NCBI RefSeq assembly: GCF_900110455.1
Contig: NZ_FOIS01000002.1
Coordinates: forward strand, 744,001-808,000
DNA from: Natrinema salifodinae
GTDB taxonomy: Archaea > Halobacteriota > Halobacteria > Halobacteriales > Natrialbaceae
Length of the DNA: 64,000 bases
Direction: 5' to 3'
The number at the start of each line of letters is the position of its first letter. Within the stretch, counting starts at the first letter, position 1. The position numbers and the translations under genes are program-made. The notes under the pieces were generated by a model that saw only the letters and a list, made by a program, of their open reading frames with translations, was not told the origin of the DNA and made no database searches. This document shows, in pieces, positions 1-64,000 of the stretch.

Positions 1-11
1 GCAGTCAGTTA

Positions 12-17
12 TTTATA
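12..17 (+). promoter_or_regulatory. TATA box of thiC
   Basis: An AT-rich TTTATA element lies about 28 bases before the thiC start codon, the spacing expected for a leaderless haloarchaeal transcript. The window begins just upstream, so a BRE or longer regulatory leader cannot be judged. Confidence 0.55.
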
Positions 18-42
18 ACTCGATCATACAACCTAGTTATCG

Positions 43-1491
43 ATGGCACGAACGCAGATCCAGGCCGCCCGCGACGGAGCGATCACCGAGGAGATGGAAC
101 GCGTCGCCAAGCGCGAGAACCGCGATCCGGAGTTCGTCCGCGAGCAGGTCGCCGACGGCCAGGCGGTGATCCCGGCGAACGTCAACCACGACACGCTGGA
201 TCCGATGATCATCGGCCGCGAGTTCGCGACGAAGGTCAACGCCAATATCGGCAACAGCGAGACGACCAGCGACGTCGAAACGGAACTCGAGAAGCTCCAC
301 ACCGCGGTTCACTACGGCGCGGACACGGTGATGGACCTGGGGACCGGAAGCGATCTCGACGAGATCCGGGAGGCCCACGTCGACCACTCGCCGGTCCCGC
401 TCGGGACGGTGCCGCTGTACGAGGCGGTCAAACAGGCCGGCAGTCCCGAGGATATCACGAAAGACCTGCTGCTGGAGATCATCGAGAAACAGGCCGAGCA
501 GGGCGTCGACTACATGACGATCCACGCGGGTATCCTCGCCGAGCACCTGCCGCTGACCGACGGCCGGAAGACCGGGATCGTCTCGCGGGGCGGCTCGATC
601 ATGGCTTCGTGGATGGAGGAACACGGGGAACAGAATCCGTTCTACCAGGTCTTCCCCGAGATCTGCGAAATCTTCGCCGAGCACGACGTCACCTTCAGCC
701 TCGGGGACAGCCTCCGACCCGGCTGTCTCGCCGACGCCTGCGACGAGGCTCAGTACGCCGAACTCGACACACTGGGCGAACTCACCCGGATCGGCTGGGA
801 CCACGGGGTTCAGGTGATGGTCGAGGGACCAGGTCACGTCCCGATGCACAAGGTCGCCGAGAACGTCGAGCGCCAACAGGAGGTCTGCGACGGCGCGCCC
901 TTCTACGTGCTCGGACCGCTGGTGACCGACGTCGCGCCAGGCTACGACCACATCACCAGCGCGATCGGCGCCGCGATGGCGGCCCAGGCCGGCGCCGCGA
1001 TGCTGTGTTACGTCACGCCGAAGGAACACCTCGGGCTCCCCGAGGAGGAGGACGTCCGCGACGGCCTGGCGGCCTACCGGATCGCCGCCCACGCCGGCGA
1101 CGTCGCGAACGAGCGGCCGGGCGCTCGCGACTGGGACGACGCGCTCTCGGAAGCGCGCTACGAGTTCGACTGGCGCGAGCAGTTCCGCCTGGCGCTCGAT
1201 CCCGACCGCGCGCGGTCGTTCCACGACCAGACGCTGCCCGGCGACAACTACAAGGAGGCCCGCTTTTGCTCGATGTGCGGCGCCGAGTTCTGTTCGATGC
1301 GGATCGACCAGGACGCCCGTGCGGACGGCGAGATGGAGACGCTCGTCGACGACGAGGAGGGCACCGACCTCGAGTCCTCGCCCGCGGCGGAGGTCAACCG
1401 GCCGCCGGTCGGGACCCACGAGTCGGGCGACCTGCCACCGATGGCGGACCACGATCACGCGGACCCGCTCGAGGAACTCGGGGACAACTGA
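43..1491 (+). CDS. thiC: Phosphomethylpyrimidine synthase ThiC
   Basis: Radical-SAM enzyme that rearranges aminoimidazole ribotide into HMP phosphate, the pyrimidine half of thiamine. At 482 residues it has the length of the short archaeal/Firmicute form without the long N-terminal extension. The C-terminal CX2CX4C cluster motif (Cys409, Cys412, Cys417) that binds the 4Fe-4S centre is intact, and the barrel motifs such as EGPGHVPMH (about residue 265) and [19 protein letters not shown] are present. The C-terminal tail after the cluster is acidic and His/Asp-rich, a halophile addition. It has its own leaderless promoter and no thiamine gene follows it, so it appears monocistronic here. Confidence 0.97.
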
Positions 1492-1636
1492 TCGCCGGCG
1501 ACACCCCCGAGACGGAGGGAGCGAAGTGGCGAGCCACCCCGACGACAGGTCGCTGGGCTTCGTATATCAAGATCGAATACAGTCACAGAGAATCGACCTC
1601 GTCTTTATCCGACAGAAGGTGGTCGGTCCGCTATCG

Positions 1637-2977
1637 ATGGCACCCCGACGGCGGACCCTACTTGCGGCGGTATCGACGGCAGCCGCGTCGACGGCGGCCG
1701 GCTGCGCCGACCTACTCGCCGGCGACACCGACGAGGAAACTTCCGACCCGGTCGACGACATCGCGACGGCGCTCGTCGAGGACCTGGCGAACGGGCGATT
1801 CGAGGAGGCCGGTGAGCGCTTCGCGTCGAACGAACAGGCACGACGCGGCGATCCCGGCCGACTCGAGCGGCTCTGGATGGCCTACACGTCGGTCGGCGGC
1901 GACTTCGAGGAGATCGGCGGCACCGACGTCCGAACCGAGAACGGATACGAACTGGTCGACGTCACCCTCTCGTTCGACGGCGGCGACCACGGCTGCGGCG
2001 TCGTCGTCGACGGGGACTCGAACGTCGTCGACTGCGGCGTCACCGACGAGTACCAGCGTCCGTCGTACGTCGACTCGGACGCGATCACCGACGCGGACGT
2101 GACGCTCTCGGTCCCCGACTGCTCGCTCCCGGGCGTCGTAACGACGCCCGCGGGCGACGACGGGGACGGGGGCGGCGTCCCCGGCGTCGTCCTCGTTCAC
2201 GACTCCGGGCCGGTGACCAAGGACTCCCCTAACGGCGGAACGAAGGCCTTCGCGGATCTGGCCGAGGGGCTCGCCACGCGGGGCGTCGCGACCCTCCGAT
2301 ACGACAAACGCATCCCCACGTGCGACGTCGCGCCCGGCGAATACACCCTCGACCGCGTCACCGTCGACGACGCGCTCGTCGCGGTCGATCGCCTCCGGGG
2401 CGTCGACGGCGTCGATTCGAATCGGATCGTCGTCGTCGGCCACGGCCTCGGTGGCCGGGCCGCGCCCCGGATCACCGCCCGAGACGGCGACCTCGCTGGC
2501 GTCGTCGGCCTGGCCGCGCCGGCACGGCCCTACCACGACCTGACCCTCGAGCAACTCGAGCACAAGGTCTCGATCGGCGACCACGAGTGGGACGACCTGG
2601 CGAACGTCCACGAGGCTTGGGCCGACCAGATCGAGCGTGTCCGCGAGGGTGAGTACGAAGCGGACGAACAGCTACTCGGTAAGCCGGGCGCGTTCTGGGA
2701 CAGCCTGGCGGCCTACGATCATCTCGAGGCCGCGGCGGGTCTCGAGACGCCGAGTTACTTCCTGCAGGGTGAGCGCGACTTCCAGGTCTCCGTCGGCGAC
2801 GACCTGGAGCTGTGGGAGGCCGAACTCACGGGTGATGCGAGCGTCGAGACCTACGAGGGACTCGATCACCTGTTCATGCCGGGCGAGGGCGAGTCCGTGG
2901 AGTTCGCGTACGCCCTCCGGAACAACGTAGCCGAGCGGGTCGTCGACGACCTCGCGGCCTGGATCGGGGAGCTGTAG
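1637..2977 (+). CDS. Lipoprotein-like alpha/beta hydrolase-fold protein, nucleophile missing
   Basis: The start at 1637 gives a Tat-like RR signal followed by a lipobox (AAGC at about residues 20-24), so the 446-residue product is probably exported and lipid-anchored. Residues about 35-130 resemble the DUF3887-type domain often found before such hydrolases; the rest is an alpha/beta hydrolase fold with the HDSGP oxyanion-region motif, a GERDFQV acid loop and a late His (GLDHLF). The nucleophile elbow, normally GHSLGG, reads GHGLGG here, so the catalytic Ser is replaced by Gly. The fold assignment is good; activity and substrate are unknown. Start choice rests on the signal peptide: an open frame extends upstream into thiC but has no conserved content. 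Confidence 0.85.
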   Translation: MAPRRRTLLAAVSTAAASTAAGCADLLAGDTDEETSDPVDDIATALVEDLANGRFEEAGERFASNEQARRGDPGRLERLWMAYTSVGGDFEEIGGTDVRTENGYELVDVTLSFDGGDHGCGVVVDGDSNVVDCGVTDEYQRPSYVDSDAITDADVTLSVPDCSLPGVVTTPAGDDGDGGGVPGVVLVHDSGPVTKDSPNGGTKAFADLAEGLATRGVATLRYDKRIPTCDVAPGEYTLDRVTVDDALVAVDRLRGVDGVDSNRIVVVGHGLGGRAAPRITARDGDLAGVVGLAAPARPYHDLTLEQLEHKVSIGDHEWDDLANVHEAWADQIERVREGEYEADEQLLGKPGAFWDSLAAYDHLEAAAGLETPSYFLQGERDFQVSVGDDLELWEAELTGDASVETYEGLDHLFMPGEGESVEFAYALRNNVAERVVDDLAAWIGEL

Positions 2978-3072
2978 TCCGTCGCTCCGCGAGACCGATA
3001 GCGGCGAGCCGTCGGTCCGACGGCCGCCGACACGACCGAGGATTGATACGTCGGTCGCCCCACCCACGCCGT

Positions 3073-3978
3073 ATGGGAACGGAGACGATTCGAGTCCTCC
3101 AGGTCGACGCGTTTACCGACGAACCGCTGACGGGGAACCCGGCAGGAGTCGTCCCGGACGCGGACGGCCTCTCGGCCGACCAGATGCAGGCGATCGCGGC
3201 CGAGATGGCCGTCAGCGAGACGGCGTTCCTCCGATCGAGCGCGGACGCCGACCGCCGGGTGCGGTACTTCACGCCGACCCAGGAGGTCGACCTCTGCGGG
3301 CACGCGACGATCGGGTCCTTCGCTCACCTCGCCGACGAGGGGCTCGAGCCAGGGACGACGACCCTCGAGACGAACGTCGGCGTCCTCGAGATCGAGGTCG
3401 GATCGGACGGCACGGTCTGGATGACTCAGGACGAGCCGACGATCCGCGAGGTCGACGTCGGCTACGACCGCGTCGCCGACGCCCTGGGCGTCGACCGGGC
3501 CGCGCTCGAGGGTGCGAGCGCGGACATCCCGCTCGCGGTCGCCTCGACCGGCCTCCCCTTCCTGATCGCACCGATTACCTACCTCTCGGACGTCGGCGAC
3601 GCCGACCCCGACATGGCGGCGATCGAGGCGCTCACCGACGACGTCGACGCGGCGGGCGTCTACCTCTTCACGTTCGACGCGCTCGACGCCGCGTCGACGC
3701 TGCACGGCCGCATGTTCGCGCCTGGCGCCGGCGTCCTGGAAGACCCCGTCACCGGCACTGCCAGCGGCGCCGTCGCCGCGTACCTCGACCGCTTCGGCGC
3801 GTTCGACGACGACCTCCCCGAGGAACTCCGGCTCGAACAGGGCCACTACGTCGACCGGCCCGGCCTGGTCCGCGTTCGCCTCGACGATTCGGTGCGGGTC
3901 GGGGGCCGCGGCGTGACGGTACTGGACGGGTCGATCGCCGTCCCCGCGGACGACGAGGACGAGATTCTCGAGGCCTGA
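3073..3978 (+). CDS. PhzF family isomerase/epimerase-like protein
   Basis: A 301-residue member of the phenazine-biosynthesis PhzF superfamily (diaminopimelate-epimerase fold). Visible family motifs are the N-terminal VDAFTDEPLTGNPAGVV, MAVSETAFL (the Glu is the usual catalytic acid/base), DLCGHATIGS around residue 75, and the second-domain DPVTGTASGAVAAYL. In archaea this family is not tied to phenazines; its substrate is generally unknown. The start at 3073 is the ATG just before the conserved beta strand. It stands 95 bases after the preceding gene and could share no clear operon. Confidence 0.92.
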   Translation: MGTETIRVLQVDAFTDEPLTGNPAGVVPDADGLSADQMQAIAAEMAVSETAFLRSSADADRRVRYFTPTQEVDLCGHATIGSFAHLADEGLEPGTTTLETNVGVLEIEVGSDGTVWMTQDEPTIREVDVGYDRVADALGVDRAALEGASADIPLAVASTGLPFLIAPITYLSDVGDADPDMAAIEALTDDVDAAGVYLFTFDALDAASTLHGRMFAPGAGVLEDPVTGTASGAVAAYLDRFGAFDDDLPEELRLEQGHYVDRPGLVRVRLDDSVRVGGRGVTVLDGSIAVPADDEDEILEA

Positions 3979-4020
3979 TCCGAATCGGAGTCGGCATCAG
4001 CGTCGGCGCCGGCGTCACAC

Positions 4021-4671
4021 TCAGGCGAGTGGATCGTCGCGATCGTCGTCGGTACTGTGGCTGTCGACGCTGGCACCGTCAGCGCTGTCCCCGCCGTCGC
4101 CGCTACCGGCATCGGTGTCGGCGGCATCGACTGGCGCGTTCGACGGACTCGAGGGCGGCAACGGCGCCGTCTCGGACGATCTCGATTCCACCCCCGATTC
4201 TAACTCCGGCGTCTCGTTTCCGGCGGCCGCGTCCTGCACGCGGTCCTCGTCGAACGTCGCGACGCGCTCGTCCGTCTCGAGCGCGTCGACTGTTCGCCGA
4301 GTCGCTTCGACTTCGGCTTCCAGTTCGGCCAGGCGGTCGTCGAGACCGTCGCGGACCTCGCTCGCGAGCCGCGTCGAGTCGAGCTGCTGGGCGGCGGCCC
4401 GTCCCGTCGCGCGGGGAAGGGTCACGAACAGCGCGTAGGTCTTCCCGAGTTGCCAGACCACGACGCCGAGGACGGTGAAGGCGACGGTGATCGTCGGATC
4501 GGCTCGCTCGAGGGCCGGACCGGGGTTCAGCGGATCGGCGAGTAGTGCAGTGATCGAACTGCCGAAGCCGACGAGCAGTCCGACCGCGACCAGCGCCAGG
4601 CCGAGTCCCAGCGCGCCGACGGCGATTGCGCGATAGACGAGCGTCCACCTGAGAGGATTTCGAAGATCCAT
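4021..4671 (-). CDS. Membrane protein with two N-terminal helices and a coiled coil
   Basis: A 216-residue protein that I do not recognise beyond its haloarchaeal look. Two hydrophobic helices (about residues 14-38 and 60-84) are followed by a run of heptads around residues 95-135 rich in Leu, Glu and Arg, then an acidic, Ser/Asp-rich disordered tail. A TATA-like GATTATACAAT lies about 25 bases upstream of the start (near 4690-4700), which supports 4671 as the start of a leaderless message. It converges with the PhzF gene. Confidence 0.75.
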   Translation of the reverse strand: MDLRNPLRWTLVYRAIAVGALGLGLALVAVGLLVGFGSSITALLADPLNPGPALERADPTITVAFTVLGVVVWQLGKTYALFVTLPRATGRAAAQQLDSTRLASEVRDGLDDRLAELEAEVEATRRTVDALETDERVATFDEDRVQDAAAGNETPELESGVESRSSETAPLPPSSPSNAPVDAADTDAGSGDGGDSADGASVDSHSTDDDRDDPLA

Positions 4672-4893
4672 ACCGGCGACAGATACTGGAATTGTATAAT
4701 CGCTACGAACGACAAATCGGGAGCGTGAAACGTTCGACCGTTCGCGACGAGGTCGTCGTTTGCCAGCAGTTCACGGTGTGAGGCCGCGATTCCTTCGAAG
4801 TTACATTCGTCCAATAGTGCCCCGGGATGGCCGCGGACGGTAGAAACTAATTCACTTGTGAGTTGCGATTTCGCGCAATTGTTCGCAACCTTC

Positions 4894-4899
4894 TTTATT
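4894..4899 (+). promoter_or_regulatory. TATA box of ppsA
   Basis: TTTATT about 28 bases upstream of the ATG at 4925. This spacing favours 4925 over an in-frame GTG at 4907 as the start of ppsA. Confidence 0.5.
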
Positions 4900-4924
4900 C
4901 GGTCCAGTGACCACGCAGGTAGAG

Positions 4925-7315
4925 ATGGCTGTACTCTGGCTGGACGAGATCGGTGCCGGTGACCTGGAGAAGGTCGGCGGTAAAGGTGCTTCCCTGGGCG
5001 AGCTCACGGGCGCGGGGCTCCCCGTCCCATCGGGATTCGTGGTGACCGCTGGGACCTATCGATCGTTCATCGAAGCGGCCGAGATCGACGAGGAACTGTT
5101 CGAGGTCGTCGACGTCGACGTCGAGGACTCGGCCGCGTTGGCCGAGGCGGCCGACCGCGCGCAGGAACTCATCCTCGAAACGCCGTTCCCGGACGCGCTC
5201 CGCGAGGAGATCCTCGACTCCTACCACGAGATCGACACGGACGGGGCGAGGTCGTCCGATCGCGAGACGTCGTCCGGCGCAGGCGACGCGTTCGTCGCCG
5301 TGCGCTCGTCGGCGACGGCCGAGGACCTGCCCGATGCCTCCTTCGCTGGGCAACAGGAGACGTTTCTCAACATCACCGAGGAGGACTTACTCGACCGAGT
5401 TCGGGAGTGCTGGGCCTCCCTGTTCACCCAGCGAGCGATCTACTACCGCCAGGAGCAGGGCTTCGACCACTCTGCCGTGAACATCGCGGTCGTCGTCCAG
5501 CAGATGGTCGACGCCGAGAAGTCCGGCGTGATGTTCACGAGCCACCCCTCGACGGGCGATCCGACGATGATCATCGAGGCCGCGTGGGGGCTCGGCGAGG
5601 CCGTCGTCTCGGGGGCCGTCTCCCCGGACAACTACGTCGTCGACCGCCAGGACCGCGACGTCGACGTCACCGTCGCCGAGAAGAAGGTGATGCACGAGAA
5701 AGACGAGGAGACCGGCGAGACGGTCGAACGTGAGGTCCCCGAAGACAAGCGCAACGCGCGAGTCCTCGCCGACGACGAGATCGACGCCCTCATGGACCTC
5801 GGCGAGCGCGTCGAGGATCACTACGGCGAGCCCCAGGACGTCGAGTGGGCCGTCTTCGAGGGAGACGTCTACATGCTCCAGTCGCGTCCGATCACGACGA
5901 TCGACGAGAGCGGCGACGTCGCGGTCGATGCGGACACCGGCAGCGTCGACGCCGCGAAGGGGCTGACCGACGGCAGCGGCGGCGTCAAGGCCGCTGACAG
6001 CGGGAGCGCCGACGCGGCCGACGCGGGCTCGAACGGCTCCGGCGAGGTCATCGTCGACGGTCTGGGCTCGAGCCCTGGCACCGTCAGCGGAGCCGCGCGG
6101 ATCGTCACTAAGCTCGACGACCTCGACAAGGTCGGTGAGGGCGATATCATCGTCACCGAGATGACGATGCCCGACATGGTCCCCGCGATGAAACGAGCCT
6201 CGGGGATCGTCACCGACGAGGGCGGCATGACCAGCCACGCCGCCATCGTCTCGCGGGAACTGGGCGTTCCCGCCGTCGTCGGAACGACCAACGCCACGAC
6301 CGTCCTGGAGGACGGCCAGGTCGTCACGCTCGACGGCGACAAGGGCCAGATACTCGAGGGCGCGGAGATCGAACCCGAAGAGGAGACCGAGCCGGTCGAG
6401 GAGGTCCGCCCGCAGTCGCCGGTCAAGCCGATGACCGCGACGGAGGTCAAGGTCAACGTCTCCATTCCGGAGGCCGCAGAGCGCGCGGCCGCGACCGGCG
6501 CCGACGGCGTCGGCCTGCTGCGTATGGAGCACATGATCCTCTCGCTGAACCAGACCCCGGCGAAGTTCATCGCCGAGAACGGCGAGGACGCCTACATCCA
6601 GGAACTCGTCCAGGGGGTCCGCAACGTCGCCGACGAGTTCTATCCCCGGCCCGTCCGCGTGCGCACCCTCGACGCGCCGACCGACGAGTTCCGCCAGCTC
6701 GAGGGCGGCGAGGACGAACCCAAAGAGCACAACCCGATGCTCGGCTACCGGGGGATCCGGCGCTCGCTCGACCGGCCCGACGTCTTCGCCCACGAGCTCG
6801 AGGCGTTCCGCCGGCTCTACGAGATGGGCTACGACAACGTCGAGATCATGTTCCCGCTGGTCAACGACGCCGAGGACATCTATCGCGCGAAGGACCTGAT
6901 GAAGAAGGCCGGGATCGACCCCGAGAAGCGCAAGTGGGGCGCGATGATCGAGACGCCCGCCTCCGCGCTGTCCGTCGAGGAGATGGCCAAGGCGGGCATC
7001 GACTTCGCCTCCTTCGGCACCAACGACCTCACCCAGTACACGCTCGCGGTCGACCGCAACAACGAGCACGTCGCCGACCGCTTCGACGAACTCCACCCCG
7101 CCGTCTTGCGCCTGATCGGCGACGTCATCGAGACCTGCCGCGAACACGACGTCGACACCAGCATCTGCGGCCAGGCGGGCTCGAAACCGGAGATGGTTCA
7201 GTTCCTCGTCAACGAGGGCGTCAACTCCATCTCGGCGAACATCGACGCGGTCCGCGACGTTCAACACGAGGTCAAGCGGGTCGAGCAGAAGCTCCTGCTC
7301 GAGTCGGTTCGGTAA
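4925..7315 (+). CDS. ppsA: Phosphoenolpyruvate synthase
   Basis: Converts pyruvate, ATP and water to phosphoenolpyruvate, AMP and phosphate; the entry step of gluconeogenesis. Domain order in the 796 residues is the standard one: ATP-grasp domain (KVGGKGASLGEL; VRSSATAEDL about residue 125), phosphohistidine swivel domain with GGMTSHAAIVSRE (catalytic His near 438), and TIM-barrel PEP domain ending with the catalytic Cys of TSICGQAG (about residue 747). Between the first two domains there is an Ala/Asp/Gly/Ser-rich linker (roughly residues 335-375) longer than in bacterial homologues. The start at 4925 matches the usual N-terminus and the TATA spacing. A T5 tract follows at 7348-7352. Confidence 0.97.
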   Translation: MAVLWLDEIGAGDLEKVGGKGASLGELTGAGLPVPSGFVVTAGTYRSFIEAAEIDEELFEVVDVDVEDSAALAEAADRAQELILETPFPDALREEILDSYHEIDTDGARSSDRETSSGAGDAFVAVRSSATAEDLPDASFAGQQETFLNITEEDLLDRVRECWASLFTQRAIYYRQEQGFDHSAVNIAVVVQQMVDAEKSGVMFTSHPSTGDPTMIIEAAWGLGEAVVSGAVSPDNYVVDRQDRDVDVTVAEKKVMHEKDEETGETVEREVPEDKRNARVLADDEIDALMDLGERVEDHYGEPQDVEWAVFEGDVYMLQSRPITTIDESGDVAVDADTGSVDAAKGLTDGSGGVKAADSGSADAADAGSNGSGEVIVDGLGSSPGTVSGAARIVTKLDDLDKVGEGDIIVTEMTMPDMVPAMKRASGIVTDEGGMTSHAAIVSRELGVPAVVGTTNATTVLEDGQVVTLDGDKGQILEGAEIEPEEETEPVEEVRPQSPVKPMTATEVKVNVSIPEAAERAAATGADGVGLLRMEHMILSLNQTPAKFIAENGEDAYIQELVQGVRNVADEFYPRPVRVRTLDAPTDEFRQLEGGEDEPKEHNPMLGYRGIRRSLDRPDVFAHELEAFRRLYEMGYDNVEIMFPLVNDAEDIYRAKDLMKKAGIDPEKRKWGAMIETPASALSVEEMAKAGIDFASFGTNDLTQYTLAVDRNNEHVADRFDELHPAVLRLIGDVIETCREHDVDTSICGQAGSKPEMVQFLVNEGVNSISANIDAVRDVQHEVKRVEQKLLLESVR

Positions 7316-7347
7316 CGGAACCGGTCTGCCCTCGTTCCCGGGTTCGG

Positions 7348-7352
7348 TTTTT
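7348..7352 (+). terminator. Possible T-tract terminator after ppsA
   Basis: TTTTT about 33 bases after the ppsA stop codon. Archaeal polymerase can stop at such U-tracts without a hairpin; this is position-based inference. Confidence 0.35.
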
Positions 7353-7403
7353 CGCGGTTGCAGCGGTTGTACTCGCGTTCGCGTCCCTCATCGCCGCCTG
7401 CGA

Positions 7404-7652
7404 CTACTGTAGCCACGGCGACGGCCACGTCCCAATCCCCGCACTCACCCCCGCCGACGAAACGATACCGATGAGGACCAGGCCGAGGCCGGTGAGCATG
7501 AGAATCGCCGCGATCAGTGCGGTCAACAGTTGCAGGGACCGGCGCGCCTCGGGTGGCACCTCGAGCCGGGGGTAGAGCCGGCGGCCGGCGACGAGAAACC
7601 CGATTCCGAGCGCGAGGGCCCCGAGCCCGAAGGCGAGAAGTTGCGCGTCCAT
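7404..7652 (-). CDS. Small membrane protein, two helices
   Basis: An 82-residue protein with two hydrophobic segments (about residues 5-24 and 42-66) separated by a basic, Pro-containing loop. No known family recognised. A run of six T residues on the coding strand (7679-7684 of the plus strand as A) sits about 29 bases before the start and could serve as the TATA element. It converges with ppsA. Confidence 0.6.
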   Translation of the reverse strand: MDAQLLAFGLGALALGIGFLVAGRRLYPRLEVPPEARRSLQLLTALIAAILMLTGLGLVLIGIVSSAGVSAGIGTWPSPWLQ

Positions 7653-7964
7653 GCCACCCGTCTACCAGCGGTAGTGTCAAAAAAGGGTACTGCGCTCTCG
7701 ATCGGACGCGGACGCGAACGCGAACCCGACCGTGGACTCACCCGCTGGACGCCTGGCCCTCGATGCCGAGACCGGCCGGCGCCCCGACGGCGATCGTGCA
7801 GGCGTCGATTGCGACGACCGAGAGCGGGGCGAACGCGGCCGCCGAGGTTCAGGTTCCAGGCCAGCGCATTCGTTGGTCGGTCGCTCACCCATCCCTGCGG
7901 CCGGCACACGAGAGGGACAGGTGACGGGGAAAGGTCCATGATGCAGGCCGGCCTGCGTTCTGGT
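7653..7964. other. Intergenic stretch with no convincing gene
   Basis: About 310 bases between a leftward and a rightward gene. All open frames here are short, Arg/Pro/Ser-rich and typical of random high-GC sequence. One short minus-strand stretch (about 7745-7850) encodes a hydrophobic, protein-like run of some 33 residues but is closed upstream by a stop; it may be a decayed membrane-protein fragment. Confidence 0.4.
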
Positions 7965-8657
7965 ATGAGCGACCGTTCGGACGAGGTGACGCGGACCCGG
8001 GACCGAGAACCGGAGCCGAACCCGGACCGGGACGCCCCCGCCACCGACGACCTCCTCGAAGAGACGGATCGCCTGCTTTCCGAAACGGGGGCCGGGACGG
8101 ATCCGGGAACGGGTGGGAGCACCGAACCCGGCGACGCGTCCGCCGCGTCCTCGACCGCCCCGAGTTCGGCCGGCGGAGATTCCCTGCTGGGTTCGAGTGC
8201 CGGTGCCGGATCCGAGTTCGAACCCGACTCCGGAACCGAGCGCGACGATAGCGACTCCAGCGGAAGTACCGTGCGGTCTCTCCTGTCCCCGCTTGCGTCG
8301 CGGCTCTCGCTCGGGCGGTACTTCTCGCCGAAGGCGTATTTCGCGCTCGTGCTCCTCGTCGGTGTCGGCTTACTCGTCGGCGCGACCGCGCTCCCGTTCG
8401 CCGGCCGCATGCTCGGCATGTTCGCCACCGCCTTCGCCGTCGGCCTGGTCACGTCGAAGCGGCGCTATCTCGAGATGAGCGCCGCCGGCCTCTCCGTCGG
8501 CGGCGTCGCCGCCGTGCTCAACCACCTCGTCTTCGCCGTCGCCGGCGCCGGCCAGGCCGTCGTCGCCGTCGGCGCAACGGTCGGCCTGGTCGCGTCCGTC
8601 GGGGGGTACTACTTCGGTCGCGACTTGCGGGACGGACTGCAACGAGATATCGATTGA
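7965..8657 (+). CDS. Membrane protein with disordered acidic N-terminus
   Basis: A 230-residue protein. Residues 1-105 are low-complexity and dominated by Asp, Glu, Gly, Ser and Pro; residues about 125-225 hold four hydrophobic helices with Gly/Ala/Val-rich spacing. Two in-frame ATGs lie just upstream (7938 and 7941); 7965 is chosen because the sequence before it adds nothing protein-like, but the start is not certain. Function unknown; the helix-rich C-terminal part resembles small haloarchaeal membrane proteins of no assigned role. Confidence 0.75.
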   Translation: MSDRSDEVTRTRDREPEPNPDRDAPATDDLLEETDRLLSETGAGTDPGTGGSTEPGDASAASSTAPSSAGGDSLLGSSAGAGSEFEPDSGTERDDSDSSGSTVRSLLSPLASRLSLGRYFSPKAYFALVLLVGVGLLVGATALPFAGRMLGMFATAFAVGLVTSKRRYLEMSAAGLSVGGVAAVLNHLVFAVAGAGQAVVAVGATVGLVASVGGYYFGRDLRDGLQRDID

Positions 8658-8704
8658 GAACCGTCCGGTGCCCGGTGGTCGAAGTCCGCGGCTCGGCGTT
8701 CGGC

Positions 8705-9364
8705 TCAGCCGGTCATCGTCAGCTCCCAGCCGCGCTCGGTCCGGCGAACCACGCCGTTGTCGGCCATCACTTCGAGCAGTTCGGCGACGACCTCGCGGGG
8801 GGCGTCGACGTCCTCGCTGAGTTCGCCGACGGACTTCGGATCCGAGCGAACGCTCGCGAGCACGTCGGCGTAGATCCGGCTCTCCGGGCCGGCGCCGACG
8901 GTCTCCGAGACTTGATCGAGCACGTCGCAGAGCCGGCCTTGAACCCATCGCTGGGCCAGCGACAGTTCGTTCTCGAGCTGTTCTAACTCCTGTAACACGG
9001 CGAGTAATTCGTCGAGATCGTTGGTTTCGCCCCAGGAGATATCGAGCGAGAGATGGCGACACGTCGTGATGTCGAAACTGTTGTTGGCCGGGTAGGCGCT
9101 CTTGCTCGCGAACCCGTACGGCGAGACGGAGACCTCGAGTCGGATGTTGCGGGCGATATGGAAGTACTTCCGCCGCTGGTCGTCGACGCGGCTCTCGATC
9201 AGTCCCGCCTCCTCGAGTTTCCGTAAGTGTTCGATAACCGCCTTGGGACTCACGCCGAGATACTCCGAGATTTCGGTGACATAACAGGGTTTGCGGGCGA
9301 GTAACCGGAGAATCCGCCTCCGGTTTTCGTTCCCGAGCAAATCCAACAACGCGGCGGAGTCCAT
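8705..9364 (-). CDS. ArsR-type winged-helix transcription regulator
   Basis: A 219-residue DNA-binding protein. The N-terminal 80 residues form an ArsR-like winged helix (LLGNENRRRILRLLARKP, then the recognition helix in GVSPKAVIEHLRKLEEAGLI and the wing DQRRKYFHI). The middle holds a helical pair around residues 120-160 and the C-terminal 60 residues look like a second small winged helix. The start at 9364 is selected because residues upstream in the open frame are low-complexity. It lies 97 bases downstream of, and on the same strand as, the secreted coiled-coil gene, so they may be linked. Confidence 0.88.
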   Translation of the reverse strand: MDSAALLDLLGNENRRRILRLLARKPCYVTEISEYLGVSPKAVIEHLRKLEEAGLIESRVDDQRRKYFHIARNIRLEVSVSPYGFASKSAYPANNSFDITTCRHLSLDISWGETNDLDELLAVLQELEQLENELSLAQRWVQGRLCDVLDQVSETVGAGPESRIYADVLASVRSDPKSVGELSEDVDAPREVVAELLEVMADNGVVRRTERGWELTMTG

Positions 9365-9461
9365 CGAGAGGCCGTTAGTGGTCGCCGCTGAAAAGCGTGT
9401 CTGCTCGTTGGAATTGGTGTGGGAGACGTCCGCAGAAGGTGTGAGGGCAGTCGTCCGCCGG

Positions 9462-10319
9462 TTATTCGTCGGCGTCGGAGTTGCCGGTTCCGCCGTCGTT
9501 TCCGTTCCCGTTATCGGTTCCGTCTCCACCGTTCCCGCTCCCGCTCCCGTTGCCGTTTGAGTGATCGCCCGCCGATCCGGAATCAGAATCGGAGTCGGCA
9601 GCCGGCGTTCCGGCTCCCGGCTCCGCCTTAGATCCGTTTCCCGGCGACGAATCGTCAGCGCGCGTCTCGTCGGTCGGTTTCTCGGTCGGCCCCTTCGGCC
9701 CGTTTCCCGGGTGTCCTTCGCCCTCGCCGACGCCAGGCGGGCCGCCGCCCGCCAGGCCGCGGGCGACCGCGGCGGCGTTCTCGCCGGCGTGGTCCGCGGC
9801 GCGTTGCCGGTCCGCCGTCGCGTGCTCGCGGAGTTCGGCGAGCCGGTCCTCGCCGACGCCGACCTCGGCGGCTCGGCGCTCGGTCCGCTCGATCGACCGC
9901 TCGAGACTGGCGATTTCGACCGTCAGCTTCGCCATCCGTGACCGGTAGGCACCCTGCGAGAGCTCGCCCGCATCGCGTCTGTCCTCGAGCGCGGTGCGCT
10001 CGGCCTCGAGGGCGTTTAACTGCGCCTCGAGGTCGTCCGTGCGCTCGCGGACGATCTCGTCTCGGTCGTCGTCGGTGCGCTCGTAGGCCGCTTCGAACAT
10101 TCCGGACTCGACCGAACCCTTGGTCTCGGCCGCGCTCGCCTGCATCAGCGTCCCCACGGATGCGTTCGACGTTTCCGATTGGGCCGCGGCGTCGGTTCCG
10201 GTGCCGGCGGTGCCGGCCTCGGTAAACGGCGCGGCGACGGCACCGCTCGCGAGCGGTGCAACCGTGAGTCCGACGACGGCGAGCGTCACCAGAAGGGCGA
10301 CCGACCGAGTGGCTGTCAT
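9462..10319 (-). CDS. Secreted coiled-coil protein with Gly/Asn/Ser-rich tail
   Basis: A 285-residue exported protein: Sec-type signal peptide at residues 1-29, a long helical coiled-coil region (about 70-185) with regular Glu/Arg/Leu heptads, and a C-terminal 80 residues of Gly, Asn, Asp, Ser and Pro repeats that should be disordered. No enzyme motif. A TATA-like element (about 10338-10350, minus strand) stands some 26 bases before the start, supporting it. Family not recognised with confidence. Same strand and upstream of the winged-helix regulator. Confidence 0.8.
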   Translation of the reverse strand: MTATRSVALLVTLAVVGLTVAPLASGAVAAPFTEAGTAGTGTDAAAQSETSNASVGTLMQASAAETKGSVESGMFEAAYERTDDDRDEIVRERTDDLEAQLNALEAERTALEDRRDAGELSQGAYRSRMAKLTVEIASLERSIERTERRAAEVGVGEDRLAELREHATADRQRAADHAGENAAAVARGLAGGGPPGVGEGEGHPGNGPKGPTEKPTDETRADDSSPGNGSKAEPGAGTPAADSDSDSGSAGDHSNGNGSGSGNGGDGTDNGNGNDGGTGNSDADE

Positions 10320-10687
10320 CGTCTTTGTTGTCTACCCGAATATACTAAAAAGACTGACCTTCGTTCGGACCGTTTAATCGCTTCCGCCGACCGTTAAGAT
10401 TCGTTTTGAGCGTTCAAGGCGGCCGCAGTTCTCGCGAAAGCGGGAGATCGGTCCGGATAATCGAGCCGATCGAATCGTGCGGTCGTGCGACCGTTCGCGA
10501 CGGTTTCCGCGTCGACAACCGAATAAGAACCGTCTACCGCGCGCCCGCTCGTTCGAAGGGATCGGCACCGTCCGGTGAATTCGACGGCGCATAGATCGAC
10601 CGGCGACGTTGAAAGCAATCTGATAGCGCGTCGGTTTAAACGTATCCGAAAACAGTTATATCGCTGCAGGCCGTGCTACTAGTTAGC
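10320..10687. other. Divergent promoter region, no gene seen
   Basis: About 370 bases between divergent genes. It contains the leftward TATA element of the coiled-coil gene near 10338-10350 and the rightward one at 10656-10661. Short open frames on both strands in the middle are Arg/Ser-rich and not convincing. Confidence 0.5.
10656..10661 (+). promoter_or_regulatory. TATA box of the DUF5802-type gene
   Basis: TTATAT about 30 bases before the ATG at 10688, in an AT-richer patch. Confidence 0.5.
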
Positions 10688-11080
10688 ATGTTCGAGGTGT
10701 TTTCGCGGAGCTACTATCTCGGACGACTCTACGTGGCCCCCGCCGACGGGGACCGCGCACTCATGCACCGCGAGCAACACGAGCGCATCAACGAGGAAGT
10801 CTACGCGACCGGCGACGGGCTCGAACGGCTCGATACCCCGCTGGTGATGAAACTCGAGACCCGGCACTTCCCGGTCCACGGGGCCGACGACGTCCCGACG
10901 AACACGCTCGCACTGCCGGAATCGATGCTCGAGGGGACTGACGTCCGGAACCCGCCCTCCCTCCGCGAGGTGTTCCTCGCCAGGCGCGAGCGCGCCCGCC
11001 AGTTGCTCGAACTCGCCGGCGGGTGGCGGTCCGAGGACCCGGATCCGACCGACGACGGGCCGCCGAACGCCGGAACCTAG
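10688..11080 (+). CDS. Conserved haloarchaeal protein, DUF5802-like
   Basis: A 130-residue cytosolic protein with the N-terminal MFEVFSRSYYLGRLYV and the central TPLVMKLETRHFPVHG that I associate with the haloarchaeal family DUF5802; function unknown. The start at 10688 is preceded by a well-placed TATA box. It is followed 29 bases later by the Vms1-type gene and the two probably form an operon. The family name is from memory and should be treated as likely rather than certain. Confidence 0.82.
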   Translation: MFEVFSRSYYLGRLYVAPADGDRALMHREQHERINEEVYATGDGLERLDTPLVMKLETRHFPVHGADDVPTNTLALPESMLEGTDVRNPPSLREVFLARRERARQLLELAGGWRSEDPDPTDDGPPNAGT

Positions 11081-11109
11081 AAGTAGGCTCGCTTCGCGTT
11101 TTCCGGCGG

Positions 11110-12042
11110 ATGCTCGACGAGTTACTCGGCCGCGCGTCGCTCAAGGACCGCATCGACGAACTCGAGGACGAGAACGAGCGACTGCGCGAACGGTACGAGG
11201 CCGAATCCGAGCGGCGATCTGAAGCCGCCACCGCCAGGCAGGAGGCCGAAGAGCGGAGCAACCGGCTCGAGGACCGAATCGCCCAGCTCGAGGGCGAACT
11301 CGAGCGGGTCAACGACGAGGAAACCGGACTCGCCGTCTGCCGCCGCGACCAACTGCGAGGCACACGTCTCGACGCCGTCCTCGATCGGCTACAGTCGTTT
11401 CGGACCGGTCCCGAAGGCGCGCTGACGGTTAGCGTCGGCGAGGGCGGGCTCTCCGACGACGTCCGCGAGGACCTGGCCAATCCCCTCGGCGACCGCGCCG
11501 CGCTGGTCGACGACGCCGCGCCCTGCCTGTGTTGCGTCGACGACGCCGGCCTGGTCGCGGTAACGCTCGATCCGCCGGTCTCCCCCGACACCGAGGCGAC
11601 CTGGGCCGACGCGTTCGCCCTCGAGCGCGAGTGGTTCCTGCCGACCGGTCAGCACGCGCTCGCGCTGGTCCGGACGGACCTGTTCGCCCTCGGGATCTAC
11701 GACGGTGACGACCGCGTCGACTACCGGGGCTTCGAGAGCGACGTCAAGGGCGGCCACTCGAAGGGCGGGTTCTCCCAGGCTCGGTTCGAACGGATCCGCG
11801 ACGAGCAGATCGACGACCACCTCGAGCGCTGTCGGGAGGCGCTGGCCGACTACGAGCGCGGGGGCGACCGGGCGGACGTGCCGCTGTATCTCGTCGGTCA
11901 GCGCGGCGTCGTCGACGCGCTCGTCGAGGAATCTACGCTCGAGCCGGCCGCGACGGCCGCCGTCGACGCGACCGGCGACCCGAAACCGGCGCTGGCGGAC
12001 GCCGCGCGGTCGTTCTGGACGACGGAGCTGCGGGTCCTGTGA
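11110..12042 (+). CDS. Vms1/Ankzf1-type peptidyl-tRNA hydrolase (VLRF1 domain)
   Basis: A 310-residue protein with an N-terminal coiled coil (about residues 8-75) and a C-terminal release-factor-like VLRF1 domain. The diagnostic stretch is the GHSKGGFSQARFERIRDEQI loop near residues 216-235: a Gly-Gly-x-Ser-Gln element comparable with the catalytic Gln loop of eukaryotic Vms1, which frees nascent chains from tRNA on stalled 60S ribosomes. Role in archaea is inferred from the family. The strand LALVRTDLFALGIYDGDD before the loop is also typical of eRF1-like domains. The ATG at 11110 begins the coiled coil and lies 29 bases after the upstream gene. Confidence 0.85.
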   Translation: MLDELLGRASLKDRIDELEDENERLRERYEAESERRSEAATARQEAEERSNRLEDRIAQLEGELERVNDEETGLAVCRRDQLRGTRLDAVLDRLQSFRTGPEGALTVSVGEGGLSDDVREDLANPLGDRAALVDDAAPCLCCVDDAGLVAVTLDPPVSPDTEATWADAFALEREWFLPTGQHALALVRTDLFALGIYDGDDRVDYRGFESDVKGGHSKGGFSQARFERIRDEQIDDHLERCREALADYERGGDRADVPLYLVGQRGVVDALVEESTLEPAATAAVDATGDPKPALADAARSFWTTELRVL

Positions 12043-12084
12043 CGCCGCGGTCGCTCCCGGTCGCGGCGCAGTCCGTCTCGACTA

Positions 12085-12276
12085 TCAGTAGCCGTCGTCG
12101 TCAGTGAAACAGCGATCGCACCGATTCGCGTCGCCGTCGAGCGCCTGATCGACGGAGATCAGTCGGAGATGCTCGTGTGCGACGTGGGCGGTCGCCCCGC
12201 AACTCGTCTGGAAGTCCGAGCGGCCGGGTTCGCGCTTGTGGAGACTGTTTGTCGTCTCGTCCAACACGCCTTTCAT
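12085..12276 (-). CDS. Small Cys/His protein, likely zinc-binding
   Basis: A 63-residue protein with CGATAHVAHEHLRL in the middle and a C-terminal CDRC pair; one Cys, two His and a CxxC could form a zinc site. Codon use and acidity match neighbouring genes. The start at 12276 is the only sensible ATG after a Met-poor, unconvincing upstream frame. Function unknown; many haloarchaea carry numerous such tiny zinc proteins. Confidence 0.7.
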   Translation of the reverse strand: MKGVLDETTNSLHKREPGRSDFQTSCGATAHVAHEHLRLISVDQALDGDANRCDRCFTDDDGY

Positions 12277-12465
12277 GAGGCACGCTATCACGGAACTTCC
12301 ACATAAACGCACCGACCGTTGCTGCCGTCCGCCGGGGCGGGCGCCGCGAGCGAAGTGACCCGATACCGCCGACGAAACGAGTCGAAACAGTCGGTTGGCG
12401 ATCGGGAACTGTTTCGATACGGTTCCGAGACGTTTTCCCCTCCGAAGACGACGATTCAACCGAGT

Positions 12466-12585
12466 ATGCCCGACTTCGAAACCGTCACGTGCGTGCAGTG
12501 TGGTTCGGAGTTCAAAGCGTCCCCCGACGCGAACGCGGCCCGGCGCGGGTTCTGCAGTCCCGCCTGCGCCCTCGACACGAACTGA
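12466..12585 (+). CDS. Tiny zinc-finger protein (39 aa)
   Basis: A 39-residue protein made almost entirely of one treble-clef-like finger: CVQCGSEF at residues 9-16 and FCSPAC near residue 29-34, giving a CX2C...CX3C set. An open frame continues upstream but is Arg-rich and non-conserved in look, so the ATG at 12466 is chosen. Similar fingers occur alone or fused to transcription-related proteins in haloarchaea; function unknown. Confidence 0.72.
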   Translation: MPDFETVTCVQCGSEFKASPDANAARRGFCSPACALDTN

Positions 12586-12614
12586 TCGTCGGCCGATCGA
12601 TCGACGGCCGATCC

Positions 12615-12619
12615 TTTTT
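12615..12619 (+). terminator. Possible T-tract terminator
   Basis: TTTTT thirty bases after the tiny zinc-finger gene; inferred from position only. Confidence 0.3.
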
Positions 12620-12732
12620 CGCGAGTGCGCGCCGTCCGAGAGCCCAGGAGCCAGGCCGATCGAATGACAGCGGAGTGATCGATCTCGGCGGCGCTGGACG
12701 GATATAAATACTCCCTCGCCCATGCTCCGCGT

Positions 12733-13755
12733 ATGCGCATTGCGATTCTTGCACACGAGAAGTTCCCCGACCGGGCCAAGACCGCCCTGGGCGTCCTCCG
12801 GTACGGCGACCACGACGTCGCCGCCGTCCTCGACCGGGACACCGCCGGAAAGCGCGTGTCCGACTTCGTCTCCGACGTACAGGACGCGCCGATCGTCGCC
12901 GAGCTGGCCGACCTCGAGGACGAGGCCGACGAGCTCGACGCCCTGCTGATCGGCATCTCCCCGATCGGCGGCGAGTTCGACGAGAGCTGGCGCGACGACG
13001 TTCGGACGGCCCTCGAGTACGGCTGCGACGTCGTTTCCGGGCTGCACTACTTCCTCGCCGAGGACGAGGAGTTCGCCCGCCTGGCCGAGGAAAACGGCTG
13101 CGAACTCCGGGACGTCCGGAACCCGCCCGAGGACCTCACGGTCGCCGACGGCGTCGCCGGCGAGGTCGACGCCGAGGTGATCCTCACCGTCGGCACCGAC
13201 TGCTCGGTCGGCAAGATGACGACGACGATGGAGTTGGCCCGCGACGCCCGCCAGGCCGGCTTCGACGCCGCGGTGATCCCGACCGGCCAGACGGGCATCA
13301 TGATCGAGGGGTGGGGGAACCCGATCGATCGCGTCGTCAGCGACTTCACCGCCGGCGCGGTCGAGGAGATGATCACGGAGTTGGGCGACGAGTACGATTA
13401 CCTCTTCGTCGAGGGACAGGGCAGCATCGTCCACCCAGCGTACTCGCCGGTCACGCTAGGCATCCTCCACGGCTCGATGGCTGACAAGCTCGTGCTCTGT
13501 CACGAGGCCGGCCGGGAGGCGATCCACGGCTACGAGTCGTTCTCGCTGCCGTCGATTCCGACCTACGTCGACCTCTACGAGAGCATCGCCGAACCGGTCG
13601 CAGAGGGGCGGGTCGTCGCCGGCGCGCTGAACACGGCCGGGCTGGACGACGACGCGGCCCGCCAGGCGGTCGACGAGTACGCCGAGACGCTGGGTGCGCC
13701 CGCGACCGACGTGATCCGCTTCGACACCGACGACGTGCTCGAGGCCCTGCGCTGA
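12733..13755 (+). CDS. DUF1611 protein, DgcN-like D-glutamate N-acetyltransferase
   Basis: A 340-residue protein of the DUF1611 family. The N-terminal half is Rossmann-like; a P-loop-like GTDCSVGKMTTT at about residues 154-165 and the VEGQGSIVHPAYSPVTL motif (about residue 225) are the family signatures. In marine bacteria and haloarchaea members named DgcN acetylate D-glutamate to N-acetyl-D-glutamate, which the partner DgcA racemises. The very next gene, one base downstream, is the matching enolase-superfamily epimerase, which supports this role; acyl donor and exact substrate remain inference. Leaderless-type promoter ATAAATA lies about 27 bases before the start. Confidence 0.88.
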   Translation: MRIAILAHEKFPDRAKTALGVLRYGDHDVAAVLDRDTAGKRVSDFVSDVQDAPIVAELADLEDEADELDALLIGISPIGGEFDESWRDDVRTALEYGCDVVSGLHYFLAEDEEFARLAEENGCELRDVRNPPEDLTVADGVAGEVDAEVILTVGTDCSVGKMTTTMELARDARQAGFDAAVIPTGQTGIMIEGWGNPIDRVVSDFTAGAVEEMITELGDEYDYLFVEGQGSIVHPAYSPVTLGILHGSMADKLVLCHEAGREAIHGYESFSLPSIPTYVDLYESIAEPVAEGRVVAGALNTAGLDDDAARQAVDEYAETLGAPATDVIRFDTDDVLEALR

Positions 13756-13756
13756 G

Positions 13757-14800
13757 ATGACGCTCGAAACGACCGTCGAGCGGCGTTCGCTCCCGCTCGA
13801 GTACCCGTTCGGCATCTCCCGCGGGACGACGACCGAGACCGAGGTCGTGACGGTCCGCATCGAGGACGCGGACGGGACGACCGGCCTCGGCGCCGCCAGC
13901 CCGTCGCCTCACTACGGCGAGACCCCGGCCACGGTCGAAGCCGTCCTGCCCGACCTGCTCGCGGTCGTCGAGGACGTCGGCGATCCCCACCAGCTCGAGC
14001 GGATCGAGCGCCGCATGCGCGAGACCGTTCGGCGGAATCCGGCCGCCCGCACCGCGGTGAGCATCGCCGTCCACGACCTGGCCGCGAAACGACTCGACGT
14101 GCCCCTCTACCGATACTGGGGGCTCGATCCCGCGGAGACGCTCGAGACCTCCTACACCATCGGACTCGACGACGTCGAGACGATGCGCGAGAAGACCGAG
14201 ACGGCCCTCGAGCGCGGCTTCGGCACGCTGAAGGTCAAGCTCGGGACCGACCGCGACCTCGAGATCGTCCGGACGATCCGGTCTGCCGCCCCCGACGTCG
14301 ACCTGTTCGTCGACGCCAACGAGGCCTGGTCGCCCCGCGACGCCGTCGACAAGATCGATCGCCTGGCCGAGTTCGACCTCGAGTTCGTCGAGCAGCCGGT
14401 TCCCGCCGAGAACCCCGAAGGACTGAAGTTCGTCTCCGAGCGGTCGGCGCTGCCGATCGCGGCCGACGAGTCCTGTGTCACGCTCGCAGATATCCCCCGA
14501 ATTGCCGACCGCTGTGACATCGCGAACCTCAAACTGATGAAGTGCGGCGGACTGCGGGAGGCCAGGCGGATGATCAGCGCCGCCCGAGCCCACGGGCTCG
14601 AGGTGATGTGCGGCTGCATGACCGAGTCGAACGCCTCGATCGCGGCGGCCTGTCACCTCGCGCCGCTGCTGGACTACGCCGACCTCGACGGCTCGCTGCT
14701 GCTGGCCGCGGACCCCGCCGACGGGGTCCCGATGCCCAACGGCCGGATCGATCTCGTCGGCCTCGACCGGCCAGGGACGGGTGCCGTCCTCCAGTCATAA
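13757..14800 (+). CDS. Enolase-superfamily dipeptide epimerase / DgcA-like racemase
   Basis: A 347-residue muconate-lactonising-enzyme-type protein. All catalytic elements are present: the KVK motif (Lys159, Lys161), metal ligands Asp186 (DANE), Glu212 (EQPV) and Asp237 (DES), and the second-face Lys259 (KLMKCGG). This is the 1,1-proton-transfer set of dipeptide epimerases and N-acylamino-acid racemases. Paired with the DUF1611 gene one base upstream, it most likely racemises N-acetyl-D-glutamate to the L form (DgcA role); an Ala-Glu-type dipeptide epimerase is the alternative. The two genes form a tight operon. Confidence 0.9.
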   Translation: MTLETTVERRSLPLEYPFGISRGTTTETEVVTVRIEDADGTTGLGAASPSPHYGETPATVEAVLPDLLAVVEDVGDPHQLERIERRMRETVRRNPAARTAVSIAVHDLAAKRLDVPLYRYWGLDPAETLETSYTIGLDDVETMREKTETALERGFGTLKVKLGTDRDLEIVRTIRSAAPDVDLFVDANEAWSPRDAVDKIDRLAEFDLEFVEQPVPAENPEGLKFVSERSALPIAADESCVTLADIPRIADRCDIANLKLMKCGGLREARRMISAARAHGLEVMCGCMTESNASIAAACHLAPLLDYADLDGSLLLAADPADGVPMPNGRIDLVGLDRPGTGAVLQS

Positions 14801-14888
14801 CCGCGTCCGCGCCCCGTTCTACCGCGAGTGACTGTCAGTCCCGTCCGGGATATGGTTTCATACCGGTCGTCGGTGTGGAACCGGTGAT

Positions 14889-15800
14889 ATGCACGACGGT
14901 GACGGCGACTCGAACGTGTCCCGCCGAGCGCTATTGCGGGCCTCGGCCGGGACGGTCGCACTCTCGACGGTCGGAAGCGCACGGGCAACCGGCGACGGGA
15001 GAACCGACGACGCCGCCCGACGGTTCGATCAGGACTGTCCCGACGCGACGATCGAGCCCGGAATGACCCACTGTGAAGGGACGAGCAGGGAGGGCTGTGC
15101 GGACGATCATCCCGCGACGGCCGAACTGCAGTCGGCGGTCGCGGAGTCGCTCGAAACCCAGTTTTCCGACGTCGACGCGCTGATCGACGCGGGGTTCAAA
15201 CCGTACTTCGACACCCTCGAGGTCGGCGACGACAGCTGGTCCCACTGGATCCACCCGGAGTTCGTCGGCGACGACGCGACGCTCGACCCCGAACGGCCGG
15301 AATCGGTACTCGTCGACAACGAGACCTGGCGCGCGATGGGGGTCATGTTCGTCGCAACGCGCGACGGCGAGCCCGTCGAGCCGCCGGCGGTGTACGGCAC
15401 CGACGCGGGCGACGGTGACGGCGACGACGCCGATGCCGACGCCGAAGACCTGTGTTCGCCCTGGCACGCCCACACCGGCCTCCCCGGCCGGTTCGCCTGG
15501 TGGTACTACCGCCAGGCCTACGAGCGCGACTACGAGGAGGGCGACCTCTCCTTCCCCTGTCAGACTCCCTGTATGCTTCACGTCTGGACGCTCGATCACC
15601 CCGAGAGCGTCTACGCACACGACGCGCCGCCGGCGGAGTATCGCGATCTGGACCCCGCCGACAAGCCGGACTTCGAGACCGACGCCGTTCCGGGCGAGGA
15701 CACGCTCGGCTGGGAGGTTCTCCCGGACGACGTCGTCCCCGAGCGGCGGCCCGGAGACTTCTCGCTGCTCGATCCGTGGGGGATCGATCTGGCTCCGTAG
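14889..15800 (+). CDS. Tat-exported Cys/His-rich protein of unknown function
   Basis: A 303-residue protein with a twin-arginine signal (SRRALLRASAG, residues about 11-21, cleavage near ARA). The mature part has several Cys and paired His motifs: CPDATIEPGMTHCEG, HWIHPE, CSPWHAHTG and the C-terminal PCQTPCMLHVW followed by HPES. This pattern suggests metal binding or disulphides in a folded, exported protein. I do not recognise a named family. An acidic Asp/Gly loop near residues 175-190 looks like an insertion. Stands alone, 88 bases after the epimerase gene. Confidence 0.82.
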   Translation: MHDGDGDSNVSRRALLRASAGTVALSTVGSARATGDGRTDDAARRFDQDCPDATIEPGMTHCEGTSREGCADDHPATAELQSAVAESLETQFSDVDALIDAGFKPYFDTLEVGDDSWSHWIHPEFVGDDATLDPERPESVLVDNETWRAMGVMFVATRDGEPVEPPAVYGTDAGDGDGDDADADAEDLCSPWHAHTGLPGRFAWWYYRQAYERDYEEGDLSFPCQTPCMLHVWTLDHPESVYAHDAPPAEYRDLDPADKPDFETDAVPGEDTLGWEVLPDDVVPERRPGDFSLLDPWGIDLAP

Positions 15801-15866
15801 GCCGCCGCCGACGACGGAACCGAAGGTGCCTGGCGCGGGGCGCAGCGCTCGAACCGCGGTCCGCGA

Positions 15867-16346
15867 TTACGAGTCGAGCCAGGCGTCGATCGCGGCGACG
15901 ATCCGATCGGTCGCTTCCGCGGGGCCGCAGCGGTCGGTGTCGATCTCGAGGTCGGCGTCGGGCTCGTCGAACTCCCGGTAGACGACGTGGACGCCTTGCT
16001 CGTCGATCGGATCCGCGCGATCCCGATTTCGCTCCAGACAGGTCTCGAGGCTCGCGGTCACGAGGACGAATCGGACGTCGCCGAGCGTCCGGAACTGCGT
16101 CTGCCACTCCCGGCGGTAGAAGGTGCCGTCGACGAGCGTGATCCCGGTATCGGGCCGGGTTTCGGTCCCGGACCCGGTCGGAGGTCCGTCGACGACCCGC
16201 TCGGCCAACTGCTCGTAGGTCCGACTCGAGAAGTCGTCGGAGTGAAACGACTCCACCCGCCGACCCCGTTCCTGAAGCCGGCGGCGGACGCAGGTCGCGA
16301 TAGACGTTTTGCCCGCGCCTGGCGGCCCGCAGATGACGACGATCAC
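15867..16346 (-). CDS. P-loop kinase-like AAA protein
   Basis: A 159-residue nucleotide-binding protein with an N-terminal Walker A GPPGAGKTS (residues 6-14), a HSDDF motif after strand 2 like that of zeta-toxin/adenylylsulphate-kinase-type small-molecule or tRNA kinases, and a lid-type LETCLERNRDR. Family members phosphorylate diverse small substrates; this one cannot be assigned. The start at 16346 sits directly before the P-loop strand. It lies 182 bases from the start of nothing conserved and appears monocistronic. Confidence 0.82.
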   Translation of the reverse strand: MIVVICGPPGAGKTSIATCVRRRLQERGRRVESFHSDDFSSRTYEQLAERVVDGPPTGSGTETRPDTGITLVDGTFYRREWQTQFRTLGDVRFVLVTASLETCLERNRDRADPIDEQGVHVVYREFDEPDADLEIDTDRCGPAEATDRIVAAIDAWLDS

Positions 16347-16528
16347 GGTACCGGGTAGGAACTACGGCTACTTCCGTCGTCCGTTGTCGTCGCGAACCGA
16401 CTGACGACTTCTCGGTGGAATATGGAATCTGCTCGGCATCCGCTTCGATCAACACAGGCGACGGAGGAACGTGCTGGTCCCGCGGGCGGAAGCGCGACTG
16501 GTCAGAGGCCCGTAATCGGGGCATTCCG

Positions 16529-17569
16529 TCACTCCCAGTCGATCTCCTCACCGCGGCTCGACTCCCGGAGGATGAACGGGCCGATCGCGAGCGTCCGCTT
16601 CGCCATCGTGGCGATCCGCAGGATGAAGGCGATCAACAGCAGGAACGGCATCACGGCGACGGTCGCCGCCACCGCGACGATCCAGACCATGTAGTCGAGC
16701 CCCAGCAGCGAGCCCGTGACCGCGCTCGGCTCGAAGAAGAGGATCATCGACATCGTGACTACAAGCGCGGGGACGGCGACGTACATCATCGCCCGCGAGA
16801 GGTTGATCAGCTCCCACTGGAAGTACAGCGTCTTGAAGTGCTCGCGGGCGAGACCGAACAGCTTCAGCGACTCGAGCAGGTCGTCGTAGGCCGCCTGGGC
16901 CTCGTCGGTGAAGGAGTCGGCGTGGGCGTTCCGGATGCGGCGGGCCCGGAAGATCTTCCACGAGTAGTTGTAATCCAGCGCCGCTTTGACGACGTCGTAG
17001 GTGCCGAACTGGGCGTCCGCGAGTTCGTCCCGGATCGAGTCGGCGTGGGTCGTGAGGTTGTCGACGAAGTCGTCGACGCGCTCTCTGAGTTCCTCGTCCT
17101 GACTGTCGGAGACCGCCTGGCAGAAGTCGGTCGCGCGGTCCTCGGACGACGCCACGATCGCCCGGACGAACGAGGACGGTTCCGGCGGGCTGATCGGCGC
17201 GTCGATCGACTCCTCGATGTCCGACCGGAACTCGAGCGCACCGTCGAGTCGCTTGCGCTGGTCCTCGACGGCGCCCAGCTCTTGGGAGAGCACCAGCGAG
17301 TTGATCGTCACGACGAGCGTGACGCCGGTAATCAGCGCCGTCGTCAGCGCCTGGAACAGCGTCTGGACCGGGTCTTTCACCCCCGTGAGCGCCCGGAGCG
17401 AGACGGGACTGAATCGGGCGACCGCGAGGAGGCCGACGAAGACGAACAGCATGAGCGCGCCCGCGACGACCCAGCGGTTGGCGCCCAGCAGCAGCCAATA
17501 CTTCCACGTCGGATCCTCGCTTCGCTCGGCCATCGTGTCGCCTGGCTGGGTGCCGTCGCTCTCACTCAT
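16529..17569 (-). CDS. Four-helix membrane protein, paralogue A of four
   Basis: A 346-residue membrane protein. Two helices (about residues 35-57 and 75-98) precede a long soluble helical domain (about 100-255), followed by two more helices (about 258-282 and 295-325) and a short tail. Signatures shared with the three neighbours are VTINSLVLSQELGA after helix 2, FRSDIEE, NYSWKIF, LAREHFKTLYFQWELINLSRA before helix 3, and AKRTLAIGPFILRE at the end. The ATG at 17569 is preferred over an adjacent GTG. No named family recognised; the helix layout recalls bestrophin-like channels but this is only a resemblance in topology. Confidence 0.85.
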   Translation of the reverse strand: MSESDGTQPGDTMAERSEDPTWKYWLLLGANRWVVAGALMLFVFVGLLAVARFSPVSLRALTGVKDPVQTLFQALTTALITGVTLVVTINSLVLSQELGAVEDQRKRLDGALEFRSDIEESIDAPISPPEPSSFVRAIVASSEDRATDFCQAVSDSQDEELRERVDDFVDNLTTHADSIRDELADAQFGTYDVVKAALDYNYSWKIFRARRIRNAHADSFTDEAQAAYDDLLESLKLFGLAREHFKTLYFQWELINLSRAMMYVAVPALVVTMSMILFFEPSAVTGSLLGLDYMVWIVAVAATVAVMPFLLLIAFILRIATMAKRTLAIGPFILRESSRGEEIDWE

Positions 17570-17647
17570 CACTCGAGGCCGACGATACCAGCCCGGCGGG
17601 GAAATAGCTCCGGGAGTCCGTCGTCGCCTGCCGTCGGCGGCCGTCGC

Positions 17648-18676
17648 TCAGCCCAGATCCTCGTCGCGCTCGGACTCCCGGAGGATGAACGGCCCCATCG
17701 CGAGGGTCCGCTTCGCGACGGTCGCGATCCGGAGGATATAGACGGTGAAAACGACGAAGGGCGAAATCCCGACGACGAAGCCCGCGCTGGTCACCCAGAC
17801 CAGGTTGTCGATGCCCAGTACCGAGCCGGGTAGCGCTTGCCCGTCGATGTACATCAACAGGAGCGCCATCGCCGCCAGCGCGGGCACGGAAACGTACAGC
17901 AGCGCCCGCGAGAGGTTGATCAGTTCCCACTGGAAGTACAGCGTCTTGAAGTGCTCGCGGGCCGGCCCGAAGAACTTCAGGTTCACGATCATGTCGTCGA
18001 GTTCGTCGTCGGCGTCGTCGGACAGCTCTTGGCCGTGCTTGGCGCGGATCTCGCGGGCGTCGTAGATCTTCCGGGAGTAGTTGAAGTTGAGCGCGTTCCA
18101 GATCACGTCGAAGGTGCCGAACTGGGCGTTCTCGAGGTCGTCTTTCACGACCTGCGCGTTTTCGACGATGTCGTCAACGTAGTCGGCGATCTTCTCCTCG
18201 AGTTCGTCGCCGTGATCCCCCGTCACCGTCTCTTCGAGGTCGTTCGCTTCCTCTTCGACGCCGTCGACGAGTTCGTAGAGAAACGCCGCGGGCTCGGGCG
18301 GCGTCACGTCCTCCTCTGCGAGTTGCTCCTCCACGTCCTGTCGGAAGTCCATAGCGTCTTGCATGCGATCTCGCTGCTCGCCGACCGCGCCCAGTTCTTG
18401 CGAGAGGACGAGCTGGTTGATCGTGACGACGATCGAGGTTCCGGTGATGATCGCCCCGATAAATCCGGAGAAGATCCAGAAGGTGCCGTTGTGTTGCTCG
18501 ACGATCGTCCGCAGGGGCGTGAGTCCGAGCAGGCTGCAGGCGACCAGCACAGTGAACACGATCGCGAGCACGGCAGCCGAGAACACCCAGCGGTTCAATC
18601 GAAGCAACACCCACAACCGCGGACCACCGACGCCGGCCCGCTGGCTCAATACGCCGTTCGAGTCCGAATCGCTCAT
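17648..18676 (-). CDS. Four-helix membrane protein, paralogue B of four
   Basis: A 342-residue paralogue of the gene downstream, with the same order: two helices, a soluble helical domain of about 150 residues, two helices. It carries VTINQLVLSQELGAV, FRQDVEEQL, PPEPAAFLYELV, NYSRKIYDAREIR, PAREHFKTLYFQWELINLSRA and AKRTLAMGPFILRE. The start at 18676 is chosen because it gives the same N-terminal length as paralogue A; the open frame extends into the next gene antisense. Same strand as paralogue A with a 78-base gap, so an operon is likely. Confidence 0.85.
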   Translation of the reverse strand: MSDSDSNGVLSQRAGVGGPRLWVLLRLNRWVFSAAVLAIVFTVLVACSLLGLTPLRTIVEQHNGTFWIFSGFIGAIITGTSIVVTINQLVLSQELGAVGEQRDRMQDAMDFRQDVEEQLAEEDVTPPEPAAFLYELVDGVEEEANDLEETVTGDHGDELEEKIADYVDDIVENAQVVKDDLENAQFGTFDVIWNALNFNYSRKIYDAREIRAKHGQELSDDADDELDDMIVNLKFFGPAREHFKTLYFQWELINLSRALLYVSVPALAAMALLLMYIDGQALPGSVLGIDNLVWVTSAGFVVGISPFVVFTVYILRIATVAKRTLAMGPFILRESERDEDLG

Positions 18677-18815
18677 TCCGATACGAAACGGACGACGGCG
18701 CCGAACAAAAAGCTCTCTCCGGGAGTGAGCAAACCGGGGGCGGGATCGCCGGTCGCTCCCGTCAGTGTGAGCGACAGAAACACTTGTCCGAACGGCCGTG
18801 GTACCCCGGAGACGA

Positions 18816-19868
18816 ATGAGCGAGTCCGGTCGGAACGCGAGCGAGGAGACGGCCGACACCATGGTCGAACGTGTCCACGGCGGCCGTCCCGCGCTGTGGT
18901 TTCTGGTCAAGGGCAACCGAATCCTCGTGGCCGGCGCGATGCTTGCCGCCGCGTACGCCGTCCTCGTCGTCCTCGGCGAGTTCGGCCCCGGTTCGATCGC
19001 GAAACTGTTCGAACCCGATCCCGTCTTCGCGCTGTTCACGCCGATCATCATCGGGATCATCATGGGCGTCAGTCTGGTCCTGACTTTCAACCAACTCGTC
19101 CTCTCCGAGGAACTCGGCCCGCTCGGCGACCAGCGCGAACGCATGGTCGAAGCGATGCGCTTCCGAGAGGACGTCGAGGCGGCCGTCGGCCGCAATACCA
19201 GCCCGCCGGAGCCCTCCGTCTTCCTCCGCGGCCTGGTGGAGGCGACCGGCGAGCGGGCGGAGGCGCTCATAGTGGCGCTCGAATCCGAGCCGGGAATGGG
19301 CGAGACCGCCCGACGAGAGATCCGCGAGTACGCCGAGGGGCTCGCCGCCGACGCCGATCGGGTCGCCGGTGATCTCGAAGGCCAGCAGTTCGGCCAGTTC
19401 GAGGTCGTCCAGTCCGCACTGGAGTACAACTACTCCTGGAAGATCTATTCCGGACGGCGCGTGCGAAACCGCTACGAGTCGACGCTGCCGGCGCCCGTCG
19501 CCGAGGAGTTCGACGGGTTGCTCGACATTCTGGAGTTTTTCGGCCCAGCCCGCGAGCACTTCAAGACGCTGTACTTCCGCTGGGAGATCATCAACATCTC
19601 GCGGGCCCTGGCGTACATCGCGCTGCCCGCGCTGGCGGTCGCGGCCTACATGATCCTGGTCTTCGAGACGGGCGACGTGGCCGGGACGACCGCGGGGATC
19701 GACCACGGGTTGCTGGTCGTCGGCCTGGGATTCGCCGTCGGTGTGACCCCGTTTGCGATCTTCCTCTCGTACATCCTCCGGATCGTCACCGTCGCGAAGT
19801 GGACGCTCGCGATCGGTCCGTTCGTCCTCCGAGAGACCGACCGAGGGAACGATGTCGAGTGGGAGTGA
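18816..19868 (+). CDS. Four-helix membrane protein, paralogue C of four
   Basis: A 350-residue member of the same family on the opposite strand, divergent from paralogue B. Motifs: LTFNQLVLSEELGPLGDQRERM, FREDVEAAV, PPEPSVFLRGLV, NYSWKIYSGRRVR, PAREHFKTLYFRWEIINISRALAYI and AKWTLAIGPFVLRE. The ATG at 18816 is chosen over a GTG at 18798 by comparison with the neighbours. Function unknown. Confidence 0.85.
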   Translation: MSESGRNASEETADTMVERVHGGRPALWFLVKGNRILVAGAMLAAAYAVLVVLGEFGPGSIAKLFEPDPVFALFTPIIIGIIMGVSLVLTFNQLVLSEELGPLGDQRERMVEAMRFREDVEAAVGRNTSPPEPSVFLRGLVEATGERAEALIVALESEPGMGETARREIREYAEGLAADADRVAGDLEGQQFGQFEVVQSALEYNYSWKIYSGRRVRNRYESTLPAPVAEEFDGLLDILEFFGPAREHFKTLYFRWEIINISRALAYIALPALAVAAYMILVFETGDVAGTTAGIDHGLLVVGLGFAVGVTPFAIFLSYILRIVTVAKWTLAIGPFVLRETDRGNDVEWE

Positions 19869-19883
19869 CGACCGTAGTGACTC

Positions 19884-20939
19884 CTATCTCGAGTTCCGTT
19901 CGCCGGCGGTCACGTCGAACGGGCCCTCCTCGGGGTCCTTCTGTGGAATCATCGGTCCGATCGACACGGTGCGGCGCGTGACGGTCGCGGTTCGGAGGAT
20001 GTAGGACACGAGGAGGGCCAGCGGCGACAGTCCGACGACGATTATGACACTCACGAGATAGGGGAGCACGGTGGCGCTGACGGTCGGTCCGGTGACGTCG
20101 GCATAGAGGAGGCCGAGCAGAATCACTGACAGGATCGACGGGACGCCACAGTAGATCGTCAGCTGCGAGAACCTGGTGAGTTCGCGCTGTAGGTAGGTCG
20201 TCTTGAACTGCTCGCGGGCCACGCTGAACAGTTGGAGGGAGTCGATCAGCTCGTTGAGGCGCTCTGTCGCGGCCGGCGACAGCGCGTCGTCGTACTCGCC
20301 GCGTAGGTGGGTCCCGGCGTAGAGGTGCCAGGCTTCGTCGTAGTTGATCGCCGCCGAGACGGCCGTAAACGACCCGAACTCTGCCCGCTCGAGCGTCTCG
20401 TCGACGCGCTCGGTCCGCGATTGCACGTCGTTGGTGTACTTCATGATCGTCTCTCGGACCTCGTCGTCGTGATCCGCTACGGCGTCGGCGAGGGCGTCGG
20501 CCTCGTGGCGGATCGACTCGACGATCAGTTCGAGTACTCGCGTGGGGGTGGCCGGGCTCGCGGGGACGGCCGCGTCCTCGGCCACGTCTCGCCGGAATTC
20601 GATGACGCCTTCGAGCTGGTCACGGGCCTTGCCGGCCGCGCTGAACTCCTGAGAGAGAATGAGCTGATTGACCGAGACGACCAGGGTGACCAGCGAGAAC
20701 GTTCCCGCGATCATGCCGCTTGCCACGCGGGTCACGGAGTTCGGGTTGGTAAAGGAGACGACGCCGAACTGGAGGAGAACGAGCAGCAGCGCGAAGACGA
20801 GGACGGACAGGAGCGCCGCGACGACGATGCGATTGCCTTCGACCACCACCCACTCGCGAACCCGGGGCAGCACGCCCGATTGCGCGCCGATATCGGCCCC
20901 GTAGGACTCGAACGTTTCGTCGGTCTCGGAGGACCCCAT
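19884..20939 (-). CDS. Four-helix membrane protein, paralogue D of four (most divergent)
   Basis: A 351-residue member, convergent with paralogue C (16 bases between stops). It keeps VNQLILSQEFSAAGKARDQL, FRRDVAED, VAREQFKTTYLQRELTRFSQ and RRTVSIGPMIPQK, but the otherwise fixed HFKTLYFQWE and GPFILRE elements are altered, so it has diverged in sequence while keeping the fold. The start at 20939 is the ATG giving the family's N-terminal length. Function unknown. Confidence 0.83.
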   Translation of the reverse strand: MGSSETDETFESYGADIGAQSGVLPRVREWVVVEGNRIVVAALLSVLVFALLLVLLQFGVVSFTNPNSVTRVASGMIAGTFSLVTLVVSVNQLILSQEFSAAGKARDQLEGVIEFRRDVAEDAAVPASPATPTRVLELIVESIRHEADALADAVADHDDEVRETIMKYTNDVQSRTERVDETLERAEFGSFTAVSAAINYDEAWHLYAGTHLRGEYDDALSPAATERLNELIDSLQLFSVAREQFKTTYLQRELTRFSQLTIYCGVPSILSVILLGLLYADVTGPTVSATVLPYLVSVIIVVGLSPLALLVSYILRTATVTRRTVSIGPMIPQKDPEEGPFDVTAGERNSR

Positions 20940-21114
20940 AGCGATACGTTCCACGGACCCGGCAATAAGGGCCTGCGTTGCACACATCGTCGGCGGGACG
21001 TGACACGCGAGAACTGTCGCTTCAGGGCCTACACTGAAATGCGTCCGCGGTGTCGATCCGACATATGTCCAGTGACGGAACCGACCCACAGACGGAGACG
21101 GGGTGCCGGCGGCG

Positions 21115-21621
21115 ATGACTCGGTCGACGACGAGCCGGCGGCGCGTGCTCGCGTCGCTGGGTGCGGGCATCGCGGCCGCGGCCGCCGGCTGTACGGGCAG
21201 CGGGGGAATCGACGGTAAGCCAGCCTACGAGGACGGGAACATGGGCGAGGTCAACGCCAGCAACGCCTCCAACCGCACGGCGGCCGAAATGTCCGCGGCG
21301 GAGGCGCTCGCCGAACAGGAATCCAACACCTCGGTGACGCCGCTTAACTCCCTCTCGGTGGCCGACCACGAGTTCGTCGTCGAAGACGGCTACCTCGGTG
21401 CGACCGTCCAGGGGACCGTCGAGAACACGGGATCCGACCGTATCCAACTCGCCGAAGTCCGGACGCGCGTCTACAACGATGCCGGCGACATGCTCGGCCA
21501 GTATCTCGCGACGACCGGCGACCTCAACGGCGGCTCGACCTGGGAGTTCCAGGTAATCATCCTCGAACCGCCCGCCGACGTCGCCGACTACGACATCACC
21601 GTTCTCGGGACGCCCTCGTGA
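21115..21621 (+). CDS. FxLYD-type lipoprotein
   Basis: A 168-residue protein with a Tat/lipobox signal (TSRRRVLASLGAG and AAAGC at about residues 21-25), then a linker rich in Asn, Ala and Ser, and a C-terminal FxLYD-like beta domain (VADHEFVVEDGYLGATVQGTV to EFQVIILEP). Such domains are common in haloarchaeal surface lipoproteins and probably bind other surface molecules; no specific role is known. ATG at 21115 is preferred over a GTG at 21103 because it keeps the twin arginines near the N-terminus. Confidence 0.83.
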   Translation: MTRSTTSRRRVLASLGAGIAAAAAGCTGSGGIDGKPAYEDGNMGEVNASNASNRTAAEMSAAEALAEQESNTSVTPLNSLSVADHEFVVEDGYLGATVQGTVENTGSDRIQLAEVRTRVYNDAGDMLGQYLATTGDLNGGSTWEFQVIILEPPADVADYDITVLGTPS

Positions 21622-21739
21622 CCGCCGACGGCCGCGACTCGCTCCCCGTCCCGGCCGCGTCGCCGCCCCCGCCGACAAGGCTGACTGGCTGACTATCGGT
21701 CCGGCGCGAAGCGTCCGGATCCCGTCGAATTGACCTGCC

Positions 21740-22093
21740 TCAGTCCGGATTCCCCATCCCGTCGCGGAGTTCGCCAGGGACCCCCTCGTAGACCGTGTCC
21801 GGGTCCACGGCGAGCGTGTACGCCGGCCGCCCCTTCCCCGTCGGCGACGTCTCCGTCGGGTCGACCTCCTCGACGAGCTCCGCGGCCTCCAGTCGATACA
21901 GCGACCGGATGACGTCCGCCTCGGTCAGCGTCCCGACGACCTCTGTGTCCGAGTCGCCGAGTCGCCGTTGGCAGTGCTTGCGAACCTCGTGGGTCTGGAT
22001 CGGCGTCTCGCCCTCGCCGGCCAGGTGGGCCACGCCGAGGAGAACGGCCTGGTCGGTCAACGAAATGGAGTCGAGCGGTGCGGCGTCATCCAT
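21740..22093 (-). CDS. Small winged-helix protein
   Basis: A 117-residue protein with a predicted winged helix: LTDQAVLLGVAHLAGEGETPIQTHEVRKHCQRR forms the first helices, TEADVIRSLYRLEAAELV the recognition region, and GRPAYTLAV the wing. It resembles the many small haloarchaeal DNA-binding proteins of unknown target. The ATG at 22093 starts a compact, conserved-looking frame; upstream residues are not protein-like. Confidence 0.8.
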   Translation of the reverse strand: MDDAAPLDSISLTDQAVLLGVAHLAGEGETPIQTHEVRKHCQRRLGDSDTEVVGTLTEADVIRSLYRLEAAELVEEVDPTETSPTGKGRPAYTLAVDPDTVYEGVPGELRDGMGNPD

Positions 22094-22337
22094 ATGTGAT
22101 ACCACACCACAGACAACGGTAATTGTTTCTCCGAGTTGGCTCGGGAAAATCGGCGTCTGGCCCGACGATCGCGAGGACGCGGATGAAAACGGTGACGGCT
22201 CTACAGGTGGAACAGGCCGAGGGAGTCGCGGGCGTATCCGGTTCCGCCACGGAAAGCTTCGAGGTCGAGCGGTTCGAGAGGCCAACGGTCGCTCGGTATC
22301 GCGGAAATAGTTGATTACCGTCTGACCCCGCGGCGGG

Positions 22338-23180
22338 TCACGCGTTTTCTTCGTCCTGCAATTCCGCAAGTTCGGCCTCGACGTCCGCCTGGTCGTCGTC
22401 TTCGAGTTCGGTCAGTTCCTCCTCGTCGAGTTCGGCGGCCTCGGCTTCCTCCTCGGCGTCCGAGTCGGCTTCCGTCTCGGTCTCGCCGCCGACCTCGGAC
22501 CTGAGCGTCTCGAGTTCGGCCTCGACACCGCTGTCGGTCGAGAGCTGTTCGAGTTCGCGGTCGATGTTGTCCTTATCGGAGAGGACGTCCTCGAACGCGC
22601 CGGACTCGTGGAGTTCATCCATCGCGGCGGCACGGGCCTCCATGTCTTCGGTCTGCTCCTCGGCGCGTTCGATGGCGCGGCCGACGTCCTCGAACTCCTC
22701 GCCGGTGGCCGTGATCGCTTCCGAGACCTGCGAGCTCGCTTTGGCGGCCTCGTGGCGGGCCTTCATCGTCTCCTTCTTGGTGCGGAACTCCTCGATGCGG
22801 CTCTGAAGCTCGTTTTTCTGGTCGATCAGCTGGTCCTGTTGGCTCTGCAGATTCGAGATCTGGCGCTCCATGTCCTCGATCTGGTTCATCTTCGTCTTCT
22901 TCTTCTCCAAGGCGCGTCGCGCCAGATCCTCTCGGCCCTGCTGGACGGCGGTCCGGGCCTGGTCGTTGTGTTTCTCGACGTTGTCCTCGAGGCGGCGTTT
23001 CCGCATCTCGAGGCGCTTTTTCTGGGTGGTGAGATCGGCGATGCCGCGTTTGACCTGCTGGAGCTGATCGCGCATCTGCTCGTAGGAGTAGTCCAGCGTG
23101 TCGGTCGGGTCCTCGGCCCGGTTGAGCACCGAGTTGAGCTTCGACCGGATGACGTAGGAGGTCCGAGAGAGGATGCCCAT
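22338..23180 (-). CDS. pspA: PspA/IM30 (Vipp1-like) family membrane-remodelling protein
   Basis: A 280-residue, almost entirely helical protein of the ESCRT-III-related PspA/IM30 family. The N-terminus MGILSRTSYVIRSKLN is the amphipathic membrane-binding helix; DPTDTLDYSYEQMRDQLQQVK and the QKRLE heptads form the coiled coil to about residue 215, followed by an acidic Glu/Asp-rich tail typical of haloarchaeal members. PspA proteins maintain membrane integrity under stress. A TATA-like TTTTTAAGG lies about 29 bases before the start (23206-23212). Confidence 0.94.
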   Translation of the reverse strand: MGILSRTSYVIRSKLNSVLNRAEDPTDTLDYSYEQMRDQLQQVKRGIADLTTQKKRLEMRKRRLEDNVEKHNDQARTAVQQGREDLARRALEKKKTKMNQIEDMERQISNLQSQQDQLIDQKNELQSRIEEFRTKKETMKARHEAAKASSQVSEAITATGEEFEDVGRAIERAEEQTEDMEARAAAMDELHESGAFEDVLSDKDNIDRELEQLSTDSGVEAELETLRSEVGGETETEADSDAEEEAEAAELDEEELTELEDDDQADVEAELAELQDEENA

Positions 23181-23402
23181 ACTCGCTACGTATCGTTCGC
23201 CGGCCTTAAAAACATCACCTCGGCAACAGTCGGCGACGAACGCACCGCGGTTTCGCCACAGCGCGCGTCTCGCGGTCGATTCAGCTCGACGAATCGACCG
23301 AGCACCGTCGCCGCCCGAGCGGTTCGCCTGGTCGATCGCGAGACGGGGCGGCTCGGCGACGGGGACGAATCACTAACTTCGGCGGCCGAGAACGGACGTA
23401 CC

Positions 23403-24290
23403 ATGACCGACACCGATATCGACCTCACCATCCCGGAGGGGTGGACCGAGGGCGACGTCGCGGTCAACGGCGTCCGACTGCACTACTACCGCAGCGGCGG
23501 CGCGGGCCGCCCGCTCGTAGTCGCCCACGGGATCACCGCCGACGGCCGCTCGCGGATTCCGCTGGTCGAGCCCCTCGCCGACGAGTACGACGTCGTGACC
23601 TACGACGCCCGCGGCCACGGCCGCTCGGCGGCCCCCGACGGGGGGTACACATATTCCGACATGGCGGCCGATCTCGTCGGCCTGGTCGACGCGCTCGGAC
23701 TCGCGGGGCCCGACGCCGACCCCGATCCGGTGCTGTACGGCCATTCCATGGGCGGGACGGCCGTCGCCGTGGCGGCCGCCGAGAACCCGGCGCTCCCGCA
23801 CGCGGTCGTGCTGGAGGACCCCGAGTTGCTGCTGCCGCTGGACGGCGAGACGGACGACGCCGACGACGCGCCCGGCGACGAGAGCGACGACGTCGACGTC
23901 TCGGCCATGATCGAACGCATCCGCGGTCGACCGGCTCCCTCCCGCGAAGCGCTGCTGACCGCCGATTCCGAACTGCAGGCCTTAGTCGACGCGGGCCGCG
24001 AGCGCCTGGCGACGCTGCTGGCGGACGCGTACCTGGACGTCGATGCCGCCGTCGAGGGGGTGCTGGCGGCCGAGCGGGTCGATCCGGCCGACGTCTTCCC
24101 CGAGATCGAGGCGCCGACGCTGATCCTCAAGGCCGACGCCGATCCCGAATCCCGGACGCGCCACCGCGAGGCCGCGTCGCACCTGCCGGACGGCAGGCTG
24201 GTCCACGTCGACGGCGCCGGCCACTGCGTGCTCCGTGAGGAACCCGACCGGGCTCTCGAGATCATCGAGGAGTTCCTCGACGAGCGGTGA
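23403..24290 (+). CDS. Alpha/beta hydrolase
   Basis: A 295-residue hydrolase-fold protein with a complete triad: nucleophile elbow GHSMGG (about residue 118), acid in the LILKADADPE loop near residue 245 and the His in GAGHCVL near residue 278. HGITADGRSRIPLVE holds the oxyanion-hole HG. Substrate unknown; epoxide hydrolase or haloperoxidase-like relatives are possible. The ATG at 23403 follows an AT-containing promoter-like stretch. An acidic insertion lies at about residues 155-170. Confidence 0.9.
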   Translation: MTDTDIDLTIPEGWTEGDVAVNGVRLHYYRSGGAGRPLVVAHGITADGRSRIPLVEPLADEYDVVTYDARGHGRSAAPDGGYTYSDMAADLVGLVDALGLAGPDADPDPVLYGHSMGGTAVAVAAAENPALPHAVVLEDPELLLPLDGETDDADDAPGDESDDVDVSAMIERIRGRPAPSREALLTADSELQALVDAGRERLATLLADAYLDVDAAVEGVLAAERVDPADVFPEIEAPTLILKADADPESRTRHREAASHLPDGRLVHVDGAGHCVLREEPDRALEIIEEFLDER

Positions 24291-24326
24291 GAGCGCGCCT
24301 TGACCGCGGCCAGTCCGGGTCCCGAC

Positions 24327-24348
24327 CCGGGTTCGGGCCCGAACCCGG
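24327..24348. repeat. Perfect 22-base palindrome between two hydrolase genes
   Basis: A perfectly self-complementary GC-rich palindrome (CCGGGTTCGGG and its reverse complement) within a run of CCGG/CCCG repeats at 24315-24355. It lies in the 97-base gap between two hydrolase genes and could act as a hairpin or operator; no T-tract follows. Confidence 0.75.
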
Positions 24349-24387
24349 AACCGGCCCTTGATTACCGGCCGCGTGCAACGACCGCCC

Positions 24388-24999
24388 ATGAGCGACGTGT
24401 TGGTTCCCGGCGCCCGCGACGTCCGCGGAACGCTCGACGAACCCGAGGGCGACCCGAGCGCGATCGTCGTCGCCTGTCCGCCCCACCCCCAACAGCGGGG
24501 TTCGCGAAGCGATCCGCGCCTGGTCGCCGTCGGCGAGGCCCTTCGGGAGGTCGGCATCGCCTGCCTGCGCTTCGATTACGGCGCGTGGGACGAGGGCTAC
24601 GGCGAGCGGGCGGACGTCCGCAACGCGGTCCGGTGGGCTCGCGACCGGGACGATACTCTCCCGGTCGGCGTCTTCGGCTACAGTTTCGGCGCCAGTCTGG
24701 CGCTGCTGGCCGCGGCGGACTCCGAAGCCGTCGACGCGGTCGCCGCCCTCGCGCCGACGGCCCGCCTGGCCGCGGATCTCGACGCGGTCGACGCGCTGGA
24801 CGACCTCGCGGTCCCCGTCTGCGTGCTCTACGGCGAGCGGGACGCGACCGTCGACTGGGAGCCGGTCGTCGACCGCGCGAGCGCGCGCGGCGACGAGGTG
24901 ACTGCGCTGTCGGGCGATCACTTCTTTGTCGGAAAACACGACGCCATCGCGGACGACGTCGCGGCGTTCTTCGAGCGGACGCTCAGCGACCCGGCGTGA
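24388..24999 (+). CDS. Dienelactone-hydrolase-type alpha/beta hydrolase
   Basis: A 203-residue compact hydrolase. It shows the CPPHPQQRGSRSDPRL motif of the YpfH/COG2945-type family, the nucleophile elbow GYSFGAS (about residue 101), an acidic residue in GERDATV and a His in SGDHFFVG near the end. Members hydrolyse small esters; the substrate is unknown. ATG at 24388 is preferred over an earlier in-frame start at 24358 because it begins the conserved frame. Confidence 0.9.
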   Translation: MSDVLVPGARDVRGTLDEPEGDPSAIVVACPPHPQQRGSRSDPRLVAVGEALREVGIACLRFDYGAWDEGYGERADVRNAVRWARDRDDTLPVGVFGYSFGASLALLAAADSEAVDAVAALAPTARLAADLDAVDALDDLAVPVCVLYGERDATVDWEPVVDRASARGDEVTALSGDHFFVGKHDAIADDVAAFFERTLSDPA

Positions 25000-25082
25000 C
25001 CCGATCGCTGGTCCGCTGCGAACCGGTCGACGCGCTCCGCGATGGGTGATCCCGTCCGCCGCGGCGGAGAGAAGCGCAGGTG

Positions 25083-25472
25083 CTATCGACCGCGAAGCCA
25101 GACTTCGGCGTCGGGCCTGTTATCGAACATGTGTGACGTGACGTTCGATCCGACCTCCTGAACGAGGTCGTCGACCGAGAGGTTCGTAATAACGCTTTTC
25201 GGTTGGACGATCGCCATGTTCGCGAGCGAGGTTTCGAACGCCCGGGGGTGCCAGACGTCTTGCGTCCACTGCTGGTCTTCCTGCGTGACGGTGCCGAGGT
25301 CCCGGAGATCGGCGAGCCAGTTGCTGGCCTCCTTTTCGACGACGAGCTTCAACCCTTGGTTCAGTCCGTTGCGATAGACCTCACTCTGGGCGAAGTCGTG
25401 CCAGTTCATCACGACTGCCTCGAGTTCGGGGTCCCACTCGACCGTCAGCACGTCCGAATCGTAATAGTTCAT
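25083..25472 (-). CDS. Conserved hypothetical protein, STAS/SpoIIAA-like fold possible
   Basis: A 129-residue soluble protein. Alternating strands and helices (LTVEWDPELEAVVMNWHDF, then YRNGLNQGLKLVVEKEASNWLADLRDLGTV) resemble the SpoIIAA/STAS-like domains of small bacterial and archaeal proteins that often occur alone; this is a structural guess from sequence. Its base composition is less GC-rich than that of its neighbours. A TATA-like CTTATAATC is found about 44 bases before the start (25512-25520), implying a short leader. Confidence 0.75.
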   Translation of the reverse strand: MNYYDSDVLTVEWDPELEAVVMNWHDFAQSEVYRNGLNQGLKLVVEKEASNWLADLRDLGTVTQEDQQWTQDVWHPRAFETSLANMAIVQPKSVITNLSVDDLVQEVGSNVTSHMFDNRPDAEVWLRGR

Positions 25473-25601
25473 TACGTGTCCGTGGGCCGTCTTCGCTGTA
25501 ACTACTTTCGATTATAAGATATGATAATTAGACCAGTAACAATGCCCATGCGACGCTATTACATCACTAACGAAAGCAGACATATCGTTCCGAAACACTA
25601 C

Positions 25602-25607
25602 CTATAT
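25602..25607 (+). promoter_or_regulatory. TATA box of the SDR gene
   Basis: CTATAT about 20-30 bases before the two candidate ATGs at 25625 and 25634. Confidence 0.45.
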
Positions 25608-25624
25608 CCGCCGAGGGAGAGTGG

Positions 25625-26392
25625 ATGTACACGATGCAGTTAGTCGAGAACGATGTCGCAGTCATCACAGGCGCAGCGTCTGGAATCGGACGAACGACGG
25701 CGAAGACGTTCGCCGATCACGGTGCATCCGTCGTCGTCGCCGACGTAGACGCCGACGCCGGCGCGGAGACGGTCGCGGAGATCACCGATGCGGGCGGGGA
25801 CGCGACCTTCGTTCGCACGGACGTTTCCGACCCCGACGACGTCGAAGCGATGATCGAAACCGCGGTCAGCGAGTACGGTGGACTGGACGTCCTCTACAAC
25901 AACGCGGCCATCGAGGGGCCGGTCGCCCGACTCGGCGAGTACGACGACGACGCCTTCGAACAGGTCATCGACGTGAACCTGAAAGGCGTCTGGTACGGGA
26001 TGAAGTACGGTATCGACGCGATGTTGGCGGACGACGGCGGCTCGATCATCAGCGCCTCGTCGATCGGCGGCGAGGTCGCGGTCCCGCAGTACGGCGGCTA
26101 CGGGGCGGCGAAGGCGGCCGTCAGTCACCTCACGAAGTACGCGGCTATTGAGTACGCAGAAGAGGGAATCCGCGCGAACGCCGTCGCACCGGGTATCGTC
26201 CGCACGGACATGATCGAGCGGACGATCGAAGAACATCCCGAGATGGAGGAACAGTTCCTGAACACCGAGCCGATGGCGGGTCTCGCGGATCCGCAGGAAA
26301 TCGCGAACGCAGTTCTCTTCCTCGGCTCCGACCTCTCGTCGCGCGTCACCGGCGTAACACTGCCCGTCGAAGGCGGCTACCTCGCGCAGTAA
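25625..26392 (+). CDS. SDR family NAD(P)-dependent oxidoreductase
   Basis: A 255-residue classical short-chain dehydrogenase. It has the cofactor motif TGAASGIG (about residue 16), NNAAIEGPVARLG with the NNA-G structural motif, the catalytic Ser in SASSIGGEV, and YGAAK (Tyr and Lys of the tetrad) near residue 162. The Asp after the second strand (VVADVDADAG) points to NAD preference. Another ATG at 25634 is equally placed relative to the TATA box at 25602-25607, so the true start may be three residues later. Substrate unknown. Confidence 0.93.
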   Translation: MYTMQLVENDVAVITGAASGIGRTTAKTFADHGASVVVADVDADAGAETVAEITDAGGDATFVRTDVSDPDDVEAMIETAVSEYGGLDVLYNNAAIEGPVARLGEYDDDAFEQVIDVNLKGVWYGMKYGIDAMLADDGGSIISASSIGGEVAVPQYGGYGAAKAAVSHLTKYAAIEYAEEGIRANAVAPGIVRTDMIERTIEEHPEMEEQFLNTEPMAGLADPQEIANAVLFLGSDLSSRVTGVTLPVEGGYLAQ

Positions 26393-26537
26393 CGCCCAGT
26401 GGGTGACGCGGACGAACCCCGTCTCGCAATCGGTCGGTCGTCCGACGCGGGTAATCGTTTTCCGCACGCCCCGACTACCCCGAGACGTGGGATCGACGCA
26501 CGACCGAGTCCGGCGTTGCCGCAGGCACCGATGACCA

Positions 26538-27446
26538 ATGACCGCTGAGCACGCGCCTACCGTTCACCGCGCCGAGACGTGGACCGAACTCCAGGAACTG
26601 CTCTCCCGGGAGATGTGGATGCCGGATATCGAACGCCACCGCTCGCGGTACGTGTTCCGCGGGATGCCCGACAAATCGTTCAGCCTCGAGACGCCGATCA
26701 AACGGTTCGTCGGCGACTCCGGCAAGTGGAACCTCGAGCCGCTATTGCTCCGGAACTTTGCCCAATACGCGATGAGCGAACTCGACGATCCCCGCTCGGT
26801 CTGGCACCTGGTCTCGATCGCCCAGCACTACGGGCTGCCGACCAGGCTGCTCGACTGGTCGTTCTCGCCGCTGGTGGCAGCCTATTTCGCCACCCAGACC
26901 GGCGACACCGACTACGACGGGGTGATCTGGGCCGTCGACTACCAGAAGCTCCACGCCGATCTGCCCGACTACTACCAGGAGGTTCTGGAGATGACGGAGA
27001 CGCACATGCTCGACGTCCACCTCCTCTCGAACGCGACCCTCGAGTACGAGCTCCGCGAGGACCGGATCGGCGACGAGGGCCTGGCGCCGGCCCGGAACCT
27101 CAACGACGTCTCTCGGATCACCGAGCTCTGGCAGGAGTTGTGGGCACCCGACGACGATGATCCGGCCGACCAGTACACCATGTTCTTTCGGCCGCCGGCG
27201 ATCGACGACCGCATCGTCAACCAGTCCGCGGTCTTCTCGTTTCAGTCGGATCCACGCCTCACACTCGACGAGTGGCTCGAAGACCGACCCGACTGCTACC
27301 GAAAGATCGTCATTCCGGGCGAGCGCAAGCTCGAATTCCGCGACAAGCTCGATCAGATGAACGTCAACCACCGGACGCTGTTCCCCGGGCTCGAGGGGTT
27401 GACGACCTGGCTCAAGCAGTACTACAAGCCGAAATCTGGAGAGTAA
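26538..27446 (+). CDS. FRG domain-containing protein
   Basis: A 302-residue protein with the FRG domain over most of its length: the eponymous FRGMPDKSFSLETPIKRF near residue 36, YGLPTRLLDWSFSPLVAAYFAT around residue 97, and the later AVFSFQSDP and KIVIPGERK strands. The DWS...AAY motif is the best-conserved part of the family. FRG proteins are found sporadically in bacteria, phages and archaea; no activity is established. The frame starts at an ATG with a possible Shine-Dalgarno-free leader. Its patchy distribution suggests an accessory gene. Confidence 0.88.
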   Translation: MTAEHAPTVHRAETWTELQELLSREMWMPDIERHRSRYVFRGMPDKSFSLETPIKRFVGDSGKWNLEPLLLRNFAQYAMSELDDPRSVWHLVSIAQHYGLPTRLLDWSFSPLVAAYFATQTGDTDYDGVIWAVDYQKLHADLPDYYQEVLEMTETHMLDVHLLSNATLEYELREDRIGDEGLAPARNLNDVSRITELWQELWAPDDDDPADQYTMFFRPPAIDDRIVNQSAVFSFQSDPRLTLDEWLEDRPDCYRKIVIPGERKLEFRDKLDQMNVNHRTLFPGLEGLTTWLKQYYKPKSGE

Positions 27447-27515
27447 CCGGCGCTCGATCGATTCGCTGCAAAGCGCACACGACGGCGGAACTGCGCGCCG
27501 CCGGCTCGCGGCGGC

Positions 27516-29369
27516 TCAATCTCGGCCGTGCCTGGTCAGGCACTTCGGGAGGCCGATCAGTTCGACCGGCTCGGAGTTGTCGGGCGAGTAGACGACCATC
27601 TGGCCCTTCTCCATGTACGGGACCTTCGATTCGAGGTTGCTCGGGATGTTGACGCTCTTGATCGCGTCCTCGTCACCCAGGTTCAGGACGACGGTGGTGT
27701 TGAGCTGCTTGAAGACGGCGTCGTGGATGTCCTGGGGGTCCTGCGTGATGAGGAACAGGCCGAGTCGCTCCTTGCGGCCCTGTTTGGCGGCCTCGGTGAA
27801 CTTCGTGATCACCTTCCCCGCCTGAACCGAGTCGGCGTCGGTCAGGAAGTTGTGAGCCTCGTCCATCCCGAGCACGAGCGGGGTCTCCTTGATCCGGTCG
27901 TAGGTCGGGTCGTTCGAGAGCTTCTGGTCGATAATGAGCGACGAGACCGCGAGCACGATCGCCTCGGTCGCCCGGCTGTCGTTGATGTGGTAGGTCGGGA
28001 CTACCGTGAGCCCGCCAGGCCGGACGAACTCGTGGACCAGGTCGGTGATCGGCCGGGCGTCCTGGTCGAAGACGTGGTCGAAGCCGAGCACGCGCCGGCG
28101 GACGGCGTCGAAGGTCGCCTCGTGGACCCGACCCGATTCGTCGAGTTCCTCGCGCAGCGCGGGATCGTCGAGGAAGGAGGTGAATTCGTCGTAGGTACCG
28201 TCCGCGCCGTACTGCTTGCGGAACCGCGGCAGGAGCACGCTGACGAGCGCGCCGTACTGGTTATCGTTCAGTCCGCTGCCAGCGACCAGCCACGGGTTGT
28301 CGTGGACCATCGAGAACGGGATCGTGAACTCGACCTGCTTCGCGCGGTGGTGGCCCGCCGCGTACGACGACGACCCCACCTTCGGCACGAACGCGGTCGT
28401 GTCGTCGTGGCCGCCGTAGGCGATCCCCTCGCGCTCGAGTCGGCGCGCGAACTCGTCGTCCAGATCGGGGTTGTCGTCGTGCATCTGGGCGTACTCGTCC
28501 TGCGGATCGAACTGGACGACGGCGGGGCTGACTTCGCGGCCGTCGTCCATCGGGTACGCGCGGTCCTCGGCGAGGTACTGCCGCAAGATGTTCTTCGCGC
28601 CGTGGGTCTTCCCCGATCCCGTCCCGCCGGCGATCAGCGTGTGCCGGAAGACGAGCGGATCGCCGGCCTCGTAGTCGTCTTTCAGCCGGTAGTCGATCGT
28701 CGGCGGCGAGGCCGCGGTCTTGACTTTCTCGCCGCCGACCGAGAGGTGCCCCAGGAAGACCCCGTCGTCGGGCATCTTCAGTCCGGTCTTGATCTCCTCG
28801 GTGTCGTCGGCCTGGCGGATCACCGTCTGGGGTTTGGGCACCCGGTCGGTCATCCGCCGTTTGAGTTCGCCGTCATCCTCGTAGAGGACGGCGACGGGTT
28901 CGAGGCTCGCGACGAACTTGTAGTCGGACTCGTCGATCCCGTCGCGTCGCATCGCCCGCCTAGCGTGGATCTCCGTCGCGTCGTCGGCGTGGTACTGCTG
29001 GGCGTACTCCAGGCCCGTGATGCGACAGAACAGCGTCTCGCCGTCGGGGTAGGGTGCAAGCAGATAGCTTCCGATGCGGATCGACGAGCGGTTGCCGCGG
29101 GTGACGTAGGCCCGCAGGGTGGTGTCGTCCTCCTCTTCGCCGACGCGCAGGCCCTGGGAGACGCAAACCGTCCCGATACCGACGTCTTCGCCGCGGGGTT
29201 CGACGGGCGTCGATTCGAAGTCGTCGGTCGTTCCGTCTGTCGTCGAACGGCGGCTCGCGGCACGGTCAGGGTCTGATGAGGCCGTCGACGAGTCCGCCGA
29301 ATCGGCCGCCGCGCCGTCGTCGGAGCCGGCGTCGGCGTCGAAATCGCCGAAGTCTCCCAGATCGGTCAT
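27516..29369 (-). CDS. HerA-like ATP-binding protein (DUF87)
   Basis: A 617-residue hexameric-type ATPase. After a disordered acidic N-terminus (residues 1-65) comes a HAS-barrel-like region (about 65-200), then the FtsK/HerA motor: Walker A IAGGTGSGKTHGAK (about residue 228), Walker B VLGMDEAHNF (about residue 497), and sensor FLITQDPQDI. HerA motors feed DNA to the NurA nuclease during end resection; the NurA-domain gene lies 2.4 kb away on the same strand. A TATA-like element at 29395-29403 precedes the start by about 28 bases. Confidence 0.9.
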   Translation of the reverse strand: MTDLGDFGDFDADAGSDDGAAADSADSSTASSDPDRAASRRSTTDGTTDDFESTPVEPRGEDVGIGTVCVSQGLRVGEEEDDTTLRAYVTRGNRSSIRIGSYLLAPYPDGETLFCRITGLEYAQQYHADDATEIHARRAMRRDGIDESDYKFVASLEPVAVLYEDDGELKRRMTDRVPKPQTVIRQADDTEEIKTGLKMPDDGVFLGHLSVGGEKVKTAASPPTIDYRLKDDYEAGDPLVFRHTLIAGGTGSGKTHGAKNILRQYLAEDRAYPMDDGREVSPAVVQFDPQDEYAQMHDDNPDLDDEFARRLEREGIAYGGHDDTTAFVPKVGSSSYAAGHHRAKQVEFTIPFSMVHDNPWLVAGSGLNDNQYGALVSVLLPRFRKQYGADGTYDEFTSFLDDPALREELDESGRVHEATFDAVRRRVLGFDHVFDQDARPITDLVHEFVRPGGLTVVPTYHINDSRATEAIVLAVSSLIIDQKLSNDPTYDRIKETPLVLGMDEAHNFLTDADSVQAGKVITKFTEAAKQGRKERLGLFLITQDPQDIHDAVFKQLNTTVVLNLGDEDAIKSVNIPSNLESKVPYMEKGQMVVYSPDNSEPVELIGLPKCLTRHGRD

Positions 29370-29425
29370 ATCAACGCAATTCAGCCGGGTCCTAAAACGC
29401 GTTTCCCTCCACCCGTCCGGACTGT

Positions 29426-30229
29426 TTATTTGGAGTGACCGTCGCGGCGGACCGCGAGCCAGAGGCTGCCGAGCGCGACGGCGGCGAGCGCGGGCCCGGC
29501 CGTAAAGCCCGGGACCGTCTCGTCGTCGTCGCTCCCGTCGGTTCCGTCGCTCTCGTCATCTGCCGTCTCCCCGTCCGATTCCGAGAGATCGAGGTCTAGC
29601 TCGTCGGGATCGGTGTGGTCGAACGAGTCGAGCGACTCGTCGCCGCCGTCGATCGCGACGGTCGCGGACTCGTCGCCGACGGCGATCGGCCAGTCGCCGG
29701 TGACGTCGACGTCGCTCTCGGCGAAGGAAATCGTCGTCGCGCCGGCCGGCGCGTCGTCGGCGATCCGAACGGTCAGCGTCGCGACGGTCCCCACGCCGGC
29801 CGTCCCGTTGGCCGCCGGCTCGCGGCGCTGTTCGAGCACTGCCGTCCCTTCCTCGTGGGCGATCGCGTCCGCGGTTCGGACCTCGGTGTCGTCGCCCTCG
29901 AGCCACGGGCCCCGTTCGACGGCGACGATCTCGACGTATTCGGGATCGTACTGCGCGACCAGCGTCACCGCTTCGATCCCCTCGTCGCCGTGCCCACCCT
30001 GGCTCTCTAAGACGACGTCGACGTCGACCGTCTCGCCGGGGTCAGCCTCGACCGGCGACCGATCGGGCGAGAAGAACGCGACCTGATCGATCGCGGCGAC
30101 CGATCCCGCGGCGCCGACGATCGAGACGGCGAGCAACACGGCCGCGCCGGTAACCAAGAGGGCGGTCCGGATGTCGATCGAGGCGGCCTGGCGGCGGTGA
30201 CGCGGGTCGTCGTCACGTGGCGGCGTCAT
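29426..30229 (-). CDS. Cohesin-domain surface protein with PGF-CTERM-like anchor
   Basis: A 267-residue surface protein. Residues about 20-45 form a signal segment after a basic N-terminus; residues about 45-190 form a cohesin-type beta sandwich (GETVDVDVVL, AQYDPEYVEIV, VGTVATLTVRI); an acidic Asp/Glu/Ser spacer follows, and the last 28 residues, VPGFTAGPALAAVALGSLW plus basic end, match the PGF-CTERM archaeosortase signal. The protein would be lipid-anchored outside the cell. It is a possible docking partner for dockerin-bearing proteins, two of which are encoded 8-13 kb away. Confidence 0.85.
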   Translation of the reverse strand: MTPPRDDDPRHRRQAASIDIRTALLVTGAAVLLAVSIVGAAGSVAAIDQVAFFSPDRSPVEADPGETVDVDVVLESQGGHGDEGIEAVTLVAQYDPEYVEIVAVERGPWLEGDDTEVRTADAIAHEEGTAVLEQRREPAANGTAGVGTVATLTVRIADDAPAGATTISFAESDVDVTGDWPIAVGDESATVAIDGGDESLDSFDHTDPDELDLDLSESDGETADDESDGTDGSDDDETVPGFTAGPALAAVALGSLWLAVRRDGHSK

Positions 30230-30431
30230 ACGGGTTCGTTTCCGTTGTCGGACCGGAGCGTCCTTACCGTTTCGTGAACGGAACGCGAACCGCGACCGGT
30301 CGACCGAACCGGTCGGACGGTAGAGCGTAGAAAAGTAGGGCGGCGATTCGGCTGGATGGCCGGCACCGGGCCGAGGCCCGGTCGGACGGTGTCGGTACTC
30401 ACGTCGCTCTGCGCCCGGGTCGATCGCGCCG

Positions 30432-31058
30432 TTACTGGACGATCGAGACGGCGTGGTCGTATCGAGTGACCAGGCCCGAGTCGTGATCGTAGCTGAGGAC
30501 GCCGACGTCGGCCAGTGCGGGCAGGTGGGAGTGGTGCAGCGCGATCTTCGCCTGGTTGGGGTCGGAAAGCGGGCCGTCGCGGGAGCCAAGTTGCGCCGCG
30601 AGCTGGTCGATCGACAGCGGCCGATCCTCGTTCTCGAGGAGGAGGAGCAGGCGCATCCGGACGGGGTCGACGACCGTCTCGAGCAGGCGTTCGGCGTTCT
30701 CGCTGTCACACAGCTCGAGCAGTACCGAGATGTCGGCCGGGTGGACCGGCGGCTCGTCGACGAGCGCGATGCCCTCGTCGGTCCAGTCGACGATGTCGTA
30801 GTCGTCGAGTCGCGGGAGGTGGTTGTGGGCGAGGGTGATGCGAATCTCCTGGCGCGCCTGGCCGTTCGAGCTGTCGCCGGTCGTCCGCTCGAGGAGTTCC
30901 GTGGTCAGTTCCGACAGGTCGAGCCGCGTCTGTCGAGTACCCAGGACCTCGAGGATGCGGAGCCGACGGGGGTGACGGAGGATCTCGTAACACTCCGTCG
31001 GGACGTCGGCCAGTGGGTCGGGGGTGCTGTCGCCGCCGAGGTGAGCGTCCGAACTCAT
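30432..31058 (-). CDS. Winged-helix protein with two repeated haloarchaeal domains (DUF7344-like)
   Basis: A 208-residue protein with two similar winged-helix units: residues about 20-115 (LRHPRRLRILEVL ... LAHNHLPRLDDYDIVDWTDE) and about 120-205 (VVDPVRMRLLLLL ... LHHSHLPALADVGVLSYDHD). The H(N/S)HLP-L motif in each is typical of the haloarchaeal family I know as DUF7344, a regulator of unknown target. The start at 31058 has a TATA-like GGCTTATCC about 28 bases upstream. Confidence 0.88.
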   Translation of the reverse strand: MSSDAHLGGDSTPDPLADVPTECYEILRHPRRLRILEVLGTRQTRLDLSELTTELLERTTGDSSNGQARQEIRITLAHNHLPRLDDYDIVDWTDEGIALVDEPPVHPADISVLLELCDSENAERLLETVVDPVRMRLLLLLENEDRPLSIDQLAAQLGSRDGPLSDPNQAKIALHHSHLPALADVGVLSYDHDSGLVTRYDHAVSIVQ

Positions 31059-31417
31059 TACACACACCAACCCCTGCATTGGGGATAAGCCCGTTTCCAA
31101 AACGATTTGGCTCCAGAATCGGCTGTTACTCGCGTAATCTCGTTGTAACCCGCTATCGGTGCCGAAAACCGCACAGAGAGGTAATTACCTGTGGAAACAT
31201 GAGTTTCGGCGGCTCGAAACCGTCGCTCGAAATTGACGATTCACCGCCGGTTCGAAGGTGGCATCGGGTGGTGATCGCCGCGGACAGCGGACGACCGCCC
31301 TCGCCGCCGATCCGTCGCGGGCGGTTTGCGTCCGTTCCCGGCGTCCGTGGCTGCCGCCGTTTTCACGCGCTACACGGCGCCACGCCCTTTTTGCGTGTGC
31401 GCGGCATACGGTAGCTC
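31059..31417. other. Divergent intergenic region, no gene seen
   Basis: About 360 bases between the winged-helix gene and the next rightward gene. It contains the leftward promoter near 31086 and otherwise no convincing coding frame; open stretches are Arg/Pro-rich. Confidence 0.45.
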
Positions 31418-31774
31418 ATGCTTATGGTACGCGGTCGTGCTGGCGGGACGGAGCTCACCGGCACACTGTACGAACGGGGCGAACGGGCCCCCTCGTTCCG
31501 CGGCGCGCCCGACGAGGACGCCGCGTACGTCTGGGTCTGTGATGAGTTCTACGAGGTCGACAGCGGGGGGTCGACCCAACGGGTCGACGGACGGGAGGTC
31601 AACCTCGCGTTCGAGTCGCCCATGCCGCGAGGGTTCGATACGCGAGAGCAGGCCCTCAAGGGGGCAAAGGAACACGTCCGGACGCAGTTCGCCCGAATCG
31701 GCGTCGATCCGACCGACGTCGTCCTCGAGGTCGAGAAGAACGACGTCGATAGCGCTCGCGGGATCGAGCGCTAG
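31418..31774 (+). CDS. Conserved haloarchaeal protein of unknown function
   Basis: A 118-residue soluble protein: VRGRAGGTELTGTLYERGERAP at the N-terminus, YVWVCDEFYEVDSGGS in the middle and GAKEHVRTQFARIGVDP towards the end, which together look like a small conserved haloarchaeal family (possibly DUF7113; name uncertain). The start could also be the Met at residue 3. Its stop codon overlaps the stop of the convergent NurA-domain gene by four bases. Confidence 0.78.
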   Translation: MLMVRGRAGGTELTGTLYERGERAPSFRGAPDEDAAYVWVCDEFYEVDSGGSTQRVDGREVNLAFESPMPRGFDTREQALKGAKEHVRTQFARIGVDPTDVVLEVEKNDVDSARGIER

Positions 31775-33039
31775 TAGGGCTGGTCCTCCCAGCGGTGGTC
31801 GTCGTAGGATCGGTCCTGGGCCGCGTCGAACCGTTCTTCGAGCGTCTCTCGCAGCGATGCCTTCTCCGAACGGCCGATCCGGGCGAGTTCGTCGGCCTTC
31901 TCGACGATCGTCGGCGGGCCGTGCGCGACGGCGACGTCCTGTAACAACTGCATCGTCAGCCGCTCGCGGATCTCCGGGTCCTTCGTGAACGCGTAGGGCG
32001 CCTCGATCCGGTAACAGAGGTCGTCGCGCGGATCGTAGACGACGAAGAACGTGACCTCGTAGGCCTCGCGATCGAGCCGACGGTCGACACCGAGCGCGTC
32101 GCCCTCGACGGAGAGCGGCCGGTCGACGCCGCCCCGCGAGCGGAACCAGTTCGTATAGGTTAGCGCCGAAGTGTCCCGCTCCCAGCGCTCGCCGTCGACG
32201 TCGTCGACGTACTCGCCGCGCTCGAGCAGCCGGGTGAACAGCGCCGAGTCGTCGGTCCACGGGGCGTCGCCGTCCTTCTCCTTGAGCGTTCGAGTGATCA
32301 CGCGCGTCGCGGGGTTCTTGACGAAGCCCACTAGCGGGACGTCCCGGTCGACGAAGTCCTCGACCAGGCGGACGTAGTTCTCGAGTACCGTCGTCGGTCG
32401 AGGGTCCTCGAGCAGGAAGTCCGCGAGGTCGGGGTGTTGATCCGCCCAGCGCAGCAAGCCGCGTGGATACAGCGGTCCGTCGAGCACCAGGAGATCCTCG
32501 ACGTCGTCGCCGTGCTCGCGGGCGTGTTCGCTCTCGGCGAGGTACAGCGCCAGGGCGTGGACGACACCCTCGGCGAAGCGGGGCAGCGGCGGGACCTTCA
32601 CTGCACGGCTCCGGCTGTACCCCTCGTCGAACCGATCCCACTCCTCGTGGACCGTCGCCGTCTCGTCGTTCGAGTGGACCGTCGCCACCACGGTCCGCGA
32701 GCGGTGGAGGTCGAGGTCGCTGGGGGTCGCGCTCATCGCCGCCTGCGCGACGTCGATGACGAGCCCGTTCTTGAACGTCGTCGGGTTGATCGTCCCCGCG
32801 TCCAGGCCGTGTTCGGTCGGAAACGGTCGATCCCGAAGGGCGACGTCCTCGCAGTCGACGAGCTGGCGCGCCTGGTCCCCGAGCGGGTCGACGAGGGTCC
32901 GCCCCTCGTGAACCAGCGGGTCGAGGAATCGCTCCCAGACGGTCTCGGCGAAGGCGCGGCGATCGCGCTCGTCGGTCCCGTGATCGATCCGCCTGGCGAG
33001 TCGCGCGATCCCCTCGAAGTGGACCGGGTCGAGCGTCAT
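31771..33039 (-). CDS. NurA-domain nuclease
   Basis: A 422-residue protein of the NurA type. The N-terminal region has LVIDVAQAAMSATPSDLDLHRSR (motif I with the metal-binding Asp), followed by LYLAESEHA and LLVLDGPLYPRG (second Asp motif, about residue 205), VGFVKNPATRV, and the C-terminal EAPYAFTKDPEIRERL and VAHGPPTIVEKADELAR. NurA is a 5'-3' nuclease working with HerA in archaeal double-strand-break processing. HerA-like ATPase gene is nearby on the same strand. ATG at 33039 is the first Met of the conserved frame. Confidence 0.85.
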   Translation of the reverse strand: MTLDPVHFEGIARLARRIDHGTDERDRRAFAETVWERFLDPLVHEGRTLVDPLGDQARQLVDCEDVALRDRPFPTEHGLDAGTINPTTFKNGLVIDVAQAAMSATPSDLDLHRSRTVVATVHSNDETATVHEEWDRFDEGYSRSRAVKVPPLPRFAEGVVHALALYLAESEHAREHGDDVEDLLVLDGPLYPRGLLRWADQHPDLADFLLEDPRPTTVLENYVRLVEDFVDRDVPLVGFVKNPATRVITRTLKEKDGDAPWTDDSALFTRLLERGEYVDDVDGERWERDTSALTYTNWFRSRGGVDRPLSVEGDALGVDRRLDREAYEVTFFVVYDPRDDLCYRIEAPYAFTKDPEIRERLTMQLLQDVAVAHGPPTIVEKADELARIGRSEKASLRETLEERFDAAQDRSYDDHRWEDQPY

Positions 33040-33165
33040 GCAGGGAGGCTCCCACCCGATCCGCAAAAAGCCAGTGGTCGCGGCGCAAGCAGACGTTAAC
33101 TCGGGGGCGGGTAAATAACTATCAGAAAACGTATATGTGGGAACGTTGTGGCTGCGGATAGCCCG

Positions 33166-33444
33166 ATGTCGAAGCGAGAAACGAGGGTCGACGACCGCGA
33201 CGATCGCGTCATTAACTGGCGACAGAATAGTTCCGGCGTCACCCTCTACGACGAGCGCAATCCCGACGCCTGGATTCACGCCGAATTCGAGGCCGGCGTC
33301 GCCCCTGAGAACCGACTCTACATGATCTGCGACGAGTGCGGCGCGGTGTTCGCCCAGCGAGTCAAGCCGGGGAAGGGATCCGTCTGTGGCGACTGCGGGG
33401 CGACGTTCGAGCACGACGAGGACGCGAGGCGGTCGTCGCACTGA
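33166..33444 (+). CDS. Zinc-ribbon protein
   Basis: A 92-residue protein with a C-terminal zinc ribbon: CDECGAVF at about residue 55 and CGDCGATF at about residue 76. The N-terminal half is charged and beta-rich (WRQNSSGVTLYDERNPDAWIHAEF). The start at 33166 is favoured over an in-frame GTG at 33148. It lies between divergent TATA-like AT-rich sequences and is followed by a T6 run. Function unknown. Confidence 0.78.
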   Translation: MSKRETRVDDRDDRVINWRQNSSGVTLYDERNPDAWIHAEFEAGVAPENRLYMICDECGAVFAQRVKPGKGSVCGDCGATFEHDEDARRSSH

Positions 33445-33465
33445 CGGCGCGCAAAACTCACTCGC

Positions 33466-33471
33466 TTTTTT
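33466..33471 (+). terminator. Possible T-tract terminator
   Basis: TTTTTT 22 bases after the zinc-ribbon stop codon. Confidence 0.4.
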
Positions 33472-33606
33472 GACACTATTCGGAGTTGTTGCGGTGGGTG
33501 CAGCCTCGACAAGTGTCTCCCGGTCACGGTTCAGTCGTCCTTTCACCATACAACAAACTTATGCCGAACGACACGAGAGCGAGAGCCGAACACGCGGGCA
33601 CAGACG

Positions 33607-35196
33607 ATGAACCAGGAAACCCCCACCGCACGAGATCGGCTATCAGAGACGCTGGATCGGGCTTCGCACGCCGTCGAGCGCCGGTTCGCGATCGATCTGC
33701 GAGCGCTGGCCGCGTTCCGCGTCGCGGTCGGGACGCTGTTGCTCGTCGATCTCCTGTTGCGATCGCGGAACCTCACGGCGTTCTACACGGACGACGGCAT
33801 CCTCCCGCTGGAGGCGCTGTTTTCCGACTACTCGTCGGTCTACTCCCTCCACGCCCTCTCCGGTGAGGCGTGGGCACAAGCGCTGCTGTTCTGTGTCGCG
33901 GGCGCGTTCGCGCTCGCCCTCCTCGTCGGCTACCGGACCAGGCTCGCGACGATTGCGTCGTGGCTCCTGCTGGTCTCGCTGCACATCCGGAACCCGATGA
34001 TCCTCAACGGCGGGGACGTGCTGTTGCGGATGCTGCTCTTCTGGGGGATCTTCCTGCCGCTCGGAGAGCGGTGGTCGATCGACGCCAGGCGGATCGATCG
34101 GGACCGCGCGACGGTCTCCTCGGTCGGGACGATGGCGATCCTCCTGCAGGTCGCGTTGATGTACGTGACAAACGCCGTCCACAAAACCAGAAGCGACGCC
34201 TGGCTGTCCGGGGACGCGGTCGTCGGAATCTTCCAGGCCGACCAGTTCACGATCCTGCTGGGCAACGTCCTCGCGGACTACGTCGGCCTGTTGCAGGCGT
34301 TTACGTACGTCTGGATGGCGCTCATCCTGCTGTCGCCCCTGCTGATCGCGCTGACCGGCTATCGGCGGGCGCTGCTCGCCTCGCTGTTCGTCGGCATGCA
34401 CCTGGGCATGTTCGTCACGATCCAGATCGGCATCTTCCCCCTCGTCTCCGTCGCCGGCCTGGTCCTCTTCACCCCGCCCGTCGTCTGGGACGGCCTGGCG
34501 ACGGTCGCGACGCGCGTCGGGATCGCGTCCCAACTCCGAGACGGCCTGGCGGGCCTCCAGCGAACCGCCCCGCGGCTCTCGCTGCCGCTGCCCCTGACCC
34601 TCCCCCGGTCCCTTCCCCTCCCCCGACTCCCGTCGGAGCGCGGGGACGTTCCCTCGCCGACCGCCGTGGCGGCCCGCTCTCGCGTCCTGCTCTCGACGCT
34701 CGTGCCGTGGCTGTTCCTCGTCCTCATCGTCCTCGCGAACGCCCAGGCGGTCGACTACACCGAGGTCCCCGATCCCGGCGAGGAGGTACTGGATACGGTC
34801 AAGGCCGACCAGAGTTGGCGGATGTTCGCGCCGAATCCGATCTCCAACGCCCGCTGGCTCGTCGCGCCTGGCGAACTCGAGGACGGACGGGAGGTCGACG
34901 TCTATCACGACGGGGCGGTCGACTGGGACCGGCCCCCGTCGGTCGACGAGACCTACGAGACCTCCCGGTGGCGCAAGTACGTCTCGAACATGCGCTACGC
35001 CGGCAACGAGAACCACCGGTCGTACTACGCCAACTACCTCTGTGGCCGCTGGAACGCCACCCACGATACGGGCGTCGAACGGGTCAGCGTCTACGGGCTG
35101 ACCGACCGAGCCGAGCCGACCGACGACGAACCGGACATCGCCGAGTACGAACTGCTCGAGTACGACTGTTCGGGCGAGTTCGTACAGAACGACTGA
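33607..35196 (+). CDS. HTTM-domain membrane protein (vitamin K carboxylase-like)
   Basis: A 529-residue integral membrane protein with an HTTM domain (horizontally transferred transmembrane domain) similar to the gamma-glutamyl carboxylase membrane core. Helices are visible at about residues 30-50, 75-100, 105-130, 135-155, 180-200, 225-255, 260-295 and 375-395; the intervening loops include LTAFYTDDGILPLEALFSDY. After residue 400 a soluble C-terminal domain with QSWRMFAPNPISNARWLV follows. The family's catalytic role outside animals is unknown. Confidence 0.87.
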   Translation: MNQETPTARDRLSETLDRASHAVERRFAIDLRALAAFRVAVGTLLLVDLLLRSRNLTAFYTDDGILPLEALFSDYSSVYSLHALSGEAWAQALLFCVAGAFALALLVGYRTRLATIASWLLLVSLHIRNPMILNGGDVLLRMLLFWGIFLPLGERWSIDARRIDRDRATVSSVGTMAILLQVALMYVTNAVHKTRSDAWLSGDAVVGIFQADQFTILLGNVLADYVGLLQAFTYVWMALILLSPLLIALTGYRRALLASLFVGMHLGMFVTIQIGIFPLVSVAGLVLFTPPVVWDGLATVATRVGIASQLRDGLAGLQRTAPRLSLPLPLTLPRSLPLPRLPSERGDVPSPTAVAARSRVLLSTLVPWLFLVLIVLANAQAVDYTEVPDPGEEVLDTVKADQSWRMFAPNPISNARWLVAPGELEDGREVDVYHDGAVDWDRPPSVDETYETSRWRKYVSNMRYAGNENHRSYYANYLCGRWNATHDTGVERVSVYGLTDRAEPTDDEPDIAEYELLEYDCSGEFVQND

Positions 35197-35264
35197 TCGC
35201 CCCGCGCCACGAGGTCACGAGGAACAACGACAGCTAGTTAGGCCGGGCCGGCGACCGGCCACAC

Positions 35265-36833
35265 ATGGAAGCTGCGCTGATCGTCCTCGACGGCTGGGGA
35301 CTCGGTGACGGCGGCAGGGATGCAGTTGCGGCGGCCTCCACGCCCGTTTTCGACCGGCTCGCCGATGCCGGCGCGTACAGCACGCTCGAGGTGGCGGGCC
35401 GGCGCGTCGGCCTCCCGGACGGCCAGATGGGAAACAGCGAGGTCGGCCACCTGAACATCGGCGCCGGCCGGGTCGTCTACCAGGAGTACACTCGCATCTC
35501 CGACTCGATCGCGGACGGCTCCTTCCGGGAGAACGACGCCATCAACGCGGCCTTCGATCGCGCGAGCGAGAACGACGGTCGCGTCCATTTCCTCGGACTC
35601 GTCAGCGACGGCGGGGTCCACTCCGATCACGAGCACCTCCACGCGCTGATCGAGCTGGCGGCCGACCGCGGCGTCGAGGCTGTCACCCACGCCATCACCG
35701 ACGGGCGAGACACCTCGCCGACGGGCGGTCGGGACTATCTCTCGACGCTCGAAGACGTCGTCGACGAGCACGGGACGGGCCACGTCGCGACGGTCTCGGG
35801 CCGGTACTACGCGATGGACCGCGATCAGAACTGGGAGCGGACGAAACGGGCCTACGACGCGATCGTGAACCGCGAGGCCGAGCACTCTGCGGAATCTGCC
35901 GTTGCTGCCGTCGAAGAATCCTACGAGCGGGACGTAACCGACGAGTTCGTGGAACCGACGCTCGTTGAGGGCGAGGCGCACGGCGCCTCGGAAAGCGAAC
36001 GGCGACGCCGTGAGCGGGGCGGGCCGGCCCTCGACGACGGCGACTCCGTCGTCTGGTTCAACTTCCGCTCGGACCGGGCTCGTCAGCTGACCCGCATGCT
36101 CGCGGACATTCGGAGCGAGGACTGGGCTGACGAGTTCGAGACCAGGCCGCCCGAGGCGGAGGTCGTGATGATGACCCAGTACGACGAGACCTTCGACCTT
36201 CCCGTGGCCTACCCGCCGAACCAGCCCGAACAGGTGTTCGGCGAGGTCTTGGCCGACGCGGGCCGGACGCAGCTGCGGATCGCCGAGTCCGAGAAGTACG
36301 CCCACGTCACCTACTTCCTGAACGGCGGCCGCGAGGTCGAGTTCGACGGGGAGATCCGCGAGATCGTCGAGAGCCCGGACGTGCCGACCTACGACCGGCA
36401 GCCGGAGATGAGCGCGCCCGAGGTGACCGACACCGCGATCGACGTCATCGAAGCGGACGATCCCGACGTCCTCGTGCTCAACTACGCGAATCCGGACATG
36501 GTCGGCCACACCGGCGACTACGAGGCCGCGATCGAGGCGGTCGAAGCGGTCGACGAGCAACTGGGCCGACTCGTCGAGACGCTCGAGGACGCCGGCGCAC
36601 ACGTTCTGGTCACCGCCGACCACGGCAATGCCGACGACATGGGAACCGAGGAGGACCCCCACACCGCCCACACCTACAACGACGTGCCCCTGATCTATCT
36701 AGCGCCCGACGGCACGGACGGCGGGCGGACGGTCCGCGCGGACGGCACGCTCGCGGACGTCGCCCCCACGCTGCTCGAAGTAATCGACCTCGACCAGCCG
36801 CCGGAGATGACTGGCGAGTCGCTGCTGGAGTAG
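35265..36833 (+). CDS. gpmI: 2,3-bisphosphoglycerate-independent phosphoglycerate mutase
   Basis: Interconverts 3- and 2-phosphoglycerate using two Mn ions and a phosphoserine. The 522 residues carry the metal site VLDGWG (Asp near residue 8), the active-site Ser in QMGNSEVGHLN (about residue 60), HSDHEH and TDGRDTSPTGG near residues 120 and 145, NFRSDRARQ and the late DHGNADDM and HTAH motifs. Between DEFVEPT and the FNFRSDRA motif there is an extra basic segment (about residues 236-253) encoded by hairpin-rich DNA, absent in typical GpmI. The start at 35265 is at the expected N-terminus. Confidence 0.97.
   Translation: MEAALIVLDGWGLGDGGRDAVAAASTPVFDRLADAGAYSTLEVAGRRVGLPDGQMGNSEVGHLNIGAGRVVYQEYTRISDSIADGSFRENDAINAAFDRASENDGRVHFLGLVSDGGVHSDHEHLHALIELAADRGVEAVTHAITDGRDTSPTGGRDYLSTLEDVVDEHGTGHVATVSGRYYAMDRDQNWERTKRAYDAIVNREAEHSAESAVAAVEESYERDVTDEFVEPTLVEGEAHGASESERRRRERGGPALDDGDSVVWFNFRSDRARQLTRMLADIRSEDWADEFETRPPEAEVVMMTQYDETFDLPVAYPPNQPEQVFGEVLADAGRTQLRIAESEKYAHVTYFLNGGREVEFDGEIREIVESPDVPTYDRQPEMSAPEVTDTAIDVIEADDPDVLVLNYANPDMVGHTGDYEAAIEAVEAVDEQLGRLVETLEDAGAHVLVTADHGNADDMGTEEDPHTAHTYNDVPLIYLAPDGTDGGRTVRADGTLADVAPTLLEVIDLDQPPEMTGESLLE
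35972..36011. repeat. Hairpin-rich insertion inside gpmI
   Basis: Two adjacent inverted repeats inside the coding sequence: 35972-35979 pairs with 35983-35990 (8-base stem, 3-base loop), and 35999-36004 pairs with 36006-36011. They encode the extra GEAHGASESERRRRERGG segment of GpmI. The pattern is like a REP-type or mobile palindrome inserted in frame. Confidence 0.65.
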
Positions 36834-36973
36834 GGACGCTCGTCGGGAACCCGGCCGGAAACGGGGACGCGACCCGGACCGGACGGTAGCGGTACGACCC
36901 GTTCACGAGCGCAATATAGATCTCATATACACGTTCAATACCGCGACGGGTCCGCGTACTGGCAGAGAGGCTC

Positions 36974-37399
36974 ATGTCCACGTCCGACACCGCCACCGAC
37001 TCCGATCTCGACGGCCGCGTCGTCGACGAATACGTCCTCGGCGTTCGCATCGTCGACGACGAGACTGACGAGCCCGGCGAGCGCTACCGGTTCGAGGCTC
37101 CCGAACACACCGATATCGCGTTCGACACGCTCGAAGACGCGCGGCTCTACGCCGACGTCTACTTCGACGTCAACGGCTTCGTCGAGGAGGGCACCGGCGA
37201 GCGCGGCGTGCCGCCGGAGGTCGTCCAGTCCGGGAAAGACACCCTCGCCGCGTACCTCATCACGTGCCCCTGGGCGGACGTCAACTGGGTCGCCTCGTTC
37301 TACGGGACGACGCCGACCGAGATCGAACGCTACTGCTCGTGGGTCCGCGACCGCGCCGACGAGATCCGATCCGAAGCGAAGCGACGCGGGCACGACTAG
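36974..37399 (+). CDS. Conserved hypothetical protein, acidic
   Basis: A 141-residue soluble protein with an N-terminal strand-rich part (VVDEYVLGVRIVDDETDEPGER) and a helical C-terminus ending EIERYCSWVRDRADEIRSEAKRRG. No family recognised. CATATAC about 45 bases upstream (36923-36933) may be its TATA element. Confidence 0.75.
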   Translation: MSTSDTATDSDLDGRVVDEYVLGVRIVDDETDEPGERYRFEAPEHTDIAFDTLEDARLYADVYFDVNGFVEEGTGERGVPPEVVQSGKDTLAAYLITCPWADVNWVASFYGTTPTEIERYCSWVRDRADEIRSEAKRRGHD

Positions 37400-37649
37400 G
37401 ACGACCGTCGCCCCCTGATCGTCTTCGAACCATCCCTATTCTCCCGTCGTCACACCCCGACTCCGGTTCTCCCGTCGCCACGACCGCGTTTCCTCGCGCC
37501 GTCCGGGGCCGTTCGGTCGTCGGTATGGCTACGTCCCTCACACACGACTCTTTTCGTCAGTATAGCTATATCACGTTCCGTTTCTAGAATTTATCCTATA
37601 GTATACTATTATAAATCCTGACTATACGGCGGTGGGATCCTCCGCCCGC
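37400..37649. other. Intergenic AT-rich promoter region before the first PhoX gene
   Basis: About 250 bases. The last 90 are strikingly AT-rich for this genome (TATAG, TATACT and TTATAAAT clusters, 37560-37616), which suggests strong or regulated promoter activity. No coding frame supported. Confidence 0.5.
37609..37616 (+). promoter_or_regulatory. TATA box of PhoX gene 1
   Basis: TTATAAAT about 35-40 bases before the ATG at 37650. The same element stands in the same position before the second PhoX gene, and the sequence from there to the start codon is nearly identical, so the promoter was duplicated with the gene. Confidence 0.6.
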
Positions 37650-40283
37650 ATGGTCGAATTCACCAGGCGAACGCTGATCGCGTCGTCGGCAGCGGCGGCG
37701 ATGGGCATCGGAGCGGTCGGGGCAGCGAGCGCGAACGACCGACCTGACGAACACGACACGCCGGCGGCACCGTACATCGAGGGATCGATCGATAGACTCT
37801 CGACGACGGCCTTCGGCGCGGAGGTCACCGGCCCGTTCGTCTTCGAGACGGGCGAACTCCTCTATAGCCTCCAGGGGCCGAGCGACGACAATCCCGAACC
37901 GTTTAACGAGGGCGGCGTCGGCGTCATCGACGACTTCCAGTTCACGTTCAACGGGAAGAACGACGAGTTCGACGAGCTGGAACCGCCGCGAACCAACGCG
38001 GAACAGGGCGAAGTGCAGTCCGCCGTCGGTCAGTACCGACTCCTCGTACAGACGGGCGACGAGATCAACGGCGGGACCGAGCGGTTCGGTCACCCGCAGA
38101 CGCCGGCCGGCGAGGACCTCGCTGACGTCGTCGAGGAGAGGTACGAAGGGGTCGGTGACCAGGCCGACATGAACTTCTTCGTCCCGACGAACGACGAGGG
38201 GACCGAGGGCTACCTCTTCACCAACAACGAGACGCGGCCAGGCGCGATTTCGCGGACGCCCCTGTCCCGCGACGAGGACGGGTACTGGCAGGCCGACCTC
38301 GAGAACGCGATGGAACTCGAGAACACCGCGGCGTTTCGCGAAATCGGCGGGACGAAGGTCAACTGTTACGGCGATCTGAGTCCGTGGGACACGCCGCTGT
38401 CGGCCGAAGAGGAGTACGGCCACCCGCGGGTCGGCGGCCTGGCGACGGTGAGCGACATCGTCGAGCGCGGCAGCGGCGTCGGTCTCCGCGGTTCGAGCGA
38501 GTTCTGGAACCGTCCGAATATACTGGGTATCGAGCACGCGCTCGCGGAGATCTTCGGCGAGGCGGACAGCTGGTACCCGATGGGGCTGAGTAACAACAGG
38601 GGCACCGAGAAGATGGCTTACCACCTCGGCGCCGAGCCGGTCGACATCGCCGACGGCGAGGACACGCCGCAGCCGATCGCCGACGAGGCGTTCCCCAACC
38701 GCTACCGCTACGGGAAGATCGTCGAGATCACCGAGCCGACCGCCGACGAACCGGTCCCCGTCAAACACCACGTCTTCGGGCGGGCCGCCTGGGAGTGTCC
38801 CGAGGTGTTGCCCGACGAGCGGACGGTCTACCTGGCCTCCGACGGCGGCGCGAAGGGCATCTACAAGTTCGTCGCCGAGGAGCCGATTCCGAGCTACGAC
38901 GACCGCACGGACGTCCGCGGGACGCTGTACGCGATGAAGGCCAGCGAGGTCGGCGAGGGGCCGGTCGCCGAAACCGATCTCAAGGTCGAGTGGGTGCCGC
39001 TGGGAACCGCAAGCAACGCCGAGGTCGAGTCCTGGATCGCCGACTACGACGACGTCACCCAGGTCGACTACCTCGAGACTCACGCCGAGACCGACTGGAA
39101 GGACGACCTCGACCGGGCGCTGCGCGAAGCGGACGAGGAGGTCGCGATCAACGGGAACCGGGATTACGTCACCGACGAAGAGGTCGTCGAGTGGGCCGCG
39201 CAGTACGAAGAACGCGGCCCCGCCGGCGTCGACGAGGACCTCCGCCGGATTCCGTTCCTCGAGACCCGCGCCGCGGCCAAGGAGGTCGGCGCCAGCGTCG
39301 AGTTCAACAAGGCCGAAGGGATCGACGCCCGCGACGACGCCGAGCCCGGGGACTTCATCTACTTCGGCATCTCCGCGTTGGGCGGGTACATGACCGACGA
39401 CGAGGGCGACCTCCAGTTCGATCGGGTCGACACCGGTGTCGTCTACCGGGCGGAACTCGAGTCCGGCTACGACGTCTCTCGGCTCGAACCGGTCGTCGTC
39501 GGTCCGAACGACGGCGACCCCGAATCGATCCTCGACGAGTCGCTCATCAACGTGGACAACGTCATGGTCATGGACGACGGTCGCGTGCTCCTCTGCGAGG
39601 ACAAGGGCTCCTTCGGTCGGTCCTACCCTAACGATGCGCTGTGGGTCTACGAGCCCCCGACGTCGTTGCACGTCGATTCCGTGGCGGTCAGCCACGGCGG
39701 GACCGGGACGGCGGACCTGACGCTGTCGTCGGTGCCCGACGGCCTGGCGGGCGGTCGCGTCACCGTCTCGGTCGAACACGCCGACGTCGCCGCGATTACC
39801 GACGCGAGCTACCACGACGCGCTCGAACTCACCGCCGGCCCGACGATCGCGGACGACGGGTCGACCGTCGAATTCCGGTTCGCCGATCTCGACGCGGAGA
39901 TCGAACCCGGCGCGATGGACGTTCGCCTGGCGTCGATCGAACTCGAGGGAACCGGAACGGGGACGACGGATATCACGGTCGACGTGCACGCCTTAGACGC
40001 CGACGACGGCACCGCCATCGAACCGCAGGCCCGACCCGGCGTCGTCGTTACCGGCCCGCCGCCGATCGGCGGTGGTTCCGGCGGCCGCGCGCCGACCGAT
40101 CTCGACGGCGACGGTAAATTCGAGGACGTCAACGGGAACGGCCGACTGGACTACGACGACGTGGTCGCGCTGTTCGATTCCATCGAGGACGAGTCGGTGA
40201 TGTTGAACGTCGATGCCTTCGACTTCAACGAGAACGGACGCATCGACTACGACGACGTCACCGTCCTTTACGACGAGATCTGA
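37650..40283 (+). CDS. Tat-exported PhoX-type phosphatase with cohesin-like and dockerin-like domains (copy 1)
   Basis: An 877-residue exported protein. Residues 1-30 hold a twin-arginine signal (FTRRTLIASSAAAAMG); about residues 50-660 form a PhoX/DUF839 beta-propeller-type domain (NFFVPTNDEGTEGYLFTNNE, GRAAWECPEV, KGIYKFVAEEPIPSY, MDDGRVLLCEDKG); about 671-805 is a cohesin-like beta sandwich (SSVPDGLAGGRVTVSVEH); about 817-877 is a dockerin-like pair of calcium loops (DVNGNGRLDYDDV and DFNENGRIDYDDV). PhoX enzymes are Ca/Fe-dependent phosphomonoesterases; activity here is inferred. An in-frame GTG at 37632 is conserved in position with copy 2, so the start may be six residues earlier. Confidence 0.88.
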   Translation: MVEFTRRTLIASSAAAAMGIGAVGAASANDRPDEHDTPAAPYIEGSIDRLSTTAFGAEVTGPFVFETGELLYSLQGPSDDNPEPFNEGGVGVIDDFQFTFNGKNDEFDELEPPRTNAEQGEVQSAVGQYRLLVQTGDEINGGTERFGHPQTPAGEDLADVVEERYEGVGDQADMNFFVPTNDEGTEGYLFTNNETRPGAISRTPLSRDEDGYWQADLENAMELENTAAFREIGGTKVNCYGDLSPWDTPLSAEEEYGHPRVGGLATVSDIVERGSGVGLRGSSEFWNRPNILGIEHALAEIFGEADSWYPMGLSNNRGTEKMAYHLGAEPVDIADGEDTPQPIADEAFPNRYRYGKIVEITEPTADEPVPVKHHVFGRAAWECPEVLPDERTVYLASDGGAKGIYKFVAEEPIPSYDDRTDVRGTLYAMKASEVGEGPVAETDLKVEWVPLGTASNAEVESWIADYDDVTQVDYLETHAETDWKDDLDRALREADEEVAINGNRDYVTDEEVVEWAAQYEERGPAGVDEDLRRIPFLETRAAAKEVGASVEFNKAEGIDARDDAEPGDFIYFGISALGGYMTDDEGDLQFDRVDTGVVYRAELESGYDVSRLEPVVVGPNDGDPESILDESLINVDNVMVMDDGRVLLCEDKGSFGRSYPNDALWVYEPPTSLHVDSVAVSHGGTGTADLTLSSVPDGLAGGRVTVSVEHADVAAITDASYHDALELTAGPTIADDGSTVEFRFADLDAEIEPGAMDVRLASIELEGTGTGTTDITVDVHALDADDGTAIEPQARPGVVVTGPPPIGGGSGGRAPTDLDGDGKFEDVNGNGRLDYDDVVALFDSIEDESVMLNVDAFDFNENGRIDYDDVTVLYDEI

Positions 40284-40357
40284 GGTTCGACGACGAACCG
40301 TGGTCCGTGGTCGGATAGACGCGCTCGGACGGCACCGAACTCGCTTTCGGCCGGCTA

Positions 40358-40362
40358 TTTTT
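40358..40362 (+). terminator. Possible T-tract terminator after PhoX gene 1
   Basis: TTTTT 75 bases past the stop codon. Confidence 0.3.
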
Positions 40363-40507
40363 GCAGACCGTCAGTCACTCGGAGCGACGGCGGCGCCGAC
40401 GGACCTCTCGGTAGCGCTCCGGACGGCTACATAGCCACCATACCGGTACGTTCGCCTAGGACCGCTACAACCCACCCACCTTGGATTCCGTCTTCTTTGT
40501 ACGAATA

Positions 40508-40516
40508 TTATAAAAT
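40508..40516 (+). promoter_or_regulatory. TATA box of PhoX gene 2
   Basis: TTATAAAAT in the same relative position as the element before gene 1 (23 bases to the upstream ATG, 41 to the one used here). Confidence 0.6.
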
Positions 40517-40548
40517 CTGACTATACGACGATGGGTTCATCCGCCCGC

Positions 40549-43194
40549 ATGGTCGAATTCACCAGGCGGAAGCTGATGGCGACCTCGGCGGCGGCCGCCA
40601 TCGGGATCGGAGCGACCGGAGCGGCGAGCGCACGGGACGGCGTCGACGACCCCGACACGCCCGGGGCGCCGCGGATCCGTGGAGACATCAAACGGCTCGC
40701 GACCACGGCCCACGGCGCGGAGGTCACCGGGCCGTTCGTGTTCGAGACCGGCGAGGTGCTGTTCAGCCTCCAGCACCCGAGCCGGGACAACCCGGCGCCG
40801 TACGACACGGCGGCGGTCGGCGTCCTCGCGGGCCATCAGTTCACGTTCAACGGGAAGAGCGACGAGTTCGACGAGCTGGAAGCGCCTCGATCGACCGCGG
40901 CCCAGGGCCGGGTGCAGGTCGCCGGCGGCGAGTACGACATCCTCGTCCAGGAGGGCGACGCGATCAACGGTGGCACGGAGCGCTGGGGACACCCCCAGAC
41001 GCCCGACGGCACCGACATCGCGGACTTCGTCGGGAGCCGCTACGGCGACGTCGGCTACAACCCCGACATGAACTTCTTCGTCCCGACCGACGACGAGGGG
41101 CTCGAGGGCTACCTGTTTACCAACAACGAGACGAGTCCGGGTGGCATCAGCCGGACGCCGATCAGCCGCGGCGAGGACGGCTGGGAGGCCGACCGCGAGA
41201 ACGCGATGGAACTCGAGAACCGCGATTCGTTCCGCGAACTCGGCGGCACCCGGATCAACTGTTACGGCGACCTGAGCCCCTGGGGAACGCCGCTGTCGGC
41301 CGAGGAAGACTACAGTCACCCGCGCGTCTCCGGGCCGGCGACGGTGAGCGACGTCGTCGAGGCGGGCAGCGGCGTCGGCGTCCGCGGCGCGGCGGCGTTC
41401 TGGAACCGCCCGAACCCGGCCGACGTGTCGGGCGCGCTGAGCGACCTGTTCGACGATGCCTGGTCCCCGCAGGGGAGCTGGGCGCTGGGCGGCCTCGAGA
41501 TGCAGGCCTACTACCTCGGCGCCGAGCCGGTCGACCAGGCCGTCGGCGAGGACGGCGAGACCGAAAACACGCTCGACCCCATCGGCGAGGGGTATCCCAA
41601 CCGCTACCGGTACGGCCACATCGTCGAGATCGCCGAGCCCGCGAGCGAGGAGCCGACGCCGGTCAAACACTACGTCTTCGGGCGAGCAGCCTTCGAGTGC
41701 CCCGAGGTCATGCCGGACGAACGGACCGTCTACCTCACCTCCGACGGGGCGAGCAAAGGCTTCTACAAGTTCGTCGCCGACGAGCCGATTCCGAGCTACG
41801 ACGACCGGATGGACGTCCGCGGCACGCTGTACGCCGCCCGCGTGACCAACGACCAGGCCGCCCGAAATACCCCGCCGGCGGCGGTCGACCTCGAGATCGA
41901 GTGGCTCGAACTCGGGACGGCGAGCAACGCCGAGATCGAGTCCTGGATCGCCGACTACGACGGGATCACCCAGGTCGACTACCTCGAGACCCACGCCGAG
42001 ACCGACTGGGAAGCGGACCTCGAGACCGCCCTGGCGGAGGCCGACGAGGAGGTCGCGATCAACGGCAACCGGGACTACGTTACCGACGCGGAGATCGTCG
42101 AGTGGGCCGCCCAGTACGAGGAACGCGGCCCCGACGGCGTCGACGAGGACCTCCGCCGGATTCCGTTCCTCGAGACCCGTGCCGCGGCCAAGGAGATCGG
42201 CGCCAGCGTCGAGTTCCGAAAGGCCGAAGGCGTCGACGCCCACGACGAGGCCGAACCCGGCGACTTCCTCTACGTCGGCATCTCCGAACTCAACGACGGG
42301 ATGAGCGACGACGAGGGCGACATTCGGCTCGAGCGCGTCGACGGCGGCGTCGTCTACCGCGCCGAACTCGAGGCCGGCTACGACATCTCGACGCTCGAAC
42401 CGGTCGTCGTCGGCCCCGACGCGAGCGACGCGGAGTCGACCCTCGATTCGGCGCCGATCAACGTGGACAACGTGATGGTGCTCGACGACGGTCGCGTCCT
42501 CCTCTGCGAGGACAAGGGATCCTTCGGTCGATCCTACCCCAACGACGCGCTGTGGGTCTACGAGCCCCCGACGTCGCTGCACGTCGACTCCGTCGCGGTC
42601 GACCACGGCGGGACGGCGGCCGTCGATCTGACGCTGTCGTCGGTCCCGGACGGCCTGGCGGGCGGTCGCGTCACCGTCTCGGTCGAGCACGCCGACGTCG
42701 CCGCGATCACCGACGCGAGCTATCACGACGCGCTCGAACTCACCGCCGGCCCGACGATCGCAGACGACGGCTCGGCCGTCGAGTTCCAGTTCGCCGATCT
42801 CGACGACGAGATCGAACCCGGCGCGATGGACGTCACGCTCGCGTCGATCGAACTCGAGGGGACCGGCACCGGAACGACGGATATTACGGTCGACGTCCGC
42901 GCGTTGGACGACGACGACGGCGCCGCCATCGAACCGCAGTCCCGGCCAGGCGTGGTCGTCACCGGTCCGTCGCCGATCGGCGGGGGCTCCAGCGGCCGTC
43001 CGCCGACCGACCCCGACGGCGACGGCCTGTACGAGGACGTCAACGGCAACGGTCGGCTCGACTACGACGACGTCGTCACCCTGTTCGACCACATGGACGA
43101 CGACTCGACGACCCTCGCCGTCGACTACTACGACTTCAACGAGAACGGGCGTATCGACTACGACGACATCACCGACCTCTACGACGACCTCTGA
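40549..43194 (+). CDS. Tat-exported PhoX-type phosphatase with cohesin-like and dockerin-like domains (copy 2)
   Basis: An 881-residue tandem paralogue of the preceding gene with the same architecture: Tat signal (FTRRKLMATSAAAAIG), PhoX/DUF839 domain (about residues 50-665), cohesin-like domain (about 675-810; SSVPDGLAGGRVTVSVEH identical to copy 1) and dockerin-like calcium pair (DVNGNGRLDYDDVVTLF, DFNENGRIDYDDITDLY). The C-terminal half is far more similar to copy 1 at the DNA level than the N-terminal half. Another ATG at 40531 would add six residues, with the same situation in copy 1. Four bases separate its stop from the next start, suggesting one operon with the anchor gene. Confidence 0.88.
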   Translation: MVEFTRRKLMATSAAAAIGIGATGAASARDGVDDPDTPGAPRIRGDIKRLATTAHGAEVTGPFVFETGEVLFSLQHPSRDNPAPYDTAAVGVLAGHQFTFNGKSDEFDELEAPRSTAAQGRVQVAGGEYDILVQEGDAINGGTERWGHPQTPDGTDIADFVGSRYGDVGYNPDMNFFVPTDDEGLEGYLFTNNETSPGGISRTPISRGEDGWEADRENAMELENRDSFRELGGTRINCYGDLSPWGTPLSAEEDYSHPRVSGPATVSDVVEAGSGVGVRGAAAFWNRPNPADVSGALSDLFDDAWSPQGSWALGGLEMQAYYLGAEPVDQAVGEDGETENTLDPIGEGYPNRYRYGHIVEIAEPASEEPTPVKHYVFGRAAFECPEVMPDERTVYLTSDGASKGFYKFVADEPIPSYDDRMDVRGTLYAARVTNDQAARNTPPAAVDLEIEWLELGTASNAEIESWIADYDGITQVDYLETHAETDWEADLETALAEADEEVAINGNRDYVTDAEIVEWAAQYEERGPDGVDEDLRRIPFLETRAAAKEIGASVEFRKAEGVDAHDEAEPGDFLYVGISELNDGMSDDEGDIRLERVDGGVVYRAELEAGYDISTLEPVVVGPDASDAESTLDSAPINVDNVMVLDDGRVLLCEDKGSFGRSYPNDALWVYEPPTSLHVDSVAVDHGGTAAVDLTLSSVPDGLAGGRVTVSVEHADVAAITDASYHDALELTAGPTIADDGSAVEFQFADLDDEIEPGAMDVTLASIELEGTGTGTTDITVDVRALDDDDGAAIEPQSRPGVVVTGPSPIGGGSSGRPPTDPDGDGLYEDVNGNGRLDYDDVVTLFDHMDDDSTTLAVDYYDFNENGRIDYDDITDLYDDL

Positions 43195-43198
43195 GCCG

Positions 43199-44013
43199 AT
43201 GGCACGGCACGACGCTGCTTCGGCGACTCGAGGGCAAACGCGGACGACCGAACCCGACTCGGACCCGGACCGTCGGCGACGAGCGCACGACCGTCGATCA
43301 CGATCCCGGTCGCGACGGTGGCGCCGGCCCGCCGCGGCGCTGCTCGTCGCGCTCGCGGTCGGTCTGGCGGCCGTCCCGATCGGTCCGGCGGCGGCCGCGA
43401 GCGGCGGTGCGGACACCGACGCCGCGGGAGCCGTGACCGCGACCACGACGGCCACCGAACCAAGCCTCATCGTCGACGACGCGACCGTCGAACCCGGTGA
43501 GACGGCGACCCATCGGCTCGCGCTCACCGACGCGCCGGACGGGTTGGCCGGCTTCGAACTCACCGTCGAGCTTTCAGGCGACGACGGAACCGCAACCGTC
43601 GCGAACGCCAGCTACCCCGACGAGTACGGGATGACGACCGATCCCATCGTGAGCGCCGACGAGCATCGATCACCGTCGAAGCCGTCGACCTCGGCGACGA
43701 GGTGACGCCTGGCGCGACCGACGTCACGCTCGCGACGGTCGAGGTCAACGCGACCGATGCCGGCTCGGCGACGCTGGACGTGACGGACGTCCAAATCGAC
43801 GACGACAGCGGCGACGCGGTGGTCCCGTCGATCGAGGCGGGGACGCTGACCGTCGGCGACGGCGGAAACGGATCGCAGAGCGACGGCGCGGAGTCGGACG
43901 ACGGAGCCGACGGTGACGGCGGGGCCGATGCGGAGTCCGTTCCCGGCTTCGCCGCCGGCGCTGCACTCGCCGCGCTCGCGGCCCTCGTGATCACCCTGTT
44001 CGCGCGGCGCTAA
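43199..44013 (+). pseudogene. Cohesin-like PGF-CTERM surface anchor, broken by a one-base frameshift
   Basis: The first frame (from 43199) has a basic N-terminus and a signal peptide (about residues 45-67), then TDAPDGLAGFELTVELSG, which is homologous to the cohesin-like domain of the two PhoX proteins. It breaks near 43661; reading resumes one base out of phase as ASITVEAVDLGDEVTPGATDVTLA, again matching the cohesin C-terminus, then an acidic spacer and VPGFAAGAALAALAALVI plus RR, a PGF-CTERM anchor. One lost base restores the 271-residue protein. It could be an inactivating mutation, programmed shift or assembly error. Confidence 0.8.
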
Positions 44014-44224
44014 CTCGCTCCGCACGCTCCATTTTCTCCGAGCCGTTAGTCCCCGGCGACGGCGTTCGCGTACCCGGCCGCCCGACTGCCACCGATACCG
44101 GCGCGCGTTCAGGGAAATTTACAGTTCCGCGCGGGAAGGAGACGATCGTGGACGAACCGAGCACGCGGCGGCGGGATCGAATCGCCGGCGAAGGCACGCG
44201 GTCGGAACCCCGTAGCGATCCGCC

Positions 44225-45238
44225 ATGATCGAGGTTCTCGGACTGCTCGCGCTCGCCGCCGCCGGTACGGCGGTCGTCTGGAAGGGCAGCGTCTGGCTCG
44301 AGGACTCCGCGAACGCTCTCGCGGCCAGCTACGGCCTGCCGATGGTCGTCCAGGGAGCGGTCGTCGCCGCCGCGGGCTCGAGCATGCCCGAACTGGCGAG
44401 CGTGCTGCTCGCGACGCTGCTGCACGGCGAGTTCGAGCTCGGCGTTGGGTCGATCGTCGGCTCGGCGGTATTCAACCTTCTCGTGATCCCCGGCATGGCG
44501 GTGGTCTACGGCGGCGGGATCGACACGACTCGCGAACTAGTTTACAAGGAGGCGCTGTTCTACATGCTCGCCGTCGCGACGCTGCTGTTGACGTTTTCGC
44601 TGGCGGTCATCTACAACCCGGTCGACCGAGCCGACACACTCGTCCGCGGGACCGTCTCGCGACAGCTCGCGCTGGTCCCGATCGTACTGTACGGGCTCTA
44701 CCTGTTCACCCAGTATCTCGATGCCAGGGGCGCCGACGTGACGGCCGATACCTCGGTCGACCGCGCTCGCTCCTGGCTCTGGTTCGGCCTCGGCCTGGTG
44801 TTCATCATCGGGGGCGTGGAGGGCCTGGTCCGGGCGGCGATCGGACTCGGTGACGCCTTCGGGACGCCCTCGTTCCTCTGGGGGATGACTGTCGTCGCGG
44901 CCGGCTCGAGCCTACCCGACACGTTCGTCAGTATGGCGGCCGCGCAGGCCGATCGGCCGACGGTAACGTTGGCGAACGTCTTGGGAAGCAACACGTTCGA
45001 CTTACTCGTCGCCATTCCCGTCGGGGTGCTCGCAGCGGGGTCGCTGACGGTCACCTTCTCACACGTCGTCCCGATGATCGCTTTCCTAATTGCCGCGACG
45101 ATCTTCTTCTTCGCGATTTCGCGGACCGGAATGTATCTCTCCCGCCGGGAGGGGTGGGCGCTGCTCGCGCTGTACACGGCGTTCGTCTGCTGGCTGCTCC
45201 TCGAGAGTCTCCGGATCACCAGCGTCCTCGAACTCTGA
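44225..45238 (+). CDS. Sodium/calcium exchanger family protein (CaCA)
   Basis: A 337-residue membrane transporter with about ten helices in two inverted repeats. Each repeat has its alpha motif: GSSMPELASVL with GSAVFNLLVIPG near residues 55-90, and GSSLPDTFVSM with GSNTFDLLVAIPV near residues 230-260. The paired acidic residues (Glu and Asp) of these motifs bind the cation. Family members exchange Ca or other cations for Na; direct calcium specificity is inferred. Its position beside calcium-binding PhoX proteins may or may not be meaningful. Confidence 0.92.
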   Translation: MIEVLGLLALAAAGTAVVWKGSVWLEDSANALAASYGLPMVVQGAVVAAAGSSMPELASVLLATLLHGEFELGVGSIVGSAVFNLLVIPGMAVVYGGGIDTTRELVYKEALFYMLAVATLLLTFSLAVIYNPVDRADTLVRGTVSRQLALVPIVLYGLYLFTQYLDARGADVTADTSVDRARSWLWFGLGLVFIIGGVEGLVRAAIGLGDAFGTPSFLWGMTVVAAGSSLPDTFVSMAAAQADRPTVTLANVLGSNTFDLLVAIPVGVLAAGSLTVTFSHVVPMIAFLIAATIFFFAISRTGMYLSRREGWALLALYTAFVCWLLLESLRITSVLEL

Positions 45239-45352
45239 GGGCGGGTCCAGCTATCGATACTCGACTCGGACCCGGACCCGGTTCGCCTCATGGCGTCGAA
45301 GAAGAAGTGACGGCACCCGATACGTGCCAGCGAGAGCGATCTGTCGTACCGA

Positions 45353-45544
45353 TCAGGGATCGGCGGGAGTCGGACGGTCGACGTCGCGATCGTCCGCGAC
45401 GGCGTCTCGGTCGTCCTCTTCGTCGGTATCAGAATCGCCATCGGCACCGGTGCCGGCGATCGGCAGCCCGGTACCGTGGTCGCCGTCCGTTCCGAGGAGG
45501 CGAGCGAATCGACGACGTTCCGCGGCGTGTCTGTCCAAACTCAT
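45353..45544 (-). CDS. Small acidic hypothetical protein
   Basis: A possible 63-residue protein with a charged N-terminus (MSLDRHAAERRRFARLL) and a tail almost wholly Asp, Glu, Gly and Ala. Its acidity fits a halophile, but no conserved family is seen and the start is preceded by no clear promoter. It lies in an otherwise gene-poor 500-base region. Confidence 0.4.
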   Translation of the reverse strand: MSLDRHAAERRRFARLLGTDGDHGTGLPIAGTGADGDSDTDEEDDRDAVADDRDVDRPTPADP

Positions 45545-45754
45545 ACCCCAAAACGATGGCCGTGTCCCTTGTAGTAATAGAGCTCATTTACGGTCGAAAC
45601 CCATCGCTTCCTCGCGAAACGGTTCCGATGCCGGACCCGAAATTCCCGTCATTGACCGCGCTCTCGTCGAATCGCTCGAAACCGATCCCGAACCGGGCCG
45701 GACGCTGTCAAAACAACGTAACATCCTTTTCCGTCACGCCCCTGTGCCGCTATA

Positions 45755-46285
45755 ATGACCGACCTTCCAACCCCCGTCGAACGCGAACTCGAGTCCCACG
45801 ACGCGTTCGCGCGGACCGACGAGGGATACGACCTCACGACGACCGTTTTCGACACGACTGTCACGGCCGATGACGCCGACGGGAAGCGCGACGGCCGATT
45901 TCGCGTCACCGTCTTCCTCCCGACGCTCGACGCCGCCGTCGCCGACGAAGTCGTCGCGAACGTCGTCGAGGACGGCTGGTTCGAGACCCTCGAACGCCGC
46001 CTGCAGGATGTCTTCGGCGTCGCCCACACGAGCACCCACGACGACCCCGTCGTCGAACGCGACACCGACGAGGTCCGCGTCCGCCTCGAGTACACCGCCT
46101 GGGACGCCGGCGAGGGCGCCGAGGACGCCAAGGCTCTCATCGAGTTCGTCGAGGGAACGTTCGCCCAGGGGATCATCCCTGGCTACGAGTACCGCGGCCC
46201 GGCGGCGACGCTGCTCGAGAACGCCCAAAACCGGGGCCAGCAGGCCGCGGACGGCGACGGACACAGCGGCGGCATGCCGATGTGA
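45755..46285 (+). CDS. Conserved haloarchaeal protein, DUF5813-like
   Basis: A 176-residue soluble protein: VERELESHDAFARTDEGYDLTTTVFDTTVTADD at the N-terminus and EYTAWDAGEGAEDAKALIEFVEGTFAQGIIPGYEY near the end look like the haloarchaeal family I know as DUF5813 (function unknown). The last residues (GHSGGMPM) are Gly/Met-rich. A CCTTTTCC patch sits 27 bases before the start, consistent with a leaderless message. Confidence 0.85.
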   Translation: MTDLPTPVERELESHDAFARTDEGYDLTTTVFDTTVTADDADGKRDGRFRVTVFLPTLDAAVADEVVANVVEDGWFETLERRLQDVFGVAHTSTHDDPVVERDTDEVRVRLEYTAWDAGEGAEDAKALIEFVEGTFAQGIIPGYEYRGPAATLLENAQNRGQQAADGDGHSGGMPM

Positions 46286-46754
46286 ACCGAAATTTTCCAC
46301 CGCGGGCCAGCAAGGTTCTCCGTCGGTGAAATCTTCGAAAGAACGCTTTGCATCGCTGCCATCACGTGTTTCGTTCCGCTCAGTTTCAGTCGGAAGACTC
46401 CACACTCCCCTCCGTTCATTTCGATCAGTCGTCGGCTCGCTGTGCCTGCGGCCTCTCTCTGCAGGGGGTATCCTCGACTGAACTGTCGTTCGAAAACACC
46501 AGTTAGGGATGGCCGAGAGAGGGACGCGAGCAGACGCGAGCGTCGCTCGACCCGGGAAGAGGCAGGGCGTAACTGATACCAACCGCGAGCGAACCGAAGT
46601 GTGAGCGAGCGGGCCGACGACTGACGTGGAGAGCGCGCCGCGCTCGGAACGGACGAAGGAGTGCTTTTGGTCCACAGCTTTTACCGAGGGACGCCGCGCT
46701 GTGTGGCAGCTATGCTGCCGTCAGCGCGACAGACCGCAGCGTAAAAGGTGGGTT
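46286..46754. other. Intergenic 470 bases with dispersed-repeat-like sequence
   Basis: No gene supported. From about 46505 to 46720 the sequence has the GCGAGCGAACCGAAG/GTGAGCGAGCGGGCC-type pattern and a perfect 15-base palindrome (46631-46645, arms GAGCGCG), followed by GCTTTTGGTCCACAGCTTTT, all typical of short repeat-like spacers seen between haloarchaeal genes. Frames here are short and Arg/Ser-rich. Confidence 0.5.
46631..46645. repeat. Perfect 15-base inverted repeat in spacer
   Basis: GAGCGCG, one base, then its reverse complement CGCGCTC. Part of the repeat-like spacer. Confidence 0.6.
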
Positions 46755-46985
46755 TTAGTCCATCGCGATGTACGTCTGCGTGTCCTCGACGCCCTCGATG
46801 GACTGGATGCGGGTGGCTGCGATCTCCTTGACTTCGGCGGGCGTCTCGACCCGCGCCTTGGCGATAAGATCGACGTCGCCGGCGACGATGTGGGCCGACT
46901 GAACGCCCGCGATGGATTTGATATTGTCTCTGAGCCGATCCGCCTCGCCGGTGTTCGCTTTGATCATAACGAATGCCGTAACCAT
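46755..46985 (-). CDS. Stand-alone Lrp/AsnC ligand-binding (RAM) domain protein
   Basis: A 76-residue protein that is only the C-terminal RAM domain of Lrp/AsnC regulators, without a DNA-binding part: VTAFVMIKANTGEADRLRDNIKSIAGVQSAHIVAGDVDLIAKARVETPAEVKEI. It binds amino acids or other small ligands in known relatives. Its ATG overlaps the TrkA stop by one base (TGATG), so it is translationally coupled to that potassium-channel regulator. A close paralogue is encoded at 48072-48302. Confidence 0.9.
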   Translation of the reverse strand: MVTAFVMIKANTGEADRLRDNIKSIAGVQSAHIVAGDVDLIAKARVETPAEVKEIAATRIQSIEGVEDTQTYIAMD

Positions 46986-47842
46986 CAGTTGACACCTCCG
47001 GAATCGGAGTTCGAATTCGAATTGGAGTCGGAGTCAGTGCTGGAATCGGTATCGGAGTCGGAATTAGACGGCGAAGCGGCGTCCGAACCCGCATCCGCCT
47101 CGAGCGTCAGTTCCGTCGCCGCCGACCCCGGCCCCGATCCCGTCCCCGCTCCGCCCGTCCCTGCGTTGGCGGCCGCCTGGTCGGCCGACTCGCCGACGAG
47201 CAGTTGGCGGACGTCGCTCAGGACGTCGAAGTCCGCGAGGACGACGAGTCGGTCGCCGTCCTCGATCGAGAGGTCTTCGGTCGGGATCTCGAGGGTCCGC
47301 CCGTCCTTGCCGAAGGCGAGGACGGTCGCGTCGGCGGGCAGTTGCAGTTCGCTGATCGTGTAGCCGTTGACCGGGGCCGCGTCGGTAATCGTGAGTTCGA
47401 CGACCTGCAGGTGGGGTGCGACGTCGGCGATGGCGCGGATCGTCCCGCCCAGGAGGGCGTTTTTCGCGCCGATCGCGCCGAGGCGCTCGGGGTAGATCAC
47501 TTCGTTCACCTGGTCGGCGTACTTGCGGTAGATCTCCTCGCGGTAGGCCTCGTCAATGCGCATGACCGTCCGACAGCCGTAGTGGTTAGCGATCATGCAC
47601 GCGGTAAAGTTGACGTTGAGGTCGCCGGAGAGCGCGCCGACGGCGTCGGCCGACGCGACGCCGGCCTCCTCGAGGACGGTCTCGCGGGAGCCGTCTCCCT
47701 CGACGACGGAAAACCCCTGATCGCGGGCGCGCCTGATCGTCGGCTCGTCGCGTTCGACGAGCGTCACCTCGTGGTCCTCGTCGCGCAAGACCCGCGCCGT
47801 CCGTAGGCCGACCCGTCCAGCCCCGATAATCACGAACCGCAT
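46985..47842 (-). CDS. TrkA-type potassium channel regulator (RCK/KTN + TrkA-C)
   Basis: A 285-residue cytosolic gating subunit for Trk/Ktr potassium channels. The N-terminal RCK domain has the Rossmann motif FVIIGAGRVGLRTA (GxGxxG) and the acidic VERDE end; about residues 130-215 hold the TrkA-C domain (VVELTITDAAPVNGYTISEL to LSIEDGDRLVVLADFD). The last 70 residues form a low-complexity tail of Ser, Asp, Asn and Thr, which is unusual for TrkA. No channel subunit (TrkH) is seen next to it. Coupled to the RAM protein downstream. Confidence 0.93.
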   Translation of the reverse strand: MRFVIIGAGRVGLRTARVLRDEDHEVTLVERDEPTIRRARDQGFSVVEGDGSRETVLEEAGVASADAVGALSGDLNVNFTACMIANHYGCRTVMRIDEAYREEIYRKYADQVNEVIYPERLGAIGAKNALLGGTIRAIADVAPHLQVVELTITDAAPVNGYTISELQLPADATVLAFGKDGRTLEIPTEDLSIEDGDRLVVLADFDVLSDVRQLLVGESADQAAANAGTGGAGTGSGPGSAATELTLEADAGSDAASPSNSDSDTDSSTDSDSNSNSNSDSGGVN

Positions 47843-48071
47843 GGACGCGAGTACGCCGGCGTCGGTGAATAAGTTTGTCCCCGTTTACCACGGTAGTGAC
47901 TAGCCGGATGCGACCGGAACGGAACCGCGGACGAAAAGCGCAGCTGCGATCGCAGCGACGGAGATCGAAGAGAAATCACGACCGCCGTCGACGGAACGGC
48001 GCCGCCGGATGGCGTTGCTGGGATGGTGTCGACGGCCGCACCGGGCCCTAATCGCCGCCCCCGCTCGTGTG

Positions 48072-48302
48072 TTATCCCATCGCGATGTACGTCTTCGTGT
48101 CGGTGACGCCGTCGAGTCCCTGCAGTCGCGAGGAGACGGTTCGGAGCACCTCGTAGACCTCCGATGCGTCGATCTCCGCGATGATGTCGTAGTTGCCCGC
48201 GACGATGTGGGCGTCGGCTACCGACTCGAGATCACCGATCTCTGCGAGCAGGCCCTCGGACTTTCCGGCGGCCGTCTTCACCATGATGAACGCGTGGACC
48301 AT
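48072..48302 (-). CDS. Stand-alone Lrp/AsnC ligand-binding (RAM) domain protein, second copy
   Basis: A 76-residue paralogue of the RAM protein beside TrkA: VHAFIMVKTAAGKSEGLLAEIGDLESVADAHIVAGNYDIIAEIDASEVYEVL and the C-terminal GVTDTKTYIAMG. No DNA-binding helix. The start at 48302 is chosen by comparison with the paralogue. It stands 230 bases upstream of the TrkA gene on the same strand and could be transcribed with it, though a promoter for TrkA between them cannot be excluded. Confidence 0.88.
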   Translation of the reverse strand: MVHAFIMVKTAAGKSEGLLAEIGDLESVADAHIVAGNYDIIAEIDASEVYEVLRTVSSRLQGLDGVTDTKTYIAMG

Positions 48303-48443
48303 CGGGGGCGTGGTACACCGTGACACGACTAAAGCCTTTGCCCGAAGCGAGCGACTCGTGGAAACAACCATCGGGCGGGACCGTCGGCGGTCCGGCGCTC
48401 AGTGGCTGTGCGGTCCGTCGGTTCGTGAAGCTGTGCGCAGCGG

Positions 48444-49049
48444 TTATCGGGACGCCGACACCGCCTCGTCCAGGGCGTCGGTCACCGCGTCGAGAACGTC
48501 GGCCGGCGACTGCATCGCGTCGACGCGGACGAACCGGTCAGGGTCGCGCTCGATGAGTCGCTCGTAGTTGTCCCGTACCGACGCGAGGTACTCGGCCCGT
48601 TCGAACTTGTTCGTCGTCCCCGCGCGGGTCGCGGCGGTCTCCGGATCGAGGTCGAGGTAGATCGTCAGATCCGGCGTAATCGAGAACGGCTCGTGGATGT
48701 CGACGACGTACTCGAGCGGGTCCGCGAGATCGTGTTCCTCGGCCGTCTCGAGGGTCGCACCCTGATAGGCGAACCGGGAGTCGGAGTAGCGGTCGGAGAT
48801 CACGAGGTCGCCGCGCTCGAGGGCGGGTTCGATCACCCGCGAGAGGTGATCGGCGTGGTCGGCGGTGTAGAGGAACAGTTCCGCGAGCGGGTCGGCATCG
48901 TCGTCCTCGATCGAGCGGTAGACGGCGTCGCCGTACCAGGAGTCGTTCGTGGGTTCGCGGGTGAACTCCGCGTCGGGATAGCGCTCTTGGAGTGCCTCCC
49001 AGACCGTCGTCTTGCCGCTGCCGTCCAGTCCCTCGAGCGTGACCAGCAT
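48444..49049 (-). CDS. tmk: Thymidylate kinase
   Basis: Phosphorylates dTMP to dTDP. A 201-residue P-loop kinase with [11 protein letters not shown] (Walker A), TREPTND, the DRY-type base-binding motif [15 protein letters not shown] (about residue 90) and [14 protein letters not shown]. The ATG at 49049 is preferred over a GTG at 49055. It diverges from the next gene; 103 bases separate the starts. Confidence 0.95.
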
Positions 49050-49152
49050 GCTCACACCTCGTCGTGACGGCTACTACAATCTGTCGAGAGGGACGGGCGG
49101 CCTTACGGCATCGCCGTCCACCTATTTATCGCTGGGCGATCACATTCCGCGT

Positions 49153-50073
49153 ATGGACGTTCTCGTCGCCGGCGGCACCGGCTTCATCGGCACGAACCTG
49201 TGTGCGGAACTGGCCGAGCGCGGCCATCGAGTGACGGCGCTCTCGCGGTCGCCGGACGACGGCGACCTCCCCCCGGGCGTCGAGGCGGCGATGGGCGACG
49301 TCGGCGCCTACGACTCGATCGTCGACACGGTTGCGGGCCGCGACGCCGTCGTCAACCTCGTCTCGCTCTCGCCGCTCTACCAGCCCCGCGGCGACAAGAG
49401 CCACGAGGAGGTCCACCTCGGCGGCACCGAGAACCTAGTCCGCGCGGCCGAGGAGGGCGGCGTCGACCGCTTCCTCCAACTGAGCGGACTGGGTGCCGAT
49501 CCAGATGGCGACACCGCTTTCATCCGCGCCAAGGGCAAGGCGGAAGCTGTGGTCCGCTCGGCGGATCTCGACTGGACGATCGTCCGTCCATCCGTCGTCT
49601 TCGGCGACGGCGGCGAGTTCGTCGAGTTCACGAAGACCCTGACGACGCCGTACGTGACCGGCCTGCCAGGCGGCGGGAAGACGCGGTTCCAGCCCATCTG
49701 GGTCGGCGACCTCGTCCCCATGCTGGCCGATGCGCTCGAGGACGACGCCCACGTCGGAGAGATCTACGAACTCGCCGGCCCGCAGATCCTCACCCTCGCC
49801 GACGTGACGGAACTGGCCTACGCGGCCGAGGGGAAAGACGTCACGATCGTGCCGATCCCGATGGGCCTGGCCAAACTCGGTCTCTCCGCGATCGACTCAG
49901 TGCCCGGCGTTCCGTTCGGCGCGGACCAGGCCAGGTCGCTCGAGTTCGACAACACGGTCGCCGACAACGACATCACCGCGTTCGGGCACGAGCCGGCGGC
50001 GTTGACGACGTTGGGGGAGTATCTCGGGTTCGAGGGGCGGCGTTCCCACGAGCGAGCGAAGGGAACGGCCTGA
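49153..50073 (+). CDS. NAD(P)-binding complex I NDUFA9-like / epimerase protein
   Basis: A 306-residue extended SDR-type protein: N-terminal GGTGFIGTNLC (NAD(P) binding), VNLVSLSPLY, LSGLGADPDGDTAFIRAKGKAE (with the Lys of the atypical active site), WTIVRPSVVFG. It groups with NDUFA9-like quinone-oxidoreductase-associated SDRs found in archaea, whose function is not established. The start at 49153 gives the canonical N-terminus. A TATA-like TTTATCG lies about 25 bases upstream. Confidence 0.88.
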   Translation: MDVLVAGGTGFIGTNLCAELAERGHRVTALSRSPDDGDLPPGVEAAMGDVGAYDSIVDTVAGRDAVVNLVSLSPLYQPRGDKSHEEVHLGGTENLVRAAEEGGVDRFLQLSGLGADPDGDTAFIRAKGKAEAVVRSADLDWTIVRPSVVFGDGGEFVEFTKTLTTPYVTGLPGGGKTRFQPIWVGDLVPMLADALEDDAHVGEIYELAGPQILTLADVTELAYAAEGKDVTIVPIPMGLAKLGLSAIDSVPGVPFGADQARSLEFDNTVADNDITAFGHEPAALTTLGEYLGFEGRRSHERAKGTA

Positions 50074-50249
50074 CACCGTCCCGGCTCATCGCTCGGCGTC
50101 GATCCCGAGTGTCGGACGCCTAATATAAAGGAGTAGGTCTTTCGGAGTAAAAGGATCTTACTGGTGGCGAATACACCGCCGTAAACCGCCATACGCGGCC
50201 GAATCGAGCTAATATTGAATTAGTCGGGAAATTCAGCTTAGCACAAGAC

Positions 50250-50255
50250 TTATAT
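50250..50255 (+). promoter_or_regulatory. TATA box of cetZ
   Basis: TTATAT about 45-50 bases before the ATG; it implies a short leader of about 20 bases that contains GGAG (50282-50285), one of the few Shine-Dalgarno-like leaders in this window. Confidence 0.45.
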
Positions 50256-50299
50256 CCTCTATCGCTCTGTACCAATCCAACGGAGCCCCCTGACAAACA

Positions 50300-51478
50300 A
50301 TGAAGCTGGCGATGATCGGATTCGGACAGGCCGGTGGCAAGATCGTCGATCGATTCCTCGAATACGACGATCGGACGAACAGCGGAATCGTCCGCGCGGC
50401 GATCGCTGTCAACTCCGCGAAAGCGGACCTCATCGGTCTCGACAACATTCCACAGGAGAATCGCGTACTCATCGGCCAGGCCCGAGTAAAGGGCCACGGC
50501 GTGGGTGCTGACAACGAACTCGGCGCGGAAGTCGCCGAGGAGGACATCGACGAGGTCCAAAACGCCATCGACTCGATCCCGACGCACGAGGTTGACGCCT
50601 TCCTCATCGTCGCCGGGATGGGGGGCGGTACCGGCTCGGGCGGCGCGCCGGTCCTCGCGAAACACCTCAAGCGTATCTACACCATTCCCGTCTACGGTCT
50701 CGGTATTCTGCCCGGTACGGACGAGGGCGGTATCTACACGCTCAACGCCGCTCGATCGTTCCAGACGTTCGTCCGCGAAGTGGACAACCTGATGGTCTTC
50801 GACAACGACTCCTGGCGGCAGACCGGCGAGTCCGTCGAAGGCGGCTACGAGCAGATCAACGAGGAGATCGTCCGCCGCTTTGGCATCCTCTTCGGCGCCG
50901 GCGAGGTCGGCGACGGCCAGGAGGTCGCCGAGAGCGTCGTCGACTCGAGCGAAATCATCAACACGCTCTCCGGCGGCGGCGTCTCCACCGTCGGCTTCGC
51001 GAGCGAAGACGTCGAGCTAAACACGGGCGGCGGCCTCCTCTCGCGCTTTACGGGCGACGGAGCCGGCGACGACGACCTCGACGCCGCCAACACCACGAAC
51101 CGCATCACGAGCCTGGTCCGCAAGGCCGCACTCGGCCGGCTTACCCTCCCTTGTGAGATCGAAGGCACCGAGCGCGCGCTGCTGGTCCTTTCCGGTCCCT
51201 CGGAGTACCTGAACCGGAAAGGCATTGAACGCGGGCGGAAGTGGCTCGAAGAAGAGACCGGCAGCATGGAAGTCCGCGGCGGCGACTACCCGCGCGAGGA
51301 GCCGGAGGTCGCCTCGGCGATCCTGCTCTCGGGCGTGACCAACGTCCCGCGGATCAAGCGCCTCCAGCAGGTCGCCATCGAGGCTCAGGACAACATCGAC
51401 GACATCCAGGCCGAGAGCGAGGAGAACCTCGAGGAACTCGTCGAAGACGACGAAGACGAACTCGAGCCGCTCTTCTAG
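50300..51478 (+). CDS. cetZ: CetZ tubulin-like cytoskeletal protein
   Basis: A 392-residue tubulin/FtsZ-superfamily GTPase involved in haloarchaeal cell-shape control. N-terminal MKLAMIGFGQAGGKIVDRFL, the tubulin signature GMGGGTGSGG (about residues 108-117), YGLGILPGTDEGGIYTLNA and VDNLMVFDND are the CetZ1-type motifs, and the C-terminal tail is acidic (EDDEDELEPLF). The next genes are cofC and cofG, an order I recall from other haloarchaea around cetZ1, which supports the CetZ1 subtype. It has a promoter with a short leader. Confidence 0.95.
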   Translation: MKLAMIGFGQAGGKIVDRFLEYDDRTNSGIVRAAIAVNSAKADLIGLDNIPQENRVLIGQARVKGHGVGADNELGAEVAEEDIDEVQNAIDSIPTHEVDAFLIVAGMGGGTGSGGAPVLAKHLKRIYTIPVYGLGILPGTDEGGIYTLNAARSFQTFVREVDNLMVFDNDSWRQTGESVEGGYEQINEEIVRRFGILFGAGEVGDGQEVAESVVDSSEIINTLSGGGVSTVGFASEDVELNTGGGLLSRFTGDGAGDDDLDAANTTNRITSLVRKAALGRLTLPCEIEGTERALLVLSGPSEYLNRKGIERGRKWLEEETGSMEVRGGDYPREEPEVASAILLSGVTNVPRIKRLQQVAIEAQDNIDDIQAESEENLEELVEDDEDELEPLF

Positions 51479-51705
51479 GCCCACTTTCTTTCGCCGATCG
51501 ACGCCGCAAGCGCCGCGCTTCGCGTTCGTTCCCGGTTCCCGTCTTCGTGTCGGGGGGCAGACTGACCACACCGAGCACCCGGAGAGCGTTCGCGACGCTC
51601 GAAACGTGAGCTCTCGCGGTGCACTCCGGACTCCGGACCCCGAACCTCGAACCCCGAACTCCGACGTACTTTTGACCGCGCCGGAACTATCGCAATCAGA
51701 TCCAG

Positions 51706-52413
51706 ATGCGCGTCGTGGTCCCGTTCGCCGCCGAGACGCCCAAGACCCGCCTCGAAGCCGTGCTCTCGCCGTCCGAGCGCTCGACGGTCGCCCGCGCCAT
51801 GCTCGCGGACGTCCTGCGCGCGATCGTCGAAGCGGGCCACGAACCGACGGTCGTCTCGACCGCGCCGCTCGACCTCGCCGCCCTCGACCTCCCAGGCGAA
51901 GTCGCATCTGCCGCATCGGTCACCGTCGACGAGCGAGCGCTCACGACGGCGGTCAACGCGCGCCTGCCGGGCGGTGACGACGCTAATTCGGACGGCGACG
52001 CCGATCCGGACGCGGTCGCCGTCGTCATGGCCGACCTGGCGCTGGCGACGCCGGACGCGATCGAGCGGCTGCTGACCGCCGACGCCGACGTCGCGATCGC
52101 GCCGGGACGCGGCGGTGGAACCAACGCGCTCGCCGTTCGCCACCCCGAATTCCGCGTCGACTACCACGGCACCTCCTACCTCGATCACCGCGAGATCGCC
52201 CGCGAGATCGGTGCGACGGTTTCGACCGTCGACTCGTTCCGCCTGGCGACCGACGTCGACGAACCCGAGGACCTCGTCGAGGTGCTCGTCCACGGCCGCG
52301 AGCAGGACCGCGCTCCCGACTGCCTGCGGGCGTTCGGATTCGAACTCGACGCGACGGACGGACGGGTGGCGATCGCCCGCGACGACGGCGACGCCGAGAC
52401 GGACTCGGACTAA
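51706..52413 (+). CDS. cofC: 2-phospho-L-lactate guanylyltransferase CofC
   Basis: Makes the activated lactyl (GPP/LPPG) precursor in F420 synthesis. A 235-residue nucleotidyltransferase with MRVVVPFAAETPKTRLEAVLSPSER (N-terminal GTP-binding signature), VVMADLALATPDAIERLL and the later APGRGGGTNALAVRHPEF. The start at 51706 matches the family N-terminus. Near but not in operon with cetZ, 228 bases away; followed by cofG. Confidence 0.94.
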   Translation: MRVVVPFAAETPKTRLEAVLSPSERSTVARAMLADVLRAIVEAGHEPTVVSTAPLDLAALDLPGEVASAASVTVDERALTTAVNARLPGGDDANSDGDADPDAVAVVMADLALATPDAIERLLTADADVAIAPGRGGGTNALAVRHPEFRVDYHGTSYLDHREIAREIGATVSTVDSFRLATDVDEPEDLVEVLVHGREQDRAPDCLRAFGFELDATDGRVAIARDDGDAETDSD

Positions 52414-52524
52414 CGCGGGCACGGTGGTCGCGGTTCGCGGGGTGAGCCGCGGGTCGCCACCGTCGACGGTGGCGGCCACCGCGAAGTGAAGCCCTTATGT
52501 GCCGAGCGACGACACACCGAGGTA

Positions 52525-53700
52525 ATGTTTCCCGGGGCGAGCGAGTACGGCGTCGATATCGCGGTCGACGACGCGGCCGTCGAGGACCTCCTTCAGGTCA
52601 GTCCGACCGACGTGGACGCGCCCGCGGCGCTGACCTTCGCGCGAAACGTCTTCATCCCGCTCACGACGGCCTGCCGGTACACCTGCACCTACTGCACCTA
52701 CTTCGATCCGCCCGGCCAGGCATCGCTGCTCTCGCTCGAGGAAGTCCGTGAGATCTGTCGGCGCGGCGCCGACGCGGGCTGTACGGAGGCACTGTTTACC
52801 TTCGGCGACGACCCCGACGACCGCTACACCGAGATCCACGACCAGCTCGCGGCGTGGGGCCACGACTCGATCCACGACTACCTGCGTGAGGCCTGCGAGG
52901 TCGCGCTGGAAGAGGGGCTGCTCCCCCACGCGAACCCGGGCGACCAGACCCGCGAACAGATGGCCGCCGTCGCGGACGTCAACGCCAGCATGGGCGTGAT
53001 GCTCGAGACAACCGCGGAAGTCGGGGCCCACGCCGGCCCGCGGCGCAAGGTCCCCGGCCAGCGCCTGCGGACCCTCGAGAACGCGGGCGAACTGGACGTC
53101 GCCTTCACGACCGGCATTCTCGTCGGCATCGGCGAGAACTGGCGCGACCGCGCGGAGAGCCTGCTCGCGATCCGCGAACTCCACGAGCGCTACGACCACA
53201 TCCAGGAGGTCATCGTCCAACCGGTCGTGGACAACGAGCGCTGGGCCGACGGCTCGCCCGACCTGGCGACGATGCGCCGCGTGACGGCGATGGCCCGCGC
53301 CGCCCTCCCCGAAGAGGTGTCCGTGCAGGTACCGCCGAACCTGGCGCCCGCGAAGGATCTGATCGACTGCGGCGTCGACGACCTCGGCGGCGTCTCGCCG
53401 GTCACCGACGACCACATCAACCCCGACTACAAGTGGCCCGCGCTGCGCGAACTCGAGGAGATCGCCGCCCACGCGGGCGTCCCGCTGGGCGAGCGGCTGC
53501 CGGTCTACGAGCGGTTCCTCCCCGCGGACCTGCGGACCGACGAGTTCGACGGCGCGGCCGCCGACGGAACCGAAAACGGCGCGGGCGCTGACGGCGAGTC
53601 CGACCGGCAGTGGATCTCCTCGACGATCAGGAACGCGCTCGCAGCCGACGACGACGCGGGCAGCCGGTATCGTGCGGTCCTCGCCGGCGACGGCTACTGA
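52525..53700 (+). CDS. cofG: FO synthase subunit 1, CofG
   Basis: Radical-SAM enzyme that, with CofH, builds the deazaflavin FO of coenzyme F420 from tyrosine and a ribityl-pyrimidine. The 391 residues have the CX3CX2C cluster motif (Cys50, Cys54, Cys57; CRYTCTYC), TFGDDPDDRY, LPHANPGDQTREQM, GILVGIGENW and the VQVPPNLAPAKDLIDCG C-terminal region. The ATG at 52525 lies just before the conserved frame. A short acidic insertion is seen near residues 345-365. Confidence 0.96.
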   Translation: MFPGASEYGVDIAVDDAAVEDLLQVSPTDVDAPAALTFARNVFIPLTTACRYTCTYCTYFDPPGQASLLSLEEVREICRRGADAGCTEALFTFGDDPDDRYTEIHDQLAAWGHDSIHDYLREACEVALEEGLLPHANPGDQTREQMAAVADVNASMGVMLETTAEVGAHAGPRRKVPGQRLRTLENAGELDVAFTTGILVGIGENWRDRAESLLAIRELHERYDHIQEVIVQPVVDNERWADGSPDLATMRRVTAMARAALPEEVSVQVPPNLAPAKDLIDCGVDDLGGVSPVTDDHINPDYKWPALRELEEIAAHAGVPLGERLPVYERFLPADLRTDEFDGAAADGTENGAGADGESDRQWISSTIRNALAADDDAGSRYRAVLAGDGY

Positions 53701-53801
53701 CGCTGTCACCGGCGACAGCCACAGGCGCTCGCTTTCTCGGAAACGAAGAGGCGCAGAGCGAATCGAAGCGAGGGTGCGGGCGGTTGGTGTCCGTTACGAC
53801 G

Positions 53802-54026
53802 TTACGACGCGAGCAGGATGCCCGCGACGAGCACCGCGAAGAACGCAGCCCACATCCCGAGCGACCGCATCGTGTCGCTTCGATCCTCGAGCGGCGCGAC
53901 CCCCGAGGCGGTGGCCTCCTCGTCGTCGAATCCCTGGGTGACGAACCAGTAGACGACCAGCGAGCCGAAGGCGAGTTCGGAGAGCCAGAACACCGCGATC
54001 GTCGCGATGAAGGCGGTCTCGCTCAT
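53802..54026 (-). CDS. Small membrane partner of the sodium/solute symporter
   Basis: A 74-residue protein with two hydrophobic helices (about residues 5-28 and 52-72). Its start overlaps the stop codon of the symporter gene by one or four bases depending on which of two adjacent ATGs is used, so the two are translationally coupled. Small partner subunits accompany some SSS-family transporters, but this one has no named family here. Confidence 0.75.
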   Translation of the reverse strand: MSETAFIATIAVFWLSELAFGSLVVYWFVTQGFDDEEATASGVAPLEDRSDTMRSLGMWAAFFAVLVAGILLAS

Positions 54027-55567
54027 CATTCGCGATCACCTCCGTCCGCACCGGTCGCGCCGCCGTCCGGCCTGACCGCCGCGTCCGCGGGGCCGGCGCC
54101 GGCAGTCGGCTCGCGCGCGATGGAATCGAACTCGAAGTCGTCCGGCGACGCCGCGGAGAGCGTCGCGGTCAGGGCGGTCGCGACGAGGTGGCCGACGGCC
54201 ATAATCTCCCAGAGCTTCAGCGTCGGCGCGGTGACGACCACGTCGTAACTGGCCGCCAGCAGGTATCCCGTCACCAGCTGGGAGCCGACGACGCCCGTGA
54301 CGAACCCGAGACTCGAGGTCTTCGACCAGAACAGCGACAGCGCGAACGGGCCGACGAGCGCCGTCGCGCCGATCCCGCCGATCAGCAGCAACTGCGTGAA
54401 GCCGAGGGTGTCGAGCGCGACTACCGTCGCGCCGAAGATGACCGCGGCGAACGCGACCGAGGCGAGTCGAGCGACGCGAAGCTGCTGCGCGTCGGCGGCG
54501 TCGGTCGCGACGTGCCGGAAGTAGATGTCCCGCGAGGTGAGACTCGCGATCGCGGTCAGGTAGGAGTCGACGGACGAGCCGAGGACCATCAGCGCGATCA
54601 CCAGAAAGAGGACGGTCGCCCAGCCAGGCAAGAGTCCGAGCGCCTCGATCGAGAGGTCGGCCGGGCCGACCTCCGGCACCGCCGCGAGCCCGACCAGGCC
54701 GATGACGCCGTACATGGCGATCGTGGTGAAGACGCCGATCCCGCCGGCGGTAAGAAACCGCGAGGTCTTGTCGCGGCGCACGGCGAAGATCCGCTGCCAC
54801 GTCGACAGCGAAACGACACCCCAGACGCCGAGGCCGAGGGCGTAGGGCAGGAACAGGTCTTCGATCCAGTCGAGGTTCGACGCGGTCAGGAACGGCGCCG
54901 CGTCCGATCCGAGGTTCTCGAGCAGCCCCTCGTAGACGCCGGACGGGCCGCCCGCCTCGAAGAGCAACAGCGGCACAAAGACGACCGTCAGGACGATCGC
55001 GCTGACGAACTGGACCAGATCCGTGGTCATCGATCCCCAGAGGCCGCCCAGCAGGATGTAGATCCCGATCGTTCCCATCAGAACCGCCATCACGACGTTC
55101 GGATCGATGCCGGTCAGGCCCCCGATGACGGTTCCGCCGACGTAGAGCTGGATGACGCCGCCGAGGACCATCGTGTAGAGGATGACGGCGATCACGGCGA
55201 GGTGGGCCCGCTTCCCGAACCGTTCGATGAAGTACTCGCTGTAGGTCAGTCCCTGGGGGAACAGTCTGCGCATCCGCAGCGCGAACGGAATGACGACCAG
55301 CGAGGAGAGCACCGCCGGGGCGGCGTACATCCAGATCCCGGCGACGCCGGTGAGACCGACGTACTCCGGGACGCCGAGGATGTCCCCCGCCCACATCCAC
55401 GTCACCGCGAACGACGCGGTCGTCAATCCCACCTGCGCGCGACCGCCGGCCGTGATGAACTCCCGCGTGTCGTCGACGTCCTGCCGACGGAAAATGAGAT
55501 AGCTCAGTCCGATCATCCCGAGCGCCCAGAGACCGAGGAGCGCGTATCCGATGCCCGGACTACTCAT
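54026..55567 (-). CDS. Sodium/solute symporter family protein (SSS)
   Basis: A 513-residue transporter with about 13 helices. SSS features are visible: FITAGGRAQVGLTTASFAVTWMWAGDILG (helix 1 and broken TM region), VYEGLLENLG, LSTWQRIFAVRRDKTSRF and VLGSSVDSYLTAIASLTSRDIYFRH. The substrate cannot be inferred (pantothenate, proline, acetate and urea carriers are all in the family). The C-terminal 40 residues are disordered and acidic. Paired with the small protein downstream. Confidence 0.93.
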   Translation of the reverse strand: MSSPGIGYALLGLWALGMIGLSYLIFRRQDVDDTREFITAGGRAQVGLTTASFAVTWMWAGDILGVPEYVGLTGVAGIWMYAAPAVLSSLVVIPFALRMRRLFPQGLTYSEYFIERFGKRAHLAVIAVILYTMVLGGVIQLYVGGTVIGGLTGIDPNVVMAVLMGTIGIYILLGGLWGSMTTDLVQFVSAIVLTVVFVPLLLFEAGGPSGVYEGLLENLGSDAAPFLTASNLDWIEDLFLPYALGLGVWGVVSLSTWQRIFAVRRDKTSRFLTAGGIGVFTTIAMYGVIGLVGLAAVPEVGPADLSIEALGLLPGWATVLFLVIALMVLGSSVDSYLTAIASLTSRDIYFRHVATDAADAQQLRVARLASVAFAAVIFGATVVALDTLGFTQLLLIGGIGATALVGPFALSLFWSKTSSLGFVTGVVGSQLVTGYLLAASYDVVVTAPTLKLWEIMAVGHLVATALTATLSAASPDDFEFDSIAREPTAGAGPADAAVRPDGGATGADGGDRE

Positions 55568-55732
55568 CGCCGATCACCCCGGGAGCGGAGCAATCCGGCG
55601 GATCCGTCTGTCCCGTACACCGGGTGGAAATGTGTTGCCATATCATACCCAGCACATGAGTGGTATCAGCAATAAATATTGTGGCGAGCGGTATCACGTA
55701 TCGTTATATCACTTCGCACACGGGGAGTGGAT

Positions 55733-56422
55733 ATGCACGTCGACCTGAGTCAGCCGATCGAGACCGGCATGCAGACGTATCCCGGCGACCCCGCCGTCGC
55801 CGTCCGCTCGCACGCTACCCACGACGAACACGGGGCCCGCGTCGACGCTATCGAATGCGGGAGCCACACCGGCACTCACGTCGACGCGCCCGCGCACACC
55901 GTACCGGGCGGTGAGACCCTCGACGCGTACCCGATCGACCGGTTCGTCTTCGACGCCGTTCGCGTCGATTGCCGCGATCTCGGCGCTCGCGAACCGATCC
56001 CGGCCGCTCGGGTTTCGGAGCCGGACCCGAAACCTGGCTCGGCAACGGGAACCGAGCCCGACCTGGTCGCGTTCTGGACGGGCTGGGACACCCACTGGGG
56101 GACCGACCGCTATCTCGACCATCCGTATCTCTCGCCGGAGGCGGCCGAACGCTGCGCCGACCGGGGATTCGACGTCGCGGTCGATTCGCTCAATCCCGAT
56201 CCGACGCCGACGGCCAACGCCGGCGACGACGAACCCGAGGGGTTCGCGGCCCACCAGGCGCTGCTCGGCAACGAGCAATTGATTATCGAAAATCTCACGA
56301 ATCTCGAACGGACCGGAGAGCGATTCGAACTCCGAGCGTACCCGATCGCTCTCGAAAGCGACGGTGCACCGGTTCGCGCCGTCGGAGTCGATTCGGCGGA
56401 CCGGTCGGAGAGGATGGAATAG
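55733..56422 (+). CDS. Cyclase-family hydrolase (kynurenine formamidase-like)
   Basis: A 229-residue Mn/Zn-dependent hydrolase of the cyclase family. The hallmark metal-binding motif HTGTHVDAPAH is at about residues 44-54, and TYPGDP, FWTGWDTHWGTDRYL and the C-terminal LLGNEQLIIENLTNL are conserved. Members open amide or ester bonds of varied small molecules; kynurenine formamidase is one possibility. The start at 55733 is selected because residues before it are unlike the family. It diverges from the symporter gene. Confidence 0.93.
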   Translation: MHVDLSQPIETGMQTYPGDPAVAVRSHATHDEHGARVDAIECGSHTGTHVDAPAHTVPGGETLDAYPIDRFVFDAVRVDCRDLGAREPIPAARVSEPDPKPGSATGTEPDLVAFWTGWDTHWGTDRYLDHPYLSPEAAERCADRGFDVAVDSLNPDPTPTANAGDDEPEGFAAHQALLGNEQLIIENLTNLERTGERFELRAYPIALESDGAPVRAVGVDSADRSERME

Positions 56423-56482
56423 CTATGCCACCCCGACATGATGGCAGGGGCCTCGGGCTCCGGCGGACCCGACCGAGAGGCC

Positions 56483-57871
56483 TCAGTCGTCCGCGGGCGT
56501 CGTCTGCGTCCTGCGGGCGTCGCGCTCCTCGCTCGTGAGCAGCGGCGTCCCGTCGGCCTTCGGACCGAGCTGCGGGCCAATCGGCTGCTCGTCCGGATCG
56601 ACGACCTGGCGCTTCTCGTAGTCGGTCGAGCGCTCGACCGGAACCCGGCCGATCGAGGTGATCATCTCGGCGTACTCCTCGAACGAGCGGTACTCGCCGA
56701 AGCCGCCGCCCGCGCGTTTGGTGATCTCTTCGGAGAGGATCGTCCCCATGTAGTCGTCGGCGCCGCAGTTGAGCATCTTCAGCCCCTGCTCGTCGCCGTA
56801 CTTGACCCAGGACGATTGGATGTGATCGATATTGTCGAGGAAGAGCCGCGAGACGGCGATCATCAGTTCGTCCTCGTCCGCGCTCGCGCCGCTCGTGACG
56901 ACGTCGTGTTCGAACAGCGGCGTGTTCTGGTGGATAAAGGTGAGTGGAACGAACTCCGTGATGTTGTCGGTCCGGTCCTGCAGGTCGCGGATCCGCTCGA
57001 GGTGCAGCGCGCGGTGGGCCTCGTTCTCGACGTGACCGTACATGATCGTCGCCGTCATGTCGAGGTCGACGTTCGCGGCGGCCTCCATCGCCTCGAGCCA
57101 GTCGTCGGTGCCGATTTTCCCGGGACAGATCACGTCGCGGACCTCCTCGACGAGGATCTCGGCCGCGGTCCCGGGGACCGTGTCCAGACCGGCCGCCTTC
57201 AGCCGGCGGTAGACCTCCTCGTAGGACCAGTCGGTGCCCCGTCGGGCGTGGTAGGCCTCCTCGGGCGTCATCGAGTGGACGTGGACCCCGTCGACGCTCA
57301 TCGCCGCGATCTGGTCGGTGTAGGTCCCGGGGCTGGTCTCGTAGACCGCGGGCGGCTTGTAGTTGACCTCCTTCGGGTTCGGATGCGCGTCTAAGATCTC
57401 CCGGTGTTCCTCGTCGAGCGCAAACGCGGGGTGGAGTCCGGAAACCGAGGTGACCTCGTAGATACCGCGTTCGACCGCGTCCGCGACGATCTCGCGGGAC
57501 TCCTCGGGCGTCTTCGTGAAGCCCGCGGTCTCGATCTCCGTCTCGCGCTCGAAGGTGTGTGCGGCATCCTTAAAGTTACAGAATAGACAGCCCACGTTAC
57601 AGGCCGTCGTGACGTTGTTGTTCAGGTTCGCGATGAAGGTGACCTCCTCGCCGACCATCTCAGCGCGACGGCGGTCGGCCGCCTCGAGGACGCGTTCCTT
57701 GCGCGTCCGGTCGATCCCCTCGGCGTCCGTCCCGGTCGTGAGTAACTCGATGGCGTCGTCGACCGTGAGTCGATCGCCGTCGCGCGCCTTCGCCAGTGCG
57801 TTCTCGAAGGCCTGGTCGGTCTCGGGAACGTGCTCGAACGTGAGGTCGTCCTCGGTCACCGGTCGCTCCAT
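56483..57871 (-). CDS. cofH: FO synthase subunit 2, CofH
   Basis: Second radical-SAM subunit of F0 (7,8-didemethyl-8-hydroxy-5-deazariboflavin) formation. The 462 residues carry the CX3CX2C motif (Cys91, Cys95, Cys98; CNVGCLFC), SVSGLHPAF, HVHSMTPEEAYHARRG, LDTVPGTAAEILVEEVRDVICPGK and NCGADDYMGTILSEEITKRAGG. The ATG at 57871 is preferred because the open frame upstream is low-complexity. With cofC and cofG in the same 6 kb it completes most of the F420 side-chain/FO set found here; cofD and cofE are not in the window. Confidence 0.96.
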   Translation of the reverse strand: MERPVTEDDLTFEHVPETDQAFENALAKARDGDRLTVDDAIELLTTGTDAEGIDRTRKERVLEAADRRRAEMVGEEVTFIANLNNNVTTACNVGCLFCNFKDAAHTFERETEIETAGFTKTPEESREIVADAVERGIYEVTSVSGLHPAFALDEEHREILDAHPNPKEVNYKPPAVYETSPGTYTDQIAAMSVDGVHVHSMTPEEAYHARRGTDWSYEEVYRRLKAAGLDTVPGTAAEILVEEVRDVICPGKIGTDDWLEAMEAAANVDLDMTATIMYGHVENEAHRALHLERIRDLQDRTDNITEFVPLTFIHQNTPLFEHDVVTSGASADEDELMIAVSRLFLDNIDHIQSSWVKYGDEQGLKMLNCGADDYMGTILSEEITKRAGGGFGEYRSFEEYAEMITSIGRVPVERSTDYEKRQVVDPDEQPIGPQLGPKADGTPLLTSEERDARRTQTTPADD

Positions 57872-58033
57872 CGAGGTAACGATACCCGTACAGTGAGAAA
57901 AACGTAGTGGAACAGGAACTCGACTAATAGTCCGGCGGGAAGTCGCTGGAACCGTCGGCCGTCGAACGCGAGGCGATCGGGCACGTAGCACGCAGGTCAC
58001 GGAACTATTGCGACGGGTCGCTAACGGCCGCCC

Positions 58034-58324
58034 ATGAGTTCCCGGACGCCAGCGGAGTGCATCGACCTCGCGCTCGACGACGCGGCCACCGACGAGGCCC
58101 GGACCGACGCGATCCACGAACTGAAAACGGCAAACGAGTGCGACGAGCTCGCGGCGCTCGTCCGCCGCGACGAACTGGACGACCGGTATCGACGGCAAGC
58201 GCTGCAGTCGTTAGCGACGGGCCAGTGCGATTCGATGCTTCGTAAACTCACCGAGGACGAGGACGTACCGCAGTCGCTGCGGGAGGAGGCCGAGGAACTG
58301 TTTGCGGCGATCGACGACAACTGA
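58034..58324 (+). CDS. Small helical conserved hypothetical protein
   Basis: A 96-residue all-helical protein with repeated short helices (ARTDAIHELKTANECDELAALVRR, DERYRRQALQSLATG, LREEAEELFAAI) that look like one or two HEAT-type repeats. No family is recognised. An ATG just after a GGCCGCCC leader starts the frame. Confidence 0.72.
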   Translation: MSSRTPAECIDLALDDAATDEARTDAIHELKTANECDELAALVRRDELDDRYRRQALQSLATGQCDSMLRKLTEDEDVPQSLREEAEELFAAIDDN

Positions 58325-58489
58325 ACGGAGAGATCGCAGTGATCCCACGAGATATTGAAACCTTCTTACGGTCCGACCACGGCAACTGGGGTATGAACCG
58401 CGGCGGCGGCCACGTCCGGGGGTGTCTCGAATGACTACACTCACAGCGAAGCTGTTCGTACGTCACAGAACCCGCGCGAGGTGGATTCT

Positions 58490-59509
58490 ATGACGAGCGT
58501 CAAAGAGTTTCGAATCGAGGAGGAAGCGACCGCCGAGGACCTCGGGCGGGGCTCGTTCGTCTTCACCGACGACTACTCGGTGTTCGACTGGGGGAAGATG
58601 CCAGACCAGATTCCCCAGAAGGGCGCGAGCCTCTGTGCGATGGGCGCGTTCAACTTCGAACTGCTCGAGAGCGAGGGCGTTCCGACCCACTACCGCGGGG
58701 TCGTCGAGAACGGCGACGTCGTTCCGCTCGACGAGGTCTCCCACCCGCCCTGGGAGATGGCCATCGACCTCACGCAGGTCCCCGACCTTCCCAACGAGGG
58801 CCGGGAGTACGACTACGAGCACTACCACGACGCGGCCGGCGAGAACTACCTCGTCCCGCTCGAAATCGTCTTCCGCAACCGCGTGCCCGTCGGCTCGAGT
58901 CTGCGGAGTCGGACCGACCCCGCCGACCACGACCTCGACTTCGAGCGCTGGCCCGACGAAGCCGTCGACTTAGACGAGCCGATCGTCGAGTTCTCCACGA
59001 AGTACGAGGAGGGCGACCGCTACCTCGACCGCGAGGAAGCCGATCACATCGCCGGCGCGGCGGCGATCGAGGACCTCGAGTCGCTCGCCCGCGAGGTCAA
59101 CCGGATCGTCACCGACCAGGCGGACGCGGCCGGCCTGGTTCACGAGGACGGCAAGATCGAGTGTCTGTACTACGACGGCGAACTCCGCGTCGCCGACGTC
59201 GTCGGCACGTTCGACGAGAACCGCTTTAGCTACGAGGGGACCCAGCTCTCGAAGGAAGTGCTGCGTCAGTACCACAAGCGCACCCAGCCCGAGTGGGTCC
59301 AGGCCGTCGAGGAGGCCAAGGCCGAGGCGAAGCGCAAGGACGTCGCGGACTGGAAGTCGCTCTGCGACGAAGCCCCCGAGTCGCTCGACCAGGCGGTCGT
59401 CGATACCGCCCGCGATATGTACTGCTCCGGTGCGAACGCCTACACCGGACGGGAGCTGTTCGACGCACCGCCGCTCTCGAGCGCGATCGGTGCGGTTCAG
59501 CGGCTGTAG
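58490..59509 (+). CDS. purC: Phosphoribosylaminoimidazole-succinocarboxamide synthase
   Basis: Adds aspartate to CAIR in purine synthesis. A 339-residue haloarchaeal PurC, longer than bacterial SAICAR synthases (about 240-300). Motifs: EATAEDLGRGSFVFTDDYSVFDWGKMPDQIPQKG, EIVFRNRVPVGSSL, EGTQLSKEVLRQYHK. The start at 58490 is chosen over a GTG at 58481. The C-terminal part carries extra helices (AKAEAKRKDVADWKS). No other pur gene beside it. Confidence 0.95.
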   Translation: MTSVKEFRIEEEATAEDLGRGSFVFTDDYSVFDWGKMPDQIPQKGASLCAMGAFNFELLESEGVPTHYRGVVENGDVVPLDEVSHPPWEMAIDLTQVPDLPNEGREYDYEHYHDAAGENYLVPLEIVFRNRVPVGSSLRSRTDPADHDLDFERWPDEAVDLDEPIVEFSTKYEEGDRYLDREEADHIAGAAAIEDLESLAREVNRIVTDQADAAGLVHEDGKIECLYYDGELRVADVVGTFDENRFSYEGTQLSKEVLRQYHKRTQPEWVQAVEEAKAEAKRKDVADWKSLCDEAPESLDQAVVDTARDMYCSGANAYTGRELFDAPPLSSAIGAVQRL

Positions 59510-59687
59510 CGTCCGATCCGTCCGTTTCGTGCCGTCTTCGATCGATCGGTCACCGATCGCGAGCCGACAGCTCAGGGGATCGATCGCAGGTCTCGACCGC
59601 CCACGTTGGGCAGTGGTAGCGATCCTCGCTCGGAGCCGGATAAGTAACCCTCATATTGCGTGATCCGCCACGTTCGGACGAGCGCAA

Positions 59688-59894
59688 ATGACCCTCGCCA
59701 CGAGCGGAATCGCACTGAGTATCGTCCTGTTCAACCTCACGACCGGCTTCGCGACCGTCGCGAGCGCCATGCTGGGTCTGATCGTCCTCGCGATGCTCTT
59801 CCTCGCGGTCGCGTCGGCGTTCTCGTCGGACTGGGTCGGCCAGGGGGACACGGCGTCGACGACCGCGGCCGGCGCCGAGCCCAGCGACGACTGA
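59688..59894 (+). CDS. Small single/two-helix membrane protein
   Basis: A 68-residue protein whose first 50 residues are almost wholly hydrophobic (IALSIVLFNLTTGFATVASAMLGLIVLAMLFLAVASAF), followed by a short acidic tail. A real gene is suggested by the clean ATG, composition and stop, but no family is recognised. Confidence 0.6.
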   Translation: MTLATSGIALSIVLFNLTTGFATVASAMLGLIVLAMLFLAVASAFSSDWVGQGDTASTTAAGAEPSDD

Positions 59895-60043
59895 GGACGG
59901 ACACCCGACGACCGCTCCGACGCCGATTCTCGCGACCGCCGTCGGCCCCTGCCGGGTGCCGCCGCTCGCGGATCCGACGGGTAGGACCGAATTCAATGGC
60001 GGACGCTCTTCGTTTATATCCGTCCGGCCGACGAGAGACGAGT

Positions 60044-60312
60044 ATGGAAACCGACGTCACGGTCTACGGACCGCTCCGGAGCGCGACCGGCGCGAAAACC
60101 GTCACGATCGAGTGGCCAGGCGGCACCGTCGCCGACGCCGTCGCGGCCCTGGTCGACGCGTATCCCGCGCGGAGGCGCACCTCTCCGACGGGGACGCGGT
60201 GCGGCCGAGCGTCAGAGCTTCGATCGACGGGGAGCGCGCGACGCTCGACGAGCCGGTTCCCGACGGCGCGTCGCTGACGCTGGTTCCGGCGGTACGAGGC
60301 GGGTCTCGGTAG
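60044..60312 (+). pseudogene. MoaD/SAMP-type ubiquitin-like protein, frameshifted
   Basis: METDVTVYGPLRSATGAKTV and WPGGTVADAVAALVDAYP are the N-terminal strand-helix of a MoaD/ThiS-fold protein. After about residue 41 (near 60165, in a run of C) the frame is lost and resumes as RAEAHLSDGDAVRPSVR...LVPAVRGGSR, which completes the beta-grasp. One missing base joins both halves into about 89 residues. The end reads GG followed by two more residues, whereas SAMP modifiers normally terminate in GG. Such proteins donate sulphur or are conjugated to other proteins. Confidence 0.78.
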
Positions 60313-60399
60313 CCGCCGACCGGAACCAGATCACGGCCGTGGCGACGATCCGAGCATCGTTCGCACGGAAAAAGACGGAACGCGCGGGCGGCGCCGCGC

Positions 60400-61707
60400 C
60401 TACGGCCCGTACTGCTCGCGCACCAGACCGGCGATGCCGCGGTCCTCGAGCACGTCCATCGGCGCGAGCATGTCGAGTTGGACGACGCCCGGCAGCCGGC
60501 CGATCTGGACGCCGCCGGTGAACGTACACCGCGAGCGGACCTCGCCCTCGCTCATGTCCAGCAGGCTCGTCGCGCGGTCGAAGGCGTTCTGCGTGGCGTC
60601 GTTGACCGTCGCGCCGGAGCCGATCACTTGAATCGGTCCCATGTCGTCGTCGAGGTCGACGCCGTGGTCGGCCGCGAGTTCTCGGCCCGCCTGGCGTTCC
60701 TCGTCGCTGTACGGTTTGCTGATGAACGGGAGATCCTCCTCGTTCGGGAGGAGGACCGGGCCATCGAGATCGAGGTCCGGAATGACCTCGACGTCCATCC
60801 GGACGGTGCCGCTTACGTCGGTCGTGTGCAGGGAGAGTTCGCCATCGCCCTGGTTGGCGTGGAGGTCGCCGACGTAGACGCCGGCGCCGTCGACCTTAAC
60901 GGGACAGACGAGGATCGCGCCGGGCCGGACCTGCGGGATATCCATGTGCCCGTCGGTCCGAGCCTCGAGGTCGTCCTCGTTCTCGAGCCCGTAGTCGTGG
61001 TCGGCCCCGATGAGGTACTGGCCGAAGTCGCCGGCGTTGTGCGAGTCGGGCATCGTGACTGACGGCGTCGTCCCGACGTTTCCGATGAACGGGCGCAGTC
61101 GTCCCAGGGTGCCGGGCATTTCGCCGGGCTCGTACAGCAGGATGGGATGCTGGCGAGAGTTCTCCGGGATGTCCATGACCTCGTCGGCGTCCTCCGCGAG
61201 TTCGTGGGCTCCTTCTTCGTCGAGCGTGATCCCGACGGTGCGGTCGTCGTCGAAGGCGACCGTGTAGCCGTACTCGAAGCCGAACGAGGAGGCGTTGGCG
61301 CCGCACTCGGCGCATTTGATCGCCTCTTCGCCGGTGCCCTCGACGACCGTCTCCGGCCACTCGGTGCCACACTCCGGGCAGCGGTGGTCGACGAACGGAT
61401 CGTCGTAGAAGGCGTCCTCGCGTTCGGCCATCGAACCCGTGCTCGTCGCCATGCTCGTCACCTCGACGTCCCGGATGTGCAGGGCGACGGCGTCGCCGAC
61501 CTCGGCGCCCTCGACACGAATCGGCCGCGTAACCTCGTGGCCGCCGCGGAACTCGGGCGTGACCATCGGCCCCCAACAGCCCGGCGGCGTGTACGTCTCG
61601 ATCGTCCCGCCGTCCGCGACGGTTCCCGCCCACTCCTGATCCGGACCGACCAGGCCGAGCGTGTACCGGTCGACGTATAACTCCTGTTGGACTTCTTGCT
61701 GTGCCAT
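60400..61707 (-). CDS. Acetamidase/formamidase family protein with zinc-ribbon insertion
   Basis: A 435-residue FmdA/AmdA-type amidase releasing ammonia from small amides. Family motifs include PGCWGPMVTPEFRGGHEVTRPI near the N-terminus, GEMPGTLGRLRPFIGNVG, HADHNAGDFG-like MPDSHNAGDFGQYL, VGDLHANQGDGE and LPFISKPYSDEERQ. Unusual is an insert at about residues 100-140 with two CxxC pairs (CPECGTEW and CAECGAN), which look like a zinc ribbon. The start at 61707 follows an AT-containing region. Confidence 0.92.
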   Translation of the reverse strand: MAQQEVQQELYVDRYTLGLVGPDQEWAGTVADGGTIETYTPPGCWGPMVTPEFRGGHEVTRPIRVEGAEVGDAVALHIRDVEVTSMATSTGSMAEREDAFYDDPFVDHRCPECGTEWPETVVEGTGEEAIKCAECGANASSFGFEYGYTVAFDDDRTVGITLDEEGAHELAEDADEVMDIPENSRQHPILLYEPGEMPGTLGRLRPFIGNVGTTPSVTMPDSHNAGDFGQYLIGADHDYGLENEDDLEARTDGHMDIPQVRPGAILVCPVKVDGAGVYVGDLHANQGDGELSLHTTDVSGTVRMDVEVIPDLDLDGPVLLPNEEDLPFISKPYSDEERQAGRELAADHGVDLDDDMGPIQVIGSGATVNDATQNAFDRATSLLDMSEGEVRSRCTFTGGVQIGRLPGVVQLDMLAPMDVLEDRGIAGLVREQYGP

Positions 61708-61981
61708 ACCATATCAATGTTCGATGGTGCCGGCGATAAGCCTGCCGCTCACGAACTCTGCGCGACCCGTCCTTCCAGTCTCCGGCACAGAAGGGAGCAG
61801 CGCGGCCGCCGTAGCGCCGTTCGGTGGTGTTTCCGCATGGACGAAGTCGAGTTCGACCGGGTATCCCAGTCGGGCCCGGTCGACGGCCCGAACCGATCGC
61901 GGCGGCTCTCGAGACGTTCGCCGACGGCAGTAACCTAACAGTCGGGAGCCGAATCAGCTTGCAACTGAGGGCCCAACCCCG

Positions 61982-62416
61982 ATGCCGATCACCGGCGAAA
62001 TCCCGCCCATGCAGGAAAACGAGTTCTACGGACTGGTACAGGAAGCGGGCCACCTCGACACGACGGATCGCGCGCAGGCCGCGACCGAGGCCGTCCTCGC
62101 CACGCTCGGCGAGACCCTGACCGGCGGCGAGGCCGAGAACGTCGCCGCCCAGCTTCCGGACGGCCTGGCGTCGATCGTCGAGGACGCCGATCACGACGGC
62201 GCCGGCTACGACCGCGAGGACTTCGTCGAGCGCGTCGGCGAGCAGCTCCGCGGGACAGACGTCGAGCCCGACGATGCCGAACAGTTCGCCGACGCGGTCA
62301 CCGACGCGCTCGCGGTCGCGCTGACCGACGGCGAGCTTCAGGATCTGAAGTCCCAGCTCGACGACGACCTCGATCCGCTGTTCGAGGGCGTCACGATCGA
62401 TCAGGAGAACGTCTGA
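61982..62416 (+). CDS. DUF2267 domain protein
   Basis: A 144-residue protein of the DUF2267 family (function unknown): AQAATEAVLATLGETLTGGEAENVAAQLPDGL and the C-terminal LAVALTDGELQDLKSQLDDDLDPLFEG are the conserved helices, one copy in each half. Halophile members are often near stress genes. The start may be the ATG at 62009 (MQENEF) instead. A TTTTT run follows at 62508-62512. Confidence 0.88.
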   Translation: MPITGEIPPMQENEFYGLVQEAGHLDTTDRAQAATEAVLATLGETLTGGEAENVAAQLPDGLASIVEDADHDGAGYDREDFVERVGEQLRGTDVEPDDAEQFADAVTDALAVALTDGELQDLKSQLDDDLDPLFEGVTIDQENV

Positions 62417-62507
62417 CCGGCCGCGGTTCGCCCCGACGCGGCGACGGACCGCCGTGGGTCTCGAACCGGCAGCGGACGGCGACTCGAGCCGCTCGGTCAG
62501 CGGCCCG

Positions 62508-62512
62508 TTTTT
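62508..62512 (+). terminator. Possible T-tract terminator after the DUF2267 gene
   Basis: TTTTT about 90 bases past the stop codon; low-confidence positional call. Confidence 0.3.
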
Positions 62513-62608
62513 CGCCGCGTGTCGTATCGAGCCACCGAATTCGGCCGGCCGTGGCTGATACCGCCGCAATAGATTCGTTCAAGTGCGTCTCGTCCCACCT
62601 GTGGACCG

Positions 62609-62773
62609 ATGACCGATTCGACGGCCGAGGACGCACCCGAGTGTCGACAGTGTGGTAGCTCCGTAGGATCGACCGCCGACCGACGCGTCGTGCCGACGGT
62701 CGAGGACGGCGAAGCCGTCTACCGCCACTTCTGTAGCGACGACTGCCTCGAGATCTGGGAGGCGGCGAACTAG
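62609..62773 (+). CDS. Tiny zinc-finger protein (54 aa)
   Basis: A 54-residue protein found by reading the sequence between genes. It carries CRQCGSSV at residues 12-19 and FCSDDCLEIW at about 41-50, a CX2C...CX3C finger like that of the 39-residue protein at 12466. Codon use and acidity match real genes. Function unknown. Confidence 0.7.
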   Translation: MTDSTAEDAPECRQCGSSVGSTADRRVVPTVEDGEAVYRHFCSDDCLEIWEAAN

Positions 62774-62866
62774 GTCGCGACCGACGCGGCGGCTCGCGTC
62801 GGCCCGCCCGCGCTCATGCGCACAGCCACCCCAACAGTCAATCCCGTGCGCGGTGGACCGACCGAC

Positions 62867-63541
62867 ATGCCGTCCGACGGGTCACACACCGACGCTGACA
62901 CTGACACTGGCATCGGCACCGTTACCGACATCCCGGTCGACGACGTGACACTCGAGGGCGAACTCGCCGTGCCGCCGGACGCGACCGGCCTGGTCGTCTT
63001 CGCCCACGGGAGCGGGAGCAGTCGGCACAGCCCGCGAAACAACTTCGTCGCCGAGCGGCTGCGCGAGCGCGGCCTTGGCACGCTGCTGTTCGACCTGCTC
63101 ACCGAGGCCGAGGATCGGAACCGAGAGAACCGGTTCGACATCCCGCTGCTGACCGATCGCCTGGTCGCGGTCACCGAGTGGGCCCGCGAGCGACCGGCCG
63201 CGAGCGCCCGGTCCGTCGGCTACTTCGGCGCCAGCACGGGCGCCGCGGCGGCCCTCCGCGGGGCGGCCAGGCCGACGACGGAGATCGACGCGGTGGTCTC
63301 GCGCGGCGGGCGGGTCGACATGGCGGCCGAGGTTGTCGACGACGTGACCGCGCCGACGCTGCTCGTCGTCGGCGGCGAGGACGACTCGGTCCGCGAACTG
63401 AACCGCGAGGTCTACGACGCCCTGACCTGCGAGCGGGAGCTCAGGATCGTCGCGGGCGCGGGCCACCTCTTCGAGGGGCCAGGCGAACTGGAGGCAGTCG
63501 CCGACCACGCCGCGGACTGGTTCGCGACACACCTCGAGTGA
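62867..63541 (+). CDS. Dienelactone-hydrolase-type alpha/beta hydrolase
   Basis: A 224-residue hydrolase fold protein: FAHGSGSSRHSPRNNFVAERL (oxyanion region), nucleophile elbow FGASTGAAAAL (about residue 121), acid in GGEDDSV and His in GAGHLFEG. This is the COG0412/phosphoribosyltransferase-associated hydrolase group of broad ester specificity. The ATG at 62867 is used; a longer frame upstream is Asp/Thr-rich and disordered. Confidence 0.88.
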   Translation: MPSDGSHTDADTDTGIGTVTDIPVDDVTLEGELAVPPDATGLVVFAHGSGSSRHSPRNNFVAERLRERGLGTLLFDLLTEAEDRNRENRFDIPLLTDRLVAVTEWARERPAASARSVGYFGASTGAAAALRGAARPTTEIDAVVSRGGRVDMAAEVVDDVTAPTLLVVGGEDDSVRELNREVYDALTCERELRIVAGAGHLFEGPGELEAVADHAADWFATHLE

Positions 63542-63624
63542 CGTCTCTCACGGTCTCGAACGACTTACGGCCACGAAACGAGAACCGAAAACGAAAGCGG
63601 AAGAGAACGGTCCGATCGCGACGC

Positions 63625-64000
63625 CTACGAATCGTCGGCGATCGCACTGCCGATCCCGTCGACCGGCCGGTCCGGCGTGACCTCGTCGACCTTGTCGGGC
63701 AGGCCCAGCTGATACTGCGTGCCGTTCTCGCGGACCGACGTCCGGCCGCGGTGGACCGAGACGTCGCCGTTGAGGTGGAGTTTGACCGCTTCGAGCAGGG
63801 CGTCGGCCTCCAGGGGCTGGCCGCGGCGTTTCATCTCGTCCAGGTCGGCGTCGTCGGGAACGTCGAACGCGCGCTGGGTGATGATCGGCCCCTGATCCAG
63901 ATCGGTCGTAACGTAGTGGGCCGTAACGCCGGCGACGCGGACGCCTTCCTCGAGCGCCTGGCGGTAGGCCTCGGCGCCGGGGAACGCGGGCAGCAAGGAG
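63625..64000 (-). CDS. Formyltetrahydrofolate deformylase-like protein, cut by window edge
   Basis: Only the C-terminal part is inside the window; the coding frame continues past 64000. LLPAFPGAEAYRQALEEGVRVAGVTAHYVTTDLDQGPII are the typical formyl-transferase/deformylase active-site strands (TAHYVT and LDQGPI with the catalytic Asp), closest to PurU. PurN (GAR transformylase) cannot be excluded without the N-terminus. The C-terminal 50 residues are haloarchaeal extensions. Confidence 0.85.
   Translation of the reverse strand, partial: SLLPAFPGAEAYRQALEEGVRVAGVTAHYVTTDLDQGPIITQRAFDVPDDADLDEMKRRGQPLEADALLEAVKLHLNGDVSVHRGRTSVRENGTQYQLGLPDKVDEVTPDRPVDGIGSAIADDS

Follow-up and report, generated by a model that had tools for sequence, protein, structure and literature searches.

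Two tandem PhoX genes of Natrinema salifodinae, followed directly by a gene for an anchored cohesin, probably encode a calcium-dependent, surface-tethered phosphatase module for phosphorus scavenging, as judged from sequence comparison and structural models of the single domains. In the favoured mechanism, the PhoX enzymes would be exported folded via the Tat route, and the C-terminal dockerin of each, with its two calcium loops, would plug into a type I-like cohesin. Where the system is intact, this would first be the one cohesin of the small, PGF-CTERM-type membrane protein whose gene lies immediately downstream. Every enzyme also has a cohesin of its own, which would let more dockerin-bearing enzymes join the first in a short chain or cluster at the cell surface. 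The features of the locus in the window (the whole 64,000-nucleotide stretch that was analysed) are the following.

29426-30301, minus strand: second cohesin, Pfam-positive (PF00963), with a VPGF-type membrane end.
36974-37399, plus strand: 141-aa gene adjoining PhoX, a near-obligate PhoX neighbour.
37650-40283, plus strand: PhoX1 gene, 877 aa, with Tat-type signal, PhoX domain, cohesin and dockerin (Pfam, start motif, relatives).
39654-40055, plus strand: PhoX1 cohesin domain, fold by homology (85% identity to the modelled PhoX2 tail).
40092-40280, plus strand: PhoX1 dockerin domain, two calcium-loop repeats (searched genome-wide, it scores 19.9 bits with Pfam Dockerin_1, against a cut-off of 22.9).
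40549-43194, plus strand: PhoX2 gene, 881 aa, architecture as PhoX1 (Pfam, start motif).
42565-42966, plus strand: PhoX2 cohesin domain (AlphaFold2 model; Z 16.4 to 6kgc_A by fold search, 131 aligned, rmsd 1.9).
43003-43191, plus strand: PhoX2 dockerin domain (model helices 167-176 and 199-207; profile match to the solved dockerins 1daq and 2mte).
43199-44013, plus strand: anchored cohesin gene with a frameshift near 43663, in frame 2 before the shift and frame 1 after it, intact in relatives.
43930-44010, plus strand: PGF-CTERM-like sorting signal with VPGF, hydrophobic stretch and RR (sequence; TIGR04126 below cut-off).

The first-pass annotation had described two tandem Tat-exported PhoX proteins, and this was confirmed by PF05787 (PhoX) matches of 78 bits for PhoX1 and 95 bits for PhoX2 in the Pfam search (cut-off 24), together with the twin-arginine start MVEFTRRxLxA on both. 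PhoX enzymes are described as Tat-exported, with a thiolate as iron ligand and a metal set of two Fe3+ and three Ca2+ (PMC4223295). The active-site check covered two positions: the cysteine at the place of residue 179 in the solved PhoX 3zwu is kept (the invariant C238 of alignment A6), as is E383, which aligns with E273 of 3zwu and is likewise invariant. By domain score and these two positions, both are PhoX-family proteins, for which phosphatase activity would be expected. They share with the solved bacterial PhoX (3zwu/4a9v) the Tat-type signal and a conserved core in which the position of the iron-ligand cysteine is kept, but differ in an extra C-terminal cohesin and dockerin, a tail of 209 aa in both proteins (85% mutual identity) in which an all-beta domain is joined to a pair of calcium-loop repeats. 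Upstream, the 141-aa gene, for which the Pfam search of the window matched no family, is present at 75 of 76 haloarchaeal PhoX loci and at none of 11 PhoD loci. One PhoX relative without the tail adjoins phoU/pst genes.

The assignment of the beta domain was made by fold, since PDB sequence searches gave nothing usable: the single PhoX2 protein had no match at E 0.1, and a match of the anchor-cohesin profile was rejected as chance, sequence search alone being insufficient. An AlphaFold2 model of the PhoX2 tail built from 47 sequences reached a pLDDT of 89, and its first 136 residues matched type I cohesins; all 50 fold matches listed were cohesins, with the archaeal cohesin 2xdh among the best (Z 16.2). 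The anchor cohesin domain of an intact relative (L079) was modelled with a pLDDT of about 97 and matched cohesin 5nrm_A at Z 15.9, its top matches again being cohesins throughout. PF00963 (cohesin) gave no match in the PhoX tails or anchor gene of the window in the Pfam search and matched 2 of 37 anchors (best E 0.0014); as this family model does not reach the PhoX and anchor cohesins, membership was placed on fold. On the models, the domain of both PhoX tails and of the anchor is a type I-like cohesin, for which dockerin binding would be expected, and the cohesin-like domain proposed earlier for each PhoX is thus upheld. Three cohesins of this family occur in the whole genome, with no multi-cohesin protein at the locus.

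At the C-terminus of both PhoX proteins, a calcium-loop pair was found (DVNGNGRLDYDD ... DFNENGRIDYDD), as the first-pass annotation had stated, in which the pattern DxNxNGxxDxxD occurs twice. The loops carry D at positions 1, 9 and 12 and D/N at 3 and 5, the D/N calcium positions are nearly invariant across relatives, and the model places a helix after each loop. Dockerin_1 (PF00404) scored the window copies at 11.6 and 12.5 bits whole-protein and up to 19.9 bits in the genome search, below the Pfam cut-off of 22.9 bits, and was matched by all 31 family members, of which L074 (25.8 bits, the best) and L048 (23.3 bits) exceed the cut-off; more distant members reach 34. Against the PDB, the dockerin profile matched 1daq at E 0.003, other EF-hands being about equally good (2m7n, E 0.0018). 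The profile and the relatives above cut-off support a dockerin. Clostridial dockerins have a dual binding mode, and the Tyr-Asp at loop positions 10-11, identical in both repeats, may be reminiscent of it. A further dockerin-like end, on another alkaline phosphatase-like ORF of the genome at G000:C4:520196-520303, scored 16.5 bits with one repeat visible and was rejected as too weak. Since the window copies score below the cut-offs of the family models, it is fold, relatives and gene context that carry the domain calls.

The tail family was matched in 57 of 125 family genomes, mostly exactly twice, in the PhoX tail and the adjoining anchor, and in most relatives these two are the only tail-family proteins of the genome. 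The anchor lies directly downstream of the tailed PhoX in 39 of 40 family loci, with a junction that is mostly a 4-nt overlap (ATGA) or a 3-4 nt gap. The same pair occurs in most of the named relatives (Natrinema, Haloarcula, Halorubrum, Halorientalis, Halovivax and others), Natrinema species being the nearest by locus search, and on a Salarchaeum plasmid; all sets together, the anchored cohesin gene comes directly after a PhoX-cohesin-dockerin gene at about 52 distinct haloarchaeal loci. The conserved adjacency that the first-pass annotation had suggested surveying is therefore present in haloarchaea. Six loci have a tailed PhoX without an adjoining anchor (L050, L085, L086, L102, L104, L111), and none of five tail-less PhoX loci has an anchor (L161-L165); PhoX on plasmids of Haladaptatus, Natronosalvus and Halocatena lacks the cohesin-dockerin tail. 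That all five tail-less loci fall within the 11 anchor-less of 63 has a probability of about 7e-5 by a hand calculation that ignores relatedness. Because it recurs in dozens of species, the arrangement is judged, from gene order, not to be due to chance, and the cohesin and dockerin identities, together with an anchor adjacency that is conserved and tracks the tail, provide strong circumstantial support for docking.

The anchor gene of the window begins 4 nt past the PhoX2 stop. The third gene had been read as a homologous cohesin with a PGF-CTERM end; the 4-nt gap, the cohesin and a PGF-CTERM-like end stand, but the gene lies in two frames. Frame 2 holds the start and the first half of the cohesin (43199-43705) and frame 1 the second half and the PGF-CTERM-like end (about 43660 to 44013), split by a net one-base loss near 43663. 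The gene is one intact frame in 39 of 39 aligned relatives, and comparison with the nearest two places its second half under purifying selection (dN about 0.22, dS 0.51-0.59), which argues that the frameshift is either a recent mutation or an assembly error. Programmed frameshifting was rejected as unlikely, because the relatives all have one plain frame. As the anchor is frameshifted in the sequenced strain, anchoring in this N. salifodinae strain is uncertain. The end of the anchor (SVPGFAAGAALAALAALVITLFARR) shows the PGF motif, a hydrophobic transmembrane-type stretch and a basic end; TIGR04126 (PGF-CTERM) scores it at 11.5 bits, within an overall range of 11.5-17.7, below the cut-off of 24.5.

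The dockerins had been proposed to dock to the cohesin of the anchor or of the sibling enzyme. The domains and their conserved adjacency support this circumstantially. AlphaFold2 was run on a read-through of L079, dockerin plus anchor, with the stop codon as a residue and the genes in frame; the fused construct gave an excellent anchor fold with no docking predicted, at a pTM of 0.54 in a weak test (few paired rows, no calcium); by our estimate, independent domains would give about 0.48-0.50, which is close to this value, and docked ones about 0.67. Partial Mantel correlations over 52 loci were 0.52 for PhoX cohesin with anchor cohesin, 0.45 for dockerin with PhoX cohesin and only 0.13 for dockerin with anchor cohesin, a pairing that is thus not favoured. 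The higher co-variation with the PhoX cohesin would fit self-assembly, in which the dockerin binds its own or its sibling's PhoX cohesin to form soluble oligomers or an internal clasp and the anchor binds something else, as would the presence of both halves in every tailed PhoX, the six tailed loci without a nearby anchor, and a pTM of 0.70 for the PhoX2 tail alone, above the about 0.61 that we estimate for unlinked domains. Within-chain co-variation may, however, merely reflect shared history, and the presence of the anchor gene tracks that of the tail, the genes often overlapping; self-assembly is accordingly considered unlikely.

It is improbable that the tail is instead a generic calcium-stabilised adhesion or stability module for S-layer, glycan or matrix, with no plug and socket: cohesin folds and EF-hand-like repeats can serve other roles, the window copies score below Pfam cut-offs and related tails occur on PKD surface proteins, but dockerin genes are recurrently paired with separate cohesin genes, and scaffoldin-like proteins of 5-11 cohesins from the same two families adjoin dockerin-tailed glycosidases. 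The cohesin at 29426-30301, minus strand, about 7 kb away, is a very improbable partner and was rejected, for although it is intact, in the same window, and has a real PF00963 domain (35-37 bits; 35.4 in one search) and a VPGF-type end, it was not found by the PhoX-tail and anchor cohesin profiles, and PF00963 proteins are near-universal in the family and independent of dockerins (111 of 125 genomes, against 57 of 125 for the tail family), many of these genomes being without PhoX-type dockerins.

The docking of tailed enzymes to an anchored cohesin, which remains the preferred reading, can also be viewed in light of the other carriers of the tail. PhoX is by far the commonest, proteins of PhoX length (about 870-1010 aa) dominating the tail listing; its identity was checked directly in the 40 family loci and the named-relative loci and taken from length elsewhere. 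The same tail was found on PhoD (L106, L110, L176, L178, L181-L187), 5'-nucleotidase (L108, L188), glycerophosphodiesterase (GDPD; L101), SNase-type nuclease (L105, L107, L109, L175, L189) and choice-of-anchor I proteins (L087, L092, L174, L177, L179, L180), with L092 and L109 assigned by similar length and tail only. Genome G304 has tailed PhoX, PhoD, 5'-nucleotidase and choice-of-anchor I proteins with one anchor, beside PhoX; G396 has three tailed enzymes, and G226, G202, G240 and G386 two each, again with one anchor each, beside PhoX. More distant tails occur on PKD surface proteins, cellulase, protease and others; the tag is therefore not exclusive to phosphorus enzymes, and by sequence the phosphorus-enzyme theme holds within the nearest tail subfamily. 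A tentative but quite conceivable extension is a 'phosphosome', in which PhoX, PhoD, 5'-nucleotidase, glycerophosphodiesterase and nuclease would be chained and hung from the one anchored cohesin beside PhoX, stripping organic phosphorus stepwise at the surface. Separately, haloarchaeal cellulosome-like loci were seen in which a single GH5 enzyme bears 5-11 cohesins.

Most of what is known of cohesin-dockerin assembly comes from cellulose degradation, and the assembly itself is not new; what appears to be new here is the phosphatase cargo, the double-ended enzyme and the one-cohesin archaeal anchor. As in the type I pairs of bacterial cellulosomes (1ohz, 6kgc), there is a cohesin fold (Z about 16), an enzyme that ends in a dockerin of two calcium-loop repeats, and a separate anchored cohesin protein. 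In contrast to these, the cargo is a phosphatase rather than a glycosidase, PhoX carries both cohesin and dockerin, the anchor combines one cohesin with an archaeal C-terminal sorting signal, the host is a salt-loving archaeon, and the PhoX locus is without the multi-cohesin scaffoldin by which a cellulosome is recognised. The noncellulosomal cohesin 2xdh of Archaeoglobus fulgidus is likewise archaeal, outside any cellulose context and close in fold (Z 16.2 and 15.7). Noncellulosomal archaeal cohesins and dockerins have been described (Peer et al. 2009, as cited in PMC9012536), at least some reportedly binding according to earlier work cited there; the present locus differs in being a defined, conserved two-gene module of phosphatase and anchor with a cargo theme. 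The broad family is common in ANME archaea, whose genomes are rich in cohesins and dockerins (PMC5244752), and ANME and methanogen loci carry the tail (L113-L115, L118, L122), but the cargo there is mainly ABC-transporter binding and S-layer proteins (PMC9012536, PMC5244752), as opposed to phosphorus-acquisition enzymes here. Neither cohesin nor dockerin is mentioned in a study that compares cellulose use among haloarchaea (PMC10267330), and type I dockerins in haloarchaeal mannanases have been annotated as substrate-binding (PMC10963439). A search of open-licence papers found none on phosphatase cohesin-dockerin systems, so that, within these papers, the earlier statement that no archaeal version built on phosphatases was known stands; archaeal cohesins and dockerins as such are known.

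Taken together, the first-pass observation of domains and gene order was sound apart from the missed frameshift, and its interpretation is plausible and strengthened by conservation, with binding as a proposal. What cohesins and dockerins do in archaea has been described as unknown or unclear (PMC9012536, PMC5244752). A small, conserved and self-contained pair of enzyme and anchor, with a phosphatase as cargo, would give them a concrete, testable function in hosts that can be cultured, and salt-stable plug-and-socket parts could readily be taken from it.

Cellulosome-like loci are also present in haloarchaea (L173:3-18258, L172:3-19999 and G008:C1:1624709-1630391), in which a GH5 cellulase carries eight tandem cohesins in L173 and at least five in L172, and a 2104-aa ORF of genome G008 has about 10 cohesin matches. 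Near these genes lie a small gene with one cohesin and several dockerin-tailed ORFs, GH5, GH9 and GH10 enzymes among them. No description of the cohesins of these haloarchaea was found in the literature searched.

A second, unrelated-looking cohesin-dockerin cluster (L166, L168-L169) comprises the following gene and its neighbors, which encode many proteins with classical dockerin ends (PGDVDGDGQVTSLDATKTQQ...).

L166:6165-12431, minus strand, product of 2089 aa that carries 14 Pfam cohesins and terminates in a PGF-CTERM-like sequence

Cohesin-dockerin tails with adjoining cohesin-like stretches were additionally detected in a Thermoproteaceae MAG (loci L116 and L117), where they may reflect a binning error or transfer.

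Within the genome containing the window (G000), four further features were recorded.

G000:C4:520196-520303, minus strand, weak dockerin-like repeat (16.5 bits)
window 29426-30301, minus strand, cohesin protein with a VPGF-type anchor
window 44225-45238, plus strand, sodium/calcium exchanger (PF01699, 151 bits)
window 36974-37399, plus strand, 141-aa product with no obvious signal peptide

The weak repeat terminates a second alkaline phosphatase-like ORF of this genome. With regard to the anchored cohesin, a PF00963 protein is present in nearly all of the 125 family genomes. The exchanger sits downstream of the calcium-using PhoX/cohesin module, and in a number of relatives it likewise lies downstream, within a few kb. 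The 141-aa gene adjoins PhoX in 75 of 76 PhoX loci, with or without the tail, and was found in none of the 11 PhoD loci; its product might act as a partner of PhoX in its maturation or Tat export.
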